Of a DNA stretch of 64,000 nucleotides, positions 1 through 64,000 are shown piece by piece. Position 1 is the stretch's first letter. Each line of letters starts with the position of its first letter. A model generated the notes under the pieces. It did not search any database. It was not told the DNA's origin and saw nothing but the letters and a program-made list of their open reading frames with translations. Position numbers and translations under genes: made by a program. The stretch covers positions 744,001 to 808,000 of the forward strand of contig NZ_OCMF01000001.1 in NCBI RefSeq assembly GCF_900215295.1, given 5' to 3'. The stretch comes from Salinimicrobium sediminis. Lineage in GTDB: Bacteria; Bacteroidota; Bacteroidia; Flavobacteriales; Flavobacteriaceae.

Positions 1-287
1 ATTGCAGTTATGAGAATTTTGGAACCATTCTTCCTGATGGAATCCCACAACCAGTAACCTATAAAAGGTACGGCAATAAGCCTGAAAGTTGTGAGCAGTA
101 ATTTTCCATATTCCCCGGGAATTTGTGCTCCCCACGCCATGCCCTTATTTTCAACAAACAAGATCCTGAACCATTCAAAAACCCTTATCTCATCCCCCAA
201 CATAAAATTGGTCTTGATATAGAATTTTGAGACCTGATCTATGATCAGGATAACAACAATAATGGCAGAGGCTTGTTTTAAGGACAT
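1..287 (-). CDS. lspA: Lipoprotein signal peptidase II, partial (C-terminus beyond window)
   Basis: The first 95 codons of an inner-membrane aspartyl protease that removes the signal peptide from prolipoproteins after lipidation. Translation from ATG at 287 gives an N-terminal membrane helix ending in IIDQVSKFY, then FVENKGMAWG; both match conserved LspA blocks (the DQxSK region and the N-x-G-xA/W region). The second catalytic Asp lies outside the window. The gene follows ileS and dksA on the same strand, an arrangement familiar in Flavobacteriaceae, but a terminator at 953-990 and a -7 box at 308-315 suggest it also has its own transcript. The many lipoproteins in this window are its substrates. 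Confidence 0.93.
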   Translation of the reverse strand, partial: MSLKQASAIIVVILIIDQVSKFYIKTNFMLGDEIRVFEWFRILFVENKGMAWGAQIPGEYGKLLLTTFRLIAVPFIGYWLWDSIRKNGSKILITA

Positions 288-307
288 TTAGAATTTTTTG
301 AACGGGG

Positions 308-315
308 CAAAAATA
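308..315 (-). promoter_or_regulatory. Bacteroidota -7 box upstream of lspA
   Basis: On the minus strand the bases read TATTTTTG, an exact TAnnTTTG match. It lies 20 bases before the lspA ATG and between the preceding gene's stop and lspA. I see no clear -33 TTTG. Confidence 0.55.
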
Positions 316-321
316 CTAATA

Positions 322-942
322 TTATTTAGTTTCAGTAAGCTTTATATCCCCGTTGATGCTGGTTAATACCATTTTATGAATTCCATGGGAATTTTGGGGC
401 ACTTCAACCTGCCCATGACGGGAATTTGCTTCAGAAGTAAAATTACGGGCGCTGCCAAGAATATTTCCTTCGTAGGTGTTCACTACAGCCGCTCCTTCAA
501 AATCTTCAAAGTAACAGGAGCCTGTTTTCAACTGGATCAACACACTTTCATAAGAGCCTGTAAGAAAAACAGAAGCCACATTGGAATTTACCTCCACCAC
601 AAGATTTTCGGGGATCTCCAGTTCAACTTCCATGGAAAACACTTTATGTGCGCTCAGCTTATCATAGCCGCTTTGCAGGATCTCCCTAAACCTGGATTTC
701 AAAAACAGGGTTTGATTCCGCCTTTCCACATCAAGGTTAATATCATTATAGTATTCGCCTTCTGTATCTGTGACAATCCTTATCTCTGTACCCGGATGCG
801 TGCTGATCTTGATACTATAGATCTCATCACTGGAGAGCACGATCTTATCAAGATCTCCTGCCTCGATCACATGAGTGGTATGCTTCTGAGCTGCAGCAGT
901 AAAGCCCAGCAGTAGAATTAGTAGAGAAAAAAAGAATTTCAT
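322..942 (-). CDS. Secreted beta-rich protein, DUF4097/adhesin-like
   Basis: A 206-residue exported protein with a signal peptide (residues 1-18, cleavage after AAA-Q). The mature part is made of short alternating strands with repeated turns such as VEVNSNVASVFLTG, the pattern of DUF4097/head-GIN-type beta-helical proteins whose biochemical role is unknown. No catalytic motif, cysteine pair or membrane anchor is visible, so it is probably periplasmic. It lies between the dksA terminator and lspA. The fold call is by pattern only; the exact family is uncertain. Confidence 0.75.
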   Translation of the reverse strand: MKFFFSLLILLLGFTAAAQKHTTHVIEAGDLDKIVLSSDEIYSIKISTHPGTEIRIVTDTEGEYYNDINLDVERRNQTLFLKSRFREILQSGYDKLSAHKVFSMEVELEIPENLVVEVNSNVASVFLTGSYESVLIQLKTGSCYFEDFEGAAVVNTYEGNILGSARNFTSEANSRHGQVEVPQNSHGIHKMVLTSINGDIKLTETK

Positions 943-952
943 GTTTCTGTCA

Positions 953-990
953 AAACAAAAAACGCTCCAAACCGATGGCAGGAGCGTTTT
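953..990 (-). terminator. Rho-independent terminator after dksA-like gene
   Basis: Minus-strand stem AAAACGCTCC / GGAGCGTTTT with a 12-base loop, followed by a T-rich tract (TTTTGTTTT-like). It should end most ileS-dksA transcripts before the next gene. Confidence 0.85.
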
Positions 991-1007
991 ATAAGTATGT
1001 AGACTTG

Positions 1008-1391
1008 TTATCGCTGCATATTTTTTGCTTCAATGCTCAACGTAGCATGCGGTACCAGTTTAAGCCTTTCTTTGGCAATTAATTTCCCTGTTACCCTACA
1101 AATCCCATAAGTTTTGCTTTCAATACGCACAAGCGCATTTTTAAGATCACGAATAAATTTCTCCTGCCGAATAGCCAATTGAGAATTCGCCTCTTTACTC
1201 ATCGTCTCGCTGCCTTCTTCAAAGGCCTTGAACGTAGGTGAGGTATCATCTGTACCATTGTTTCCGTCATTCATGTAGGCGCTCTTGTAAAGTTCCAGCT
1301 GTTCCTTCGCCTTTTCGATTTTGGCAAGGATCAATGTCCTGAATTCCGCCAGCTCTGCGTCGCTGTAGCGTTCTTTTACTTCTGTTGACAT
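1008..1391 (-). CDS. TraR/DksA-family transcription factor lacking zinc ligands
   Basis: A 127-residue protein with an N-terminal helical coiled coil (about residues 10-90) and a C-terminal block resembling the DksA zinc finger. DksA binds the RNA polymerase secondary channel and modulates transcription with ppGpp. Of the four usual zinc-binding cysteines only C98 remains; the others correspond to T101, S119 and A122 (YGICRVTG and PHATLSIEAK). From memory this form is common in Bacteroidota, so it is a lineage trait rather than decay. The DxxDxA coiled-coil tip is not evident; the region around 46-52 is NGTDDTS. It begins five bases after ileS, so the two are co-transcribed. Confidence 0.88.
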   Translation of the reverse strand: MSTEVKERYSDAELAEFRTLILAKIEKAKEQLELYKSAYMNDGNNGTDDTSPTFKAFEEGSETMSKEANSQLAIRQEKFIRDLKNALVRIESKTYGICRVTGKLIAKERLKLVPHATLSIEAKNMQR

Positions 1392-1396
1392 AGTTC

Positions 1397-4300
1397 TTAA
1401 TGTTTTTTAATTAACAACCTTGTGGTCACTTCATCAAAAGAAACTTCCAGTCCGTTGTTCACTTCTTCTGCTAAGTCGAGATTTGCAGTGAGGGTTTCGG
1501 TTTTAATATATTCTATATTTTGTTCGACGGCCTCCTCGACAGTACCATCCTTTTGTAGGGTCACATCTATCTTATCGGTTACTTCAAATCCCGAATCCTT
1601 TCTAAAATTCTGAATTCTGTTCACCAATTCTCTTGCAATTCCTTCTCTCTTTAATTCTTCTGAAATAGTGATATCAAGAGCTACCGTAATATTTCCTGAA
1701 TTCGCTACCAGCCATCCTTCAATATCCTGCGAAGTGATCTCCACATCGCCTGATTCTAATGTAAGCAATTTCCCATTAACGTCAACTTCAATTTTCCCTT
1801 CCCTCTCAATTATTTGAATGTCTGCGGAAGTGAAACTGTTGATCTTCGCAGCAATAAGCTTCATATCCTTTCCAAAGCGGGGTCCAAGGACTTTGAAGTT
1901 AGGTTTTATCTGTTTAACCAGGATGCCTGAAGCATCATCTATTAGCTCCAGCTCCTTGACATTTACTTCAGATTTTATAAGATCGGCTACGGCCTTTATC
2001 TCCTTTTTTTGCTGCTCATCGAGCACGGGGATCATAATTCTCTGCAAAGGTTGTCTTACCTTGATCATCTCCTTTTTCCTTAGGGAAAGTACCAGGGAGG
2101 AAATAGTTTGTGCCTTCTGCATTTGCCGCTCCAGTTCCTTGTCAACAAACTTAGAGTCCGGTTTAGGGAAATAGGCTAAATGCACCGATTCAAATTCCTC
2201 TTTTTGAGTGGCAACATTAAGATCTTTATACAACCTGTCCATAAAGAAAGGTGCAACCGGAGCTCCTAATTTGGCTACTGTCTCCAGACAGGTATAAAGG
2301 GTTTGATAAGCCGAGATCTTGTCTGGGCCATATTCTCCCTTCCAGAATCTTCTTCGGCACAATCTCACATACCAGTTGCTCAAATTCTCCTGAACGAATT
2401 CTGAAATTGCCCGCGTTGCCTTAGTGGGCTCATAATCTGCATAGAATTTATCAACATTTTCTATGAGCGTATGTAATTCAGACAGGATCCACCTGTCAAT
2501 TTCAGGCCTTTCCTCAAGCGGCACATCGGCTTCAGCATAGCTAAAGTTGTCAATGTTTGCATATAACGAAAAGAATGAATAAGTGTTGTAAAGTGTTCCG
2601 AAGAATTTACGGCGCACTTCTGAAATACCTTCAATATCGAATTTCAAATTGTCCCAGGGGTTGGCATTGGAGATCATGTACCAGCGGGTAGCATCGGGAC
2701 CGAATGCCGCCAGGGTTTCAAAGGGATCTACGGCATTGCCAAGGCGTTTGGACATTTTCTGTCCGTTCTTGTCGAGTACAAGTCCGTTAGAAACTACGTT
2801 TTTGTATGCTACATCGTCAAAGGTCATGGTAGCTATGGCGTGAAGCGTATAGAACCATCCTCTGGTCTGGTCAACGCCCTCGGCTATGAAATCGGCTTTA
2901 CGCCAGGTTTTTTCTACCTTTTCGGCATTTTCGAAAGGATAATGCCACTGCGAATAAGGCATAGATCCCGAATCAAACCATACATCGATAAGATCGGCCT
3001 CACGCTTCATGGATTTTCCTGAAGCTGAAACCAAAACAATCTCATCAACCACATTTTTGTGCAGGTCTACCTTATCATAGTTCTCATCGCTGAAGTTCCC
3101 CGGCTGGAATTCTTCAAAAAGATCGGCTTTCATAAATCCTGCTTCCACAGATTTTTTCATTTCCTGCTTTAGTTCTTCAATGGAACCAATGATCTTTTCT
3201 TCTTTGCCGTCCTCACTTCTCCATATTGGCAGCGGAATTCCCCAATACCTGGATCTCGAAAGGTTCCAGTCATTTGCATTGGCCAGCCAGTTGCCAAATC
3301 TTCCTTCTCCTGTAGATTTAGGTTTCCAGTTGATCTGCTGGTTGAGCTCATACATACGATCTTTAACCTCGGTGATCTTGATGAACCAGGAATCCAGTGG
3401 ATAATATAAAATAGGCTTATCTGTTCTCCAGCAGTTAGGATAACTGTGAACATACTTTTCAACTTTAAAAGCCCTGTTCTCTTCTTTTAATTTGATGGCG
3501 AGTTCAACATCCACCGACTTTTCAGGGGCTTTACCATCATCATAATATTCATTCTTGACATATTTACCCCCGAACTCTCCCAGCTCAGGCCTGAATTTTC
3601 CCTGCAGGTCTACCAGCGGAACAAGATTGTCATTTTCATCTTTCACCAATAGCGGTGGAACTTCAGGAGTAGCCTGCCTGGCTACCATGGCATCATCTGC
3701 ACCAAAAGTAGGCGCCGTATGAACAATTCCGGTACCGTCTTCGGTGGTAACAAAATCCCCAAGAATAACTCTAAAGGCATTTTCGGGATGTTCATAAGGA
3801 AGAGCATAAGGCAGCAGCTGCTCGTATTTTACATTCTCCAGTTCCCTTCCGCGGAAAGACTTACCTATCAAAAATGGGATTTTTTTATCCCCTTCTTTGT
3901 AAGCTTGTAAAGCCTCTTCGGAATCCACTTTTTGGAACTTCTTATCGAATTGCTTTTCAGCAAGATCTTTGGCTACCACCACAGTGATAGGCTGGAAGGT
4001 ATATTGATTATAGGTCTGTACAGTAACATACTCGATCTTTGGCCCTACGGTCAAGGCAGTATTTGAAGGCAAGGTCCATGGAGTTGTTGTCCACGCAATA
4101 AAAAAGATCTCTCCTTCTATTGCTGAAAGAAAATCGGGAAGTGTTTCTTTCTTAGCCTTAAACATTGCCGTTACCGTAGTATCGGTCACGTCCTGATAAG
4201 TCCCCGGTTGATTCAGCTCGTGCGAACTTAATCCGGTTCCTGCTTTTGGAGAATAAGGCTGAATGGTATAACCTTTATAAATAAGACCTTTTTTATAGAT

Positions 4301-4804
4301 CTGGGAAAGCAGCCACCATACAGTTTCCATGTATTTAGACTTATAGGTGATGTAGGGATCATCCATATCCACCCAGTAACCCATTTTTTCGGTAAGGTCA
4401 TTCCACACATCTGTGTAACGCATTACCGCATTTTTACAGGCCTCGTTATATTCCTCTACACTAATTTTCTTACCGATGTCCTCCTTGGTAATTCCAAGTT
4501 CCTTTTCAACACCCAGTTCAATTGGCAATCCATGGGTGTCCCAGCCAGCCTTTCGTTTGACCTGGAATCCCTTTTGAGTTTGATAGCGGCAAAAAATATC
4601 CTTAATGGCACGTGCCATTACGTGATGAATTCCCGGAAGTCCGTTTGCGGATGGCGGACCTTCAAAAAAGATGAATGGCTCCTTACCTTCCCGCGAACTA
4701 ACGCTTTTTTCAAAAACATCATTTTCCTTCCAATACTGCAGAATTTCTTCTGCCACTTTTGGCAGGTCAAGTCCTTTATATTCAGGGAACTTTGCGCTCA
4801 TCAT
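1397..4804 (-). CDS. ileS: Isoleucyl-tRNA synthetase
   Basis: A cytoplasmic class I aminoacyl-tRNA synthetase that charges tRNA-Ile. The 1135 residues include the HIGH-like signature GIHH at residues 58-61 in PPSANGLPGIHH, a long CP1 editing domain, and KMSKR at about 683-687, followed by the anticodon-binding region. Length is typical of the longer Bacteroidota/eukaryote-like form; the C-terminal zinc finger of E. coli IleS is absent. Two ATG codons open the gene, so the start is 4804 or 4801. It is the first gene of an ileS-dksA unit. Confidence 0.98.
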   Translation of the reverse strand: MMSAKFPEYKGLDLPKVAEEILQYWKENDVFEKSVSSREGKEPFIFFEGPPSANGLPGIHHVMARAIKDIFCRYQTQKGFQVKRKAGWDTHGLPIELGVEKELGITKEDIGKKISVEEYNEACKNAVMRYTDVWNDLTEKMGYWVDMDDPYITYKSKYMETVWWLLSQIYKKGLIYKGYTIQPYSPKAGTGLSSHELNQPGTYQDVTDTTVTAMFKAKKETLPDFLSAIEGEIFFIAWTTTPWTLPSNTALTVGPKIEYVTVQTYNQYTFQPITVVVAKDLAEKQFDKKFQKVDSEEALQAYKEGDKKIPFLIGKSFRGRELENVKYEQLLPYALPYEHPENAFRVILGDFVTTEDGTGIVHTAPTFGADDAMVARQATPEVPPLLVKDENDNLVPLVDLQGKFRPELGEFGGKYVKNEYYDDGKAPEKSVDVELAIKLKEENRAFKVEKYVHSYPNCWRTDKPILYYPLDSWFIKITEVKDRMYELNQQINWKPKSTGEGRFGNWLANANDWNLSRSRYWGIPLPIWRSEDGKEEKIIGSIEELKQEMKKSVEAGFMKADLFEEFQPGNFSDENYDKVDLHKNVVDEIVLVSASGKSMKREADLIDVWFDSGSMPYSQWHYPFENAEKVEKTWRKADFIAEGVDQTRGWFYTLHAIATMTFDDVAYKNVVSNGLVLDKNGQKMSKRLGNAVDPFETLAAFGPDATRWYMISNANPWDNLKFDIEGISEVRRKFFGTLYNTYSFFSLYANIDNFSYAEADVPLEERPEIDRWILSELHTLIENVDKFYADYEPTKATRAISEFVQENLSNWYVRLCRRRFWKGEYGPDKISAYQTLYTCLETVAKLGAPVAPFFMDRLYKDLNVATQKEEFESVHLAYFPKPDSKFVDKELERQMQKAQTISSLVLSLRKKEMIKVRQPLQRIMIPVLDEQQKKEIKAVADLIKSEVNVKELELIDDASGILVKQIKPNFKVLGPRFGKDMKLIAAKINSFTSADIQIIEREGKIEVDVNGKLLTLESGDVEITSQDIEGWLVANSGNITVALDITISEELKREGIARELVNRIQNFRKDSGFEVTDKIDVTLQKDGTVEEAVEQNIEYIKTETLTANLDLAEEVNNGLEVSFDEVTTRLLIKKH

Positions 4805-4928
4805 TCGGGTCTTTCAAATAGTTGCGCGAAAATAACGAATTTTAATAAATTGAAAGGTTTAAAAAGGGAAAACCTGAAATCACCCTGATTTTTATCATTT
4901 CTAACCGGGTTATTTTCTGAAGCTTAGC

Positions 4929-7331
4929 CTAAAAGGAGTACTGCACCGCCAGGATAAGGTTACGGCCTGCAGCAGCAATCCCCGAAGAATAGGTGCGATA
5001 GCGTTGATCGGTAATATTTTCTAAAGTGGCAGTGAGCAACACCATTTTTGCCAACTGGTATTGTGAGCTAAAGTTAAGTGTATACCACTCGGGAGCATAG
5101 GGATCGCCATTTTCATTGATTGCGTACAGGTAGTCTTTATCTCTTTCTGAAGGCGCCAGTTCTTCTGCACTGATCTCCCCATTATACTCTGCAAAAAGAT
5201 CAAATCTCAAATCCTTACTTTCCCATACCAGGTGGGCGTTCCCAAAGAAAGGCGCGGCATGCCGCAAGGCTGCAGTTGTACCGTCATCCTGCTCCTCTTT
5301 GCCTTCTGTAAGACTCACCTGCGAAGTCAGTTTTAACCTGTTTGAAAATCTGATTTTTGCCCCGGCTTCAAATCCATAGACGTATGCTTTTGCTGAGTTC
5401 TGAATCGCCTGCACCCGGCTTGGCTCCCCGTGATAATCTATCGTTGTTTCTCCATTTAGGTTGAAATCCCTACGCACGAGGGCATCCTGAAGCAGCGTGT
5501 AATAACCGGCAAGATCAAACTGCACCACACGATCAAAATTTAGTTTTAAACCAAGCTCGGCGTTGTATGCCTTTTCCGGTTCCAGATTTGGATTGGGAAC
5601 AACCACCAGGCCGGGGGCTGAGTCAAAGATCTTCCCCACATCATCGATATTCGGTGCCCTAAATGCTGTGGAAAGGTTGAGCTGCCATCCTAAAATGTCA
5701 TTTTGGAGCCAGGTTAATCCCGCGCTTCCGGTGAGAGCTCCCGTTTTTAAATCGGCGTCCAAAAATGGGAAATCATAGATGCTTTCGTCAAAAGAAGCCT
5801 TCAGCAGAATAAAATTATATCTCGCCCCGGTTTGCAGCGTCAGCTCCGGATTTAGTTCCCATTGTAGATTTCCATAGGCAGCAAGTGATTGCCATGTGGC
5901 ATCATCGGGATACCTTGAGGTGCCGGGAAAGACATTTCCGGTTAGGATATTGGTCTCCTTACCCATAGAATTTACCCGGTTAAAAACATATTCTCCCCCA
6001 TAATATAATTTGGTGCGGATAAAATCCTTTTCGAAGTCCAGATTAACTGAATAGGCGTCCACCTGTTCTTTGGTGTGATAAAGAATCTCATCCCCAAAAT
6101 TCCGATCATTGCGGCTTTCCTCAAAAAACTGATAAGCCGCGGTAAGTTTGGATTCATTATAGAATTTTCCATTCCCCACCTTGTTGAGCTGAAAATTGGT
6201 TTGTAGCCATTCCTGTGGCCCGTAATACCATTCTGCAGCTCTTAGATTGCCATTTTTTTTCCTGTAAAGCCTGTCATATCTTGGAAAATCTGAAGTAGTT
6301 GAATAGATGATCCCAAGCGAAAAATCATATTCCTCAGTAGGCTTAAAGCGAATCTTTTGAAGTAGGTTGAGTTGTTCGTACCCCGTTGGTTTCTGCACTT
6401 TAGGATCTTCATTTTCCACTATGAGATCCTGCCCGTCCCTTCTCACCGCATATTCCGGTCGCAAATATTCAGAAGGGCCATGACTGCCCATTTGCATATC
6501 TCCAAAATCTGAGAATGTCACCCCGGAGAGAAATGCCCATTTTTTATTGCCGTAAGTCAGGCTCAAGTGTCCGGTCTTTTCTTCGTTGGCTGTGGCGTAG
6601 CGGGTATAGGCCTTTCCTGAAAAATTTCCGCCTTTGGCTACAGAAAACGCCGGAGTAAGGGTGTAAAAGTTCATCACCCCACCTATGGCATCACTTCCAA
6701 AAGTAATAGCACCCGGCCCTAATACCACTTCGGTTCTTTCTATTGTAAGGGGATCAATTGAAATAACATTTTGGAGATTCCCACCCCGAAAAATTGCCGT
6801 ATTCATTCGCACCCCATCCACAGTGATCAACAGCCGGTTCGTAGAGAAACCCCGAATCATGGGACTGCCGCCACCCATCTGACTCTTCTGAACAAATACC
6901 TGCCCGGTGCTTTCCAACAGGTCCGCAGCAGTTTGAGGGCTGGATGCCAGGATCTCTTTTTGATTGATGCTTACCACCTTTTGGGGAACTTTTCTCCTGT
7001 TCTGTTCAAAACGGGAGACTGAAAGCACTACTTCCGTGAGTTCATTCCTGGAAGGCTCTAGGAATACTTTGTTTTGCTGTTGCAGGATCAGCCTTTTGGT
7101 GGCATGAAATTCTGTGTGGGAAACATGCCTGAAAAAGATGATCTCCCCGGCAGAAAACTGCGAGAGATCGGCTTCCCCGTCAAATCCGGTGAATAGATGT
7201 TTAGATTTATCTTTATTAAAAACAGCCACATTAAAAATGGGCTGTTTGGTCTCTTTATCAAGCACAACGATCTTCTGGGCAGAGGAATAAGAAAAGACAA
7301 GGAGCAAGGCTAGGCTTGTAAAAAGTCGCAT
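4929..7331 (-). CDS. TonB-dependent outer-membrane receptor, haem/haemoglobin-receptor-like
   Basis: An 800-residue outer-membrane transporter driven by TonB-ExbBD. After a signal peptide (1-18) comes a carboxypeptidase-regulatory-like domain (about 19-95), a plug domain (about 110-225) with GSPMIRGFSTNRLLITVDG and GPGAITFGSDAIGG, and a 22-strand barrel ending in the aromatic residue of AVQYSF. The plug sequence resembles haemoglobin/haem receptors, but no substrate can be assigned. Its ATG overlaps the recO stop by one base (TAATG), so translation is coupled to a DNA-repair gene. No SusD partner is present. Confidence 0.93.
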   Translation of the reverse strand: MRLFTSLALLLVFSYSSAQKIVVLDKETKQPIFNVAVFNKDKSKHLFTGFDGEADLSQFSAGEIIFFRHVSHTEFHATKRLILQQQNKVFLEPSRNELTEVVLSVSRFEQNRRKVPQKVVSINQKEILASSPQTAADLLESTGQVFVQKSQMGGGSPMIRGFSTNRLLITVDGVRMNTAIFRGGNLQNVISIDPLTIERTEVVLGPGAITFGSDAIGGVMNFYTLTPAFSVAKGGNFSGKAYTRYATANEEKTGHLSLTYGNKKWAFLSGVTFSDFGDMQMGSHGPSEYLRPEYAVRRDGQDLIVENEDPKVQKPTGYEQLNLLQKIRFKPTEEYDFSLGIIYSTTSDFPRYDRLYRKKNGNLRAAEWYYGPQEWLQTNFQLNKVGNGKFYNESKLTAAYQFFEESRNDRNFGDEILYHTKEQVDAYSVNLDFEKDFIRTKLYYGGEYVFNRVNSMGKETNILTGNVFPGTSRYPDDATWQSLAAYGNLQWELNPELTLQTGARYNFILLKASFDESIYDFPFLDADLKTGALTGSAGLTWLQNDILGWQLNLSTAFRAPNIDDVGKIFDSAPGLVVVPNPNLEPEKAYNAELGLKLNFDRVVQFDLAGYYTLLQDALVRRDFNLNGETTIDYHGEPSRVQAIQNSAKAYVYGFEAGAKIRFSNRLKLTSQVSLTEGKEEQDDGTTAALRHAAPFFGNAHLVWESKDLRFDLFAEYNGEISAEELAPSERDKDYLYAINENGDPYAPEWYTLNFSSQYQLAKMVLLTATLENITDQRYRTYSSGIAAAGRNLILAVQYSF

Positions 7332-8050
7332 TAACTGTAAATTTCATTTAGGACCGTTAAAGACTTTGGCTTATGAAAGCCCTGCAAATGGATCTCGTAA
7401 TATCTCAACAGCATCAACAAAAAGCCAGAACGGCCGGCCTGGTTTAATTTTAATGCAGAAAGTTCATCAAAGTCTGTGCCCAACAGGCGCTGCAAAAGGC
7501 TTACATTCTCATCATTAATACAGTCGGGATTCGTTTCTACTTCCTGGAATGTACCCTCCACTAAATTAAAAACCGGTACATCTTTCTGGTAATCATCAGG
7601 ATAAAATCCTAAATAGCGGGTGAGCTTTACCAAAAACAACAAATGAAAATTAACAGTTTTCTCATGCGAATCGAACCAGTCCAGGCTTTCTTCAAGAAAA
7701 TCATACAAGGCGATATTTGCTTCTTCTTCCCTGACAGAATTCCGAAGCACCTCGGCAAGGAACATCACCACCGTAGATTTGATCACATTAGTGTGAAGGC
7801 TTTGGTAAGGGCTATGGATCTTTGCTTCTTTAATGTATTCCAGGGTGCCTTTGTCTTTATGACTCGCCACCAGTTCCAGTTGGGTTAAAGGCTGAAACAG
7901 GGATGCCTTCAGCTTTCCTTTTTTGGATTTGAGCACTCCCCGAAGCAGATAGGTCTTTAAGCCCGCTCTTTCAGTAAAGCATTTCACGATCAAATCGGCT
8001 TCTGCGTATTTGAGGGCGCTAAAAACAATTCCTTTGGTGGTGATCAACAT
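7331..8050 (-). CDS. recO: DNA repair protein RecO
   Basis: RecO helps load RecA onto SSB-coated single-stranded DNA in the RecFOR gap-repair pathway. The 239-residue protein has an N-terminal OB-fold (LITTKGIVFSALKYAEADLIVKCFT region, residues 2-26) and a helical C-terminal part. An open frame continues 16 codons upstream to 8098, but ATG at 8050 aligns with the usual RecO N-terminus and gives the usual length. The stop overlaps the start of the TonB-dependent receptor by one base. Confidence 0.93.
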   Translation of the reverse strand: MLITTKGIVFSALKYAEADLIVKCFTERAGLKTYLLRGVLKSKKGKLKASLFQPLTQLELVASHKDKGTLEYIKEAKIHSPYQSLHTNVIKSTVVMFLAEVLRNSVREEEANIALYDFLEESLDWFDSHEKTVNFHLLFLVKLTRYLGFYPDDYQKDVPVFNLVEGTFQEVETNPDCINDENVSLLQRLLGTDFDELSALKLNQAGRSGFLLMLLRYYEIHLQGFHKPKSLTVLNEIYS

Positions 8051-8180
8051 GAATACCGGTGTAATTTTAGCTTCAGAAGCATTAGGATTTAATAACAAGG
8101 ATCTTCAGCAGTAAAAACTTAAGAAACAATACCTCTCAAAAATGGCATTTTTAGCAGGTATTATTCCGAAGCAATAAATG

Positions 8181-8217
8181 TAAGTCAAAAAAAGAAAAAG
8201 CCGCAAAACTGCGGCTT
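8181..8217 (-). terminator. Rho-independent terminator after gdhA
   Basis: Minus-strand stem AAGCCGC / GCGGCTT with loop AGTTTT, followed by TTTTCTTTTTTT. It sits 25 bases downstream of the gdhA stop. Confidence 0.93.
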
Positions 8218-8241
8218 CTTCAAAATTATATTCAGGAATAG

Positions 8242-9696
<1,455 letters not shown>

Positions 9697-9744
9697 TCAT
9701 TTTATGAAAGGCCCGTAATTCCCCTAATCTTTAGGATGTTTTTA

Positions 9745-9752
9745 TATATTTG
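9745..9752 (+). promoter_or_regulatory. -7 box for the outer-membrane barrel gene
   Basis: TATATTTG on the plus strand, 20 bases before the ATG at 9773, exact to TAnnTTTG. No TTTG is seen at the expected -33 position. Confidence 0.6.
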
Positions 9753-9772
9753 CTTAGACGCGAGTTTCTAAT

Positions 9773-10549
9773 ATGGCCCACATTTTCAAATTATTGCTGC
9801 CCCTTTGCCTGCTGTTTTTCATGGGGAAGGGCACCGCATTTTCACAAGTGGGAATGGTTGGCCAGGAGATAGGCATAGTGGCAGGTCCAGTAGCTTATTT
9901 CACGGATTACGGATTACGTTGGAATGCCGAAACCAACTCTTCAAATGTTGGTACAGGTGTCGGACTTGTCTACTACCTCAACTTTGCCTATAAGGCAGAT
10001 TGTAATTGCTATGCCCGCTACACCTATTTTAACGATCATTTTAGAATTAGAGCAGAAATTGATTATCACGAGGGAGATCTGAATCATTTTGGGGAAATAG
10101 CCAAACGAAATTCTGAGGGCGGGAGGCAGTTAAGGGGTATGATTGGAGAAGTCAATGTCTTTGAAATTGGAGCTCACCTCGAATATTATCCTTTAAGCAT
10201 TCGCGACTATACCGCCTTTGCCTATCCTATTTCTCCCTATATAAGCCTTGGTTTCACCTATGTGGGTTACGATCCTAACACCTATTCCACCCTGGGTCCT
10301 TTAGAGGATAATATTTTCCCCACCTTTAAAGGATACGTCCAACAGGAATCGGGTTCAACCTGGGGAGTGGTCGCAGGTGCAGGGATGCGGTATAAATTAT
10401 CTGCTTCCAGTGATCTGGTGACGAACCTGCAGTGGAGATACTACAACACCGACTGGATTGACGGATTGGATCATGATAACCCCCAGAACAAATTTGATGA
10501 TATGATGTTCTGGCTGAATTTTGGATATATCTATTATCTGAATTTCTAG
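9773..10549 (+). CDS. Outer-membrane beta-barrel protein of a Flavobacteriia family
   Basis: A 258-residue protein with a signal peptide (about 1-25, ending TAFSQ) and aromatic-rich alternating strands ending in GYIYYLNF, typical of a small outer-membrane barrel. It resembles proteins annotated THC0290_0291 in Flavobacteriia, from memory only. A CNC motif at about residues 77-79 is the only cysteine feature. Function is unknown. It is transcribed alone, divergently from gdhA. Confidence 0.82.
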   Translation: MAHIFKLLLPLCLLFFMGKGTAFSQVGMVGQEIGIVAGPVAYFTDYGLRWNAETNSSNVGTGVGLVYYLNFAYKADCNCYARYTYFNDHFRIRAEIDYHEGDLNHFGEIAKRNSEGGRQLRGMIGEVNVFEIGAHLEYYPLSIRDYTAFAYPISPYISLGFTYVGYDPNTYSTLGPLEDNIFPTFKGYVQQESGSTWGVVAGAGMRYKLSASSDLVTNLQWRYYNTDWIDGLDHDNPQNKFDDMMFWLNFGYIYYLNF

Positions 10550-10588
10550 TAAAATCAATAGCCTTAGTCGGTAGCGAAAATGACAAAA

Positions 10589-10610
10589 GCTTCAGAATTC
10601 CTTCCGAAGC
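10589..10610 (-). terminator. Weak terminator after the cystathionine-lyase-type gene
   Basis: Hairpin GCTTCAGAA / TTCCGAAGC (one mismatch) with a four-base loop. On the minus strand it is followed by TTTTGTCATTTT, so termination is plausible but not strong. Confidence 0.45.
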
Positions 10611-10637
10611 CTCTCTAAAAATAGCATTTTAGACAAT

Positions 10638-11780
10638 CTATTCCAAAGCCTGCTTAAGATCATTAATGAGATCTTCTTCATCTTCTATACCTACACTTAA
10701 CCTGATCAATGAATCTACAATTCCTGTTTTTGCTCTTTCCTCCTTCGGAATTGAGGCATGAGTCATAGTGGCAGGATGTCCTGCAAGAGATTCAACACCC
10801 CCAAGAGATTCAGCAAGAGTGAAAATTTTCAGGTTCTCCAGGAAATTATGTGCACTTTCCAAAGTTCCTTCAGCAGTTGTAAAAGAGACCATTCCGCCGA
10901 AGCCCTTCATTTGCTTTTTGGCAATGGCGTGATTAGGATGATCTTCAAATCCCGGCCAGTAAACTTTGTCTACCCCGGGATGATCTTTTAAAAATCTCGC
11001 GACTGCTTCCCCATTCTCGCAATGTCTTTGCATACGCAGGTGTAGGGTTTTGATGCCTCTTAACACAAGAAAGCTGTCCTGTGGACCGCAAATGGCTCCA
11101 CTTGCATTCTGGTTAAAATATAATTTCTCGGCCAGTTCCATATCGTTCACCACCAAACCTCCCAGCACCACATCACTGTGACCTCCCAAATATTTGGTTG
11201 CACTATGCATCACAATGTCTGCCCCTAGTTCAAGTGGCTGTTGCAGGTATGGCGTTGCAAAAGTGTTATCAACTGCCAGCAACAACTGATGTTCTTTGGC
11301 AATGCGTGCCATGGCTGCAATGTCAATAATATTCATCATGGGATTAGTTGGCGTCTCTACCCAGATCATCTTCGTATTTTCATTGATGTATTGTTCAATA
11401 CCATCTGCATTTTCCATGCTCACAAAATGGAACCTGATGCCCATTTTTTCAAAGATCCTGGTAAACAGCCGGTATGAACCACCATACAGGTCATTTGTGG
11501 AAATGATCTCATCCCCGGACTTCAGCAGTTTTATTACAGCGTCAATTGCAGCAAGGCCGGAGCCAAAGGCAAGCCCGTATTTTCCATTTTCAATACTGGC
11601 CAAAGATCTTTCCAGGGCGGCGCGGGTAGGATTTCCGGTACGTGAATATTGAAAACCTTTATGTCCCCCGGGAGTGGATTGTTTATAGGTGCTGGTTTGA
11701 TATATGGGAGGCATTACAGCCCCAAAAGTCGGATCTGTATCCTGCTGCCCCCCGTGAATGGTCCTGGTATTGAATTTCAT
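10638..11780 (-). CDS. Cystathionine gamma-lyase / gamma-synthase family enzyme
   Basis: A 380-residue fold-type I PLP enzyme of Cys/Met metabolism, cytoplasmic. The PLP lysine lies in HSATKYLGGHSDVVLGG (about residue 196), with the substrate-loop segment YSRTGNPTR near the N-terminus. The C-terminal half (CENGEAVARFL, LTLAESLGGVESL-like, LSVGIEDEEDL) is close to eukaryotic cystathionine gamma-lyase, so breakdown of cystathionine to cysteine is slightly favoured over the synthase reaction; sequence alone does not decide. It has a strong promoter that overlaps a divergent one. Confidence 0.92.
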   Translation of the reverse strand: MKFNTRTIHGGQQDTDPTFGAVMPPIYQTSTYKQSTPGGHKGFQYSRTGNPTRAALERSLASIENGKYGLAFGSGLAAIDAVIKLLKSGDEIISTNDLYGGSYRLFTRIFEKMGIRFHFVSMENADGIEQYINENTKMIWVETPTNPMMNIIDIAAMARIAKEHQLLLAVDNTFATPYLQQPLELGADIVMHSATKYLGGHSDVVLGGLVVNDMELAEKLYFNQNASGAICGPQDSFLVLRGIKTLHLRMQRHCENGEAVARFLKDHPGVDKVYWPGFEDHPNHAIAKKQMKGFGGMVSFTTAEGTLESAHNFLENLKIFTLAESLGGVESLAGHPATMTHASIPKEERAKTGIVDSLIRLSVGIEDEEDLINDLKQALE

Positions 11781-11803
11781 AATTTTAAATATTATTTAAG
11801 ATT

Positions 11804-11835
11804 CAAAGGTAGCATTTGCTTTGGGCTTTCTCAAA
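11804..11835 (-). promoter_or_regulatory. Full Bacteroidota promoter for the cystathionine-lyase-type gene
   Basis: On the minus strand TTTG (11835-11832), 20 bases, then TACCTTTG (11811-11804): an exact -33/-7 pair. The start codon lies 23 bases after the -7 box. It overlaps the divergent promoter at 11820-11851. Confidence 0.85.
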
Positions 11836-11851
11836 ATAGCCCGTACCTTTC
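11820..11851 (+). promoter_or_regulatory. Promoter for the DUF3298-type lipoprotein gene
   Basis: TTTG (11820-11823), 20 bases, then TACCTTTC (11844-11851), one mismatch from the consensus -7. The ATG at 11876 is 24 bases on. The -33 region is shared with the opposing promoter. Confidence 0.7.
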
Positions 11852-11875
11852 AGATCAGTTTAACAATAACCATTT

Positions 11876-12643
11876 ATGCTCCGCAAATTTTTTCGTCTCC
11901 TGCTGCTTGTGCTGATATTTTCAGGCTGCAAAAGGGACAAAGAAGAGAAACAACCTATTCCGTTACGATTTGAAAAAGAAAGCCTGGTGAAAAAAGCCGG
12001 GGAAAATTGTGATACTGCCGATTATGATTGCTCCATCATTACATTAGACGTGGTAAGGGCAAAAGGAGCTTCAGAAATATCACAAAGGATCAACCGCAAT
12101 CTCGATACTCATGTAATCCAGCTGATCTCTTCGGAAGAAGAAGCCGCTATTTCAAGCCTGGAAGAGCTTTCAGAAAAATTTTTAAGCGATTATCGTGACG
12201 CAGCCGAAAACTTTTCCGAAGAACCGCCATGGGAGGCCTACGTCAATGAAAATATCTACCTGCGCACAGATACCATTGTTTCTGTAGGAATAAGCATGGA
12301 GATCTTTAGCGGTGGTGCCCACGGTTATAAAAATCTCACCTTCCTGAACTTTGATCCCAGAACCGGAGAAAAACTTGCCTATAATGACATTTTTGAACCG
12401 GAATTTTCAGCCTTTGTTGAAGAGCGTTTCCGAAGAGAACAGAATATTCCGGAAGCTGATAATATCAACAGCACAGGTTTCTGGTTTGAGGATAATAATT
12501 TCCACCTGCCCGAAAATATAGGTTTTTCTGAAGATAAGGTGATCCTGGTATATAATGCCTACGAAATTGCAGCTTATGCAGCGGGAGAGATCCTCATGGA
12601 AATTCCCATTGAAGAGGTGCGGCCTTTCCTGAAGAATGAATAA
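11876..12643 (+). CDS. Lipoprotein with DUF4163/DUF3298 domains
   Basis: A 255-residue lipoprotein: signal peptide with lipobox IFSGC (C19). The mature part has a DUF4163-like region and a C-terminal DUF3298 region with the marker SGGAHGYKNLTFLNFDPRTG and a later EIAAYAAG segment. This pair also occurs in RsiV-type anti-sigma factors and in lysozyme-binding proteins, but here there is no anti-sigma N-terminus, so a periplasmic-face or surface binding role is only a guess. It is followed nine bases later by the ArsC/Spx-like gene. Confidence 0.85.
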   Translation: MLRKFFRLLLLVLIFSGCKRDKEEKQPIPLRFEKESLVKKAGENCDTADYDCSIITLDVVRAKGASEISQRINRNLDTHVIQLISSEEEAAISSLEELSEKFLSDYRDAAENFSEEPPWEAYVNENIYLRTDTIVSVGISMEIFSGGAHGYKNLTFLNFDPRTGEKLAYNDIFEPEFSAFVEERFRREQNIPEADNINSTGFWFEDNNFHLPENIGFSEDKVILVYNAYEIAAYAAGEILMEIPIEEVRPFLKNE

Positions 12644-12652
12644 TTTTGCAGC

Positions 12653-13006
12653 ATGAAAAAGATCTATCACCTTTCTACCTGTGATACCTGTAAAAAGATA
12701 CTGAAGGAGCTGGATCCACCCTCTTCTTATGAGCTGCAGGACATCAAGGAATATCCGTTAACGGAAGAACAGCTTAAGGAGCTTAAACATCTTTCGGGAA
12801 CTTATGAAGCCCTTTTCAGCAAAAGAGCCAGGCTTTACAAAGAGAGGGATCTTAAAAACAAACAGCTTTCTGAAGAAGACTATAAAATTCTCCTTTTAGA
12901 GCACTATACTTTCTTAAAGCGGCCGGTAATCGTGAACGGGCAAAAGATCTTTATTGGCAATTCCAAAAAGGAAGTGGCTGCAGCAAAAGCTTCTTTAAGT
13001 GAATAA
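12653..13006 (+). CDS. ArsC/Spx-family thioredoxin-fold protein
   Basis: A 117-residue cytoplasmic protein with CDTC at residues 10-13 after one beta strand (KKIYHLSTCDTCKK) and the family's later segment FLKRPVIVNGQKIFIG. ArsC-type arsenate reductases need only the first Cys; the CxxC pair is more like Spx/YffB-type redox proteins. No ars genes are nearby, so arsenate reduction is unlikely to be its main job. Its end overlaps the following transporter by eight bases. Confidence 0.87.
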   Translation: MKKIYHLSTCDTCKKILKELDPPSSYELQDIKEYPLTEEQLKELKHLSGTYEALFSKRARLYKERDLKNKQLSEEDYKILLLEHYTFLKRPVIVNGQKIFIGNSKKEVAAAKASLSE

Positions 13007-13892
13007 GAGGCTGCTGGCCATACTTGCAGCCATTGGTGCGGGAACTATCTACGGAATTAATCACACCGTGGCCAAAGGATTAATGCCGGTCTACATTCAG
13101 CCTTTCGGGTTTATTTTATTAAGAGTAACAGGAGCTGCTATTTTGTTCTGGCTTATAAGCTTTTGGGGGCCTAAAGAAAAGATCGCCACCAGTGACTGGC
13201 CGCGGCTCTTTGGGTGCGCCGTTTTGGGAATGTGCATCAATATGCTACTTTTCTTTAAAGGCCTAAGCTGGACCACGCCAATTAACAGTTCGGTTATTAC
13301 CACTATAACTCCGGTGCTGGTATTGATTCTTGCTGCGATCCTGATCAAAGAACGGGTAACCTTGAAAAAAGCTGCAGGAGTGATCATAGGTTTATCCGGA
13401 GCTTTGATGCTGGTATTTTTCAGTGCTCGCGGAGTAATCAATGCACCAAACATCCCGATGGGGAATTTATTGGTTCTGGGAAATGCAATTTCTTATGGGC
13501 TTTACCTCATCCTGGTCAAACCCCTTACTTCCAAGTACCATTCCTTCACCATTATGAAATGGCTTTTCCTGATGGCAGTAGTCATCAATTTTCCCATTAC
13601 CATCAAAGAATTTTTAGAAGTTGAATGGACGATTCTGCCTAAGGATGCGATCCTGGGAATGGCATTCGTGATCTTTGGCACTACCTTTCTCACCTACCTG
13701 CTGAATGTTTTTGCGCTTAAAGAATTGAGTGCGGCAACCATAAGTGCTTTTGTTTATCTGCAACCCTTGATCGCTATTGCTTATGCAGTCTCTACAGGAG
13801 CCGATTCGCTAAGCCTGCTTAAAATTGTTGCCGCGTTACTGGTGTTTACAGGAGTTTACCTGGTAACCAGGAAACCTAAGCCTTCAACTTAG
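12999..13892 (+). CDS. EamA/DMT-family transporter
   Basis: A 297-residue inner-membrane protein with ten predicted helices in two EamA repeats (about 5-140 and 150-290), the form of drug/metabolite exporters. The start is GTG at 12999, inside the last codons of the preceding gene; no in-frame ATG occurs near. The substrate is unknown. Its 3' end overlaps the convergent thioesterase gene by 17 bases, so antisense pairing of the two mRNA ends is possible. Confidence 0.9.
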   Translation: MNKRLLAILAAIGAGTIYGINHTVAKGLMPVYIQPFGFILLRVTGAAILFWLISFWGPKEKIATSDWPRLFGCAVLGMCINMLLFFKGLSWTTPINSSVITTITPVLVLILAAILIKERVTLKKAAGVIIGLSGALMLVFFSARGVINAPNIPMGNLLVLGNAISYGLYLILVKPLTSKYHSFTIMKWLFLMAVVINFPITIKEFLEVEWTILPKDAILGMAFVIFGTTFLTYLLNVFALKELSAATISAFVYLQPLIAIAYAVSTGADSLSLLKIVAALLVFTGVYLVTRKPKPST

Positions 13893-14370
13893 CAGGATCT
13901 ATATCTTTTGGTGCTTTCCCAAACCTGCGGGTATCTTCTTTTGTAAGGACCTTGAAATCCTCGGTATGGTCCAGGTTATTGAGTTTATCGAACAGCTCTT
14001 TTGGAAGCCCGGTGAGTTTACGTTCCTTTAGATCGATCCATCCACCCATCATTTCACAGCTGGCAAAATTCCGCCCTTTATGATCATAAAAATCATGTAC
14101 AAATTCGAAGTACATTCCATCTTCAGAAAGGCCGCTTAGTTTTAAAGTTACTGTTACAGGCTCTCCTGCAAAGACCTCTTTAAAATAATAAACGTGCTCA
14201 TAAAATACCACAGGACCCAGGTTGTGCTGCGCCATTTCTTTCTGGCCAAAGCCGTTCTCCATTAAAAACCCCATTCTGGTATGGCTCATAAAATTGATAT
14301 AAGCTGTATTGGCTAAATGTCGGTTGGCATCAATGTCACTCCATCTTATCTCAAACTTCTTCTTGTACAT
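13876..14370 (-). CDS. Hotdog-fold acyl-CoA thioesterase (4HBT/YbgC-like)
   Basis: A 164-residue cytoplasmic protein of the 4-hydroxybenzoyl-CoA thioesterase family. The N-terminal segment IRWSDIDANRHLANTAYINF carries the family Asp (D in SDID/NRH motif) used in catalysis. It likely hydrolyses acyl-CoA or acyl-ACP; the chain length is unknown. The ATG at 14370 is preferred over an in-frame TTG two codons upstream. It faces the EamA transporter tail to tail. Confidence 0.88.
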   Translation of the reverse strand: MYKKKFEIRWSDIDANRHLANTAYINFMSHTRMGFLMENGFGQKEMAQHNLGPVVFYEHVYYFKEVFAGEPVTVTLKLSGLSEDGMYFEFVHDFYDHKGRNFASCEMMGGWIDLKERKLTGLPKELFDKLNNLDHTEDFKVLTKEDTRRFGKAPKDIDPAKLKA

Positions 14371-14456
14371 TTTCAAAATTTTGAGATAAAATTACAAATT
14401 AATATTATGCACGCATAGCGATTTTTAATTCCTTTACAAATCTTAAATGAGATGAA

Positions 14457-15425
14457 ATGCCTCTTGTAAAAAGCACATATGATCCGCCGTTTATCTTCAG
14501 GAACTACCACGTTTCTACGGTATATTCGGCTACCCTTCGCAAAGCGCCGGTACCCCAGCAGCGGGAAAGGGTGACTTTGCAGGATGGAGATTTCATCGAT
14601 CTTGACTGGAGCTTTTCAGAAAAAGAAACTGATAAGGTCCTGGTAGTGATTCACGGCCTTGAAGGGAGTGCAAGCCGCCCTTATGTCACCGGGCTGGCTA
14701 AATACTTTATTAAAAATGGCTGGGACGTTGCAGCCATGAACCTTCGCGGTTGCAGCGGAGAATTGAACAGGCGCTTCCGGTCCTATCATGCAGGTGCAAC
14801 AGATGACCTGCAGGAGGTGATAGAATACATTTTGGATAAAGATAAATATAAGCACATCGCATTCAACGGCTTTAGCCTGGGTGGGAATCTCATGCTAAAA
14901 TACCTGGGTGAAAAAAGGGAAATTCCTAAGCAAATAAAGGCAGCGGTCATGGTCTCTGTTCCCTGCGACCTTCATGGCTCCTTAAAACAACTTCAGAAGA
15001 AAGAGAATTATCTTTACTCAAAGCGTTTTTATTATAAACTCAGGGACCACCTGTTACTGCGGGCAGAACAGTTTCCGGAACAGTTAACCAAGGAAGAGAT
15101 CGAGGCCTGCGATTCCCTGCTGGACATTGATGAACTCTACACCAGCCGTGCCCATGATTTTGCAAATGCTGTGGATTATTATGAGAAGAACAGCTCCCTG
15201 CAATTCCTGGAAAATATCACAGTTCCTACCCTGCTCATAAATGCCAAAAATGACGGCTTTCTTTCTGAAGCCTGTTACCCGATTAAAATTGCAGGAAAAA
15301 GTGAATTTCTTTTTCTGGAGATGCCTGAGTATGGGGGTCATGTGGGATTCATTCAGAAAAAACCTCAAACCTATACCGAAGAACGCGCACTCGAATTTTT
15401 TCAGGTTCATTTATCACCTCCATAA
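14457..15425 (+). CDS. YheT-family alpha/beta hydrolase
   Basis: A 322-residue hydrolase related to E. coli YheT and plant EMB8 proteins. The nucleophile elbow is GFSLGG (S140), preceded by the oxyanion segment HGLEGS (66-71) and LRGCSG; the acid is probably in LLINAKNDGFLSE and the base is the His of GGHVGF. It has no signal peptide. Physiological substrate unknown; members act on short-chain esters. It is divergent from the thioesterase. Confidence 0.9.
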   Translation: MPLVKSTYDPPFIFRNYHVSTVYSATLRKAPVPQQRERVTLQDGDFIDLDWSFSEKETDKVLVVIHGLEGSASRPYVTGLAKYFIKNGWDVAAMNLRGCSGELNRRFRSYHAGATDDLQEVIEYILDKDKYKHIAFNGFSLGGNLMLKYLGEKREIPKQIKAAVMVSVPCDLHGSLKQLQKKENYLYSKRFYYKLRDHLLLRAEQFPEQLTKEEIEACDSLLDIDELYTSRAHDFANAVDYYEKNSSLQFLENITVPTLLINAKNDGFLSEACYPIKIAGKSEFLFLEMPEYGGHVGFIQKKPQTYTEERALEFFQVHLSPP

Positions 15426-15503
15426 AGCTAAAGGAGGGTTAAAAAATAATTACAGCTGCTGCCAAAGAAGCTTTTTGATCTATATTAGTTTAAAAGGAAA
15501 AAT

Positions 15504-16331
15504 ATGACTAAAAATCCTGATGAGGGACATGTGGCAAAAGTGCGTTCTGCAGGCTTTTTTACCAAGGGTGTCGTTTATGTGATCATTGGCAGTCTCACCT
15601 TTTTGGCAGCTTTTGATCAGGGTGGAGATATAAGCAGTACAGATGGTGCGGTGCAGTTTCTAATCAGTTTACCCCTGGGGAATATCCTTGGTGCCTTGGT
15701 AGCTTTAGGACTTTTTGCCTACACCTTTTGGCGTATTTACCAGGCTTTCTTCCTTCCCGGAAATAATGGAAATAGTAAAGATCTTAAAAGTGGGTTTAAA
15801 AGATTCAGATATTTTTATTCTGCTGTTTTTTACGGAATCATCGCCTACTCCTTTGCCAAACCTTTTTTTAAGGATATTTCAGATTCTAATGAAAGCTCTG
15901 AAGGAGGGATGGAAGAAAAAGCCGCTCTTTGGGAGTTACTGTCCACAGATTGGGGTAAGATCCTGATCTGGATCCTCGCAATCGTAGTTGCAGGACAGGC
16001 TTTATGGCAATTCAGGATCGGCAGGAGTGGTAAATACATGAAGAAGATAGATAATTATCCCGATATTAAGCATGAATATGATTTTATTAGAAAGGCAGGG
16101 AAATTTGGATACTATGCCCGGGGGGTGGTTTTTGGAATTATTTCCTATTTCCTTTTTAAGGTGATCCTACAGCACAATGCCAGTATTTATAAAGGGACAG
16201 AAGGTGCGCTTCAATACTTGCTTTCCTTCTCCTATGGACCATTCCTGCTTGGTGCAACAGCCGTTGGACTTATCGGCTACGGGATTTTTAACATGATGGT
16301 GGCAAGACATGCCAATCTTACTACGCTTTAG
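15504..16331 (+). CDS. DUF1206 membrane protein
   Basis: A 275-residue inner-membrane protein built from three DUF1206 repeats, each a pair of helices introduced by a motif like KVRSAGFFTKGVVYVIIG (residues 9-28) and FGYYARGVVFGIISY (about 195-210). Function is unknown in all members I know. The gene stands alone between the YheT-like hydrolase and the yicC operon. Confidence 0.88.
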   Translation: MTKNPDEGHVAKVRSAGFFTKGVVYVIIGSLTFLAAFDQGGDISSTDGAVQFLISLPLGNILGALVALGLFAYTFWRIYQAFFLPGNNGNSKDLKSGFKRFRYFYSAVFYGIIAYSFAKPFFKDISDSNESSEGGMEEKAALWELLSTDWGKILIWILAIVVAGQALWQFRIGRSGKYMKKIDNYPDIKHEYDFIRKAGKFGYYARGVVFGIISYFLFKVILQHNASIYKGTEGALQYLLSFSYGPFLLGATAVGLIGYGIFNMMVARHANLTTL

Positions 16332-16389
16332 AAAAAGGTGAATTATCTAAGGCTGATCTTTCTTGCCCTTATATAATCCCACCCCCTGC

Positions 16390-16419
16390 TTTGCACTGCT
16401 ACATAAATCATTATCTTTG
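16390..16419 (+). promoter_or_regulatory. Promoter of the yicC-gmk-nadD operon
   Basis: TTTG (16390-16393), 18 bases, then TATCTTTG (16412-16419), both elements exact. The ATG of yicC is 20 bases beyond the -7 box. Confidence 0.8.
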
Positions 16420-16439
16420 TGCATCTTTAAAATTACCCT

Positions 16440-17297
16440 ATGATTCAGTCTATGACCGGCTTTGGTAAGAGCATTATACAGCTTCCATCCAAAAAGATCA
16501 CCGTAGAGATCAAATCCCTTAACAGCAAAAGTCTCGATTTAAATGCACGCATTCCTTCTCAATACCGGGAAAAAGAACTGCAGTTGCGCAATAAGATCGC
16601 GCGGGAACTCAACCGCGGAAAAGTGGATTTTTCGGTCTTTGTGGAAGTGACGGGAGAAGAAACTACGGCGGCTGTAAATCCTGCAGTGGTCAAAAAATAC
16701 ATGAAGCAGCTTAGAGAGATCTCAGCTGGGGATGAAACTGAATTGCTGAAAATGGCAGTACGCATGCCCGATGCTCTGAAAACTGAAAGGGAGGAGATCG
16801 ATGAAAACGAATTTCGCGCTATAGAAGAGGCTGTAGATGAAGCTTTACGTGAGATCAACGACTTTCGTTCTGCTGAAGGTAAGGCGCTGGAAGATGAACT
16901 GGAACAAAGAGCCGGAAACATTCTGGTCCTCCTGAAGCAGGTGATGGCTATGGATCCCGAACGCATTGCAGGTGTACGCGAGCGACTACAGAAAGGGGTT
17001 GCCGATCTAAAAGAGAATGTAGATCAAAACAGGTTTGAGCAGGAGCTCATCTTCTACATTGAAAAATTCGATATTACTGAAGAAAAGGTACGGTTGGAAA
17101 ACCATATGGACTATTTTATAAAAACCCTGAATTCTGCCGACTCTAACGGAAAAAAGCTGGGTTTCATTTCCCAGGAGATGGGACGGGAGATCAATACTAT
17201 TGGGAGCAAATCCAATTATGCACCTATGCAGCAACTCGTGGTGCAAATGAAGGATGAGCTGGAAAAGATCAAGGAACAACTATTAAACGTACTGTAA
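16440..17297 (+). CDS. YicC/YloC-family endoribonuclease
   Basis: A 285-residue cytoplasmic protein with the YicC N-terminal domain (MTGFGKS at residues 5-11, KSLNSKSLDLNARIP) and the C-terminal DUF1732 domain (EKFDITEEKVRLENHMDYF region, then GKKLGFISQEMGREINTIGSK). E. coli YicC is reported to act as an endoribonuclease. It is the first gene of a coupled operon: its stop overlaps the gmk ATG by one base (TAATG). Confidence 0.93.
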   Translation: MIQSMTGFGKSIIQLPSKKITVEIKSLNSKSLDLNARIPSQYREKELQLRNKIARELNRGKVDFSVFVEVTGEETTAAVNPAVVKKYMKQLREISAGDETELLKMAVRMPDALKTEREEIDENEFRAIEEAVDEALREINDFRSAEGKALEDELEQRAGNILVLLKQVMAMDPERIAGVRERLQKGVADLKENVDQNRFEQELIFYIEKFDITEEKVRLENHMDYFIKTLNSADSNGKKLGFISQEMGREINTIGSKSNYAPMQQLVVQMKDELEKIKEQLLNVL

Positions 17298-17887
17298 TGG
17301 CAGACGGAAAATTGATCGTCTTTTCGGCTCCCTCAGGATCGGGAAAAACGACCATCGTAAAATACCTTTTAGCCCAGGAAGAACTCAACCTGGAATTCTC
17401 AATTTCAGCCACTTCCAGAGAACCAAGAGGAAGCGAAATCCACGGAAAGGATTATTACTTTCTAAGCTTAAAGGAGTTTAAGAGTAAAATCAAAAATGAT
17501 GAATTCCTGGAATGGGAAGAAGTTTACCGCGACAACTTCTACGGAACCTTGAAAAGTGAAGTAGAACGCATCTGGTCCCATGGCAAAAATGTTATTTTTG
17601 ACATCGATGTGGTTGGAGGCCTTGACATCAAGAACATCTATCCAGAAAAAACCCTTGCTGTTTTTGTTAAACCTCCAAGCATAGAGGAACTAAAGATTCG
17701 CCTTAAGAAGCGGGAGACAGAATCTATGGACAAGATCAATATGAGAGTGGCAAAAGCTTCTATTGAACTGGCCACTGCACCCCAGTTTGATTATATCATT
17801 GTAAACAACGATCTAAATACAGCTTTGGAAGAGGCATATACCCTGGTTTCCGATTTTGTGGGAGCCAATAAAGATCTCAAAAAGTGA
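17297..17887 (+). CDS. gmk: Guanylate kinase
   Basis: A cytoplasmic kinase making GDP from GMP and ATP. The 196-residue protein has the P-loop APSGSGKTT (11-19) and the GMP-binding segments TSREPRGSEIHGKDYYF and EWEEVYRDNFYGT. Length is normal. It overlaps yicC by one base and nadD by four bases (GTGA), which indicates translational coupling across three genes. Confidence 0.97.
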   Translation: MADGKLIVFSAPSGSGKTTIVKYLLAQEELNLEFSISATSREPRGSEIHGKDYYFLSLKEFKSKIKNDEFLEWEEVYRDNFYGTLKSEVERIWSHGKNVIFDIDVVGGLDIKNIYPEKTLAVFVKPPSIEELKIRLKKRETESMDKINMRVAKASIELATAPQFDYIIVNNDLNTALEEAYTLVSDFVGANKDLKK

Positions 17888-18468
17888 AAAAAAGAGTAGG
17901 ATTATTTTTTGGCACTTTTAATCCTGTACACATAGGTCACCTCATCCTTGCAAATCACCTGCTACAGTACTCAGACCTTACCGAGATCTGGATGGTGGTA
18001 ACACCCCACAATCCGTTTAAAAAGAAGAGCAGCTTACTCAACAACCAATACCGCTATGATATGGTGTGGCAGTTGTGTGAGGAATATCCCGGAATAAGGC
18101 CAAGTGATATCGAATTTAACCTGCCGCAGCCTAACTATACAGTGACGACGCTTGCGCACCTGGAAGATAAATATCCGCAGTATGATTTTTCCCTCATTAT
18201 GGGAGAAGATAACCTAAAGAGCTTTCCCAAATGGAAAAATTATGAGGTGATCCTGGAGCGGCATCATATTATTGTGTATCCCCGGCATTCTGAAGGGGAA
18301 ACCCATCCAGATCTGCTCGACCACCCAAAGGTATCTCTGGTCGATGCGCCAAGAGTGGAGATCTCCTCCACGTTCATTAGAAAAGCCATTAAAGCAGGTA
18401 AGGATGTAAGACCGTTATTACCGCCCATGGTATGGAAATACATCGATGAGATGAATTTTTACCGCTAA
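17884..18468 (+). CDS. nadD: Nicotinate-nucleotide adenylyltransferase
   Basis: Makes deamido-NAD from nicotinate mononucleotide and ATP. The 194-residue protein has the nucleotidyltransferase motif GTFNPVHIGH at residues 10-19 and the C-terminal VEISSTFIRKAIKAGKD motif (ISSTxIR). The start is GTG at 17884, overlapping the gmk stop as GTGA. A terminator follows at 18472. Confidence 0.96.
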   Translation: MKKRVGLFFGTFNPVHIGHLILANHLLQYSDLTEIWMVVTPHNPFKKKSSLLNNQYRYDMVWQLCEEYPGIRPSDIEFNLPQPNYTVTTLAHLEDKYPQYDFSLIMGEDNLKSFPKWKNYEVILERHHIIVYPRHSEGETHPDLLDHPKVSLVDAPRVEISSTFIRKAIKAGKDVRPLLPPMVWKYIDEMNFYR

Positions 18469-18471
18469 AAA

Positions 18472-18505
18472 AAATTGCCTCAGGACTCTATACCGGAGGC
18501 AATTT
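18472..18505 (+). terminator. Terminator after nadD
   Basis: Stem AAATTGCCTC / GAGGCAATTT with a 14-base loop, starting four bases after the nadD stop. The downstream T tract is short, but eight A residues precede the stem, so it may work better on the other strand; the plus assignment rests on gene order. Confidence 0.65.
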
Positions 18506-18692
18506 CTTCACTAACTAACCAACCAAAAAAGATTAAACTCTTCGAAATTATAATCTTTCTTGTATTATAACGCAGCTTTATTTTCAATAGTACACAGAAT
18601 ATAAACTTCTAAATGTTAAAGTTTTAGACCTTCTTATACAGTTTTAAAATTTTCTTTGCTGAGGCTATTCTGTACAACCCTTTTATTTTCCT

Positions 18693-18700
18693 TATTTTTG
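18693..18700 (+). promoter_or_regulatory. -7 box for gpsA
   Basis: TATTTTTG, exact to TAnnTTTG, 19 bases before the gpsA ATG; a TTCTG 20 bases upstream (18668-18672) may be the -33. The remaining 18506-18690 stretch is AT-rich and I see no gene or RNA in it. Confidence 0.6.
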
Positions 18701-18719
18701 GAGACAGAACTAACTAACT

Positions 18720-19715
18720 ATGGAGAGATCACCTAAGTTCGCCGTAATAGGCGGAGGTAGCTGGGCTACAGCTAATGTGAAAATGCTATGTGAGAACCTT
18801 GATGAGGTCACCTGGTATATGCGCAGTGTTTATGCTATTGAGCATATCAAAAAGCAGGAGCATAACCCTAATTACCTTAGCTCTGTAGAGTTTGATATTA
18901 CCCAATTATATCTCACCAATGACATTAATGAAGCAGTTAGAAGAGCAGATGTACTCATCTTCGCTATTCCTTCAGCTTTTTTAAAGCGGGAGCTGGACAA
19001 CCTAACAGAATCCCTCGATGGCAAGATCATTTTTTCGGCTATTAAAGGTATAGTGCCCGAAACCAGTCTTATTGTAGGAGAACATTTCCACCAAACCTAC
19101 AATATTCCCTATGAGAACATAGGGGTGATCACGGGGCCATGTCATGCAGAAGAGGTTGCACTGGAAAGGTTATCCTATCTCACCATCGCATGTTCAGATG
19201 AAGAAAAAGCAAAGCTGGTAGCAAAAAATCTGAGCAGTGACTATATCACCTGTAAGACCAGTGATGATATCGTAGGAACCGAATATGCCGCAATGCTTAA
19301 GAATATCTATGCCATTGCCGCCGGAATCGCCCACGGACTCGGCTACGGAGATAATTTCCAGAGCGTATTGATGAGCAACGCGATTAGAGAAATGAAGAAG
19401 TTCATCAAGAAGGTCCACAAGATGAAACGCAATATCAATGATTCTGCCTACCTCGGAGACCTTCTGGTTACCGGTTATTCCATCTTTAGCCGAAACAGGA
19501 TGTTTGGAAACATGATTGGGAAAGGCTATACCGTAAAAAGTGCCCAGATGGAAATGAGCATGGTGGCCGAAGGATATTATGCCACCGAGAGTGCCTACAA
19601 AATAGTTCAGGAAACAGGGGCAAAAACTCCAATCATTAATGCCGTTTACGGTATACTTTACCAGGGAAAAGAGCCAAAAAAGGTCTTCAAGAAATTGGCT
19701 GAGAAACTGGATTAA
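18720..19715 (+). CDS. gpsA: NAD(P)H-dependent glycerol-3-phosphate dehydrogenase
   Basis: A cytoplasmic enzyme reducing dihydroxyacetone phosphate to sn-glycerol 3-phosphate for phospholipid synthesis. The 331-residue protein has the Rossmann motif VIGGGSWATA (8-17), the family block GPCHAEEV (about 139-146), the catalytic-lysine segment EYAAMLKNIYAIAAGI, and DLLVTGYSIFSRNRMFG. It has its own promoter; two palindromes follow. Confidence 0.96.
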   Translation: MERSPKFAVIGGGSWATANVKMLCENLDEVTWYMRSVYAIEHIKKQEHNPNYLSSVEFDITQLYLTNDINEAVRRADVLIFAIPSAFLKRELDNLTESLDGKIIFSAIKGIVPETSLIVGEHFHQTYNIPYENIGVITGPCHAEEVALERLSYLTIACSDEEKAKLVAKNLSSDYITCKTSDDIVGTEYAAMLKNIYAIAAGIAHGLGYGDNFQSVLMSNAIREMKKFIKKVHKMKRNINDSAYLGDLLVTGYSIFSRNRMFGNMIGKGYTVKSAQMEMSMVAEGYYATESAYKIVQETGAKTPIINAVYGILYQGKEPKKVFKKLAEKLD

Positions 19716-19720
19716 TACTG

Positions 19721-19752
19721 AGACCTGTGAGGTTTCCAAAACCTTCTAGGTC
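19721..19752. repeat. Extragenic palindrome, copy 1
   Basis: A 32-base palindrome of nested design: outer arms AGACCT / AGGTCT, three unpaired bases, inner arms AGGTTT / AAACCT, and a three-base centre. It begins five bases after the gpsA stop and shares architecture with copy 2. Confidence 0.75.
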
Positions 19753-19766
19753 TTTTTAACCTGATT

Positions 19767-19802
19767 AGACCTACAAGGTCAGAAAAAAGACCTTGCAGGT
19801 CT
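19767..19802. repeat. Extragenic palindrome, copy 2
   Basis: A 36-base palindrome with the same outer arms AGACCT / AGGTCT, a three-base spacer, inner arms AGGTC / GACCT and an A-rich eight-base centre. With copy 1 it forms a tandem pair 14 bases apart, like REP/BIME elements of other bacteria. Confidence 0.75.
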
Positions 19803-19826
19803 TCCCAAAGTATTTGCCGATCTTCT

Positions 19827-19850
19827 CCTCTCCTTTGGAGAGGTTTTTTT
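19827..19850 (+). terminator. Terminator after gpsA
   Basis: Perfect stem CCTCTCC / GGAGAGG with a TTT loop followed by seven T. It lies after the two palindromes and directly before the DUF1801 gene, so it probably ends the gpsA transcript. Confidence 0.92.
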
Positions 19851-19864
19851 ATTAATTTAGATTT

Positions 19865-20320
19865 ATGTCCAAACCTGCAAACACTCCTGAAGAATATATT
19901 GCCTCTCTTCCTGAAGAAAGGCAAGCACCTGTTTCAAAACTGCATAAGATCATATTAAAAAACCTTCCGGAGGGATTTGAAACCGGAATGACCTATGGCA
20001 TGATTGGTTATTTTGTCCCGCATTCCATCTATCCGCAAGGATATCATGTTGATGCTAAGCAGCCGTTACCGTTCATCAACCTTGCTTCCCAAAAGAATTT
20101 TATCGCGTTGTATCACATGGGGATCTATGCGAACCCGAAGCTACTGGAATGGTTTCAGGAGGAATATCCAAAATATTCTTCAACTAAACTGGATATGGGG
20201 AAAAGCTGCATCAGGTTTAAAAATATTAAAAAGATACCCTTTGAGCTTATTGCACAGCTGGTGACAAAAATGACTGTTCAGGAATGGATCACTACCTATG
20301 AAGAGGTGGTAAAGAAATAA
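19865..20320 (+). CDS. DUF1801 (YdhG/YjbR-type) protein
   Basis: A 151-residue cytoplasmic protein of the DUF1801 family: N-terminal PEEYIASLPEERQAPVSKL, then GMTYGMIGYF, and INLASQKNFIALYHMG, all standard blocks. The fold resembles a frataxin/YjbR-like alpha-beta domain; no enzyme activity is established. Its C-terminus converges on a minus-strand gene three bases away. Confidence 0.87.
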   Translation: MSKPANTPEEYIASLPEERQAPVSKLHKIILKNLPEGFETGMTYGMIGYFVPHSIYPQGYHVDAKQPLPFINLASQKNFIALYHMGIYANPKLLEWFQEEYPKYSSTKLDMGKSCIRFKNIKKIPFELIAQLVTKMTVQEWITTYEEVVKK

Positions 20321-20323
20321 TAA

Positions 20324-20719
20324 TTACTTCAGCAGAACTCCCTTTTTCTGCATCACCGGCACTTCCCGCAGAGCCTTCTCATTGATGCTGTTCTTTTTAA
20401 AAACGAACTTTTTATGGAACATTTTACCTTCAGCAAAAAAGGAAACTGAGAATTCATTGTTCAGTTGTAGTACATCGTCCTGTAGGAATTCAACTTTAGC
20501 AAAAGATTGCGGCGGCAATTTTGCAATGCTGTGCCGCATCACTGAAGTTTCCCTTGTTCCATCATATCCCCTGGAAACGATTAATACACTTTCAAGAGTT
20601 TCAGCAAGATCATTTATAAGATAGGCGTTCCAGTCAAGGCTGCCGTATTCTTCATGCTCTTCGCGCACGGCTGCCACATAGACATCGGTAACTTCAGGAA
20701 TGTCAATGTCTTTCTTCAC
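20324..20719 (-). CDS. Conserved hypothetical protein, pheS operon
   Basis: A 131-residue soluble protein without signal peptide, cysteine motif or recognised domain. It is rich in charged residues, with a beta-type core (TLESVLIVSRGY, FSVSFFAEGKMFHKKFVFKK). It starts two bases after the 54-residue membrane protein, which itself overlaps pheS, so all three should be translated from one mRNA. I do not recognise the family. Confidence 0.78.
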   Translation of the reverse strand: MKKDIDIPEVTDVYVAAVREEHEEYGSLDWNAYLINDLAETLESVLIVSRGYDGTRETSVMRHSIAKLPPQSFAKVEFLQDDVLQLNNEFSVSFFAEGKMFHKKFVFKKNSINEKALREVPVMQKKGVLLK

Positions 20720-20721
20720 CC

Positions 20722-20886
20722 TTAGTCGAACTTGCTTTTCACTTTACGCCACAACCACCAGATGATTCCAAGAGCGACCAGCAACAGAACTGCACCAACG
20801 GCAAGTTCAATGATCTCCACAACAATAAGCACAATGACGACAGCGACAATGATAAGACCAATAACTCCTACTCCTAATGTTTTCAT
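20722..20886 (-). CDS. Small membrane protein coupled to pheS (54 residues)
   Basis: Translation from ATG at 20886 gives a 54-residue protein: a very hydrophobic stretch rich in Val, Ile and Leu with two possible helices (about 4-23 and 28-44, with a Glu-Glu pair between: VEIIELAVG), then [12 protein letters not shown] at the cytoplasmic end. The ATG overlaps the pheS TGA as ATGA and the stop is two bases before the next gene, which argues strongly that it is translated. No function is known. Confidence 0.75.
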
Positions 20887-21902
20887 ATAGATGATTTAAA
20901 CTGTTCCAAAAATCTCATGTCATTCTCATAGAACATCCGAATATCCCCAATTTGGTAAAGCAACATGGCAATTCTTTCGATTCCCATTCCAAAAGCAAAA
21001 CCAGAATATTCTGCAGGATCTATGTTACAATTGCGAAGAACGTTAGGATCCACCATTCCGCAGCCCATGATCTCCAGCCATCCGGTACCTTTGGTAATAC
21101 GGTAATCGGTTTCGGTTTCAAGGCCCCAGTAGATATCAACTTCTGCACTTGGCTCGGTAAACGGAAAATAAGATGGGCGTAACCTGATCTTGCTTTTCCC
21201 AAACAACTGCTTAGTAAAATACAATAAAGTTTGCTTCAAATCGGCGAAGGAAACATTTTTATCCACATACAGCCCTTCGACCTGATGAAAGATACAATGT
21301 GACCTTGCCGAAATCGCTTCATTTCTGAAAACTCTTCCCGGGGAGATCGTCCTTATTGGAGGTTTGTTGTTTTCCATATACCGCACCTGTACCGAAGAAG
21401 TATGGGTACGCAGCAGCACATCAGGATTCGTCTGAATAAAGAACGTATCCTGCATATCCCTTGCCGGGTGATATTCCGGAAGGTTTAAGGCAGTGAAGTT
21501 ATGCCAGTCATCTTCCATTTCGGGACCTTCAGAAACATTGAATCCAATGCTTGAAAAGATCTCGATGATCTGGTTCTTTACGATAGAAATAGGGTGACGC
21601 GCGCCAATTTCGACAGGCTCTCCCGGGCGGGTAAGATCGCCGTAGATACCTTTCTCCTCCTCTTTGCCTTCCAGTTCTTCCTTTAACTGCTGCACTTTAT
21701 TTGTAGCAGCATCCTTTAATTGGTTCACCGCCTGGCCAAAAGCTTTCTTCTCTTCATTGGGCACCGCCTTGAAATCGGCAAAATACTTGTTTAAAATACC
21801 TTTTTTGCCAAGGTATTTTATCCTGAAGTTCTCTACTTCTTCTTTGGTTTGGGCCGTGAAGGCTTCAATTTGAGAAATGTGTTCCTTTATGGTTTCTGTC
21901 AT
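20883..21902 (-). CDS. pheS: Phenylalanyl-tRNA synthetase alpha subunit
   Basis: Catalytic subunit of the alpha2-beta2 class II synthetase for tRNA-Phe. The 339-residue protein has an N-terminal coiled coil (1-85) and the catalytic core with motif 2 ([28 protein letters not shown]) and motif 3 ([18 protein letters not shown]). The beta subunit pheT is not adjacent, as is usual in Bacteroidota. A -7 box precedes it and two small genes follow in the same transcript. Confidence 0.97.
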
Positions 21903-21924
21903 GGTCCCTTTTCTTTAGGAAGCG

Positions 21925-21932
21925 CAAATTTA
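21925..21932 (-). promoter_or_regulatory. -7 box for pheS
   Basis: Minus-strand TAAATTTG, exact to TAnnTTTG, 22 bases before the pheS ATG. The -33 element is not clear. Confidence 0.6.
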
Positions 21933-22000
21933 TGAAAATAAACCGGCACTTCTTCCGAAGTTGCCTGCCGGATAAAGCTAAATATCAGCTCTTAAAAATG

Positions 22001-22357
22001 TTATTTTATGTAATCTTTTTCCAGAAAGTATTGCACTATCGCTTCTTTCATAAGCACAGACTGTTCCCCTGCCTTTAAAGTGGGGAGTTGCTCAAGTACC
22101 TTGTAATGCGGCCAGCCTTCATCATCAAAATATTCGAATTCATAGTACCCGTAAGGTTCAAGCAAGCGGCAAATGGCAATATGCATAAGATCCAGCTTGT
22201 GATCTTTTTTAAATTTCCGGTGTAATTGCCCCAGTTCCTGAAGCCCTATGATATATATGATCGCATCAAGTTCCAGCTTTTCACCATCTGCAAATTGCCG
22301 GGAAAGCTTCTGCTCCACCTCGATCCAACGTTGTTTTAATTGTTCATCTCTAGACAT
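22001..22357 (-). CDS. Conserved hypothetical protein of Flavobacteriia
   Basis: A 118-residue soluble protein, mostly helical, with an acidic aromatic patch PYGYYEFEYFDDEGWPHY at about 69-86. There is no signal peptide and no known motif. It is divergent from cvpA; both genes start four or five bases from facing -7 boxes. I do not recognise a function. Confidence 0.78.
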   Translation of the reverse strand: MSRDEQLKQRWIEVEQKLSRQFADGEKLELDAIIYIIGLQELGQLHRKFKKDHKLDLMHIAICRLLEPYGYYEFEYFDDEGWPHYKVLEQLPTLKAGEQSVLMKEAIVQYFLEKDYIK

Positions 22358-22361
22358 GCCG

Positions 22362-22369
22362 CAAAGATA
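22362..22369 (-). promoter_or_regulatory. -7 box for the hypothetical gene; left arm of an inverted repeat
   Basis: Minus-strand TATCTTTG ending only four bases before the ATG, which predicts a leaderless or near-leaderless mRNA. It is an exact inverted copy of the box at 22392-22399. Confidence 0.7.
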
Positions 22370-22391
22370 ATTACTAAGAACGGGAAATTAC

Positions 22392-22399
22392 TATCTTTG
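22392..22399 (+). promoter_or_regulatory. -7 box for cvpA; right arm of an inverted repeat
   Basis: TATCTTTG five bases before the cvpA ATG, predicting a leaderless mRNA. With 22362-22369 it forms CAAAGATA-N22-TATCTTTG. Confidence 0.7.
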
Positions 22400-22404
22400 A
22401 AAGC

Positions 22405-22950
22405 ATGAATGTTCTGGATCTGCTCCTAAGTGTTTTCCTCCTCATAGGTCTTGTAAGAGGGCTTTTTAAAGGCTTTTTTTCAGAACTTGCAGGATTGCTT
22501 TCTTTAATTGGCGGAATTTATGCCGCCATTCACTTTTCAGGCGCCACCTATACTTTTTTAAGAAGCTTCATTGACTGGGAACCACAGTATCTGGCTATCC
22601 TTTCCTTTGCAGTCACCTTTTTTATTGTCGCACTGGTCATCTCTCTTGCCGGAAATATTCTTACCAAAATGGTGCATATGGTTGCCCTGGGGTTTATCAA
22701 CAGGCTTTTCGGCGGAATATTTGGGGTGCTGAAAATGGCATTTTTGGCAAGCATCATCATGATGTTCTTCGCAAACTTCGATGTTTTTAATACTGAAGAA
22801 TCCACCAAAGAGGAATCAATCCTTTACGAACCCATTCGCGCCCTTGCTCCCGCCATTCTACCCGGGATTATTAAAGAAGTAAAGGAAGGAGATCTTTTTG
22901 ACACTCCCGAAGCAGAAACTGAAGAATCAACCGAAGTAGAAGAAATCTAG
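22405..22950 (+). CDS. CvpA-family membrane protein
   Basis: A 181-residue inner-membrane protein with four predicted helices and the CvpA opening DLLLSVFLLIGLVRGLFKGFF, where GxxRGxxKG is typical. E. coli CvpA is linked to colicin V secretion and envelope stress; the role here is unknown. The C-terminal tail is acidic (ETEESTEVEE). It ends four bases inside the convergent carbonic anhydrase gene. Confidence 0.88.
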   Translation: MNVLDLLLSVFLLIGLVRGLFKGFFSELAGLLSLIGGIYAAIHFSGATYTFLRSFIDWEPQYLAILSFAVTFFIVALVISLAGNILTKMVHMVALGFINRLFGGIFGVLKMAFLASIIMMFFANFDVFNTEESTKEESILYEPIRALAPAILPGIIKEVKEGDLFDTPEAETEESTEVEEI

Positions 22951-23582
22951 AAGTTAAGCTGATAAACCTCATCCAGCTGAGATTCATTACTCACATTCAC
23001 ATTAAGATCCTTAACTATTCCTGAACCCACTCCATAGGCCCATCCATGCAGATGAAGCTTTTGGTCATTTTTCCAGGCTGCCTGTACTATCGAAGTTTTA
23101 GCAAGATCAAATACCTGCTCCACTACGTTAAGCTCCACGAACCTGTCAAACCTTTTATCTTCGTCTTCAATGGCATCCAACTCTTTTTTGTGCAGCCTGT
23201 AGATGTTTTTAATATGTCTTATCCAGTTATCGATAAGCCCGATGGAATTATTGGTCATTGCAGCCTTGATCCCTCCGCAGCCGTAATGGCCGCAAACGAT
23301 GACATGCTCCACTTTAAGTACATTGACGGCATAATCCAGCACGCTTAGCATATTCATATCGCTATGGATCACCATGTTTGCTATATTCCTGTGTACAAAT
23401 ACCTCTCCCGGTTGTGCGCCGATGATCTGGTTCGCCGGAACGCGGCTGTCTGCACAACCAATCCAAAGTAAAGGAGGCTGTTGCCCTTCTGCCAGTCTGT
23501 TAAAATAATCAGGGTCCTCCTGAAGCATACCTTCGACCCATTTCTTGTTGTTCTCTAGAATCTTTTTATAAAAATCTGGCAT
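22947..23582 (-). CDS. can: Beta-class carbonic anhydrase
   Basis: A cytoplasmic zinc enzyme hydrating CO2 to bicarbonate. The 211-residue protein has CADSRVP (C43, D45, R47) and HYGCGG (H99, C102), the four residues of the beta-class metal site and its Asp-Arg dyad. Length is normal and there is no signal peptide. It begins 24 bases after batE on the same strand, so it may be read from the bat operon. Confidence 0.96.
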   Translation of the reverse strand: MPDFYKKILENNKKWVEGMLQEDPDYFNRLAEGQQPPLLWIGCADSRVPANQIIGAQPGEVFVHRNIANMVIHSDMNMLSVLDYAVNVLKVEHVIVCGHYGCGGIKAAMTNNSIGLIDNWIRHIKNIYRLHKKELDAIEDEDKRFDRFVELNVVEQVFDLAKTSIVQAAWKNDQKLHLHGWAYGVGSGIVKDLNVNVSNESQLDEVYQLNF

Positions 23583-23606
23583 AATTTTACTTTTTGAGAA
23601 GCTAAT

Positions 23607-24356
23607 TTACAATCTTTTCAGATCATTTTCCTGCATCCAGCCCTGACTTCCGTTAGGCAATTCGATCTCTACCCATTCCTGGAAGTTTTCAGTGATCTTC
23701 ACTTTTGCCCCTTCATGCAATAAAAAAGCCTCCCCGGCCCTTACTGAAGGTTCGCTTTTCACCTCTACCTCTTCAGAAAAAATTATCGCAAAATTACTTT
23801 CCTGCTGCAGGTCCTGTTTTAAGAAACCTATGATCACCGAAGAAATCGCGAGAACCAGAAAAAACATGCTGCCTATAAACGTCATTCTTTTGATCATGCT
23901 TCTTCTGCTGAAGTAGTACACCAAAAAGAATACAATGAAGACCATCATACAAATTATTGCTACCCAGGCCCATCCCCCAGCCGAAAATGCTGAAGTTGAC
24001 CTGTCAAAAATGCCCCAAAATCCTTCCGACTCTTCTGTTCCCAAAGCATCAATTGCCATGGTCCTCGCAAAGGTGAGGTTATTTCGTGCATCTTCATTTC
24101 CGGGATCTAATTGCAGCGCCTTTTCAAAATGATAGATGCTGGGTGCGATCCGGCTGAGCTTATAATAAGAATTTCCCAGGTTGTAATGCAGTTCTGCCGA
24201 AGTTTCGCCGTTCTCCAGGATCTGCTCGTATTTAGCCACTGCCTCCTCATAATTTCCCTCTGCATATGCATTGTTGGCATCCTCAAAAAGTTGAGAATTT
24301 TGAGCAATTCCCGAAAGGCTAAAAAGTATCGCGAATAAAAAAATCAGCTTTTTCAT
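23607..24356 (-). CDS. batE: BatE: TPR and SH3-type membrane protein of the bat operon
   Basis: A 249-residue envelope protein: signal peptide (1-18), two TPR units (about 25-95), two membrane helices (about 127-150 and 158-177) and a C-terminal bacterial SH3-like domain (from about 185; AFLLHEGAKVKITENFQEWVEI, GWMQ). Bat proteins were described in Bacteroides as supporting aerotolerance; their biochemical action remains unclear. Its ATG overlaps the batD stop (ATGA). Confidence 0.9.
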   Translation of the reverse strand: MKKLIFLFAILFSLSGIAQNSQLFEDANNAYAEGNYEEAVAKYEQILENGETSAELHYNLGNSYYKLSRIAPSIYHFEKALQLDPGNEDARNNLTFARTMAIDALGTEESEGFWGIFDRSTSAFSAGGWAWVAIICMMVFIVFFLVYYFSRRSMIKRMTFIGSMFFLVLAISSVIIGFLKQDLQQESNFAIIFSEEVEVKSEPSVRAGEAFLLHEGAKVKITENFQEWVEIELPNGSQGWMQENDLKRL

Positions 24357-26119
24357 ACCTGCTTATCGATTTCAGAAATTACACCTACGGCCTTGTCATA
24401 ATCCTGCTGCATGGCCACACTGGAAGCCGGTGTATACCGGGCAAATTCACAACTTTTAAGCAACTCATTGAATTGTATTACTGTAGTTGCATCCACTCCT
24501 TTGCTGGTTAACAATTCCTGGATACGCTCTTTGCTCATCTCACTGGTTTGGATATGCAATTTTGCTTTAAGATAATTATGCAGCGCCCGTTCCAAAGACT
24601 CATAGAATTTGGTCTGGTATCCCAGGTTTCGTTTGGCTTCTGAAAGATATTTTCGCGCCAGGCGATCGGCTTTTCTTATCCTGTTGCCACGTACATCTCC
24701 GGCAATGGCTTCCCGTCTTTTTCCGAAGAGGATGGCCAGCGGGATCAGTAACACGGGTCCCAGCAATAAGCTCCAGAACAAAACTGACCCCATAAATGGT
24801 GCTTCGCCAATAGCTTTTAGAGAAGTATTGAGCTTGATATATCTAAATTGATTTGCGGCCGAAGGAGTTTGTTGCTGTGCTGCAATAGGACCCGTACTTC
24901 CAGAGGGGCTCCTGGCTCCTGCGGGAGCTGCACCAACCTCGATCATAATTTCTTCGGAAGTGAGGGTTCTATAAGATCTTGTATTGAGATCAAAATAGCT
25001 GAAACTCATAGGCGGAATAGGATATTTACCCTGCGCCTGCGGGACCAGGGTGTAAGAGTTGGCAATGCTACCCTGCATTCCGTTCATATTGGTATTTACT
25101 CTTTCTGAATATTCAGGCTCGTACTGCTCCATAGAAGCGGGCACGGTCAATGGCGGCAGGTCAAAAAGCTTAAGGTTCCCCTGGCCGGACACCTCAACAG
25201 TGGCCTGTAGGGACTCGGTCGCGCGGAGTTCTTTTTTGCTGGTGTTTACTTCAAATTTCAGGTTCTTTCCAACTGCCCCTGTAAAATCTGCCGGTCTGCC
25301 TTCCTGCGGCAGGGGTTTTACATCTATAGTACGGTTCCCTGCGGCCACAACCTTGTCGACTGTTTCATAGAACCTGTTTCCGAAGATATCCCTTCGGTTT
25401 CCGGGAACTTCTACGGAAATATTCAGCGTTAAGGGTTCAATATTCAGCTTTCCGGTCTTTTGCGGATATAATACGGTTTTTCGAAGCACTACAAACCGGT
25501 AAGGTTCGCCGTTATAGGTGCCATTCTCCACCTCCAGCTGCCGAATGTCAATATTCTGACTCCAGAAATCGCTAAACTTAGGATTATCGATCTGTCTCCA
25601 GTCGCTCACATTGATCCGCGGACTCACATACAGTTTATAAACCACCGTAATGGCTTCATTCAAAAATGGGTTGGAATTAGAGACCTCGGCTACTAAATGA
25701 ATACTTTCAGAAGCAATATATTCAGAATTCTCTCCATCTGTAGGTTGATCTACGGCAGCGGTCACTTCCACCTGCACAGGTGAAGTTTTATAAACAGTGC
25801 CTTCGATGGTGATCTCTGCCTGCCCGATAGTGAGATTTCCCCGTTTTTTAGGCGCAAGAAAATAGCTGTAGGTTTTTGAGAAGCTTCTTTTACCATTTAA
25901 CCAACTTTGGCTTACCGACTGGTTTGGGCCTCCCACTACTGTAAAATCTGAAAATTGTGGCGGGTTAAAATTATCACCGTCTTCATTCATAACAAAATCC
26001 ACCCGCAGCCGCTCATTCACCCCAAGCTTGTTCTTGCTCACATTCGCGGTGAACTGAACCTGCCCAATGGCAAGGCCGGACATCATTAGCATTATGAAAA
26101 CTACCAGTTTCTGCTTCAT
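24353..26119 (-). CDS. batD: BatD: periplasmic Ig-like membrane protein
   Basis: A 588-residue BatD protein: signal peptide (1-19), several Ig-like domains on the periplasmic side (about 20-410, including GNLTIGQAEITIEG and SGQGNLKLFDLPPL), a Ser/Gly/Ala/Gln-rich linker, one membrane helix (about 450-472) and a cytoplasmic helical tail. The domain order is typical. It follows batC by six bases and is coupled to batE. Confidence 0.93.
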   Translation of the reverse strand: MKQKLVVFIMLMMSGLAIGQVQFTANVSKNKLGVNERLRVDFVMNEDGDNFNPPQFSDFTVVGGPNQSVSQSWLNGKRSFSKTYSYFLAPKKRGNLTIGQAEITIEGTVYKTSPVQVEVTAAVDQPTDGENSEYIASESIHLVAEVSNSNPFLNEAITVVYKLYVSPRINVSDWRQIDNPKFSDFWSQNIDIRQLEVENGTYNGEPYRFVVLRKTVLYPQKTGKLNIEPLTLNISVEVPGNRRDIFGNRFYETVDKVVAAGNRTIDVKPLPQEGRPADFTGAVGKNLKFEVNTSKKELRATESLQATVEVSGQGNLKLFDLPPLTVPASMEQYEPEYSERVNTNMNGMQGSIANSYTLVPQAQGKYPIPPMSFSYFDLNTRSYRTLTSEEIMIEVGAAPAGARSPSGSTGPIAAQQQTPSAANQFRYIKLNTSLKAIGEAPFMGSVLFWSLLLGPVLLIPLAILFGKRREAIAGDVRGNRIRKADRLARKYLSEAKRNLGYQTKFYESLERALHNYLKAKLHIQTSEMSKERIQELLTSKGVDATTVIQFNELLKSCEFARYTPASSVAMQQDYDKAVGVISEIDKQV

Positions 26120-26125
26120 TTTTTA

Positions 26126-27010
26126 TTACCAGTCTTTATCGGTTTGAACAGGCATGCCTTTGGCTTTTTTAGCATTGATCTTCTCCTGTACTTTCTTTTC
26201 CTCGTTCCCCATTGCCTCCAGCAAGTTTTTTATCTGCTGGGGAGAAAGTTGCCCCGGCCGTTGTTGCGGCTGTTTTGGCTCTTCTCCTTCTTTTGGCTGC
26301 TCATTCTTTTGCTGCTCTTTATCATCGGGCTGGCCGGCATTGTCCTTTTTCTTTTCTCCTTCTTTATTCTCGTCCTCTTTCTGGTCACCACCTTCTTTAT
26401 CTTCGGGCTTACCATCTTCACTCTGCTCCTTATCGCCTTCGCCGTCCTGCTGCTCCTTCTGGTCCTGCTTTTGCTTATCCTGCTCCTGTTTATCCTTTTC
26501 GTTCTTGTCACCGCCGCCGCCTTGTTTTTGCTCTTCTTCGAGCATTTTCTTGGCTAAAGCAAGATTATAACGGGTTTCATCATCATTTGGATTGTTCCGG
26601 AGAGACTGTTTATAAGCTTCCACGGCCTCACTGTACTTCTTTTGCTTCATATAAGCGTTCCCCTGATTATGAAAAGCATCATGTTTTAACGGTTTTTCTT
26701 CGGCAGTGGTAGCGGCAGCGCGATGTCTCTCCAGCGCCTGGCCGGTGATTTCCTTATTATAATAAAGGTTTCCGAGGTTGTACTTAGCTTCGGCATTTGC
26801 AGGATCTTTAGCAATAGCTTTGCGGTAGTAAGCTTCGGCAGTAGCCATGTCATTATCGGCTAAAGCGTCTTCTGCTTCCTGCATGTATTTTTTAGCTGTT
26901 TTGGCTGCAACTTTAGGATCTTCCTGGGCAAGTGCAACAAAAGGAATATAAAAGAAGAGTCCCAAAAACAGCATTTTTGGCAAGTAATGTCTCATTATCC
27001 TTTTCATCAT
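26126..27010 (-). CDS. batC: BatC: TPR protein with charged low-complexity tail
   Basis: A 294-residue exported protein: signal peptide (to about residue 29), three TPR-like units (about 40-165, DPANAEAKYNLGNLYYNK and NPNDDETRYNLALAKK), then about 85 residues composed almost only of Lys, Glu, Asp, Gln and Gly, and a short helical end. The charged tail is usual for BatC and explains why all plus-strand frames are open across 26144-26712. Its ATG overlaps the batB stop by one base (TGATG). Confidence 0.9.
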   Translation of the reverse strand: MMKRIMRHYLPKMLFLGLFFYIPFVALAQEDPKVAAKTAKKYMQEAEDALADNDMATAEAYYRKAIAKDPANAEAKYNLGNLYYNKEITGQALERHRAAATTAEEKPLKHDAFHNQGNAYMKQKKYSEAVEAYKQSLRNNPNDDETRYNLALAKKMLEEEQKQGGGGDKNEKDKQEQDKQKQDQKEQQDGEGDKEQSEDGKPEDKEGGDQKEDENKEGEKKKDNAGQPDDKEQQKNEQPKEGEEPKQPQQRPGQLSPQQIKNLLEAMGNEEKKVQEKINAKKAKGMPVQTDKDW

Positions 27011-28050
27011 CAGCTTCTTTTCTCGTTAAACAAATTTAATCTTTTTAACCAGGACGTTTGTCGTTCAAGCAGTAAGATATCCAGCAGAAGGAATAAAAGG
27101 CCTAATCCTAAGAACCATTGGAACTGGCTTTTGTAATCTGCGATCTGCTGCGATTCGAATTCCTTTTTATCCATATTCTGAAGGATCTCTGTCACTTCTT
27201 CCACTACTTCGGAAGTTACACGGCCATCGATATATCTTCCGTTTGCTTCCGAAGCAATTTCCTTAAGCGTTGCTTCATCAAGCCTTGTGATCACGGTCTC
27301 CCCGCTCCTGTCTTTCTTATAACTCTGAATGACGCCGTTCCTTTTCTCGGGAATTGGTCCCCCTGCAGCCGTCCCTACACCAATTGTGACGATCCTGATG
27401 CCTTCTTTTGCAGCTTCTGCAGCTATTTCTTCTATATTCCCTTCATGATCTTCCCCGTCACTGATAAGGAACAGGATCCTGTTGGTCTGTTCGTCATCAT
27501 TGAAGTAGGTCTTTGCCATTTCAAGGGCCTCGCTTATGGCAGTTCCCTGTGAAGAAAGCATGTCTGTATTCATGTTTTGCAGGAACATCTTTGCCGCAGC
27601 ATAATCTGTAGTGATTGGCAACTGCGGAAAAGCGCTGCCGGCATAGGCAATGATCCCCACCCTGTCACTTGCCAGGTTATTGATGATCTGGGTGACCAGC
27701 TGCTTCGATTTCTCCAGCCTGTTGGGAGCAATATCTTCGGCCAGCATACTTTTAGATACATCGACTGCGAAGACCACGTCAACACCTTCTCTTTTGACCG
27801 TTTCCAATTTTGTGCCAAACTGCGGATTCACTAACGCAATAACAAAACTGCTGATGGCAAGGCACAGCAGGATGATCTTCATGACCTGTTTCCCTGTAGA
27901 CCGATTAGGACTTAGCTTGTCCAACAATTCTTTATCTGCGAATTTTCGCTGGGTACGTTTTTGCCAAAAGACCACCATGGCATACAGCAGCACAATGACC
28001 GGAATGCCTACCAGTAACCATAAATATGTCTTATCTTCTAACAGAAACAT
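27010..28050 (-). CDS. batB: BatB: von Willebrand factor A membrane protein
   Basis: A 346-residue inner-membrane protein: two N-terminal helices (about 8-29 and 57-75), a periplasmic or cytoplasmic VWA domain with the metal-ion site DVSKS (D97, S99, S101), and a final helix near 315-335. BatA and BatB are paired VWA proteins thought to bind partners through the metal site. It lies 12 bases after batA. Confidence 0.94.
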   Translation of the reverse strand: MFLLEDKTYLWLLVGIPVIVLLYAMVVFWQKRTQRKFADKELLDKLSPNRSTGKQVMKIILLCLAISSFVIALVNPQFGTKLETVKREGVDVVFAVDVSKSMLAEDIAPNRLEKSKQLVTQIINNLASDRVGIIAYAGSAFPQLPITTDYAAAKMFLQNMNTDMLSSQGTAISEALEMAKTYFNDDEQTNRILFLISDGEDHEGNIEEIAAEAAKEGIRIVTIGVGTAAGGPIPEKRNGVIQSYKKDRSGETVITRLDEATLKEIASEANGRYIDGRVTSEVVEEVTEILQNMDKKEFESQQIADYKSQFQWFLGLGLLFLLLDILLLERQTSWLKRLNLFNEKRS

Positions 28051-28062
28051 CTTCTAATATTT

Positions 28063-29067
28063 TTATACAAAACTCCTGAACACGGTGAACCTTAACAGCA
28101 CTTCGAACAGCAGTAAAAAGCCTGCCAGTAGTACCAGCGGCCTGAACTTTTCTTCGTAATTATAAAACCGGAATTCTTCAATTTCAGTCTTTTCTAAAGT
28201 ATCGATCTCCTGGTAAATTTCTTCCAGAGACCTGTTGTCTGTTGCACGGAAATATTTTCCGCCGGTAGCATCTGCAATATCTTTTAGCAAGGCCTCATCG
28301 ATCTCCACCGGCACCCTTCCATACTGGAAATTTCCATTTGGTAAGATGCTAATAGGCGACAGGGCAGTACCATTACTCCCCACCCCTATGGTGTACGTCT
28401 TGATACCAAATTCGACAGCCAATTCACTAGCAATTTTTGGGTCGATAAATCCTGCATTATTCATTCCGTCGGTAAGCAAAATGATCACCTTACTTTCGGC
28501 CTGGCTGTCCTTTAATCTGTTTACGGCGGTTGCGAGCCCCATACCTATAGCAGTACCGTTCTCCAGGGCATTATTATATTCAATATTTTCCAGTGCTCCT
28601 AAAACAATGCTTTTGTCACTGGTGATTGGGGTTTGCGTAAAACTTTCCCCTGCATAGACCACCAGGCCTATCCTATCTCCGGGACGATTCTTTACAAAAT
28701 CTGCAGCAACCTCTTTTGTCGCTTCCAACCGGTTGGGATCCAGGTCCCGCGCCAGCATACTGGCCGAAACATCTATAGCCATAACGATATCGATCCCAAA
28801 GTTGCTGCTGGTTCGGGAAGAGACATCTACACTACGCGGGCGGGCGAGGGCAGTGATCACCAAAGCCAGCACCATAAGCCGCAGCACAAAAAGTACCGGC
28901 CTGAATTTTCCCAACAATCCCGGTTTGGCTTCAAATCCTTTAATGCTCGAGATCCTTAACTTGGCCGTTTGCCGGTTCCGCTTCCAGACGTACCATGCCA
29001 GTGCCAGCGGCAAAAGCAGCAAGAGCCAGAAAAAATGCGGATCCTCAAAAATCAGGTTTTCGAACAT
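28063..29067 (-). CDS. batA: BatA: von Willebrand factor A membrane protein
   Basis: A 334-residue paralogue of BatB: two N-terminal helices (about 11-29 and 56-75), VWA metal site DVSAS (D99, S101, S103) followed by LARDLDPNRLEATK, the Thr of the site in FTQTPITSD, and a C-terminal helix (about 308-328). The shared xxDxxPNRLExxK block supports duplication of an ancestral gene. The ATG overlaps the preceding gene's stop by one base (TAATG). Confidence 0.94.
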   Translation of the reverse strand: MFENLIFEDPHFFWLLLLLPLALAWYVWKRNRQTAKLRISSIKGFEAKPGLLGKFRPVLFVLRLMVLALVITALARPRSVDVSSRTSSNFGIDIVMAIDVSASMLARDLDPNRLEATKEVAADFVKNRPGDRIGLVVYAGESFTQTPITSDKSIVLGALENIEYNNALENGTAIGMGLATAVNRLKDSQAESKVIILLTDGMNNAGFIDPKIASELAVEFGIKTYTIGVGSNGTALSPISILPNGNFQYGRVPVEIDEALLKDIADATGGKYFRATDNRSLEEIYQEIDTLEKTEIEEFRFYNYEEKFRPLVLLAGFLLLFEVLLRFTVFRSFV

Positions 29068-30701
29068 TAATTTTCCATTTTTATTAGTTCAACAGAGGTG
29101 CTTACGCGCTGCGCGATCTCTTCGGCATATTTGTCTCCTTCGTTATAGATCATCACGATTTGCTGATAGCCTTCTCCCATTCCAAAATTGAGAATAGCAT
29201 ACTCCTTTTGAATGGGCTTGGATTTTTCGCTTTTTTGAAAGCTCATGGTCCCGAAGATCTTCATGCCTTTGGCTCCATTCAAAGTTTCAAACTCCTCCTG
29301 TTTGGTAATGATATTTTTTGCACCATTTGCTTCCAGATAGGAATATACTTCCTCTACTGCCCCTTCAAGGTTAAAATCTTCCCCGGCAGGACGGGTATTT
29401 ACACTTAAAAATACAGAACTTTCCAGGCTGCCAAAGTTAAATGTCTCTTTCCCTGAAGCCACTGCGGTGGAATCTTTCAATTCCCTCACCAACACATCGG
29501 GCGAGGCGATGCTCACCGGCGGAGTCCCGTATTCACTTTCTATCCATTCTCCCTCAAGCATCTCTTTGCTGGTGTTGCCTAAATAAGTATCGGCAAAATA
29601 ATCAAGGCCTTTTGTGGAAATGATGTAAGCAGTTGCTGCACTTATGAGAATTACCACTGCAAGGATGCCAAAAATGATCTTTTTGACCTTTCTTTTTCTT
29701 TCCAGCCGCTCCCGATATTCCTGGTCTGCCAGTAATTCCTCTTCTGTGGGTTGCGGAATAGAAGCCTTAGTATCTTTAATTACATTTTCAACGCTCGCGC
29801 GGTCTTCCTTAGCGGTCAAAACATCGGGTTTTGAATTAGCAAATTTTGCCAGGTCGGCACGCTCAAGAATGATCTTTAGTTTACTGATGGTGGTGTTCTC
29901 CAGTTTGAGCTTTCCTCTGTCCCTTTCAGCCTCCAGGTAAGCGATCAGCTCATTGGTGGTGCTTTCGAGGGCATGATCATAAACTTCTCCGTCCAGGTAT
30001 CTTCTTACGGCTGCGGAAAGCTGAGAGTAATATTCCTTGATCTCACGTTGTTCCAAAAGATGAGAATTGTCAAGCTGCTTTAGTTCATAAAGCGCCTGCT
30101 CATACGGCGGAAGCTGTTTCGCTGCCTCTTTTCTTTTTTGCCTGCTTTTGTACAGCAAATATCCAACGATCCCTAGCAAAATGAGCCCTAACAGCCACCA
30201 CAACCACTGCGGAATTCCAAATGCAGGAGGCACCTCCACGGCAGGTTTTATGGGATACATTTTTTGTTTGGTAGTGTCAACTACCACATCATTCACCACT
30301 ACCGAAAAAGAATCGGTGCGGAATTCCCGATCATTGATCAATACCCTTTGCTGCGGAATTGTATATTGTCCGGAATCAAATTGAGTAAGTGCGTATTCCC
30401 GGATCAATCTTTGGCGATCTCCTATTTCACTGGTATCAATTGCATAAGCCTCGATCATTTCGAGTGGAGAGAAAGTCTGCCCCTCGGGAAAGACCACAGG
30501 AGATCCCCCGTCGCTTTCGACCGAAAGCCTGTAAGTGATCTGCTCCCCGATCTTTATGTTAGTGGTATCTACAGAAGCTGAAACTTCCTGCGCCAAAGCA
30601 CTTACAGAAACAGCAGCAAGAAAAAATGTGAGCAGGCAGGAAACCAAAACTGCTTTCCATAAGGAGTCAAAAATGTGATTCTGCCGCAATCTTTTTTCCA
30701 T
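29067..30701 (-). CDS. BatD-like/DUF4381-type protein of the bat operon
   Basis: A 544-residue membrane protein: signal peptide (about 14-38), an Ig-like BatD-type domain (about 40-150), a first helix (about 165-184), a cytoplasmic helical region with LPPYEQALYELKQL and EIKEYYSQLSAAVRRYLD, a second helix (about 341-363) and a further extracytoplasmic domain (about 375-544). The first two-thirds resembles the DUF4381-type gene found between DUF58 and batA in other bat operons; I cannot name the C-terminal domain. Confidence 0.83.
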   Translation of the reverse strand: MEKRLRQNHIFDSLWKAVLVSCLLTFFLAAVSVSALAQEVSASVDTTNIKIGEQITYRLSVESDGGSPVVFPEGQTFSPLEMIEAYAIDTSEIGDRQRLIREYALTQFDSGQYTIPQQRVLINDREFRTDSFSVVVNDVVVDTTKQKMYPIKPAVEVPPAFGIPQWLWWLLGLILLGIVGYLLYKSRQKRKEAAKQLPPYEQALYELKQLDNSHLLEQREIKEYYSQLSAAVRRYLDGEVYDHALESTTNELIAYLEAERDRGKLKLENTTISKLKIILERADLAKFANSKPDVLTAKEDRASVENVIKDTKASIPQPTEEELLADQEYRERLERKRKVKKIIFGILAVVILISAATAYIISTKGLDYFADTYLGNTSKEMLEGEWIESEYGTPPVSIASPDVLVRELKDSTAVASGKETFNFGSLESSVFLSVNTRPAGEDFNLEGAVEEVYSYLEANGAKNIITKQEEFETLNGAKGMKIFGTMSFQKSEKSKPIQKEYAILNFGMGEGYQQIVMIYNEGDKYAEEIAQRVSTSVELIKMEN

Positions 30702-30711
30702 CGATAATCTT

Positions 30712-31575
30712 TTATCTGGCTTTAAAATAACCCAGTAATTTTTTTACATAACTTTCATCCACCCGGGTGCTAAGACTGCCTGCACCGCTTTTTCTAAAGC
30801 TTTCTGAAAAGTAATCCACCCGTTCCCGGTAATATTTTGTGTAATTGTTCCTAACCGCTTTCGAGGAAGTATCCACCATGATCCTTTTTCCCGATTCTTC
30901 ATCCTGCATGGCGACCATTCCAAGATTGGGGATGGTTTCCTCCCTCTCATCATAGACGCGAATGCCGGTAACATCGTGCCGGCCGCTGGTGATCTTAAGT
31001 GTACGTTGATAATCTTCGGCAATAAAATCTGAAAGCACAAAAACAATGGCTTTTTTCTTCATCACCTGAGAAAGAAATTTCAAGGCATTTTCAAGATTTG
31101 TTTTCCTGCTTTTGGGTTCGAATTCCAGTAACTCCCTGATGATCCTGAGAACATGGGAACGTCCTTTCTTCGGCGGAATGTACAGCTCAATAACATCTGA
31201 AAACAGTATCAACCCGATCTTATCGTTATTTTGGGTAGCCGAAAATGCCAGAGTGGCGGCAATTTCTGTAATGATATCCTGTTTAAAGCCATTGCGGGTT
31301 CCAAATAATCCTGAACCGGACACGTCTACCACAAGCATCATAGTAAGCTCCCGTTCTTCCTCAAAAACCTTTACAAAAGGTTCAGAATAACGGGCAGTAA
31401 CATTCCAGTCAATATTTCTTACATCATCTCCAAACTGATATTGTCGCACCTCGCTAAAGGTCATCCCGCGACCTTTAAAAGTAGAATGATATTCCCCGCC
31501 AAAAATGTGATCACTCAGCCGGCGGGTCTTGATCTCTATTTTTCGTACTTTTTTGAGTAGCTCCTTAGTATCCAT
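30712..31575 (-). CDS. DUF58-family VWA-like protein
   Basis: A 287-residue soluble protein with the DUF58 signature GRGMTFSEVRQYQFGDDVRNIDWNVTAR (about 40-67) and a VWA-like metal-site remnant DVSGSG (near 89-94). DUF58 proteins accompany MoxR ATPases throughout bacteria and are thought to be MoxR clients. The frame is open five codons further to a TTG at 31590, but ATG at 31575 fits the family. It starts seven bases after a heptad repeat array. Confidence 0.93.
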   Translation of the reverse strand: MDTKELLKKVRKIEIKTRRLSDHIFGGEYHSTFKGRGMTFSEVRQYQFGDDVRNIDWNVTARYSEPFVKVFEEERELTMMLVVDVSGSGLFGTRNGFKQDIITEIAATLAFSATQNNDKIGLILFSDVIELYIPPKKGRSHVLRIIRELLEFEPKSRKTNLENALKFLSQVMKKKAIVFVLSDFIAEDYQRTLKITSGRHDVTGIRVYDEREETIPNLGMVAMQDEESGKRIMVDTSSKAVRNNYTKYYRERVDYFSESFRKSGAGSLSTRVDESYVKKLLGYFKAR

Positions 31576-31581
31576 TTTTTC

Positions 31582-31663
31582 AATTAGCAATGAACAATTA
31601 ACAATGATCAGTGTTGTGAATTATCAGATTCCTCTGATAATTGGTTATTGATAATTGGTAATT
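31582..31663. repeat. Inverted pair of 7-bp tandem arrays in the bat operon
   Basis: Between moxR and the DUF58 gene lie four heptads matching AATNANC (31582-31609) and, 26 bases on, four matching the reverse complement GNTNATT (31636-31663). The arms can pair at 22 of 28 positions. A separate small hairpin, TATCAGA-TTCC-TCTGATA, lies at 31622-31639. Confidence 0.75.
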
Positions 31664-31664
31664 G

Positions 31665-32669
31665 TTACGGGACTTCGATCTCGTTTACGATCTTGTTGAT
31701 GATATCTTCGGAAGTTACATTTTCGGCTTCGGCTTCATAGGTGATGCCTACCCTATGGCGCAATACATCATGTACTACAGCGCGAACATCTTCGGGCACT
31801 ACATAACCGCGGCGTTTGATGAAGGCATAACATTTGGCAGCGGTGGCAAGATTGATACTTCCTCTTGGAGAAGCACCAAAACTTATAAGGGGCTTCAGGT
31901 TTTCCAACCTGTATTTTTCCGGAAAACGGGTAGCAAAAACTATATCCAGAATATATTTTTCGATCTTTTCATCCATGTAGACTTCCCGTACAGCCTGCTG
32001 TGCGCGGGCGATCTGTTCAAGGCTCACCACCGGATTCACTTTTTCAAAGCTGCCTTTTAGATTAGCACGAATGATCATTTGCTCATCGGCCATTTCGGGG
32101 TAATTGATCACCGTTTTCAGCATAAAACGGTCAACCTGGGCTTCAGGAAGCGGATAAGTCCCTTCCTGTTCCACCGGATTCTGGGTTGCCATTACCAGAA
32201 ACGGCCTGTCAAGGATAAAAGTCTCTTCTCCAATCGTCACCTGCTTTTCCTGCATAGCTTCCAATAAAGCCGACTGCACTTTTGCAGGAGCACGGTTGAT
32301 CTCATCTGCCAGTACAAAATTGGCGAAAATGGGACCTTTCTTTATGCTGAAGTCATTCAGTTTGATGTTGTAGATCATGGTGCCCACGACATCTGCCGGA
32401 AGCAAGTCTGGCGTAAATTGGATCCTGCTAAAGGTTCCATGTACTGCCTGGGAAAGGGTATTAATAGCCAGTGTTTTTGCAAGACCGGGAACTCCTTCAA
32501 GAAGGATGTGGCCCTGGCCTAACAATCCGATCAACAAGCGTTCAACCATATGTTTCTGGCCTACAATGACCTTTTTCATTTCTGAACTAAGAATATCAAC
32601 AAAAGCGCTTTCGCGCTCGATCTTTTCGTTGATGCTCGCTATGTCTATCGAGGTGTTACTATCTAGCAT
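31665..32669 (-). CDS. MoxR-family AAA+ ATPase
   Basis: A 334-residue cytoplasmic ATPase of the MoxR Proper type: Walker A GVPGLAKT (59-66), Walker B FVLADEINRAP, sensor-type segment FLVMATQNPVEQEGTYPLPEAQVDRF. MoxR proteins act as chaperones for VWA proteins. It is the first gene of the bat operon; a palindromic repeat region separates it from DUF58. I find no convincing promoter box in 32670-32769. Confidence 0.95.
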   Translation of the reverse strand: MLDSNTSIDIASINEKIERESAFVDILSSEMKKVIVGQKHMVERLLIGLLGQGHILLEGVPGLAKTLAINTLSQAVHGTFSRIQFTPDLLPADVVGTMIYNIKLNDFSIKKGPIFANFVLADEINRAPAKVQSALLEAMQEKQVTIGEETFILDRPFLVMATQNPVEQEGTYPLPEAQVDRFMLKTVINYPEMADEQMIIRANLKGSFEKVNPVVSLEQIARAQQAVREVYMDEKIEKYILDIVFATRFPEKYRLENLKPLISFGASPRGSINLATAAKCYAFIKRRGYVVPEDVRAVVHDVLRHRVGITYEAEAENVTSEDIINKIVNEIEVP

Positions 32670-32760
32670 GTATACAAAATTTTAATAATGTGAAGATACT
32701 TATCTAAGGTCAACGGCGCAACCTCAGCAAATATTCAACCAAAGTAACTTAAAATTTTGT

Positions 32761-32794
32761 TAAAAATAAAAGGCAGCGGGGTTACCGCTGCCTT
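32761..32794 (-). terminator. Terminator after the DUF4382 lipoprotein gene
   Basis: Minus-strand stem AAGGCAGCGG / CCGCTGCCTT (loop TAACC) followed by TTATTTTTA. It separates the DUF4382 gene from the bat operon on the same strand. Confidence 0.92.
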
Positions 32795-32817
32795 AATTTA
32801 CTTTAATCCTGAAGTAT

Positions 32818-33651
32818 TTATTCTACTTCGGCGCTGCCGTCAAGAAAGATTCCTCCCTCAAGAGTTGTAACTTCTCCCTTGGTTACCGTCACATTATTTA
32901 CTATAGTAACATTCAAGCCTAATCCTGCAGCAGGAGTAGCAGTGACTCTAAAGGTCCCCGCAGGCAATCCATGGATCTGGAAGTTTCCATTGGCATCTGT
33001 ATAAGCAGATGCGTTCATCGTTCCACTCTCTGCCTTGATCAATACCTGCTCTGTAGTTGGATGTACGCTACCAACAATAGAACCTGTGTTTTCTTCAACT
33101 GCCATTCTTATTACCGGCTTTAGATTATAGGTTCCATTTCCAGTAACAACAACAGATTTGTCTACATCAAAATCAAGAATAAAGGTGTAGTCTTCATCTG
33201 CTTCCAATTCCTGCCCCACCATTACTTTTAATCCGGACTGTTCTGCACTTGGAGTTTTCAAAGCATATTCCTTGATTGTGCCATTCTCGTCCACTTTAAT
33301 TGTGTTGTTGTCTCCCAATACCAGGCGAATCTGGTGCAGATAACCGGCTTCAAGTTCGGCATCCACAAGAAGTTCTGTAACCCCGCCGGTAAGGCTTAAC
33401 AAATCGATCACGCCGGTATTCACCCCTTCCAGGCTTACCCAACCTTCTTCTTCGCTACCTTCGGCAGTAGTTTTGATCATCACATCTTCAACTTCTACCA
33501 AAACTTCCTCGTAATCTCCGGGAGCATCGGTCAATTTAATGGCAACTCTTGCTTTTCCATCATCAGATCCTGCAGAGTCATCATCTGAACTACAACTAAC
33601 AAACCCTGCTGTAAGGGCAAAAAGGAAAAAAAATAAATGATACTTTTTCAT
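32818..33651 (-). CDS. DUF4382 lipoprotein with carboxypeptidase-regulatory-like domain
   Basis: A 277-residue lipoprotein: lipobox GFVSC (C20) followed by SSDDD, which resembles the acidic export signal that sends Bacteroidota lipoproteins to the cell surface. A DUF4382 domain follows (about 35-185, with RVAIKLTDAPGDYEEVLVEV and YLHQIRLVLGDNN), then an Ig-like regulatory domain (about 190-270, ANGNFQIHGLPAGTFRVTA). The role is unknown. It is a single-gene unit. Confidence 0.87.
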   Translation of the reverse strand: MKKYHLFFFLFALTAGFVSCSSDDDSAGSDDGKARVAIKLTDAPGDYEEVLVEVEDVMIKTTAEGSEEEGWVSLEGVNTGVIDLLSLTGGVTELLVDAELEAGYLHQIRLVLGDNNTIKVDENGTIKEYALKTPSAEQSGLKVMVGQELEADEDYTFILDFDVDKSVVVTGNGTYNLKPVIRMAVEENTGSIVGSVHPTTEQVLIKAESGTMNASAYTDANGNFQIHGLPAGTFRVTATPAAGLGLNVTIVNNVTVTKGEVTTLEGGIFLDGSAEVE

Positions 33652-33800
33652 AAATGTTTGTTTTTGATTTAGGTCTAATAACGGCCGATAAAAGGTTTTA
33701 ATTTATCGATGAAGGAAGTTTAACTCTTTTTAACGCAAGTGTGGATTCCTTTAACAGCAGTGGTTTCGGGTAAATTCTCCAGTTTCATTACTTTTAAAAA

Positions 33801-34568
33801 ATGAAGCAAAGAAATTCGTATTCCCGCATCGTTCAGGATCTTGAAGAGTGGAGTGAACTATCAAAAGGATCTAAAATCAGGCTTTTTCAGCACTGCATAG
33901 AAAAGGGTATTTCCAGTTTTCTAATTAACTTTTCAAAATCCCACAATTATGATCATGGCCTGGGCACTGCTTTTAGTGAAAGTGGTTTAAGCAGGGATGA
34001 AGTGCAGCTTATTGCCATACTTGATAAAGGAATTGCAAAAACAGAGGAGCTTATTGAGCAAGTGGAGAAAATTCTGAATCTTATGGACACAGATTACCTC
34101 GACCTCCTCATCCTTGACTTTGCGGGACCGCATGAAGAAATCATCGCGGCAATCGAACAGCTTAGGGCCCAGGAAAAGTTAGTGGAGATCGGGGTACTGG
34201 AAGAAAAACCGGGCGACAAAAGCGAATTTTTGAAGGAGTTCCCGGCAAGTGCAACACTTTCAGCTTTTAAGTTTACCCCGGCTGCAGTGAAAAGTCTTAC
34301 TTTAGCTGAAGCAGCTTCCGAAGAAACCACACAAATGATCATTCCGGTGAGCGGAGACTGGGAGAATGAGAACGAATCGCTGAAAAAAACAGCAGAAAAG
34401 TACAACCTGCGGCCTAAAGAGCTGCTGTTTTCATGGTTACTGCATCACAGGGCTCATTTTCACCCGGTGATCAAAGGAGATTCTGAAGCTGTAATCGATT
34501 CGGCGGTAAATGCTTTTCATGCTACTATTATTGATGAGGACCTTGAGAAGCTTCCTGAAAGACTTTAA
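33801..34568 (+). CDS. Degenerate aldo/keto reductase-like protein
   Basis: A 255-residue protein with the outline of an aldo/keto reductase TIM barrel of the YdhF type (FQHCIEKGISSF, TDYLDLLILDF, HFHPVIKGDSEAVIDSAV), shorter than the usual 290-330. By eye, the catalytic Asp-Tyr-Lys-His positions read L41, K46, I73/L74 and D106, so none is kept. The C-terminal cofactor-binding part is shortened. It is either a non-catalytic derivative or has a changed function. It opens a run of four same-strand genes. Confidence 0.72.
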   Translation: MKQRNSYSRIVQDLEEWSELSKGSKIRLFQHCIEKGISSFLINFSKSHNYDHGLGTAFSESGLSRDEVQLIAILDKGIAKTEELIEQVEKILNLMDTDYLDLLILDFAGPHEEIIAAIEQLRAQEKLVEIGVLEEKPGDKSEFLKEFPASATLSAFKFTPAAVKSLTLAEAASEETTQMIIPVSGDWENENESLKKTAEKYNLRPKELLFSWLLHHRAHFHPVIKGDSEAVIDSAVNAFHATIIDEDLEKLPERL

Positions 34569-34588
34569 AAAATACATTTTTGACACCT

Positions 34589-35341
34589 ATGAATAAAACA
34601 GCTTTAGTGACCGGCGCCAGCAGCGGGATTGGAAAAGCCACGGCCATTGCCCTGGCCGGTGCAGGATATAACCTTGTCATTTGCGGCCGAAGAAAAGAAG
34701 CGCTGCAGGATTTACAAAAACAACTTCAGGCAAACACAGCAGTTCACGTGCTTCAGTTCGATGTGCGCGACAAAAAGGAGGTGCATTCAGCAATTGTGAG
34801 CCTTCCGCAGGAATTCAGCCAGATCGATGTGCTGGTGAATAATGCGGGCAATGCTCACGGGCTGGATCCTATTCAGAAAGGCAACCTAGAAGACTGGGAC
34901 GCAATGATAGACATTAACGTTAAAGGACTTCTTTATGTAAGCCGGGCGATCATTCCGCAGATGCTGGAACGAAGATCCGGATATATTGTAAACATCGGCT
35001 CCCTTGCCGGGAAGGAAGTTTATCCAAACGGCAATGTTTATAGCGCCAGTAAACATGCAGTTGACGCGATCAATAAGGGTATGCGCATCGATCTCAATGG
35101 CTCCGGAATTAGAGTAGGCGCCATCAATCCCGGACTCGTGGAAACAAATTTTAGTGATGTGCGGTTTAAAGGAGATTCAGAAAGGGCAAGATCTGTCTAT
35201 GAAGGTTATGAGCCTTTAAAACCTGAAGATATTGCCGATCTTATTGTTTTCATGGTCACCCGACCACCTCATGTCAATATTGCCGACCTGCTGGTACTGC
35301 CCACAGCTCAAGCCAACTCTACCATAGTTCACAAGGAGTAA
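34589..35341 (+). CDS. Short-chain dehydrogenase/reductase (YdfG-like)
   Basis: A 250-residue classical SDR: nucleotide motif TGASSGIG (8-15), NNAG (84-87), catalytic S138, Y151 and K155 (YSASK). The pattern and length fit the NADP-dependent 3-hydroxy acid dehydrogenase group (YdfG), which acts on serine and related compounds. The ATG at 34589 is chosen over an upstream TTG because it places the Rossmann motif normally. It is 20 bases after the reductase-like gene and six before the next gene. Confidence 0.93.
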   Translation: MNKTALVTGASSGIGKATAIALAGAGYNLVICGRRKEALQDLQKQLQANTAVHVLQFDVRDKKEVHSAIVSLPQEFSQIDVLVNNAGNAHGLDPIQKGNLEDWDAMIDINVKGLLYVSRAIIPQMLERRSGYIVNIGSLAGKEVYPNGNVYSASKHAVDAINKGMRIDLNGSGIRVGAINPGLVETNFSDVRFKGDSERARSVYEGYEPLKPEDIADLIVFMVTRPPHVNIADLLVLPTAQANSTIVHKE

Positions 35342-35347
35342 GCAGAA

Positions 35348-36484
35348 ATGATCAATAAACGCCTTCTTATTAAGAACCTGCTCGCGCATAATAGTGAAAA
35401 CAGTTTTTATGACAAAAAGCGGCAGATCAACCTTTCTGAAAAAGAAGGTAAGGCCAAATTCCTCAAACACATTTGTGCCCTGGCAAATTCAAATCCTGTG
35501 AACAATTCCTATATGGTCATTGGGGTGGAAGATGCAGATAATGAGATCAAAGGGGTGGATTTCTTTGATGACAGTAAAATACAGAACCTGGTGAACGCTT
35601 ACCTGGAAAATCCGCCGCTTGTTGCTTATGAGAATATTCCTTTTCCGCATTTGCCAGATGATCTCGTAGTAGGGCTGGTGACCATTCAGCCCAACAAAGG
35701 TCGCACCTGTTCCCTCAAAAAAGGTATCTGGAAGTATCCTGCAGGCAGTATTTTTTTTAGGGAAGGCAGCATTAGTATAGCTTCAGAATATGGCCGGGCT
35801 GTACAGGGAGAGAATCATGAAGCAGTAGCTTCGATCGAAGCACATTCTCAAAACAACATAGGTTTGACGCTGGACGGAGTATTCGATTTCATGAAGAAAC
35901 ATGAAAATCTTAATCCAACCTACAAAGTGTTCAAGGAATATTTTGTGGTGTGCTGGAGCGGCAAAAAGAAAGAGACCAAAGAAAATGCCTTTTTTTCGAG
36001 GGTAGATATTGAGTTGATCAACGAACAGGTAAAGCTTTTTTATTCTGAACTTGATGAAGTGAGCATAGAAATTTCCGAAGATCTTTTTAGTATCCTGGAA
36101 TATGTAAGACTGGGTGTGAATGACAGGTTCAGGTATTATCCATTGGAGGAAGTGAAGATCTTTTTTAAAGACAACGCTACTTATGAGATCAAGACCAATG
36201 TGCTTTTCGAGCCTCCTCAGTATGAGAAAAAGACGCTCTTCCACATCTATAATACCAATGAGGCACTCATAAACAAGCTAAAGAACGGACTGAAACTAAC
36301 TCCCAGCGAAGAAAAAGATCTGTTCAATTTGCCGGCTACTTATCTCTTATGTTATTTCAATGGTTTTACTGAAGCTTTGGAAAAACTGGAGGAAGCTAAA
36401 GAGGAATTAAAAAAATATAATTCCAAAATTTACCAGCAGTACAAAGACAGTTTACGAATTTTGCGGAAAGTGAAATATAATTAA
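35348..36484 (+). CDS. AlbA_2 (Schlafen-like) domain protein
   Basis: A 378-residue soluble protein whose first 160 residues fit the AlbA_2 (formerly AAA_4) putative nucleic-acid-binding domain: FLKHICALANSNPVNNSYMVIGVED, VNAYLENPP and IFFREGSISIAS. The rest (about 170-378) is mostly helical with no recognised domain. AlbA_2 proteins include regulators and Schlafen-type nucleases; no nuclease residues can be assigned here. It starts six bases after the SDR and ends one base before the phosphatase. Confidence 0.82.
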   Translation: MINKRLLIKNLLAHNSENSFYDKKRQINLSEKEGKAKFLKHICALANSNPVNNSYMVIGVEDADNEIKGVDFFDDSKIQNLVNAYLENPPLVAYENIPFPHLPDDLVVGLVTIQPNKGRTCSLKKGIWKYPAGSIFFREGSISIASEYGRAVQGENHEAVASIEAHSQNNIGLTLDGVFDFMKKHENLNPTYKVFKEYFVVCWSGKKKETKENAFFSRVDIELINEQVKLFYSELDEVSIEISEDLFSILEYVRLGVNDRFRYYPLEEVKIFFKDNATYEIKTNVLFEPPQYEKKTLFHIYNTNEALINKLKNGLKLTPSEEKDLFNLPATYLLCYFNGFTEALEKLEEAKEELKKYNSKIYQQYKDSLRILRKVKYN

Positions 36485-36485
36485 A

Positions 36486-37214
36486 ATGGGAAGGAAGCTT
36501 GTTATAGGAGATATACATGGAGGGCTCAAAGCGCTGGTACAACTGCTGGAACGGGCTAAGGTAACGCCCGAAGATGAACTCATTTTCCTGGGAGATTACG
36601 TGGATGGATGGAGTGATTCGGCAAATGTGGTTTCCTATCTAATAGAATTCTCCAAACAGAATACTTGCATTTTTTTACGTGGAAACCACGACGATCTCAC
36701 TCATCGCTGGTTAAAAGATGGCGAATTGAATGACCAGTGGCTACAGCATGGCGGGCAATCCAGTATTGATGCCTACCGCCAGTTTTCTGAAGAAGAAAAG
36801 CAGGCGCATATTAAATTTTTTGAACAGATGGTGAATTATTATATCGATAAGGAGAACCGCCTCTTTGTCCACGCCGGATTCACCAATCAACGGGGTCCTG
36901 AAAATGAATATACTCCCACTCCTTTCTATTGGGACCGTACACTATGGGAGATGGCAATGTCCCTGGACCCAAACCTAAAGCCGGGGGACACCAATTATCC
37001 CAAACGCCTGGAACTATTCAAAATGATATTTATAGGACACACTCCTGTTACCCGAATAGGAAAAGATAAACCCGTTAATTTTGCTAACGTCTATAACGTG
37101 GATACCGGTGCAGCTTTTATGGGGAAATTATCATTGATGGATGTTGATTCCCTTGAAATTATCCAGAGTGATCCTGTTCATGAACTATATCCAGAAGAAT
37201 CGGGAAGAAATTAA
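36486..37214 (+). CDS. Calcineurin-like metallophosphoesterase (PrpA/ApaH-like)
   Basis: A 242-residue cytoplasmic phosphatase with the family metal-binding blocks GDIHG (8-12), GDYVDG (36-41) and RGNHDD (65-70), then FVHAGF and the final GHTP block (IFIGHTPVTR). Such enzymes dephosphorylate Ser/Thr/Tyr proteins or nucleotides; the substrate cannot be read from sequence. One base separates it from the AlbA_2 gene, so they are translated together. Confidence 0.92.
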   Translation: MGRKLVIGDIHGGLKALVQLLERAKVTPEDELIFLGDYVDGWSDSANVVSYLIEFSKQNTCIFLRGNHDDLTHRWLKDGELNDQWLQHGGQSSIDAYRQFSEEEKQAHIKFFEQMVNYYIDKENRLFVHAGFTNQRGPENEYTPTPFYWDRTLWEMAMSLDPNLKPGDTNYPKRLELFKMIFIGHTPVTRIGKDKPVNFANVYNVDTGAAFMGKLSLMDVDSLEIIQSDPVHELYPEESGRN

Positions 37215-37247
37215 GATTATTTTTAAATCCCACCGTAATTAACTTCT

Positions 37248-37255
37248 TATCTTTG
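37248..37255 (+). promoter_or_regulatory. -7 box for the acyl-ACP desaturase gene
   Basis: TATCTTTG, exact to TAnnTTTG, 55 bases before the ATG at 37311. The -33 element is poor (TTTT 23 bases upstream). Confidence 0.55.
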
Positions 37256-37310
37256 TAGATTACCAAAGTCATAATGGTGCGGTAATTGCCCTTACAATTA
37301 AAATTAAGAT

Positions 37311-38315
37311 ATGGCCCTAGAGAATATTCGATTAGAAGTAATGAAGACGGTAGAGAAATCTATTGATGATTTCGTTGAGAAATACCTGATTCCTGTAGAA
37401 GACATTTGGCAGCCTACAGACCTTTTGCCTCATTCCCAGAATGAAAATTTCTTTGAAGAGGTCAGACAAATACGAGAGGAAGCCACAGAGCTGGGATATG
37501 ATTTTTGGGTAGTTCTTGTTGCCGATATGGTTACCGAAGAAGCTTTACCTACCTATGAATCCTGGTTGATGGATATGGAAGGAGTTGAACAACACGGCGC
37601 TTCAAAAGGAAATCAAAACGGGTGGGCAAAATGGATACGTCACTGGACCGGGGAGGAAAACCGCCACGGGGACACCCTGAATAAATATCTTTATCTCTCT
37701 GGAAGGGTCAACATGAGGGAAATTGAAAAAACCACCCAGTATCTCATTAATGACGGTTTTGACATAGGTACCGGAAGAGATCCTTACCGTAATTTCGTCT
37801 ATACCAGTTTCCAGGAACTGGCTACCAATATTTCTCATAAGAGAGTGGGGCAGCTTGCCCGTCAAAAAGGGAATAAAATGCTTGCAAAGATGTGTAACAT
37901 TATTGCCGGAGATGAAATGCGTCACCACCTTGCTTACCGCGAATTTGTGAAAACCATTTTTGAATATGACCCAAGTGAGATGATGTTGGCTTTCGAGGAC
38001 ATGATGAAGAAGAAGATCGTCATGCCGGCTCAGTTCATCAGGGAATCAGGTCAGGGAATTGGTGAAGCTTTTGAAAACTTTTCAAATGCAGCTCAAAGGC
38101 TGGGAGTGTATACCACTCAGGATTACATAGATATTCTGCAAAAACTAAATGAATACTGGGAGATCGATAAGATGACCTCACTTACAGATAAAGCTGAAAA
38201 AGCAAGAGATTACCTTATGAAGCTTCCGGACAGAATGACCAGGATCGCTGAAAGAATTAAAGTGCCACAGGACCAGTACCAGTTCGCCTGGGTCAGCCCA
38301 AACGGAACTCTTTAA
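37311..38315 (+). CDS. Acyl-[acyl-carrier-protein] desaturase
   Basis: A 334-residue soluble diiron enzyme of fatty-acid desaturase type 2, which introduces a cis double bond into ACP-bound acyl chains using O2 and reduced ferredoxin. The two diiron motifs are EENRH (115-119) and DEMRH (201-205). It probably maintains membrane fluidity and needs oxygen, consistent with an aerobic lifestyle. It has its own promoter and a strong terminator. Confidence 0.94.
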   Translation: MALENIRLEVMKTVEKSIDDFVEKYLIPVEDIWQPTDLLPHSQNENFFEEVRQIREEATELGYDFWVVLVADMVTEEALPTYESWLMDMEGVEQHGASKGNQNGWAKWIRHWTGEENRHGDTLNKYLYLSGRVNMREIEKTTQYLINDGFDIGTGRDPYRNFVYTSFQELATNISHKRVGQLARQKGNKMLAKMCNIIAGDEMRHHLAYREFVKTIFEYDPSEMMLAFEDMMKKKIVMPAQFIRESGQGIGEAFENFSNAAQRLGVYTTQDYIDILQKLNEYWEIDKMTSLTDKAEKARDYLMKLPDRMTRIAERIKVPQDQYQFAWVSPNGTL

Positions 38316-38322
38316 AATATTC

Positions 38323-38349
38323 ATCCCCGCAATAGCGGGGATTTTTTTT
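38323..38349 (+). terminator. Terminator after the desaturase gene
   Basis: Perfect stem ATCCCCGC / GCGGGGAT with loop AATA and seven or more T. It begins seven bases after the stop. Confidence 0.96.
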
Positions 38350-38627
38350 ACCGCCCTTGACGAAACTCAAAAATTTCATTTCTCCAATATATCCTTTCCT
38401 AAAACAAATAAAGGTCTGTAGAGTTATGACGGTCTTTTTTGACTCCTAAACAGAATCCCCGGATCCCACTTAACAACTTCTTAACGAGTTTATATAACAT
38501 ACATCAACTAACGCTCCAACCCCGATGGTGTAAATTTGTCATTCAATTCACAGATGATAATTAACATTCTTCGGGACCTTTTTGACGTATTTAAAAGACC
38601 TCCAAAGGAAAAATAAAAATAAATTTT
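38350..38627. other. Intergenic stretch between desaturase and ene-reductase
   Basis: With the terminator before it this makes 312 bases without a gene. I see no open frame of credible composition and no RNA fold in it. The only recognisable element is the -7 box at 38531-38538. Confidence 0.6.
38531..38538 (+). promoter_or_regulatory. -7 box for the ene-reductase gene
   Basis: TAAATTTG, exact to TAnnTTTG, 89 bases before the ATG at 38628; it would give a leader of about 80 bases. No TTTG lies at the -33 distance. Confidence 0.5.
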
Positions 38628-39746
38628 ATGAGCAAGAAACAAGCTTTACTACAAGCCTACAATATGAATGGCCTTGAATTGCCTAACAGGGTGGTTATGG
38701 CTCCCATGACCAGAAGCAGGGCCGATAATGCCGGTAACAAACCCACAGCAGATCTTCACGGAGAGTACTATAAGCAACGTGCAAGTGCGGGATTGATTAT
38801 TGCTGAAGGTTCACAGATTTCAGAAAAAGCTGTAGGCTATATAAATACTCCTGGAATTTACACGGAAGAGCAAGTAAAAGGCTGGAAAGAAGTGACCCGC
38901 AAGGTACATGAAGCTAATGGCCGGATTTTTCTTCAGCTGTGGCATGTGGGCAGAATGTCTCATCCCGATTTCCATGACGGAGAACTGCCTTTGGCTCCCT
39001 CGGCCATTAATCCAAACGATAAATCCTTTACTCCCGAAGGTTTCAAAGAAACTGTTACTCCAAAAGAGATGAGTATAGGAGAGATCAAAGAAACTATTGA
39101 AGATTTTAAAAAAGCCGCAGAAAATGCAATGAAGGCAGGATTTGATGGGGTTGAGATCCATGCGTCCAACGGCTATTTGCTTCACCAGTTCTTTAATGGC
39201 ACTTCCAATACCCGAAGTGATGAATATGGAGGCAGTATAGAAAAAAGAACCAGGATCCTCTTTGATGTTTTAGATGCCATAAAAGAGGTAGTGCCAGAGA
39301 ATAAAATAGGAATTCGCCTTAACCCCTCTTTACATGACAGTTTTGGAATGACCCTTGACGAAGAAACCATCCCGGGCTTTGATCACATAGTTCAAAAATT
39401 AAATGACTACAATCTGGCATATTTACACCTTTCGGAACCTTTTACAGATGTATCTGAAGTACCTTATGCCGAAACTCAGATTGCCAAACGATATAGCCCA
39501 ATGTATAACGGTACAATCATTATAAATGGCGGCTTTGACCGGGAAAGCGGAAATAAAGTAATAGAAGAAGGCAATGCTCATCTTGTTGCTTACGGAAGGC
39601 CATATATTTCCAATCCCGATCTTGTAGAGCGTTTTGAACAAAATGTTCCGTTAAGCGAATTCGACCAGGAAACCTTTTACTCTCCCGGTAAAGAAGGTTA
39701 TCTAACTTATGAAGCAAAAACAACCAGGACGGAAGTGCTTCAATAA
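38628..39746 (+). CDS. Old yellow enzyme-type NADH:flavin oxidoreductase / ene-reductase
   Basis: A 372-residue FMN enzyme of the NemA/OYE family that reduces activated C=C bonds in enones, nitro compounds and similar electrophiles. Family blocks are NRVVMAPMTRSRA (about 20-32), LQLWHVGRMSHPDF (about 102-115) and EIHASNGYLLHQFFNGTSNTRSDEYGGS (about 180-205), which holds the substrate-binding HxxN pair. It is a single-gene unit between two terminators. The natural substrate is unknown. Confidence 0.94.
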   Translation: MSKKQALLQAYNMNGLELPNRVVMAPMTRSRADNAGNKPTADLHGEYYKQRASAGLIIAEGSQISEKAVGYINTPGIYTEEQVKGWKEVTRKVHEANGRIFLQLWHVGRMSHPDFHDGELPLAPSAINPNDKSFTPEGFKETVTPKEMSIGEIKETIEDFKKAAENAMKAGFDGVEIHASNGYLLHQFFNGTSNTRSDEYGGSIEKRTRILFDVLDAIKEVVPENKIGIRLNPSLHDSFGMTLDEETIPGFDHIVQKLNDYNLAYLHLSEPFTDVSEVPYAETQIAKRYSPMYNGTIIINGGFDRESGNKVIEEGNAHLVAYGRPYISNPDLVERFEQNVPLSEFDQETFYSPGKEGYLTYEAKTTRTEVLQ

Positions 39747-39767
39747 AATATGCCCCCTTATTTTGAG

Positions 39768-39795
39768 ACCCGCCTCCCCCCAGGCGGGTTTTTTT
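39768..39795 (+). terminator. Terminator after the ene-reductase gene
   Basis: Perfect stem ACCCGCCT / AGGCGGGT with a six-C loop and seven T. Confidence 0.96.
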
Positions 39796-39869
39796 ATTAA
39801 AATAGTTTATGAGAGCTTTTGATTATTATTTTAAAATCGGGGGATTGGCAACAGCAGCCGGTTTTTGCC

Positions 39870-39877
39870 TAAGTTTG
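39870..39877 (+). promoter_or_regulatory. -7 box for the second EamA transporter
   Basis: TAAGTTTG, exact to TAnnTTTG, 17 bases before ATG 39895, with ATTG 22 bases upstream. It lies inside a longer open frame that begins with TTG at 39865, so it supports the downstream start. Confidence 0.6.
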
Positions 39878-39894
39878 CACTGCAAATCTTCAGC

Positions 39895-40836
39895 ATGAGT
39901 CAGCCTAAAAATCCGGTTTTTATTATTCTTGCCTTTTTCGCTATTTATGTGATCTGGGGATCTACATACCTGCTTAACAAGATCGCTGTTTCTGAACTTT
40001 CACCTTTTATGCTGGCTGCTATACGATTTACCATTGCTGGCCTGCTCATTTTTAGTATCAGCAAATCCATGGGTAGAAGTTTACGGCTTACCCGGGCCCA
40101 GTTTTTCAATACTATAATTGCAGGATTTCTTTTTCTGGCCTTCGGAAACGGAGTTGTGGTTTGGGCTTTAAGATTTGTAGACAGCGGCTTTGCAGCTTTA
40201 GTGATCTCTGCCCAGCCTCTGGTAGTGCTTTTGTTCATGCGGATATTTGAAGGCAAGAAGATCCTGCCCATGTCTATGGTGGGAGTTGGCCTGGGATTGA
40301 TAGGAATTTATCTTCTGGTAAGCCAGAAGGAAGTTACCTCCCAGGAAAATTCCATCCTGGGGATCATAATGATCTTTGCCTGTCTTCTAAGCTGGTCTTA
40401 CGGAAGCCTTTTCGTGGGGAAGGCGAATTTGCCCACTAATCATTTCGTCAACACCGGCTACCAAATGTTCACCGCCGGTATCATTTTAGGCGTGGCCAGT
40501 CTTGCCTTTGACGAACCCTGGCTTTATCCCACCGACTGGAGCACCCCCGTGCTGTGGTCTATGCTGCTATTGATCATTTTTGGAAGTATAGTAGCCTTTA
40601 CTGCTTTTAATTATCTGCTGAAGATCGTTTCACCCGAAAAAGTGGCGACCTCTACTTATGTGAATCCCGTGATCGCCATGATCCTGGGATGGTATTTCCT
40701 GGAGGAACAGATCACTACTCAGTCCGCCATTGCAGCTGCAGTACTTTTAACGGGTGTTTACTTTATCAATACCAAAAAGAAACTGGTAGTGCTTTCCAGA
40801 TTTACAAGCAGGGCGGCAGAGAAAGTTGAAGATTAG
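39895..40836 (+). CDS. EamA/DMT-family transporter
   Basis: A 313-residue inner-membrane protein with ten predicted helices in two EamA repeats (about 8-140 and 155-295; AIYVIWGSTYLLNKIAV and FGSIVAFTAFNYLLKIVSPEKVATSTYVNPV). The second block is close to RhaT/YedA-type exporters. Substrate unknown; amino acids or metabolites are usual. The start is set by a -7 box inside the longer frame. It is not closely related by eye to the transporter at 12999. Confidence 0.9.
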   Translation: MSQPKNPVFIILAFFAIYVIWGSTYLLNKIAVSELSPFMLAAIRFTIAGLLIFSISKSMGRSLRLTRAQFFNTIIAGFLFLAFGNGVVVWALRFVDSGFAALVISAQPLVVLLFMRIFEGKKILPMSMVGVGLGLIGIYLLVSQKEVTSQENSILGIIMIFACLLSWSYGSLFVGKANLPTNHFVNTGYQMFTAGIILGVASLAFDEPWLYPTDWSTPVLWSMLLLIIFGSIVAFTAFNYLLKIVSPEKVATSTYVNPVIAMILGWYFLEEQITTQSAIAAAVLLTGVYFINTKKKLVVLSRFTSRAAEKVED

Positions 40837-40876
40837 CTCCAGGTTTTAGGTTTTGTTTATCCCCCCGGAATTTTTC

Positions 40877-41221
40877 TCAGTTTAACCTTAAAAACTGCCA
40901 CTTTAATTCCAGTAAAGGTTCTAATTCCAACGAGCCTTCAACTGACTTTTTCTCTTCAATGAATTTAAATAATCGGGTATTTTTTTCTGTGAATGATAGA
41001 TTATAGGACTTGACGAAATTAAAGTTAATTAAGGATTTCGAAAAATTTCGATCGTCTACAAGGATGGTTTCCATATTTCTTTCTGAATCGGCAGAAATTC
41101 TTAAAAGAGGATGATTCTGAAGTTCGGTTTCAGATTGAAAGGTGTTTTTGGTTAAAGATCTTTCCTGACCAAAAGCTAAAACCGGCAGGAAGATTATCAC
41201 AAAAAAGAATTTTTTTTTCAT
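40877..41221 (-). CDS. Small secreted hypothetical protein
   Basis: A 114-residue protein with a clear signal peptide (1-18, cleavage after AFG-Q) and an otherwise unrecognised charged sequence without cysteines. It is periplasmic or secreted. A 12-base palindrome ACCTATATAGGT lies directly upstream of its ATG (41222-41233). I do not know the family. Confidence 0.62.
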   Translation of the reverse strand: MKKKFFFVIIFLPVLAFGQERSLTKNTFQSETELQNHPLLRISADSERNMETILVDDRNFSKSLINFNFVKSYNLSFTEKNTRLFKFIEEKKSVEGSLELEPLLELKWQFLRLN

Positions 41222-41412
41222 ACCTATATAGGTTTTAGCATTCAGGTAGAAGTTACCGATTTCACTTTTTAGGATCTCCCCATCAACAAGTAAACTATGG
41301 AACCCATGATATTGAAAAATATCACCGGCACCCAGATCAATTTAATATTCCCGGGAAAATTCTAAAATACGAATTACCTGCCTCTTTGTAATATTTTTTT
41401 TTAAATGAGAGT

Positions 41413-41769
41413 TTAATCTACCACTGAAAAATTCTTCGAAAACTTATTTTTTCCTTTCACTATGGTAAAGGTGTAATCCCCCCGAACAAATCTCCTATCC
41501 AATGAAATGCTCAATTGCTCCCTTCCTTTCACCGGGATCATGAGGTACTTTTTTCCGCTCATATCGTGGATAATAAGCACTGCATCTGTTAAGGATTGAT
41601 CCAAAAATTCCACATTCAACTCGGTTGTTGCAGGGTTGGGACTGAGAAAAAAGTTTTCATTGTTAACAGGTGAGCCTGCAGAATCGAGTTTAGAGGATTT
41701 CATTAGAGATTCTGAAGGATTGAAACCCCACGCGATAGTGACTAGCACCATCAAAAGAATAGTTTTCAT
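41413..41769 (-). CDS. Small secreted protein consisting mainly of a T9SS type A sorting domain
   Basis: A 118-residue protein: signal peptide (about 1-15), a short linker, then SPNPATTELNVEF at 43-55 and the rest of a type A C-terminal sorting domain (IIHDMSGKKYL, LDRRFVRGDYTFTIVKGKNKFSKNFSV). Such domains normally end large proteins and direct their secretion through the type IX system, being cut off at the cell surface. Here almost no cargo is present. It may be a remnant or a free sorting domain. Confidence 0.78.
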   Translation of the reverse strand: MKTILLMVLVTIAWGFNPSESLMKSSKLDSAGSPVNNENFFLSPNPATTELNVEFLDQSLTDAVLIIHDMSGKKYLMIPVKGREQLSISLDRRFVRGDYTFTIVKGKNKFSKNFSVVD

Positions 41770-41920
41770 ATCATTCCTTTTAATTAAGGAGGTATGAAGT
41801 GCCGGGGGAAGTAGGTTTAGGGCAGGGGATTGAAATCTGCAATTAAATTCCGAAAGATGCTGAATATAAGCGATAGGGGAATTCCCTTAATTTATATTCG
41901 GAATCTATGTTTTATTTAAA

Positions 41921-42496
41921 TTATTTTTTCGCTACGATCTCAAGCACGTTGGCATTTACGGTATTGAGGATAGGTGTTCTATCGTAGTATGTGTAATAGC
42001 GATCAATAAGGCTGTCCTCATTGAAGTGAGTTGCAAAATGCATTCGAACACTCACCGGTTGCCCGTTATAAACCATTTCATTGGAAAAGTAAGCCAGTAC
42101 AAGTACTCCGGTCAAACCTGAATAATTGAGCTTTTTATTTGCTTTCACAGGAATCTGAACGGGATTGGTAAAGGTCATTTTCTCTATTCCCGATTCATTT
42201 TTCCAATTCTTCCACCAGTTCAAAACTTCCTCCTTACCAACCAGGATAGTTCGGGTATTTGCATCTCCATCAGGGAAAAAATACTGTACATCATCAGCCA
42301 GCATTTCTCCCCAGGCTTCATAATCCAGGGCCGCCATTTTATCCATCGCCTCCATATTGATTTCTGAAAACTTTTCAGAAGCCACTTCATAATTGGACAG
42401 GTCATCTGTAACAGGAACCTGTTTTGGTTCTTCTTGTCTGTCATTACAGGAAAAGATCAATAACATTCCTGCAATTAATGCGATTATCTTTTTCAT
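41921..42496 (-). CDS. NTF2-like (SnoaL-type) lipoprotein
   Basis: A 191-residue lipoprotein: lipobox LIFSC (C17), then an NTF2/SnoaL-like alpha+beta domain (about 40-185) with AMDKMAALDYEAWGEMLADDVQYFFPDG, the usual start of this fold, and VSVRMHFATHFNEDSLIDRYYTYYD. No active site can be assigned. ATG at 42496 is preferred to an in-frame TTG two codons upstream because it begins MKK before the signal peptide. Confidence 0.82.
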   Translation of the reverse strand: MKKIIALIAGMLLIFSCNDRQEEPKQVPVTDDLSNYEVASEKFSEINMEAMDKMAALDYEAWGEMLADDVQYFFPDGDANTRTILVGKEEVLNWWKNWKNESGIEKMTFTNPVQIPVKANKKLNYSGLTGVLVLAYFSNEMVYNGQPVSVRMHFATHFNEDSLIDRYYTYYDRTPILNTVNANVLEIVAKK

Positions 42497-42666
42497 GGTC
42501 AAAATATTTATTTTCCCGGCAGTGCCTTAAGTCCTATAAAGATAGTACAAATTACCCATAGTTAATGCTTCATTTCGCTGAAAATGAATGCATTGTGGAT
42601 ATCATTTTACAAAAATCCATGCTCTGTTCAGATAATTTTTTTGTTGCATTATTCATTCTGAAGCAT

Positions 42667-42694
42667 AAAAAACCCGCTTCTCTCGAAGCGGGTT
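42667..42694 (-). terminator. Terminator after the aldehyde dehydrogenase gene
   Basis: Perfect stem AACCCGCTTC / GAAGCGGGTT with a four-base loop; on the minus strand it is followed by TTTT. Confidence 0.94.
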
Positions 42695-42724
42695 TTCTCA
42701 ATTCTCCTTACTTACCACCTAAAC

Positions 42725-44284
42725 CTACAGGTCAAATTTGATTCCCTGTGCCAGAGGCAATTCAGTAGTATAGTTGATAGTATTGGTTTGTCGGCGCATA
42801 TAGATCTTCCAGGCATCTGATCCTGATTCTCTACCGCCACCGGTCTCTTTTTCACCTCCAAAGGCGCCACCAATTTCAGCTCCCGAAGTTCCAATGTTTA
42901 CGTTTGCAATTCCGCAGTCTGATCCTTCCACAGAAAGGAATCTTTCGGCCTCTCGTAGATTATTAGTCATGATCGCAGAAGACAACCCTTGTTTCACCCC
43001 GTTTTGCAGAGCCAGAGCATTTTCAATATCACCACTGTATTTCATAAGGTAAAGCACCGGTGCAAAAGTTTCGTGTTGTACGATCTCATATTCATTCTGT
43101 GCTTCGGCAATCGCAGGTTTAACATAGCAGCCACTTTCATAGCCTTCACCTTCCAGCACTCCGCCTTCCACGATAACTTTTCCTCCTTCTTCTACAACTT
43201 TGTCTAAGGCAGCCTGATAGTTTTTCACGGCATCCTTATCGATTAGCGGACCAACATGATTGTTCTCATCCAACGGATTTCCAATTCGCAGTTGCTTATA
43301 AGCCGCTACAATAGCATCCTTCACCTTGTCATAAACATCTTCATGTACAATTAGTCTTCGCGTGGAAGTACAGCGTTGTCCGCAGGTTCCTACCGCTCCA
43401 AAAACGGCACCTATAACAGTATTTTTAATATTGGCATCGGGAGTCACAATAATTGCGTTGTTACCACCTAATTCAAGAAGGGATTTTCCAAGTCTTGCAG
43501 CTACTGCCTGTGCAACTATTTTTCCCATTCTTATGGAACCTGTAGCTGAAATCAATGGTACCCGCTCGTCCTTACTCAGCATTTCTCCCACTCTATAATC
43601 TCCGGTGATCAAACAAGAAATTCCTTCAGGTAGACCGGCATCGTTAAACACGCGGGCAGCAATATTCTGACAGGCAACAGAAGTTAATGGGGTCTTTTCT
43701 GAACCTTTCCATACACACACATCTCCGCACACCCAGGCCAGGGCTGTATTCCAGGACCATACGGCTACGGGAAAATTAAAGGCCGAGATAATTCCAACTA
43801 TTCCAAGGGGATGGTATTGTTCGTACATCCTATGTCCCGGACGTTCAGAATGCATGGTAAGTCCATGCAGCTGCCGGCTCAATCCAACTGCAAAATCACA
43901 GATATCGATCATCTCCTGCACCTCGCCCAAACCTTCCTGGTAAGATTTTCCCATCTCATAGGAAACCAGTTTTCCCAGCGGTTCCTTTAACCTCCTAAGC
44001 TCTTCATTGAACTTGCGCACAATCTCACCTCTTTGTGGAGAAGGCATGGTTCTCCAGGTCTTGAAGGCTTTTGATGCGGTTTCTATCACCCGGTCGTAAT
44101 CTTCTCTGGTGGTGGATTTCACTTTTCCAATTAAGGCTCCATCCACCGGCGAATATGATTCGATCACCTCTCCATTAGAAAACCATTCCTGGCCTGTAGA
44201 AGTTCCGTTATTTACCTGGTCAACATTGAGACCCAAATCTTGCAAAGCTTGATTTATTCCGAATTTTTCAGCTATTGAACTCAT
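42725..44284 (-). CDS. Aldehyde dehydrogenase, antiquitin (ALDH7)-like
   Basis: A 519-residue NAD-dependent aldehyde dehydrogenase. Family blocks: IISAFNFPVAVWSWNTALAW, the catalytic Glu in LLELGGNNAII and the catalytic Cys in GTCGQRCTSTRRL. The overall sequence resembles ALDH7/AmaB enzymes that oxidise alpha-aminoadipate semialdehyde in lysine breakdown. It follows the 3-hydroxyanthranilate dioxygenase by 77 bases, so a role on a kynurenine-pathway semialdehyde is an alternative. ATG at 44284 gives the normal length; the frame is open upstream to 44392. Confidence 0.92.
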   Translation of the reverse strand: MSSIAEKFGINQALQDLGLNVDQVNNGTSTGQEWFSNGEVIESYSPVDGALIGKVKSTTREDYDRVIETASKAFKTWRTMPSPQRGEIVRKFNEELRRLKEPLGKLVSYEMGKSYQEGLGEVQEMIDICDFAVGLSRQLHGLTMHSERPGHRMYEQYHPLGIVGIISAFNFPVAVWSWNTALAWVCGDVCVWKGSEKTPLTSVACQNIAARVFNDAGLPEGISCLITGDYRVGEMLSKDERVPLISATGSIRMGKIVAQAVAARLGKSLLELGGNNAIIVTPDANIKNTVIGAVFGAVGTCGQRCTSTRRLIVHEDVYDKVKDAIVAAYKQLRIGNPLDENNHVGPLIDKDAVKNYQAALDKVVEEGGKVIVEGGVLEGEGYESGCYVKPAIAEAQNEYEIVQHETFAPVLYLMKYSGDIENALALQNGVKQGLSSAIMTNNLREAERFLSVEGSDCGIANVNIGTSGAEIGGAFGGEKETGGGRESGSDAWKIYMRRQTNTINYTTELPLAQGIKFDL

Positions 44285-44361
44285 TCTTGTTGTTGTTTTA
44301 TTTGTATTTGTTTGGATTCCTGCGAATATAAAAAAATTAAAACGGATAGGCTTCCGCAGAC

Positions 44362-44883
44362 CTATTCCGGTTTTTCCATCACGGTGCCGCAATTGTTACA
44401 GGTGCGCAATTCTTCACTACTATAGAAATGATTAAAATGCTTGTGAAAATCATTTTCAATGTTGTTCAGCGGGAAATAAACTTCATAAAGTTTATTGTTG
44501 CAGTTTTCACAGAACCACAACAGGCCGTCTTTAGCATTAAGATCTGCCCTTTTTCGCTCCACAACAAGGCCTATTGAACCTGCAGTCCTTTCCGGAGAAT
44601 GCGGCACTTTACCGGGATGCAGGTACATATCCCCGGGACCTAGCTCAAAAGTCCTTTTTTTGCCGTCTTCCTGGATGTGGACCTTGATATTTCCCTCCAA
44701 TTGATAAAACAATTCTTCAGTTTCATTATAGTGATAGTCCTTTCTCGAATTCGGTCCGCCTACCACCATAACTATATAATCCTGGCCTTCAGGATAAATA
44801 CTTTTATTGCTAACGGGCGGTTTTAGGCTCTCCCGGTTTTGAGCGATCCACTGGTTGAGATTAAAAGGTTTTGCTATTGACAT
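44362..44883 (-). CDS. nbaC: 3-hydroxyanthranilate 3,4-dioxygenase
   Basis: A cytoplasmic cupin dioxygenase opening the ring of 3-hydroxyanthranilate in tryptophan breakdown and quinolinate synthesis. The iron ligands are H51, E57 and H95 (HYNETEE and PGKVPHSPERT). The 173-residue length and a C-terminal rubredoxin-like pair of CxxC motifs (C125/C128, C162/C165) identify the bacterial form. Other kynurenine genes are not in the window. Confidence 0.92.
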   Translation of the reverse strand: MSIAKPFNLNQWIAQNRESLKPPVSNKSIYPEGQDYIVMVVGGPNSRKDYHYNETEELFYQLEGNIKVHIQEDGKKRTFELGPGDMYLHPGKVPHSPERTAGSIGLVVERKRADLNAKDGLLWFCENCNNKLYEVYFPLNNIENDFHKHFNHFYSSEELRTCNNCGTVMEKPE

Positions 44884-45001
44884 TTTTGAAGTTTTAGAAG
44901 CTTAAAATTACGGATTCTTTTTCTGAAGGCAGTCGCTTCGGAAGCTACTTGCTGCTGAATGAAGGTTTTTCCTTAACTTTCCTGCTGAAAATTTACAACC
45001 C

Positions 45002-46078
45002 ATGAAAAAAATCCTTCTCCTTTTAGCCTTTTTTGGCACCCTTGCTTGTAATAATGCTTCCGAAGAAAAGTCTGTAGATCCCGAAGCTCCTGAAACAACT
45101 TCAGAAGAAAAAGATACCGTTCCAAATTTCGGAATAGTGATCCACGGTGGCGCGGGGACTATTCTGAAAGAGAATATGAGCGACAGCCTTGAAAAAGAAT
45201 ACAGAGCAAAATTGGAGGAAGCTATTCGTACAGGGCACCAAATACTTGCCAATGGCGGTACTGCCCTTGAAGCTGTTCAACGAACCATTAATGTTATGGA
45301 AGATTCGCCACTTTTCAATGCAGGTAAAGGTGCGGTCTTTACCAATGAAGGGACGAATGAACTTGATGCTTCCATCATGGACGGCTCTAATCTTAATGCC
45401 GGGGCCGTAGCCGGTGTAACCACCATAAAAAACCCGATTAACCTTGCCTATGAGGTAATGGTAAATTCTGAACATGTGATGTTGGGTGGTAAAGGCGCCG
45501 AACAATTTGCAAAGGAACAGGGAATTGAGATCGTAGATCCTCAATATTTCTACACCGAAAACAGGTACCAGAGTTTACAGCGCATCAGAGAAAAGGAAAA
45601 GACCGAGTTAGATCACGATAGCCAAAAAACGGCTTTTGTTGATCCATTTATTAAAGATTCAAAATTTGGTACCGTAGGCTGTGCCGCTCTTGACAAGCAT
45701 GGGAATCTTGCTGCGGGAACTTCGACCGGGGGCATGACCAACAAGAGATACAACAGGATTGGAGATGCTCCAATAATTGGAGCGGGTACATACGCAAATA
45801 ATAGAACTGCTGCTATTTCCAGCACAGGCTGGGGAGAGTTCTTTATTCGCGGAATGGTAGCTTATGATATTTCGGCACTAATAGAATATAAAGGCCTTAG
45901 TCTTGAAGAAGCAGCAAAAGAAGTGATCCAGAAAAAAATTCCGGCACTGGGAGGTGACGGAGGTATTATCGCTATAGACCATAAAGGTAATGTTGCCATG
46001 GAATTCAACACTGCAGGAATGTACCGGGCAAAAATGAACAGAGAGGGAGAGCTGGAAATAGGAATCTATGGAGAATAA
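45002..46078 (+). CDS. Isoaspartyl peptidase/L-asparaginase-type Ntn hydrolase, lipid-anchored
   Basis: A 358-residue Ntn-type amidohydrolase (family T2) that self-cleaves before a nucleophile Thr; T224 in SKFGTVGCAALDK fits. Other blocks are VIHGGAGT (47-54), PLFNAGKGAVFT and GDAPIIGAGTYAN. Related enzymes hydrolyse isoaspartyl dipeptides and asparagine in the cytoplasm, but this one has a lipoprotein signal with lipobox LAC (C16) and an acidic linker, so it acts outside the inner membrane. It is a single-gene unit. Confidence 0.92.
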   Translation: MKKILLLLAFFGTLACNNASEEKSVDPEAPETTSEEKDTVPNFGIVIHGGAGTILKENMSDSLEKEYRAKLEEAIRTGHQILANGGTALEAVQRTINVMEDSPLFNAGKGAVFTNEGTNELDASIMDGSNLNAGAVAGVTTIKNPINLAYEVMVNSEHVMLGGKGAEQFAKEQGIEIVDPQYFYTENRYQSLQRIREKEKTELDHDSQKTAFVDPFIKDSKFGTVGCAALDKHGNLAAGTSTGGMTNKRYNRIGDAPIIGAGTYANNRTAAISSTGWGEFFIRGMVAYDISALIEYKGLSLEEAAKEVIQKKIPALGGDGGIIAIDHKGNVAMEFNTAGMYRAKMNREGELEIGIYGE

Positions 46079-46100
46079 TTCCTCAGAAAGATTTTTCAAA

Positions 46101-46127
46101 AACCGCCCTAAAAGGCGGTTTTTTTTA
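46101..46127 (+). terminator. Terminator after the asparaginase-type gene
   Basis: Perfect stem AACCGCC / GGCGGTT with loop CTAAAA and a run of T. Confidence 0.95.
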
Positions 46128-46185
46128 TTCCCGCTATTAACAAAAATTTAAGGTTCTATTGGTTCGGAAAAATCAGAACTAAATG

Positions 46186-46193
46186 TATTTTTG
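46186..46193 (+). promoter_or_regulatory. -7 box for the efflux operon
   Basis: TATTTTTG, exact to TAnnTTTG, 26 bases before the regulator gene's ATG. TTCG 19 bases upstream (46163-46166) may be a degenerate -33. If the regulator represses itself its operator is probably in this stretch, but I see no palindrome. Confidence 0.6.
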
Positions 46194-46219
46194 CAGCTTC
46201 GTATTTCAGAAAAAAGAGA

Positions 46220-46714
46220 ATGGATCTAGGGATTGAACGCAAGAATTTAATAGAAGAGCTGGGAGTGCACCTGGAGGGAGATCATTTAGCCCCTCTTGCT
46301 GCACGCATTTTAGCCACGTTGATCCTTTCAGGAAAAAAAGGGGTGACCTTTGAGGAACTGGTGAATGAATTAAATGCGGGTAAAAGTACAGTGTCTACTC
46401 ATCTTGACCATCTTCAAAACACTAATCGGGTCACTTATTTCACCAAACCCGGGGAGCGAAAGAGATATTTTATAATTGATCCCAATCTCATTCTTAATGT
46501 GATGGAGGAAATGCTCAACAAATGGGAGAAGGAAAGAAAACTGCACATAAAGATAAGGAATTATAAAGAAGAATCTAACCTGCAGGCTGCAAAGACAGGT
46601 GATTTTCAGTTCGACCTGGAATTTCAGGAAGATTACCTCACTTTTTTAAATGAAACCTCTACTGCGGTCCAAAAATTAAAAACCAGGCTTCTGGCCAGAT
46701 ATAACGAAAATTAG
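46220..46714 (+). CDS. GbsR/MarR-family transcriptional regulator of the efflux operon
   Basis: A 164-residue winged-helix regulator: LAARILATLILSGKKGVTFEELVNELNAGKSTVSTHLDHLQ (about 27-67) is the helix-turn-helix, followed by the wing VTYFTKPGERKRYF, and a C-terminal coiled coil for dimerisation. The family includes GbsR and MarR-like repressors. It precedes the pump genes by 13 bases, so it probably controls them and itself. Confidence 0.9.
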   Translation: MDLGIERKNLIEELGVHLEGDHLAPLAARILATLILSGKKGVTFEELVNELNAGKSTVSTHLDHLQNTNRVTYFTKPGERKRYFIIDPNLILNVMEEMLNKWEKERKLHIKIRNYKEESNLQAAKTGDFQFDLEFQEDYLTFLNETSTAVQKLKTRLLARYNEN

Positions 46715-46727
46715 ATACTTGAACATA

Positions 46728-47846
46728 ATGAAGAAAATAAGCTTTTCAGCAATTATATTAAGCAGCCTGTTATGGGTTTCCTGCCAGGATAATGAAGCGG
46801 GACAGGCACAGGCCGGAGGTGCTGCACCCTTTCCGGTGATCGAGATTCCCGAAAGAACGGTGACAGGCTTTACCTCCTATCCTGTGAGTATTGAAGGAAC
46901 GGTATCAAGTGGAGTCAGGGCTAAAGTGTCCGGGTATATCACCGGGGTTTTAGTAGATGAAGGAGAAAAAGTGCGAAAAGGTCAGACCCTCTTTAGATTA
47001 GAGACTCAAACTTTAAACCAGGAGGCAGGCGCTGCAAAAGCCAATGTCAATGCTGCACAGGTGGAGGTTGACAAATTAAAACCCCTGGTGGAAAAAGGTA
47101 TCATAAGCCCGGTGCAGCTGGAAACTGCAAAAGCCAGGTTGGAACAGGCCAAAGCCGGCTATAGTAGTATCGCTGCAAGTATAGATTATGCCAATATCAA
47201 AAGCCCGGTTGATGGATACGTGGGGGCAATAAATTTTAGGGAAGGTTCTTTGGTAAGCCCGGGAGATCCTACTCCGCTTACCACAGTTTCAGATATTGAT
47301 GAGGTGTATGCTTTCTTTTCAATGAACGAAAGGGATTATCTCAATTTTATTCAAAATGCTGAAGGGGAGGATATTTCTCAAAAAATAGAAAATTTCCCTG
47401 CGGTACAGCTTGAGTTGGTGAATGGAGAGATCTATTCTGAAGAAGGAGAGATCCAGACCGTCACAGGCCAAATCGATCCTACCACAGGAACAGTAGGGTT
47501 TAGAGCTGTTTTCTCTAATCCTAACCGGATCCTGGCCAGCGGTAACAGCGGAAGGATCAGGATTCCCAGGACCTATGAGGATGTGCCGGTTATTCCTGAA
47601 TCGGCTTCCTTTGAACAACAGGGGATCGTGTATGTTTATGGCGTGCAGGGGGATTCTATGGCGGTTTCAGTACCTATAAAAGTTCTTGACCGGGTTCAAA
47701 ATCTGATTGTAGTGCGTGAGGGAGTGAAAAAAGGTGATAAGATCGTTGCGCAGGGCGTGGGGAAATTAAGGAACAATACCCCAATTACACCTCAACCCAT
47801 ACCATTCGATAGTATTGCAAGGTCAATAACCCCAATTTTTAAATAG
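46728..47846 (+). CDS. RND efflux periplasmic adaptor (AcrA/MexA-like)
   Basis: A 372-residue membrane-fusion protein linking pump and outer-membrane channel. It has a lipobox-like VSC (C19), lipoyl half-motifs VRAKVSGYITGVLVDEGEKVRKGQTLFRLE and ANIKSPVDGYVGAINFREGSLVSPG, an alpha-hairpin between (about 105-150), and a beta-barrel C-terminus. ATG at 46728 is preferred to TTG at 46719. It lies between the regulator and the pump gene. Confidence 0.95.
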   Translation: MKKISFSAIILSSLLWVSCQDNEAGQAQAGGAAPFPVIEIPERTVTGFTSYPVSIEGTVSSGVRAKVSGYITGVLVDEGEKVRKGQTLFRLETQTLNQEAGAAKANVNAAQVEVDKLKPLVEKGIISPVQLETAKARLEQAKAGYSSIAASIDYANIKSPVDGYVGAINFREGSLVSPGDPTPLTTVSDIDEVYAFFSMNERDYLNFIQNAEGEDISQKIENFPAVQLELVNGEIYSEEGEIQTVTGQIDPTTGTVGFRAVFSNPNRILASGNSGRIRIPRTYEDVPVIPESASFEQQGIVYVYGVQGDSMAVSVPIKVLDRVQNLIVVREGVKKGDKIVAQGVGKLRNNTPITPQPIPFDSIARSITPIFK

Positions 47847-47855
47847 TCAATAAAA

Positions 47856-50800
47856 ATGCTTAAGACCTTTATAGAGAGACCTGTATTATCTACAGTAGTT
47901 TCCATTGTAATAGTTATCCTGGGAATTTTAGCCATCACCACCCTGCCGGTAACTCAATATCCTGATATCGCGCCACCAACGGTGCAGGTATCTGCAAATT
48001 ATCCCGGTGCCAATGCTGCTACGGTTTTGGAAAGTGTGATCATTCCCATTGAAGAACAGATCAACGGGGTTGAAGGAATGGATTATATTACATCTACCGC
48101 CAGCAATAACGGAAGTGCAGGCATTCAGGTGTTTTTCAAACAGGGAGTAGATCCCGATATTGCCTCGGTGAACGTGCAGAATCGTGTTGCCCGTGCCACT
48201 CCATTGTTACCAAGGGAGGTAACTCAAAGTGGGGTAACTACTCAGAAACAGCAAACCAGTGCCCTAATGTTTTTCACTGTTGTTTCTGAAAATGAGGCCT
48301 ATGATGCGACCTTCATTCAGAATTACCTCAACATTAATGTAATTCCTGAACTCAAAAGGGTAAATGGTGTGGGGGATGTAAACGTTTTTGGGGCCAAGAC
48401 CTATGCTATGCGGGTGTGGTTACAACCCGAAAAAATGGCTGCATATAATCTTATTCCGGCAGATGTTATTGGAGCTATTAACGAACAAAGCCAGGAGGCT
48501 GCAGCAGGATCTCTCGGTCAAAACAATGCTGAAGCTTTTGAATATGTAATTCGGTATAGCGGTCGTTACAGTACAGAAGAAGAGTATAACAATATTGTCA
48601 TCAAGGCCCTCGATAACGGAAGATTCTTAAGGCTGCAGGATGTTGCCCAGGTTGAACTCGATGCCCAGGGCTATAATGTAATTTCTTTCACCGATGGTAA
48701 CCCGGGAGTAAGTATGGGGGTTTATCAGACTCCAGGCTCGAATGCACAGGAGATCATCGAGAATATCCATGAAAAACTGGACGAGCTGGAACAGAATTTC
48801 CCTACCGGACTCGAGGTGAAGGTGAATTTTGACTCTAATGAATTCCTGAATGCTTCGATTAATAAGGTGGTACTTACCATTTTAGAAGCTTTCCTGCTGG
48901 TATTCCTTGTAGTGTTCATCTTTCTCCAGGATTTCAAGTCTACTTTGATTCCGGCAATAGCAGTTCCTGTTTCTATTATCGGAACTTTCTTTTTCCTGAA
49001 TCTGTTCGGTTACTCCATCAACCTGTTAACACTATTTGCGCTGGTGCTTGCCATTGGGATCGTTGTTGATGATGCCATTGTAGTGGTAGAAGCTGTTCAC
49101 GCCAAGTTGGAAGAGGGTGCCGAAAATGCGAAACAGGCTACCCATACTGCCATGGAGGAAATTGCGGGGGCTATTGTTTCTATTACTTTGGTAATGGGGG
49201 CGGTGTTTATTCCGGTGACCTTTATTACAGGGCCAACAGGAGTTTTTTATGAGCAATTTGGAGTTACTCTCATGGTTGCCATCGCTATTTCTGCCATTAA
49301 TGCTCTAACTTTAAGTCCGGCTCTTTGTGCACTGTTCCTGAAACCTCACCACGAGAAAGAAGGTAAAAGAAAAGGTTTTTTAAAAAGGTTCTTCTCTGCC
49401 TTTAATGTGGCTTTTGAAGCTACTACCAATAAATATATTAGATCGGTTTCTTTCCTGTACCGGCAAAAATGGATTACGGCAGTTATTATTCTTGCAGCCA
49501 TTGGTGCGATTTTCTGGGCCTCTTCCACTACTCCAACGGGATTTGTCCCCGATGAAGACCGGGGAATGATCTTCGCCAATATTGAACTTCCTCCGGGAGC
49601 TTCCCTGGACAGGACAGCAGAAGTAACTGCGGAATTGAACAGACGTATTCAAGAGATTCCGGGAGTAGATGTGGTATCCCTGGTAAACGGGTTCAGCTTT
49701 TTGGGAGGTGCCGGAAGTAACTACGGGATAGGGTTTATACGCCTTGATGACTGGGATGAACGTACCGAAGAAGGGATGTCGGCAGAAGCCATAATCGGAA
49801 AGTTCTTTGGAGCTGCGGCCGGAATAAGCGATGCTAATATTCTCTTTTTTCAGCCCCCTAGTGTACCCGGATTTGGAGCCTCTTCGGGATTTGAGATGAA
49901 GGTGCTTGACCGCACAGGTGGCAGCTTTGAAGATCTTGACAGTGCTACCAAAAATTATCTGGCAGATCTTTCGGCTAGGCCGGAGATCCTTTATGCCCAA
50001 AGTTCTTTTAATACCAATTATCCTCAATACGAGATCGACCTTAATGTGCCTAAAGCGAAGGAAGCAGGAGTAGAAATAAGCACCATTTTCTCTACTCTTC
50101 AGTCTTACATAGGTTCTGTATATGCAGCAGATTTTGCCCGATTCGGAAAACAGTACCGGGTGTTCGTGCAGGCTTTGCCAGAAGACAGGGCTACAGTAGA
50201 TGACCTGAATTCTATTTTTGTAAGAAATTCGAGAGGAGAAATGGCGCCAATTACTCAATTTGTCACTTTGAGCAGGGTTTACGGACCCCAATCTGTGACC
50301 AGGTTCAACCTTTTTAATTCAGCGAGTGTCAATGGGGCCGCGGCACCGGGATATTCTTCGGGAGATGCCATTGCTGCCGTGCAGGAAGTGGGAACCGGTT
50401 CCCTGCCTGAAGGCTTTGATATAGGATTTTCAGGATTAACAAGAGAGGAGATCTCTGCAGGAGATCAAACCACGTTCATCTTCCTGTTGAGTATTCTTTT
50501 TGTGTTCTTCATCCTCGCAGCACAATACGAAAGTTATTTGCTGCCGCTGGCGGTACTGCTTTCTTTACCTGTGGGAGTAATGGGGGCCTATGTTACCACT
50601 GCCCTTACAGGCCTGGAGAATAACATCTATTTCCAGATCGCGCTGATCATCCTGTTGGGATTACTTGCGAAAAATGCCATTTTGATCGTGGAATTTGCCA
50701 TACAACGACGTAATGCAGGGAACTCCATAGTGGATTCGGCAATGGGAGCTGCAAGAGCCAGGTTACGACCAATCCTTATGACCTCCTTTGCCTTTATTGT

Positions 50801-50999
50801 AGGACTTCTTCCCCTGGTTTTTGCTTCGGGTACAGGGGCTGCAGGAAACCGTTCTATAGGTACCGGTGCCGTAGGTGGATTGCTAATTGGAACTATCCTT
50901 GGAATTTTTATTATTCCTATCCTGTTCATCCTGTTCCAGTGGCTTCAGGAGAAAGTAAGTGGAAAGCCTGAAGTTGTTTCTGGAGAACCGATCAATTAG
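47856..50999 (+). CDS. RND multidrug efflux permease (AcrB/MexB-like)
   Basis: A 1047-residue inner-membrane proton antiporter that expels hydrophobic compounds. It has twelve membrane helices, two large periplasmic loops, the first-helix segment FIERPVLSTVVSIVIVILGI, TM4 with the proton-relay Asp pair in GIVVDDAIVVVEAVH, and TM10 with the relay Lys in GLLAKNAILIVEFA. Length is normal for the HAE-1 group. Substrates cannot be predicted. The gap to the adaptor is nine bases and to the outer-membrane gene eleven. Confidence 0.97.
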   Translation: MLKTFIERPVLSTVVSIVIVILGILAITTLPVTQYPDIAPPTVQVSANYPGANAATVLESVIIPIEEQINGVEGMDYITSTASNNGSAGIQVFFKQGVDPDIASVNVQNRVARATPLLPREVTQSGVTTQKQQTSALMFFTVVSENEAYDATFIQNYLNINVIPELKRVNGVGDVNVFGAKTYAMRVWLQPEKMAAYNLIPADVIGAINEQSQEAAAGSLGQNNAEAFEYVIRYSGRYSTEEEYNNIVIKALDNGRFLRLQDVAQVELDAQGYNVISFTDGNPGVSMGVYQTPGSNAQEIIENIHEKLDELEQNFPTGLEVKVNFDSNEFLNASINKVVLTILEAFLLVFLVVFIFLQDFKSTLIPAIAVPVSIIGTFFFLNLFGYSINLLTLFALVLAIGIVVDDAIVVVEAVHAKLEEGAENAKQATHTAMEEIAGAIVSITLVMGAVFIPVTFITGPTGVFYEQFGVTLMVAIAISAINALTLSPALCALFLKPHHEKEGKRKGFLKRFFSAFNVAFEATTNKYIRSVSFLYRQKWITAVIILAAIGAIFWASSTTPTGFVPDEDRGMIFANIELPPGASLDRTAEVTAELNRRIQEIPGVDVVSLVNGFSFLGGAGSNYGIGFIRLDDWDERTEEGMSAEAIIGKFFGAAAGISDANILFFQPPSVPGFGASSGFEMKVLDRTGGSFEDLDSATKNYLADLSARPEILYAQSSFNTNYPQYEIDLNVPKAKEAGVEISTIFSTLQSYIGSVYAADFARFGKQYRVFVQALPEDRATVDDLNSIFVRNSRGEMAPITQFVTLSRVYGPQSVTRFNLFNSASVNGAAAPGYSSGDAIAAVQEVGTGSLPEGFDIGFSGLTREEISAGDQTTFIFLLSILFVFFILAAQYESYLLPLAVLLSLPVGVMGAYVTTALTGLENNIYFQIALIILLGLLAKNAILIVEFAIQRRNAGNSIVDSAMGAARARLRPILMTSFAFIVGLLPLVFASGTGAAGNRSIGTGAVGGLLIGTILGIFIIPILFILFQWLQEKVSGKPEVVSGEPIN

Positions 51000-51010
51000 A
51001 AAATTAGAAG

Positions 51011-52411
51011 ATGAAAAGATTAAAAGTTTATAAATTCATCCTTGTTCCGGCAGTTCTACTTTCTTTGCAGTCCTGTTTTGTTGCCAAAGACTACCAAAGG
51101 CCACAGGTTATCGAAGATGAATTTTATCGTACAGACCGCCTTCCGCAGGACAGTTCCAATGTTAATGAGATCTCCTGGAGAGGAATGTTTACTGATCCCG
51201 TGCTTACTCAATACATTGAGGAAGGGCTGGAAAACAATATCGATATCCGCGTTGCCATTCAACAGATCGAAGCTGCACAGGCTTATGTGAAGCAGGGAAA
51301 AGCAGCATATTTCCCGACTCTTGGAGCGGGCGCAAATGTGACACACCAGGAACTCTCCGGCAACAGTCAGTTTGCGGCTCTTGGTAATACTTCAATCGAC
51401 CAGTTTGACCTGACTGCAAACCTTTCCTGGGAAGCAGATATCTGGGGCAGAATAAGGAGTAACGACCTTGCAATGCAGGCGGCATACCTACAATCTGTAG
51501 CCGGGCATCAGGCTGTGAAGACAGAGCTTATCGCCAATATCGCATCGATATACTTCCGGTTGCTGGCTCTTGATGAGCAGCTTAGAATAACGGAGGAAAC
51601 TATTGAGAACCGCGAAAGCAGCCTGGAAACTACGAGAGCTTTAAAAGAAGCCGGGGTCCTAACCGAAGTTGGGGTTCAGCAAACACAGGCGCAGCTTTAC
51701 CGTGCACAGGCTGTACGGGTTGATTTGGTGAATAACATCAGGTTACTGGAAAATACCATGTCTATTCTTTTGGGAGATGCCCCACATGACATTCAAAGGA
51801 CCAGCCTGGCAGAACAACAGATCACCACCGATCTAAAGATCGGGGTTCCAGCAGAACTGCTAAGGAACCGCCCCGATGTTATTGCCGCCGAGTATAATCT
51901 TGTCAATGCTTTTCAATACGTGAATGTCGCCCGCAGTAATTTTTATCCGTCCTTAAGATTGACTGCACAAGGAGGTTTTCAAAGTCTGGACCTTGCTGAG
52001 TTGCTTAATACAAATTCACTTTTTGCCAATATTGCCGGCTCTCTAACGCAGCCAATTTTTAACCAAAGACAAATTAGGACACAGTATGAGGTGGCGCAGG
52101 CACAGCAGGAGATCGCATTTCTTAACTTTAGAAGAGCTCTGATAACGGCTTCAAGAGAAGTCTCTGACGCGCTTTACAATTTCGAAGCTGCCGAAGAAAC
52201 AATCCAACTTAAAACCCTGGAATTCGATTCTTACGATCTTGCTACCGATTATTCTGAAGAATTGCTTAACAATGGAATGGCAAATTACCTTGAAGTGTTG
52301 ACTGCAAGAGAAAATGCTCTGAATGCAAGGCTTGAATTGATCAACGCAGAATTAAACCGACTTAACGCAATAGTCGATCTTTACCAGGCGCTTGGAGGCG
52401 GCCGGGAATAA
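51011..52411 (+). CDS. Efflux outer-membrane lipoprotein (OprM/NodT-like)
   Basis: A 466-residue TolC-family channel: lipobox SLQSC (C22), then YQRP, followed by two OEP repeats of coiled coil and barrel strands. SWEADIWGRIRSND (about 137-150) and GVPAELLRNRPDVIAAEYNLVNA (about 277-299) are family signatures. It completes the tripartite pump and is followed by a strong terminator. Confidence 0.96.
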   Translation: MKRLKVYKFILVPAVLLSLQSCFVAKDYQRPQVIEDEFYRTDRLPQDSSNVNEISWRGMFTDPVLTQYIEEGLENNIDIRVAIQQIEAAQAYVKQGKAAYFPTLGAGANVTHQELSGNSQFAALGNTSIDQFDLTANLSWEADIWGRIRSNDLAMQAAYLQSVAGHQAVKTELIANIASIYFRLLALDEQLRITEETIENRESSLETTRALKEAGVLTEVGVQQTQAQLYRAQAVRVDLVNNIRLLENTMSILLGDAPHDIQRTSLAEQQITTDLKIGVPAELLRNRPDVIAAEYNLVNAFQYVNVARSNFYPSLRLTAQGGFQSLDLAELLNTNSLFANIAGSLTQPIFNQRQIRTQYEVAQAQQEIAFLNFRRALITASREVSDALYNFEAAEETIQLKTLEFDSYDLATDYSEELLNNGMANYLEVLTARENALNARLELINAELNRLNAIVDLYQALGGGRE

Positions 52412-52442
52412 TTTCATGATTGGATTTTTAATTGTTGGACCG

Positions 52443-52471
52443 GCCCTGCCTTTTGGCGGGGCTGTTTTTTT
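52443..52471 (+). terminator. Terminator after the efflux operon
   Basis: Stem GCCCTGCC / GGCGGGGC (one G-T pair), loop TTTT, followed by TGTTTTTTT. Its end touches the stop of the convergent lipoprotein gene. Confidence 0.93.
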
Positions 52472-52973
52472 ATTCCAGTTTTCCCCCTTTTGCCGCCCAC
52501 CATGGGTGGATCTCAACTTCCAACCTGCCGGCTTTAACCATCGGATCCATTTTCGCAAGGCTGTCGGCCACTTCTAAAGTTGGAGTATTATAAACGGCAA
52601 TACCTCTAATCTCTCCGTCATTCCCCATAGGCCCGGCAAGGCTCATATAACCCTCGCTTGCCATACGGTTAAGATGCGCCATGTGTTGTTTCTGAAGTTC
52701 TGCCGCAGTAGCAGAATCCTGGCTCCTGTTTTTTCCGCTTTTTAGGAGAACAAGAAAATATTGTTGCATAAGGTGCTTTTCCCCGTCATCTTCATACACA
52801 AAAGTTTGATACCCCCGGTCCTTGAGATCTTCTGCCCTTTCCTCTATACTTGGAGGAACTGTATCGGGTTGCCGCACCTGCACTTCTTCAGGTGATTGTA
52901 TCCCTCTAACGTCAGGATCTCCTTTGCAGGAAACAAGGACTGCTACAGCTGAAATGAGAATAATGCTTTTCAT
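52470..52973 (-). CDS. YciI-like domain lipoprotein
   Basis: A 167-residue lipoprotein: signal peptide with lipobox VLVSC (C16), a charged linker (about 17-60), then a YciI-like (ferredoxin-fold) domain with QQYFLVLLKSG, QKQHMAHLNRMASEGYMSLAGPMGNDGEIRGI and a closing DPMVKAGRLEVEIHPWWA. YciI-type proteins have a conserved His-Asp pair of unclear role. ATG at 52973 overlaps the TGA of the CYTH gene (ATGA), so the two are coupled. Confidence 0.85.
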   Translation of the reverse strand: MKSIILISAVAVLVSCKGDPDVRGIQSPEEVQVRQPDTVPPSIEERAEDLKDRGYQTFVYEDDGEKHLMQQYFLVLLKSGKNRSQDSATAAELQKQHMAHLNRMASEGYMSLAGPMGNDGEIRGIAVYNTPTLEVADSLAKMDPMVKAGRLEVEIHPWWAAKGGKLE

Positions 52974-53455
52974 TTTATTCGATTTTGCCATTCTTTGAAT
53001 GGAAATTTACTTAGGTATGAATTATAATATTTTTGGTTTCCGGTGACTTCGAGACCCACCCATTGGGGTTTCTCAAACATTTCATCTTCTTCAGAAAGTT
53101 CAACTTCAGCCAGTAAGAGCCCCTGGTTCTCTCCCAGAAATTCATCGGCTTCAAAAATGTGTTTTCCCACTCTTATTTCGTACCTGATCTTTTCAATAAT
53201 CCCCGGCTCACACAACTTCAGTAAAGCTTCAGCCTCCTTCAATGCGATCTCCTTCTCCCATTCAAACCTGCTGAGCCCGTCGCTGCTGCTTTTGCCTTTA
53301 ATGGTCAAAAACCCCTGTTCTCCCCTTATTCTTACCCTCACAGTACGCTCTGCTGCGGAATTTAAATAACCCTGGACGATCCTGGTTTTTCTGAAAGCAT
53401 CCTTTCGAAAATCATAGTTCTCTAAAATGAGAAATTTTCTTTCTATTTCCTGCAT
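52970..53455 (-). CDS. CYTH-domain protein (triphosphate tunnel metalloenzyme)
   Basis: A 161-residue cytoplasmic protein with the defining EIERKFL motif (4-10) and repeated ExK/RxR strands lining the tunnel (RVRIRGEQGFLTIKG, RFEWEKEI, EIRVGKHIFEADEF, LLLAEVELSEEDE). The family includes inorganic triphosphatases and class IV adenylate cyclases; triphosphatase is the commoner activity. ATG at 53455 chosen over TTG two codons upstream. Coupled to the YciI-like gene. Confidence 0.92.
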   Translation of the reverse strand: MQEIERKFLILENYDFRKDAFRKTRIVQGYLNSAAERTVRVRIRGEQGFLTIKGKSSSDGLSRFEWEKEIALKEAEALLKLCEPGIIEKIRYEIRVGKHIFEADEFLGENQGLLLAEVELSEEDEMFEKPQWVGLEVTGNQKYYNSYLSKFPFKEWQNRIK

Positions 53456-53471
53456 CTTCAAAAATAGGATT

Positions 53472-54134
53472 TTACCTGAAGCTTTCTGCTATTTCCCGGA
53501 TTTCCCCCGATTCAATTCGCACAGCAGCATATTTATGGTTTGCAACATAGATCATAGCATCGGCAATGGCAGCTGGATGAATGCTGCGATACTTTTTTAG
53601 CGGCCCTACAAGCAAATGGTTTCCAACCGACATTACCTTTTTCCATGCGGCTTCAAAAGGTCTTTTTTCTTCTCTTTTTCCGCCAATAAGCGATGGTTGC
53701 AAAATATAAGTATGTGGCACTTTTTGAGCAAGCACATCCCTTTCCATTTCTCCTTTAGTGCGATTGTAGAAGAATTTACTCTCAACATCGGCTCCCAGGG
53801 CAGAAATGACTATAAATGTCGGAATGTTATTCTTTTTAGCCAGTTTTGCAGCATTTACAGGAATTCCATAGTCGATTTTGTGATAAGTCTCCTCATTCGG
53901 CGTTTTTGCCTGAGTAGTCCCGATACAGCAAAAAACTTCATCGGCGATAAATTCTGCTTCATACTTTTCCAGTTCGAAAAGATCGATTAAATGTTCTTCA
54001 ATTTTATCATTTTTGATACCTATAGGAGAACGGGAAAAGAGCTTGATCTTTGAATAGCGGCTATCTTCCAGCAGCTTTTCAAGAAGGATGCTTCCGGTAA
54101 GACCTGTAGCGCCAAGAATAATAGCTGTTTTCAT
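53472..54134 (-). CDS. NAD(P)-binding atypical SDR (HTATIP2-like)
   Basis: A 220-residue Rossmann protein: GATGLTG (8-14), then the block DEVFCCIGTTQAKTPNEETYHKIDYGIPVNAA (about 65-96) and FIVISALGAD, both typical of the oxidoreductase HTATIP2/YwnB-type atypical SDRs. The catalytic Tyr position is YNRTKGEME (YxxxK). Substrate unknown. It is 16 bases upstream of the CYTH gene on the same strand. Confidence 0.88.
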   Translation of the reverse strand: MKTAIILGATGLTGSILLEKLLEDSRYSKIKLFSRSPIGIKNDKIEEHLIDLFELEKYEAEFIADEVFCCIGTTQAKTPNEETYHKIDYGIPVNAAKLAKKNNIPTFIVISALGADVESKFFYNRTKGEMERDVLAQKVPHTYILQPSLIGGKREEKRPFEAAWKKVMSVGNHLLVGPLKKYRSIHPAAIADAMIYVANHKYAAVRIESGEIREIAESFR

Positions 54135-54257
54135 AGAATAATTTTACCTGAAGGTACTGGATTTCAGCAGCAATTCAAAGAAAAAATATTTCTCCATAAA
54201 ACTTCAGAAAAGCTTAATTCAGAAACATTCCCGGGGAAAAATAAGTCTGAAGTTCAG

Positions 54258-54265
54258 TATTTTTG
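54258..54265 (+). promoter_or_regulatory. -7 box for dinB
   Basis: TATTTTTG, exact to TAnnTTTG, only four bases before the GTG start of dinB. Transcription would begin at or within the start codon. Confidence 0.55.
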
Positions 54266-54269
54266 CGAG

Positions 54270-55367
54270 GTGGAGAAGCTCAAACAGCGAAAGATCATAC
54301 ATGTAGACATGGACGCCTTTTATGCCTCGGTAGAACAGCTGGATAATCCCGAGTTGAGAGGCAAACCTATTGCTGTTGGAGGCAGTTCCCAACGTGGAGT
54401 TGTCGCAGCTGCCAGCTATGAAGCCCGTAAATTTGGGGTGAAGAGTGCCATGAGCAGCGTACTTGCCAAACGTAACTGCCCCGATCTCATTTTTGTCAAG
54501 CCAAGATTTGAGAGATACCGGGAAATTTCAAACCGTATTAGGGGGATCTTTTTTGAGTATACAGACCTGGTGGAGCCGCTTTCTTTGGATGAAGCTTACC
54601 TTGATGTAACCGAAAACAAAAAAGGAAATCCCAGTGCCACTCTAATTGCCCGGGAGATACGGGAGAAAATCAAGGAAAAGACAGGGCTAAATGCTTCCGC
54701 AGGGATATCTGTAAATAAATTCATCGCCAAAGTTGCCAGCGATATCAACAAACCTAACGGACAAAAGACCGTTAATCCTGAAGAAGTCGAAGTATTTTTA
54801 GAAAAGTTGGAGATAAGGAAATTCTACGGCGTGGGCAAAGTTACTGCCGATAAGATGTACCGCCTGGGCATTTTTACAGGGTATGACCTGAAGCAAAGGT
54901 CACTGGATTTTCTTAATGAACATTTTGGAAAGAGCGGCGAATACTATTACTGGGTGGTGCGCGGGATCCATAACAGCGAAGTAAAATCCTCCCGCATCAG
55001 GAAATCTTTAGGCGCAGAACACACTTTTGAAGAGAATATCTCTTCAGAGATCTTTATGCTGGAGCGGTTGGAAAATATTTCAGAAGAAATAGAAAGACGC
55101 CTGGCAAAGAGCAAAGTGGCGGGAAAGACCATAACTTTAAAGATAAAATACAGCGACTTTACCTTACAAACCCGCAGCAAAACCCTTTCATATTTTATCT
55201 CCTCAAAAGAACTCATTTTGGACACCACAAAAGAGCTGCTATACCAGGAAAAGATGAAGGAATCTGTAAGACTTCTTGGCATTTCCCTTTCAAATTTAAA
55301 TACCGATAAAGAAGAGGAAAAGGAAGAAAAAAAGGAGATCGCGGTGCAGTTGAAGTTTGAGTTTTAA
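54270..55367 (+). CDS. dinB: DNA polymerase IV (Y-family translesion polymerase)
   Basis: A 365-residue error-prone polymerase copying damaged DNA. The catalytic carboxylates lie in HVDMDAFYASVE (D13) and SLDEAYLDV (around 110); the fingers YEARKFGVKSAMSS and the thumb/little-finger domains follow. The last residues end in LKFEF after a Lys/Glu-rich stretch, possibly a clamp-binding tail. The GTG start is the only one that keeps the full N-terminus; a -7 box sits four bases before it. Confidence 0.95.
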   Translation: MEKLKQRKIIHVDMDAFYASVEQLDNPELRGKPIAVGGSSQRGVVAAASYEARKFGVKSAMSSVLAKRNCPDLIFVKPRFERYREISNRIRGIFFEYTDLVEPLSLDEAYLDVTENKKGNPSATLIAREIREKIKEKTGLNASAGISVNKFIAKVASDINKPNGQKTVNPEEVEVFLEKLEIRKFYGVGKVTADKMYRLGIFTGYDLKQRSLDFLNEHFGKSGEYYYWVVRGIHNSEVKSSRIRKSLGAEHTFEENISSEIFMLERLENISEEIERRLAKSKVAGKTITLKIKYSDFTLQTRSKTLSYFISSKELILDTTKELLYQEKMKESVRLLGISLSNLNTDKEEEKEEKKEIAVQLKFEF

Positions 55368-55392
55368 TTTATTTGGACCTCTGCCCTACTAG

Positions 55393-55463
55393 AGTCAAGA
55401 ATCAAGAATCAAGACTTAAAGTTGCGCGGTTCGGGTTGCAGTTCAAAATGTTGCAGGTTGCAA
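55393..55463. repeat. Tandem 7-bp repeats, two families, after dinB
   Basis: Three units of ARTCAAG (55393-55413), then units related to GTTGCAG at 55421, 55435, 55450 and 55457. The spacing is seven bases or a near multiple of it. The tract is noncoding and lies between the dinB stop and the shared terminator. Confidence 0.7.
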
Positions 55464-55469
55464 ATTCAG

Positions 55470-55507
55470 AAATAGAAAAGCCACAAAGATCTTGTATCTG
55501 TGGCTTT
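55470..55507 (-). terminator. Bidirectional terminator between pyk and dinB
   Basis: Stem AAAGCCACA / TGTGGCTTT with a 13-base loop. On the minus strand it ends in TTTTCTATTTC, serving pyk; on the plus strand TTTATTC could serve dinB. Confidence 0.8.
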
Positions 55508-55512
55508 ATTCT

Positions 55513-55541
55513 ATCTAAGATCTCAAGTCTAAGATCTAAAA
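55513..55541. repeat. Tandem 7-bp repeat next to the pyk stop
   Basis: Four consecutive units related to TCTAAGA (TCTAAGA, TCTCAAG, TCTAAGA, TCTAAAA) end two bases before the pyk stop codon. Confidence 0.7.
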
Positions 55542-55542
55542 T

Positions 55543-56973
55543 CTATTCAATTTCCGAAATTCTCAGGGTATTCACCATTCCTTTGTTACTAATTGGCATG
55601 GCTGCAAGGTTGATAGCGAAATCTCCTTTTTCGACAAACCCATTTTCTCTGGCGATCCTGTTGATATCGTCAATAGTCTCATCTGTTGTTACCATCTTAT
55701 CGTAATGAAAAGCGCGCACTCCCCAAAGCAGACTCAGCTGATTAAGGATTCTTTTATTGGAGGTAAAAACAAGGATATTGGATTCAGGTCTCCAGGCAGA
55801 GATCTGAAATGCAGTATATCCACTATTTGTAAGGGTACAGATAGCCTGAGCTTTGATCTCATTGGCCATATGCGCCGCATGATAACAAATTGATTTGGTA
55901 ATATATCTTTTTGTACGTACATGTGGCGGCTCATGAGGCACTTTAATAAGCGGTGAATTCTCAACGCTCATAATGATCTGGCTCATTTTTTCGATCACCT
56001 GCACGGGATAATTCCCCACAGAAGTCTCTCCACTCAACATCACAGCATCTGCCCCATCCATTACAGAGTTAGCAACGTCATTAACCTCTGCACGTGTAGG
56101 CGTAAGGCTGGTGATCATAGTTTCCATCATTTGGGTAGCAATGATCACAGGAATTCGAGCCTTTTTAGCCTTTAACACCAGTTGCTTCTGAATAAGCGGA
56201 ACTTCCTGCGCCGGAATTTCAACTCCCAGATCCCCTCGTGCTACCATGAGTCCGTCGCAATAGGCAACGATCTTGTCGATATTATCCACACCTTCAGGCT
56301 TTTCGATCTTCGCAATTATAGGGATCTTATGATCTGTATGTTCTTTAATTAAATTCTGAAGCTCCAGAAGGTCATCACTGTTCCTGACGAAAGAAAGGGC
56401 GATCCAGTCTACTTTCATTTTCACGGCGAAAATGGCATCTTCGATATCTTTTTCAGTAAGGGCAGGAAGCGAGATCTTGGTATTGGGAAGGTTTACACCT
56501 TTTTTGGATCTTAAAGGTCCTCCCTGCACTACTCTTGCTAAAACCTCATCCTTTTTGTTGGTTCTTACCACCTCAAAAATCAGTTTTCCGTCATCCAGCA
56601 GAATACGCTCCCCTGTCTGCACATCTTCGGGAAACTGGTCATAATTCATATAAACCCGGCTGGAGGTGCCTTCAAACTCTTCTCCTGTAGCGAAAGTGAT
56701 CTCGTCGCCTTTGGAAACCACCACTTCCTCTTTCATTTTACCTACCCGTAGCTTTGGACCCTGCAGGTCGGCAAGAATAGCAGTAGTATATCCATGTTCC
56801 TCATTAAGCTCACGTATCATATCTATACGTTGCTTTACATCATCATAATTGGCATGAGAAAAATTGACCCTAAACACGTTTACACCTGCCTGCATCATCT
56901 CTCTCAGCACCTCTTTAGAACTTGTGGCGGGTCCAAGAGTGGCCACTATTTTTGTCTTTTTCGTATTCGGCAT
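55543..56973 (-). CDS. pyk: Pyruvate kinase
   Basis: A cytoplasmic glycolytic enzyme making ATP and pyruvate from phosphoenolpyruvate. The 476 residues carry KIVATLGPATSS (8-19), the active-site signature IIAKIEKPEGVDNID (about 218-232), MVARGDLGVEIP and the metal/regulatory loop VMDGADAVMLSGETSVGNYP. Length is normal for a bacterial enzyme; an added C-terminal phosphotransfer domain is absent. Its ATG follows the preceding gene's stop with no gap. Confidence 0.97.
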   Translation of the reverse strand: MPNTKKTKIVATLGPATSSKEVLREMMQAGVNVFRVNFSHANYDDVKQRIDMIRELNEEHGYTTAILADLQGPKLRVGKMKEEVVVSKGDEITFATGEEFEGTSSRVYMNYDQFPEDVQTGERILLDDGKLIFEVVRTNKKDEVLARVVQGGPLRSKKGVNLPNTKISLPALTEKDIEDAIFAVKMKVDWIALSFVRNSDDLLELQNLIKEHTDHKIPIIAKIEKPEGVDNIDKIVAYCDGLMVARGDLGVEIPAQEVPLIQKQLVLKAKKARIPVIIATQMMETMITSLTPTRAEVNDVANSVMDGADAVMLSGETSVGNYPVQVIEKMSQIIMSVENSPLIKVPHEPPHVRTKRYITKSICYHAAHMANEIKAQAICTLTNSGYTAFQISAWRPESNILVFTSNKRILNQLSLLWGVRAFHYDKMVTTDETIDDINRIARENGFVEKGDFAINLAAMPISNKGMVNTLRISEIE

Positions 56974-57462
56974 TTAGTCAAAAATTAAATTTTCTTTCGT
57001 TTTTATACGATCAAAATCAATTGCATAGGCAGTAGAAACCTGCTGAATTTCGAGAATTCGGGATATCACCAGTTTTTCTGACACAGCATCCAATTCATCC
57101 TCGATCTTCACCAAAAAATCTACCTGCTTAAACTCCGGTAATAAATAGGATTTTTTGACAGCCAAATGTTCTCCAAAAAGCAGAGAATCCTCACCCGAAC
57201 CAGACATCGTTTCTCTCCTGGTAATATTGGATACCAGGTGATAACTGCAATATTTTTGTTGAACTTCATAAAAAAAATGAGCAAAAAGCACATGGTCATT
57301 CTCCATATGTAGATCAATGTCTTTTGGCGATCTGGCCAGCCTAAGGTTTAAATGCTTGTTTAACAGGTAAGCCAGCTTATAATCTTCTACCGAAGAATGT
57401 ATAGCAATGAGCTTGTAGGGCTGTTCAAAAACTTCATCAAGAACCAGTTTATGCGCCGGCAT
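56974..57462 (-). CDS. IPExxxVDY-family protein
   Basis: A 162-residue cytoplasmic protein of a Bacteroidota family named after its motif; here it reads LPEFKQVDF at 108-116. Function is unknown. The family is typically found between rnc and pyk, as here, and its stop TAA is immediately followed by the pyk ATG, so translation of the two is linked. Confidence 0.9.
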   Translation of the reverse strand: MPAHKLVLDEVFEQPYKLIAIHSSVEDYKLAYLLNKHLNLRLARSPKDIDLHMENDHVLFAHFFYEVQQKYCSYHLVSNITRRETMSGSGEDSLLFGEHLAVKKSYLLPEFKQVDFLVKIEDELDAVSEKLVISRILEIQQVSTAYAIDFDRIKTKENLIFD

Positions 57463-57571
57463 ATTGTATTTTCATCGAAGGTTAAAGATAAAGATTGTAA
57501 GGCAGATATGTAAATTTTAGAAACTAATTTTCCGAATTTATTACGAAATCGTTGTAGTTTCTGCTATTCTT

Positions 57572-58309
57572 TTAAGAAGGTGTAATTTTTGCCTGGAAAG
57601 CATAGTAAGCTCTTTTTGATGCCTTTTCTTCAGCTTTCTTTTTAGAAGTTGCACGGGCCTTGGCCACCACACGACCTTCAATTCGAAGTTTTACAGCAAA
57701 ATGTTTTAATTCATCCTTTCCTGTATCTTCATAGATCTCAAAATTGAAATCCTTTTTCTCTTTTTGACACCATTCGATCAAAAGCCCTTTATAACTTATT
57801 ACAGTTCCTTCAAGTTGTTCTATATCTACATAAGGCTCGATCACCCGCTCAAAAATGAATTTTTTGACGTAGCGATATCCGCGGTCGAGATAAATTGCCC
57901 CGATTAAAGCCTCAAAAAGGTTACCGTGAATATTTGTTCCAAATTGTTCGGTAGAAATATTGGTCTGGATGTGTTTAATCAGATCAAGATCTTTACCGAG
58001 TTCATTCAAATGTTTGCGGCTAACAATCTTTGAGCGCATTTTGGTAAGATAACCTTCATTTCCGCCGGGAACTTCATTAAAGAGATGGGAAGCTATTACT
58101 GCACTTAGCATGGCATCTCCCAGGAACTCCATACGTTCAAAATTTATAGCATTCCCTTCGGCGTCCTTCTGGTTGAGGGAACGATGTGTAAAAGCCTTTT
58201 TATAATAGGAAATATTGCGGGGTTTAAAACCCATGATCCGGGTTAATTCCACAAAAAAATTCCCGCCTCTGGAAGAGCGGGAATTTAATATGTTTCTTAT
58301 AACACTCAT
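57572..58309 (-). CDS. rnc: Ribonuclease III
   Basis: Cleaves double-stranded RNA, including rRNA precursors. The 245-residue protein has the RNase III signature ERMEFLGDAML (58-68), the second acidic cluster NLFEALIGAIYLD, and a C-terminal double-stranded-RNA-binding domain (about 170-240, ending SKKKAEEKASKRAYYAF). The first 27 residues precede the core as in other Flavobacteriia. Codons 9-19 also encode a terminator-like hairpin. It lies six bases after fabF. Confidence 0.96.
   Translation of the reverse strand: MSVIRNILNSRSSRGGNFFVELTRIMGFKPRNISYYKKAFTHRSLNQKDAEGNAINFERMEFLGDAMLSAVIASHLFNEVPGGNEGYLTKMRSKIVSRKHLNELGKDLDLIKHIQTNISTEQFGTNIHGNLFEALIGAIYLDRGYRYVKKFIFERVIEPYVDIEQLEGTVISYKGLLIEWCQKEKKDFNFEIYEDTGKDELKHFAVKLRIEGRVVAKARATSKKKAEEKASKRAYYAFQAKITPS
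58253..58285 (-). promoter_or_regulatory. Terminator-like hairpin inside the rnc coding region
   Basis: On the minus strand an eight-base stem AATTCCCG / CGGGAATT, extended by four more pairs across a one-base bulge, is followed by five to seven T. It covers rnc codons 9-19. It has the full shape of an intrinsic terminator and could also be a double-stranded substrate for RNase III itself. Confidence 0.6.
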
Positions 58310-58315
58310 GTAATC

Positions 58316-59569
58316 CTATTCATCAAGCTTCCTAAAAAGCACGCATGCATTATGCCCTCCAAAACCAAAGGTATTGCTCATCGCTACTTTCACCTCTCTC
58401 TTTTGTGCCTTATTCAGGGTAAGATTTAGTTCGGGATCGATATTCTCATCGGGAACCTCGTGGTTTATGGTTGGCGGCACCACTCCGTGTTGCATTGCTA
58501 AAATAGAGGCAATCGCTTCAACAGCTCCTGCAGCACCTAACAGGTGACCTGTCATGGACTTGGTGGAGTTGATATTGATGTTCTTTGCGTGCTCGCCGAA
58601 AACCTTTTTTATTGCCTTTAGTTCGGCCACATCCCCAAGCGGTGTAGATGTACCGTGGGTGTTGATATGGTCTACATCTTCAGGATTAAGTTCGGCATTT
58701 TTAAGACAGTTCTCCATCACAGCAACCACTCCTATTCCTTCAGGATGTGGGGCAGTCATGTGATAGGCATCAGATGATAATCCGCCTCCAACAACTTCAG
58801 CATAGATCTTTGCGCCTCTTGCTTTAGCATGCTCGTATTCTTCAAGAATCAGAGCGCCGGCACCTTCTCCTAACACGAAGCCATCCCGGGTCGCATCAAA
58901 CGGTCTTGAGGCTGTTTCGGGGCTTTCATTCCTTGTAGACAGAGCATGCATGGCGTTAAAACCACCCATCCCTGCAGGAGCCACCGCAGCTTCACTCCCC
59001 CCGGTAACTATGACATCGCTATAGCCAAGTCTAATGGTATTCAAGGCATCGATAAGCGCATTGGCTGCCGAAGCACAGGCCGAAACTGTTGTATAGTTAG
59101 GCCCCATAAATCCATGTTTAATGGAAATATTTCCGGGTGCGATATCGGCGATCATCTTAGGAATAAAAAAAGGGTTGAAACGCGGAGTTCCATCGCCCTT
59201 TCCAAAAGCCAGTACTTCATCCTGAAATGTTTCCAGCCCACCAATCCCGGCTCCCCAGATCACTCCAACGCGGAGTTTATCAACGGTTTCGAGATCTAGA
59301 CCCGAATCTTTAATAGCCTCATCTGAGGCTACTAAAGCATACTGGGCAAACTTATCAAGCTTTCTGGCTTCCTTGCGATCAAAATAATCTTCAACTTTGA
59401 AGTTCTTGATCTCACAAGCGAATTTAGTCTTGAATTTTTCGGTGTCAAAATAGGTAATTGGGGCAGACCCGCTTTTACCATTGACTAAACCTTCCCAGTA
59501 CTCTTCAATATTATTTCCAATTGGGGTAAGGGCACCTAATCCAGTTACTACAACTCGCTTTAACTCCAT
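58316..59569 (-). CDS. fabF: 3-oxoacyl-[acyl-carrier-protein] synthase II
   Basis: A condensing enzyme elongating ACP-bound acyl chains with malonyl-ACP. The 417 residues have the nucleophile C165 in TVSACASAAN and the two catalytic His in INTHGTSTPLGD and SMTGHLLGAAGAVEA. Length and motifs are standard. It lies 17 bases after acpP and six before rnc in a conserved cluster. Confidence 0.97.
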   Translation of the reverse strand: MELKRVVVTGLGALTPIGNNIEEYWEGLVNGKSGSAPITYFDTEKFKTKFACEIKNFKVEDYFDRKEARKLDKFAQYALVASDEAIKDSGLDLETVDKLRVGVIWGAGIGGLETFQDEVLAFGKGDGTPRFNPFFIPKMIADIAPGNISIKHGFMGPNYTTVSACASAANALIDALNTIRLGYSDVIVTGGSEAAVAPAGMGGFNAMHALSTRNESPETASRPFDATRDGFVLGEGAGALILEEYEHAKARGAKIYAEVVGGGLSSDAYHMTAPHPEGIGVVAVMENCLKNAELNPEDVDHINTHGTSTPLGDVAELKAIKKVFGEHAKNININSTKSMTGHLLGAAGAVEAIASILAMQHGVVPPTINHEVPDENIDPELNLTLNKAQKREVKVAMSNTFGFGGHNACVLFRKLDE

Positions 59570-59586
59570 AAGGATATGTTACTTTT

Positions 59587-59823
59587 TTATTTTTTTGCGT
59601 CTTCAATATAAGAGATGGCCTGACCAACAGTAGCGATATTCTCTGCCTGATCGTCTGGGATCTGGATATCAAATTCTTTTTCGAATTCCATGATCAACTC
59701 TACTGTGTCTAATGAATCAGCGCCCAAGTCGTTGGTGAAGCTAGCTTCGTTTACAACTTCATTTTCGTCAACGCCTAATTTGTCAACGATAATCGCTTTT
59801 ACTCTTGATGCAATGTCTGACAT
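59587..59823 (-). CDS. acpP: Acyl carrier protein
   Basis: A 78-residue carrier that holds fatty-acid intermediates on a 4'-phosphopantetheine arm attached to S37 in [12 protein letters not shown]. It is acidic and of normal length. It is the first gene of the acpP-fabF-rnc unit, 30 bases after a -7 box. Confidence 0.98.
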
Positions 59824-59852
59824 AACTTGTGTTTTTAATTTTAATTAAGTGG

Positions 59853-59860
59853 CAAAAATA
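59853..59860 (-). promoter_or_regulatory. -7 box for the acpP-fabF-rnc operon
   Basis: Minus-strand TATTTTTG, exact to TAnnTTTG, 29 bases before the acpP ATG. The -33 region is T-rich without a clean TTTG. Confidence 0.65.
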
Positions 59861-59970
59861 AAAAACTTTATTTTAAAACCTGTTTTTACTTTAAAAATGT
59901 GAATGTAAATTACATAATTTCCGCATAAAGCAATTATTTTTACCTGCTAATAATTGTTAAGACACCTCAA

Positions 59971-60573
59971 TTGCCTACCGCTCAAAATCCTCCACAAAAG
60001 AAAATAGTGATCTTCGCCTCGGGCAATGGATCTAATGCAGAGAATATCATTAAATATTTCCATTCCAAAGGTACGGCCAGGGTGGTAGCGGTATTCTCGA
60101 ATAACCGAACTGCAAAAGTTTTGCGACGGGCGCATGATCATGAGGTAAAGGCACTGCATTTTGACAGGGAGGCACTTTATGAAACCGATGAGGTACTGAA
60201 TCTCCTGAAGGACATGAATCCCGATCTTATTGTGCTGGCGGGATTTTTGTGGATCTTTCCAACAAAGATACTTAAGCGTTTTCCTAACAAGGTGATCAAT
60301 ATTCACCCCGCCCTGCTTCCTAAATACGGCGGAAAAGGGATGTATGGCATGAATGTGCATAAGGCAATTCATGAACAGAAGGAAGTAGAGACCGGAATAA
60401 GCATCCATTACGTCAATGATAAGTACGACGAGGGAAAAATGATATTTCAGGCCACCACCTCCATAAAACCTCAGGATACTGTGGAAGATATTGCCGAAAA
60501 GATCCATCAGCTGGAGCAGGATCATTTTCCGGAGGTAATTGAAAAACTTTTATTCCCTTCAGAAAATGCATAA
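59971..60573 (+). CDS. purN: Phosphoribosylglycinamide formyltransferase
   Basis: Transfers formyl from 10-formyltetrahydrofolate to GAR in purine synthesis. The 200-residue protein has the phosphate loop GNGSN (18-22), catalytic N110 and H112 in INIHPALLP, and D153 in YDEGKMIFQ. The frame holds no ATG upstream of the core; back to the in-frame stop at 59926 the only plausible start is TTG at 59971. It overlaps rnhA by eight bases. Confidence 0.93.
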   Translation: MPTAQNPPQKKIVIFASGNGSNAENIIKYFHSKGTARVVAVFSNNRTAKVLRRAHDHEVKALHFDREALYETDEVLNLLKDMNPDLIVLAGFLWIFPTKILKRFPNKVINIHPALLPKYGGKGMYGMNVHKAIHEQKEVETGISIHYVNDKYDEGKMIFQATTSIKPQDTVEDIAEKIHQLEQDHFPEVIEKLLFPSENA

Positions 60574-61048
60574 TGCGCAGGTGCATATCTATACCGATGG
60601 GGCAGCAAGGGGAAATCCCGGCCCCGGCGGCTACGGAATTGTGATGGAATGGGTGGGAAAACCTTATCGCAAAGAATTCTCCAAGGGCTTTAAACATACC
60701 ACCAATAATCGCATGGAACTGCTTGCGGTGATCGAAGCCCTAAAAAAACTGAAGAATACTGATACTACAGTTGTGGTCTTTACCGACTCCAAATATGTCG
60801 CCGATGCCGTAGAAAAAGGCTGGGTCTTCAACTGGGAGAAAAAAGGTTTTAAGGACCGGAAAAATGTAGACCTGTGGATAGATTTTTTGAAGGAGTACCG
60901 AAAGCACAAGGTTAAGTTCAAATGGATCAAAGGGCATAATGAACACCCACAAAATGAACGTTGTGACCAGCTGGCAGTTGAAGCTTCCAAAGGAAACAGG
61001 CTTACCATTGACACAGGATTTGAAGATGGTTCAAAAAGCCTTTTTTGA
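60566..61048 (+). CDS. rnhA: Ribonuclease HI
   Basis: Degrades the RNA strand of RNA:DNA hybrids. The 160-residue protein has the catalytic acids D11 (YTDGAARGNPGPGGYG), E51 (NRMELLAVIEAL), D74 (VFTDSKYV) and D134 (NERCDQLA). The ATG at 60566 lies within the last codons of purN; an earlier in-frame TTG would add nine unrelated residues. Confidence 0.96.
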   Translation: MHNAQVHIYTDGAARGNPGPGGYGIVMEWVGKPYRKEFSKGFKHTTNNRMELLAVIEALKKLKNTDTTVVVFTDSKYVADAVEKGWVFNWEKKGFKDRKNVDLWIDFLKEYRKHKVKFKWIKGHNEHPQNERCDQLAVEASKGNRLTIDTGFEDGSKSLF

Positions 61049-61074
61049 GTACTAAGGCTTGAAAAACAAAACCG

Positions 61075-61082
61075 TATATTTG
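61075..61082 (+). promoter_or_regulatory. -7 box for the PfkB-type kinase gene
   Basis: TATATTTG, exact to TAnnTTTG, 23 bases before the ATG at 61106. No -33 TTTG at the normal distance. Confidence 0.6.
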
Positions 61083-61105
61083 CAGCCTAATTCTAAAAAA
61101 CTATA

Positions 61106-62029
61106 ATGAATAAGTTATTAATAGTGGGTACGGTCGCCTTTGATGCTATCGAAACCCCTTTTGGTAAAACAGATAAGATTCTTGGTGGAGCCGCCACTTA
61201 TATAGGACTTTCGGCTGCACAATTCGATATAGAAAGCGCAATTGTTTCGGTTGTGGGAGATGATTTTCCGCAGGACTACCTTGACCTTTTGAAGAATAGA
61301 AATATTGACATCACAGGTACCGAAATCGTAAAAGGCGGAAAGACCTTTTTCTGGAGTGGGAAGTATCATAATGACCTTAACTCCCGTGACACCCTTGATA
61401 CTCAGCTTAATGTACTGGCTGATTTTCAACCTGTAGTTCCCGAAGATTTTAAAACTCCGGATATTGTAATGTTGGGCAACCTGCATCCCCTGGTTCAGCT
61501 GAGTGTGCTCGAGCAGCTTAAGAGACCAAAGCTGGTCGTGCTGGACACCATGAATTTCTGGATGGATAATACGTGGGATGACCTCATGAAGGTAATTGAA
61601 AAGGTTGATGTGCTTACCATCAATGATGAGGAAGCCCGCCAGTTAACAGAAGAATATTCCCTTGTAAAAGCGGCAAGAAAGATTGCCAAAATGGGACCGA
61701 AATATGTGGTGATCAAAAAAGGAGAACATGGAGCTCTGTTGTTCCATAACAATCAGATCTTCTTTGCACCCGCCCTGCCTCTGGAAGAAGTTTTTGATCC
61801 AACCGGTGCGGGAGATACTTTTGCGGGAGGATTTACCGGATATCTTGCCCACACCGGCGATATATCTTTTAAAAATATGAAGAATGCAGTGATCTATGGA
61901 TCTACTCTAGCCTCTTTTTGTGTGGAGAAATTCGGAACAGAAAGAATGCAGGACCTTAAAAAAGAGGAGGTGCATGAGCGTCTGGAAGATTTTAAATCTT
62001 TAACCCAGTTCCAGATCAAACTTACTTAA
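61106..62029 (+). CDS. PfkB-family carbohydrate/nucleoside kinase
   Basis: A 307-residue cytoplasmic kinase of the ribokinase fold: N-terminal GGAATYIGLSAAQF (27-40), substrate-side block, and the C-terminal signature DPTGAGDTFAGGF (231-243) with catalytic base D237. The substrate is not readable; sugars and nucleosides are usual. Its position between rnhA and a purF-type gene suggests a link to purine or ribose metabolism, which is inference from context. Confidence 0.92.
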   Translation: MNKLLIVGTVAFDAIETPFGKTDKILGGAATYIGLSAAQFDIESAIVSVVGDDFPQDYLDLLKNRNIDITGTEIVKGGKTFFWSGKYHNDLNSRDTLDTQLNVLADFQPVVPEDFKTPDIVMLGNLHPLVQLSVLEQLKRPKLVVLDTMNFWMDNTWDDLMKVIEKVDVLTINDEEARQLTEEYSLVKAARKIAKMGPKYVVIKKGEHGALLFHNNQIFFAPALPLEEVFDPTGAGDTFAGGFTGYLAHTGDISFKNMKNAVIYGSTLASFCVEKFGTERMQDLKKEEVHERLEDFKSLTQFQIKLT

Positions 62030-62036
62030 TATCTAC

Positions 62037-62061
62037 GCCCTGTAATTTCAGGGCTTTTTTT
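62037..62061 (+). terminator. Terminator after the PfkB-type kinase gene
   Basis: Perfect stem GCCCTG / CAGGGC with loop TAATTT and seven T. Confidence 0.92.
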
Positions 62062-62092
62062 GTGACTAACGCAAAGTCTATAATACAAGTCT

Positions 62093-63991
62093 ATGAGTGA
62101 TGCTTTAAAACACGAATGCGGAATTGCCCAGTTACGGCTGTTAAAACCTCTTGAATACTACAAAGAGAAATACGGCACGGCCTTTTACGGGGTGAACAAG
62201 ATGTACCTGATGATGGAAAAGCAGCATAACCGCGGGCAGGATGGCGCCGGGTTAGCAAGTATAAAACTTAACACGCAACCGGGAGACAGGTATATAAGCC
62301 GTATTAGGTCAAATGCCGCACAACCCATTCAGGATATTTTTGCACAGATCAATGAACGAATCAATGAAGAGATCAAACTACATCCCGAATATGCCGAAGA
62401 TGTAGCGCTGCAAAAAAAGCATATCCCATACCTTGGGGAGTTATTTTTGGGTCACGTGCGATATGGCACCTTTGGAAAGAACAGTGTGGAGAGTGTTCAC
62501 CCTTTTCTTAGGCAGAACAACTGGATGCACAGAAATCTTATCGTTGCCGGAAACTTTAACATGACCAATGTTCACCAGTTATTCAATAACCTGGTGGAGC
62601 TGGGGCAGCATCCAAAAGAAAAGGCAGATACAGTGACTGTGATGGAAAAGATCGGGCATTTTCTGGACGATGAAGTAAGAAAACTATATAAAAAATTAAA
62701 AAACGAAGGCTATACTAAGGTGGAAGCCTCCCCACTAATTGCTGAACAACTCAAAATTGCAAAGATCCTTAGAAAATCAGCCAAGAACTGGGATGGAGGA
62801 TATGCTATGGCCGGACTTTTAGGTCATGGAGATTCTTTTGTCCTCAGGGATCCTGCAGGAATTCGTCCGGCTTATTATTACAAAGACGACGAGGTGGTGG
62901 TCGTGGCTTCAGAAAGACCTGTGATCCAGACCGTGTTCAATGTGGAGTTTGACAAGGTGGAGGAATTACCTCCGGGACATGCTATTATCACCAAGAAGAA
63001 CGGGGAAGTAAGGATCAAGCAAATCCTTGAACCTTTAGAGAGAAAGGCTTGCTCCTTCGAACGTATCTATTTCTCCCGCGGAAGTGACGCCGAGATCTAC
63101 CGCGAACGGAAAATGCTCGGAAAGCTCCTGATGCCCGAAGTTCTAAAGGCTATTAACCACGATACGATCAATACCGTGTTCTCCTTCATTCCCAATACCG
63201 CCGAAACCTCATTCTACGGAATGGTGGAAGCTGCACAGGATGAACTCAATAAGCAAAAGAACGATACTATTCTTGCTGAAAAAGAAACTCTTACCGATGC
63301 CCGTTTGCAGGAGATCCTAGCCCACAGGTTAAGGACCGAAAAGATTGCCATTAAAGATGCCAAGCTGCGGACTTTCATAACCGAAGACAGCAGCAGGGAT
63401 GATCTCGTAGCTCACGTTTATGATGTAACATACGGGGTGGTAAAGCCCGAAGATAACCTGGTGATCATTGATGACAGTATTGTGAGGGGTACTACGCTAA
63501 AGAAAAGTATCCTGAAGATGATGGATCGCACCAATCCAAAAAAGATCATCGTAGTGTCTTCTGCCCCACAAATACGTTATCCCGATTGTTACGGAATTGA
63601 CATGGCAAGGCTGGAAAATCTTGTGGCATTCCAGGCGACACTGGAATTGCTTAAGGAAAACGATCTCTATCACAAGGTGGAAGAGGTGTATCAAAAATGT
63701 AAGCAGCAGGTAGAACTGGAGGATAGTGAAGTACAGAATTTTGTAAAGGAGATCTATGAACCTTTTACAGATGAACAAATTTCTGATAAAATCGCCGAGC
63801 TGCTTAGCCATGAGAGCATTAAAGCTGAGGTAAAGATCATCTTTCAAAAAGTTGAAAATTTGCATAAAGCCTGTCCAAAGAACCTGGGAGACTGGTATTT
63901 TACGGGGGATTACCCCACCTTTGGAGGAAACAGAGTGGTGAACAGAGCTTTTATTAATTTTTATGAAGGCAGCACAGAAAGGGCCTATTAA
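62093..63991 (+). CDS. Amidophosphoribosyltransferase, long Bacteroidota form
   Basis: A PurF-type enzyme: an Ntn glutaminase domain joined to a phosphoribosyltransferase domain, catalysing the first step of purine synthesis. C9 in HECGIAQ is the likely nucleophile exposed after removal of eight residues. The PRPP loop is NLVIIDDSIVRGTTLKKS (near 465-482). At 632 residues it is about 130 longer than typical PurF, with extra segments in the glutaminase half and a C-terminal extension. A second, shorter purF may exist elsewhere; whether this is the main enzyme is open. Confidence 0.9.
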   Translation: MSDALKHECGIAQLRLLKPLEYYKEKYGTAFYGVNKMYLMMEKQHNRGQDGAGLASIKLNTQPGDRYISRIRSNAAQPIQDIFAQINERINEEIKLHPEYAEDVALQKKHIPYLGELFLGHVRYGTFGKNSVESVHPFLRQNNWMHRNLIVAGNFNMTNVHQLFNNLVELGQHPKEKADTVTVMEKIGHFLDDEVRKLYKKLKNEGYTKVEASPLIAEQLKIAKILRKSAKNWDGGYAMAGLLGHGDSFVLRDPAGIRPAYYYKDDEVVVVASERPVIQTVFNVEFDKVEELPPGHAIITKKNGEVRIKQILEPLERKACSFERIYFSRGSDAEIYRERKMLGKLLMPEVLKAINHDTINTVFSFIPNTAETSFYGMVEAAQDELNKQKNDTILAEKETLTDARLQEILAHRLRTEKIAIKDAKLRTFITEDSSRDDLVAHVYDVTYGVVKPEDNLVIIDDSIVRGTTLKKSILKMMDRTNPKKIIVVSSAPQIRYPDCYGIDMARLENLVAFQATLELLKENDLYHKVEEVYQKCKQQVELEDSEVQNFVKEIYEPFTDEQISDKIAELLSHESIKAEVKIIFQKVENLHKACPKNLGDWYFTGDYPTFGGNRVVNRAFINFYEGSTERAY

Positions 63992-64000
63992 AAATAATAT

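Follow-up and report, generated by a model that had tools for sequence, protein, structure and literature searches.

Inverted arrays of degenerate seven-base repeats between moxR and the bat genes of Salinimicrobium sediminis: a recurring layout with changing letters

Introduction

Why does the one wide gap of an otherwise tightly packed bat operon hold two arrays of seven-base repeats that face each other? Intergenic repeats of seven bases are on record from several groups of bacteria, with no consensus on what they do. The gap between moxR and the DUF58 gene, in which the layout is kept in most of 80 relatives while the letters change, provides a fixed place at which the function of such heptads can be tested. 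We analysed this gap in the window, i.e., the whole 64,000-nucleotide stretch of Salinimicrobium sediminis DNA to which all unlabeled coordinates refer, and compared it with the rest of the genome and with related genomes.

Results

Anatomy of the gap

The initial annotation described four consecutive AATNANC heptads followed, 26 bases later, by four that fit the reverse complement, the arms being able to pair at 22 of 28 positions, and each of these statements was confirmed, the pairing by a count made by eye (Table 1). In the direction of moxR transcription, on the − strand, the 5′ arm starts 1 nt past the moxR stop codon, and the 3′ arm ends about 5 nt short of the DUF58 ATG; a longer, TTG-start frame from 31590 is also listed for the DUF58 gene. 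The hairpin between the arms had been described as a separate, perfect stem of 7 bp. It is longer than that and not separate, since it overlaps the first heptad of the second array, and it forms the inner stem in the predicted fold. The gap is indeed the widest of the operon, in which the remaining junctions are gaps of 6, 10 or 12 bp or 1-base overlaps. A search of window positions 30000–34000 against Rfam returned no match at the gathering score.

Table 1. Positions of the repeat arrays, the intercistronic gap and the surrounding genes in the window.
Feature	Position	Strand	Remarks
Four AATNANC heptads: AATTAGC AATGAAC AATTAAC AATGATC	31582–31609	+	3′ arm in moxR sense RNA
Four heptads: GATAATT GGTTATT GATAATT GGTAATT	31636–31663	− (AATNANC on − strand)	5′ arm in sense RNA
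Inner hairpin, perfect 10 bp, 4-nt loop	31619–31642		31619–31628 with 31633–31642
Whole moxR–DUF58 intercistronic gap, 89 bp	31576–31664		Period 7 at p ≤ 0.01
moxR, AAA ATPase gene	31665–32669	−	AAA_3, AAA_lid_2 (Pfam)
DUF58/VWA_2 gene	30712–31575	−	ATG at 31575; Pfam
Rest of bat operon: weakly BatD-like protein, BatA-type VWA, second VWA, TPR protein, BatD	24353–30701	−	Pfam

Enrichment in the genome and in the window

Three consecutive AATNANC heptads were matched 73 times (42 + 31 overlapping matches) in the 3.48-Mb genome of S. sediminis, compared with no match for the pattern read backwards, so the enrichment for which the initial annotation proposed a test was found. Such counts are of overlapping matches and are inflated by long arrays, which account, for example, for most of the listed ACTG matches in one relative (G062). 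All four exact matches in the window sit at the moxR–DUF58 gap. When three mismatches were allowed, the window held nine matches against 4.7 expected, a number reached in 7 of 100 shuffles, and thus only the strict form is enriched there. Tandem 7-bp units are mainly intergenic according to crude open-frame calls, with one site inside a 91-aa frame.

Among the 37 intergenic gaps of at least 40 bp in the window, two, including the moxR–DUF58 gap, had a period of seven at p ≤ 0.01. The second (55368–55542) lies between convergent open frames and carries AAGAATC-like and GTTGCAG-like words.

The triple AATNANC pattern was present in 22 of the 60 genomes searched (S. sediminis included), and most of the genus is rich in it. 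The reversed control outnumbered the pattern in several genomes (e.g., G012, G026, G033, and G037); being common in some relatives, it is a clean control for S. sediminis but not for every genome.

The same gap in relatives

Twelve genomes of the genus, including that of S. sediminis, were sampled, and 11 held a moxR ortholog; the twelfth (G008) gave only weaker relatives or fragments. An inverted AATNANC pair occupies the moxR gap in nine of these 11 genomes, with heptads that vary in number and at the free positions, and the gaps of the other two (G001 and G004) are without heptad arrays. The closest named moxR among the matches listed is that of Salinimicrobium nanhaiense, at 99% identity.

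For a wider view we took the best 80 of 589 moxR loci, most of which are titled Flavobacteriaceae or with genera that we take to belong to this family. These loci are related to one another, and the p-values assume independence; three pairs of entries in our samples appear to be duplicates, with identical counts or places (L074 and G011, L075 and G006, G078 and G028). A period of seven was detected in 53 of the 80 gaps at p ≤ 0.01 and in 62 at p ≤ 0.05, the lags of 7, 14 and 21 standing out as peaks. Among 90-nt control stretches taken from the same 80 loci, eight were periodic upstream of moxR, one inside moxR and none inside DUF58. Folding followed the same pattern: 48 of the 80 gaps reached z ≤ −2, vs. 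4, 7 and 7 of 80 in the control stretches. The 27 gaps that were not periodic at p ≤ 0.01 include nine that fold at z ≤ −2; CAGT-like heptads are still visible in three of these (L076, L101, and L113), and four others (L091, L103, L109, and L140) have other inverted repeats. Where heptads would stand, the gaps of L103, L109, and L140 have inverted hairpins that are GTCATTCCTGCGAAAGCAGGAATC-like or related to that type.

Unrelated sequence in relatives, according to the initial annotation, would speak against the feature. Outside the genus the letters are indeed mostly different, but the inverted heptad layout is the same, so that this objection is only half borne out. Because most relatives hold the layout while often swapping the letters of the repeat, the comparison suggests that what is kept is an arrangement rather than one particular sequence.

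A second gap, the 210 nt before gene L072, served as a comparison. Nine of the Salinimicrobium genomes have a period of seven in it (eight at fewer than 1 in 300 shuffles, and G005 at p = 0.017), and its words, as judged by eye, change within the genus, being AATNANC in S. sediminis and G011 and GAACCAA-like, AACCCNC-like or others elsewhere. None of eight other genomes, G004 and G001 of the genus among them and with the truncated G008 left out, had this period in the L072 gap, which suggests that the breadth of occurrence at the moxR gap is unusual; several of the eight stretches are wholly or partly coding and their gene order is unverified, so the comparison is to be read as suggestive.

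Words, polarity, and genome vocabulary

The core of the 5′ arm differs by lineage (CAAT, CAGT, GTTT, GATT, or TAGT), and the 3′ arm carries the reverse complements, which on the sense strand read, for example, ATTG, ACTG, AAAC, or AATC. Some gaps (L077, L098, L115, L141, and L149) are not well described by any of these five words. When the word of each gap was picked without regard to orientation, the 53 periodic gaps had 304 cores pointing one way and 28 the other (308 vs. 22 when the word was chosen by orientation). Counted by gap, 47 of the 53 follow this polarity, four oppose it and two are ties. A test that makes no use of words gave a similar picture: the two halves of the gap matched better inverted in 47 of 53 periodic gaps and better direct in three, and among the other gaps inverted matching was better in 19 of 27 and direct matching in four (p = 0.0005). 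That inverted halves prevail even in non-periodic gaps fits a demand for a hairpin.

Four words were searched genome-wide in 22 genomes, and the gap word was tallied against this vocabulary in the 12 with an unambiguous CAGT or GTTT gap. ACTG exceeded AAAC in six of the seven CAGT-gap genomes, the seventh (G066) having none of either, and AAAC exceeded ACTG in all five GTTT-gap genomes; the gap word was thus the richer of the two in 11 of 12. In the remaining ten genomes, the gap word and the genome vocabulary do not always match. For instance, S. nanhaiense (G060), whose gap uses AATNANC, has 71 matches to this word along with 127 to AAAC and 38 to ACTG. The S. sediminis genome (G000) holds, besides its AATNANC arrays, 27 ACTG matches and 21 AAAC matches with 13 for the control, and G062 (one of the 12) and G075, whose gaps use other words, yet have 28 and 27 AATNANC matches. 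The AATC search could not be interpreted, since in several genomes its reversed control was matched just as often. Of 118 genomes drawn from across the phylum, 40 contained the ACTG word, and in nine of these the reversed control was at least as frequent.

Flavobacterium hercynium was used to look at arrays beyond the moxR gap. We examined 20 of its 21 AAAC array sites; 14 of the 20 were read as inverted GTTT/AAAC pairs and, by crude frame calls, 16 lie between codirectional open frames. Twelve of the 14 gaps chosen for folding reached z ≤ −2.

A kept framework and the generation of repeats

Within AATNANC moxR gaps, the five framework positions were kept at 84–100% in 31 middle heptads, and the free positions vary. 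The same holds for the other words, for which the four core positions of a heptad between two intact neighbors in moxR gaps were kept at 89–100% (ACTG, n = 28; AAAC, n = 23; AATC, n = 27). A test over all stretches is biased upward because these were fetched for holding three heptads; the moxR gaps alone, and the other words, were not fetched by heptads, although the gaps were grouped by word. The framework is also kept in arrays with no evident partner arm, e.g., the orthologous gaps L070, L166, and L185. The initial annotation's view that the motif is not random AT-rich DNA is thus upheld, by a framework kept around two free positions, by genome-wide enrichment and by recurrence in the same gap in most of the loci examined.

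In 59 mixed AATNANC arrays of Salinimicrobium, adjacent heptads were identical in 30 of 204 cases, compared with 39.3 after shuffling, and every second heptad was identical in 50 of 145 cases, compared with 30.0 expected. Neighbors that are not alike, with alternate heptads that are, argue against simple 7-nt slippage as the origin of the mixed arrays and for a 14-bp alternation. Three of 62 arrays are homogeneous and slippage-like, and the mixed arrays L073 and L172, with runs of one heptad, also look slippage-like. The homogeneous arrays consist of AATTAGC in 17 (L062), 18 (L176), and 11 (L183) copies; L062 and L176 are orthologous and one copy apart, possibly marking a length-variable site. 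Another array, L069 (2395–2548), appears by eye to keep an unbroken 7-bp lattice while its word shifts along the array from GGTTTAA through TTGTTTA to GGGTTGC.

Folding, arm pairing, and transcription signals

The sense RNA of the S. sediminis gap is predicted to fold at −20.5 kcal/mol (z = −3.8) and the opposite strand at −26.8 kcal/mol (z = −4.1); the antisense is thus no less prone to folding, and folding gives no reason to favor the sense strand. The arms of one gap are no better matched to each other than to those of other gaps. Own arms showed no extra complementarity over arms swapped between species (47 gaps, p = 0.82) or, in F. hercynium, between loci (14 gaps, p = 0.28–0.86), and in nine Salinimicrobium gaps they scored lower than swapped arms (longest match 9.3 vs. 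11.2). Permuting the heptads within arms cost little stability (mean z = −0.96, with z ≤ −2 in 9 of 53 gaps). The stem therefore comes from the presence of one word in both arms, facing opposite ways, and not from covariation of individual bases. No other observation weighs as heavily against selection on exact pairing as this lack of arm-specific complementarity, and on the same ground we rejected local template switching between the arms.

Across the 53 periodic gaps, the predicted stem starts a median of 1 nt after the stop codon and ends 5 nt before the start codon. Pairing over positions −15 to −6 before the DUF58 start was 0.61–0.65, vs. 0.53–0.57 in shuffles, and positions −5 to −1 were more open (0.28 vs. 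0.49). These values lend no strong support to blocking of the DUF58 start; with pairing before the start only slightly above that of shuffles and the last five bases open, protection of a 3′ end fits somewhat better.

The initial annotation had also proposed that the feature could separate moxR expression from the rest of the operon. The Bacteroidetes-type promoter core has the consensus TANNTTTG. This core occurred in none of the 80 gaps, compared with 4.9 in shuffles, so a promoter of this type in the gap was rejected. An intrinsic terminator was rejected as well: no site was found at the moxR–DUF58 gap (0.2 in shuffles), and TTTTT near the start occurred in one of the 80 gaps, against 7.4 in shuffles. 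With promoter cores and T runs depleted and no terminator found, the operon is most likely read through across the gap. A transcriptional separator is thus unlikely on the evidence of sequence, and any separation of moxR from the remaining genes would act only at the level of RNA. A term search of the main text of a transcriptome paper on F. psychrophilum (PMC9723704) gave no mention of “moxR”.

Discussion

We tentatively prefer, while holding it at somewhat below an even chance, the interpretation that the gap is transcribed along with the genes on either side as an intercistronic stem-loop, that its heptads are drawn from a genome-wide vocabulary, and that the structure tunes moxR against the bat genes. 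The feature would belong to a class of intergenic elements dispersed in Flavobacteriaceae genomes, each consisting of two arrays of degenerate 7-bp words that face each other with fixed polarity. Transcribed within the operon RNA, the gap would form an imperfect stem-loop that opens just past the moxR stop and closes about 5 nt short of the DUF58 start, and selection would presumably act on its presence there. Such a structure would act after transcription to set moxR output relative to the downstream bat genes, either by keeping exonucleases off the moxR 3′ end, or by governing how ribosomes reach the DUF58 start, or both. A stem-loop that protects a 3′ end is the functional model for REP/BIME elements, which we have borrowed for the moxR gap. 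The word would be set genome-wide rather than locally; since complementarity at the level of the word suffices for a stem, letters can drift while the layout stays. Several observations tell against a stem-loop. If exact pairing were under selection, compensatory matches should be seen, and there are none beyond the shared word; in addition, 27 of the 80 gaps are non-periodic at p ≤ 0.01, G001 and G004 are without arrays, and the antisense folds equally well.

The absence of compensatory pairing is also what would be expected if some process that generates repeats, be it replication error, template switching, or another writer, were at work in tolerant intergenic DNA, leaving a stem at moxR that has no function. 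This explanation, which we consider unlikely though still a serious contender, is consistent with the coexistence of several words in one genome (S. sediminis and S. nanhaiense), with the homogeneous AATTAGC arrays and the single-heptad runs of L073 and L172, and with the change of words at the L072 gap within the genus while the period of seven stays. It accounts poorly for other features of the data: plain slippage predicts identical neighbors, whereas adjacent heptads fell below the shuffled number and alternate ones above it; the changes spare framework positions, even in the moxR gaps alone; and a fixed inverted polarity, together with the use of one gap in most of 80 loci, is unexpected for DNA that is merely tolerant. 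The kept framework and variable free positions, which extend to arrays without a partner arm, would instead be natural if each heptad were the site of a protein that reads a core of four to five bases every 7 bp, with two oriented arrays set face to face and words that drift along with the protein. The agreement of gap word and genome vocabulary for CAGT and GTTT points the same way. We nevertheless judge such a protein rather improbable: AAAC, which is not the gap word, outnumbers the gap word in S. nanhaiense, several words per genome would call for several proteins, and no candidate emerged. RRM proteins, which are present in cyanobacteria and Bacteroidetes, were considered and rejected, since PF00076 had no match in the 37 genomes of the family that were searched (S. 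sediminis included) and the positive control matched in Synechococcus and Bacteroides. A bolder proposal, to which we assign a slightly lower chance again, is that a trans-acting factor, a flavobacterial system for writing or reading heptads with lineage-specific words, maintains polar inverted 7-bp lattices between genes and substitutes a new word throughout the loci in the course of lineage divergence, keeping an operon-wide stem-loop architecture without sequence conservation.

Mobilization of a REP/BIME-type element by a RAYT transposase, akin to the self-propagating element raised in the initial annotation, we regard as very improbable. The heptad element is inverted, dispersed and intergenic, and Y1_Tnp genes are present in 25 of 60 genomes, with two in S. 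sediminis; they were matched in 16 of 22 AATNANC-positive genomes compared with 9 of 38 others, a difference from which relatedness has not been removed. However, no heptad array was seen within about 250 nt on each side of the 12 Y1_Tnp loci that were read, most of which have other hairpins, and one genome with 17 AATNANC matches (G005) had no Y1_Tnp match at E ≤ 0.001. Most of these RAYT-type genes (L154–L165, including L161 at C8:119353–119697 of the S. sediminis genome) are near various short hairpins unrelated to heptads.

Should the preferred interpretation hold and the stem balance moxR against the other genes of its operon, elements of this kind may set many operons in flavobacteria, as the inverted sites of F. 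hercynium would suggest. The gap also carries a warning, in that sequence alignment alone would call such gaps unconserved.

How does the element compare with known systems? The REP/BIME palindromes of enterobacteria are dispersed intergenic inverted repeats, often situated between genes of one operon. The heptad arrays resemble them as inverted intergenic pairs with fixed polarity, and differ in having no single consensus, in their 7-bp lattice and in not having been seen beside the local RAYT genes; rather than one conserved palindrome sequence, their arms are complementary only at the level of the word. REP-like palindromes have been counted in two Flavobacterium species, according to the accessible portion of the RepRanger survey (PMC12306157). 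Among long simple sequence repeats, 7-nt units are the most abundant category in most genomes (Mrazek 2007, as quoted in PMC4679880). The arrays described here share this period, and differ from repeats of that kind, as summarized there, in that their units are mostly non-identical and neighbors are no more alike than chance.

The closest published likeness is to the tandem 7-bp intergenic units of Bacteroidetes within the TAACTGA heptamers, which, in the accessible text of MacGregor (2015; PMC4679880), are reported from Beggiatoaceae, Cyanobacteria and five Bacteroidetes, including Gramella forsetii and Aequorivita. Other heptamers are noted in the same gaps. Heptamer repeats are thus far in print, and our search, which extended to open-access literature, gave no account of degenerate heptads paired in inverted orientation, whether in Flavobacteriaceae or at the moxR gap, or of the word-swapping form. 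Read in another phase, TAACTGA becomes ACTGATA, an ACTGNNN word such as many moxR gaps contain. As described in that text, TAACTGA repeats are mostly direct repeats of one exact word, with the BOGUAY copies upstream of start codons and a single inverted case. The S. sediminis gap instead holds an inverted pair of AATNANC words, and moxR-gap words in general, unlike TAACTGA as described there, are degenerate, paired, inverted and of fixed polarity, and recur in one operon gap even as the word itself changes.
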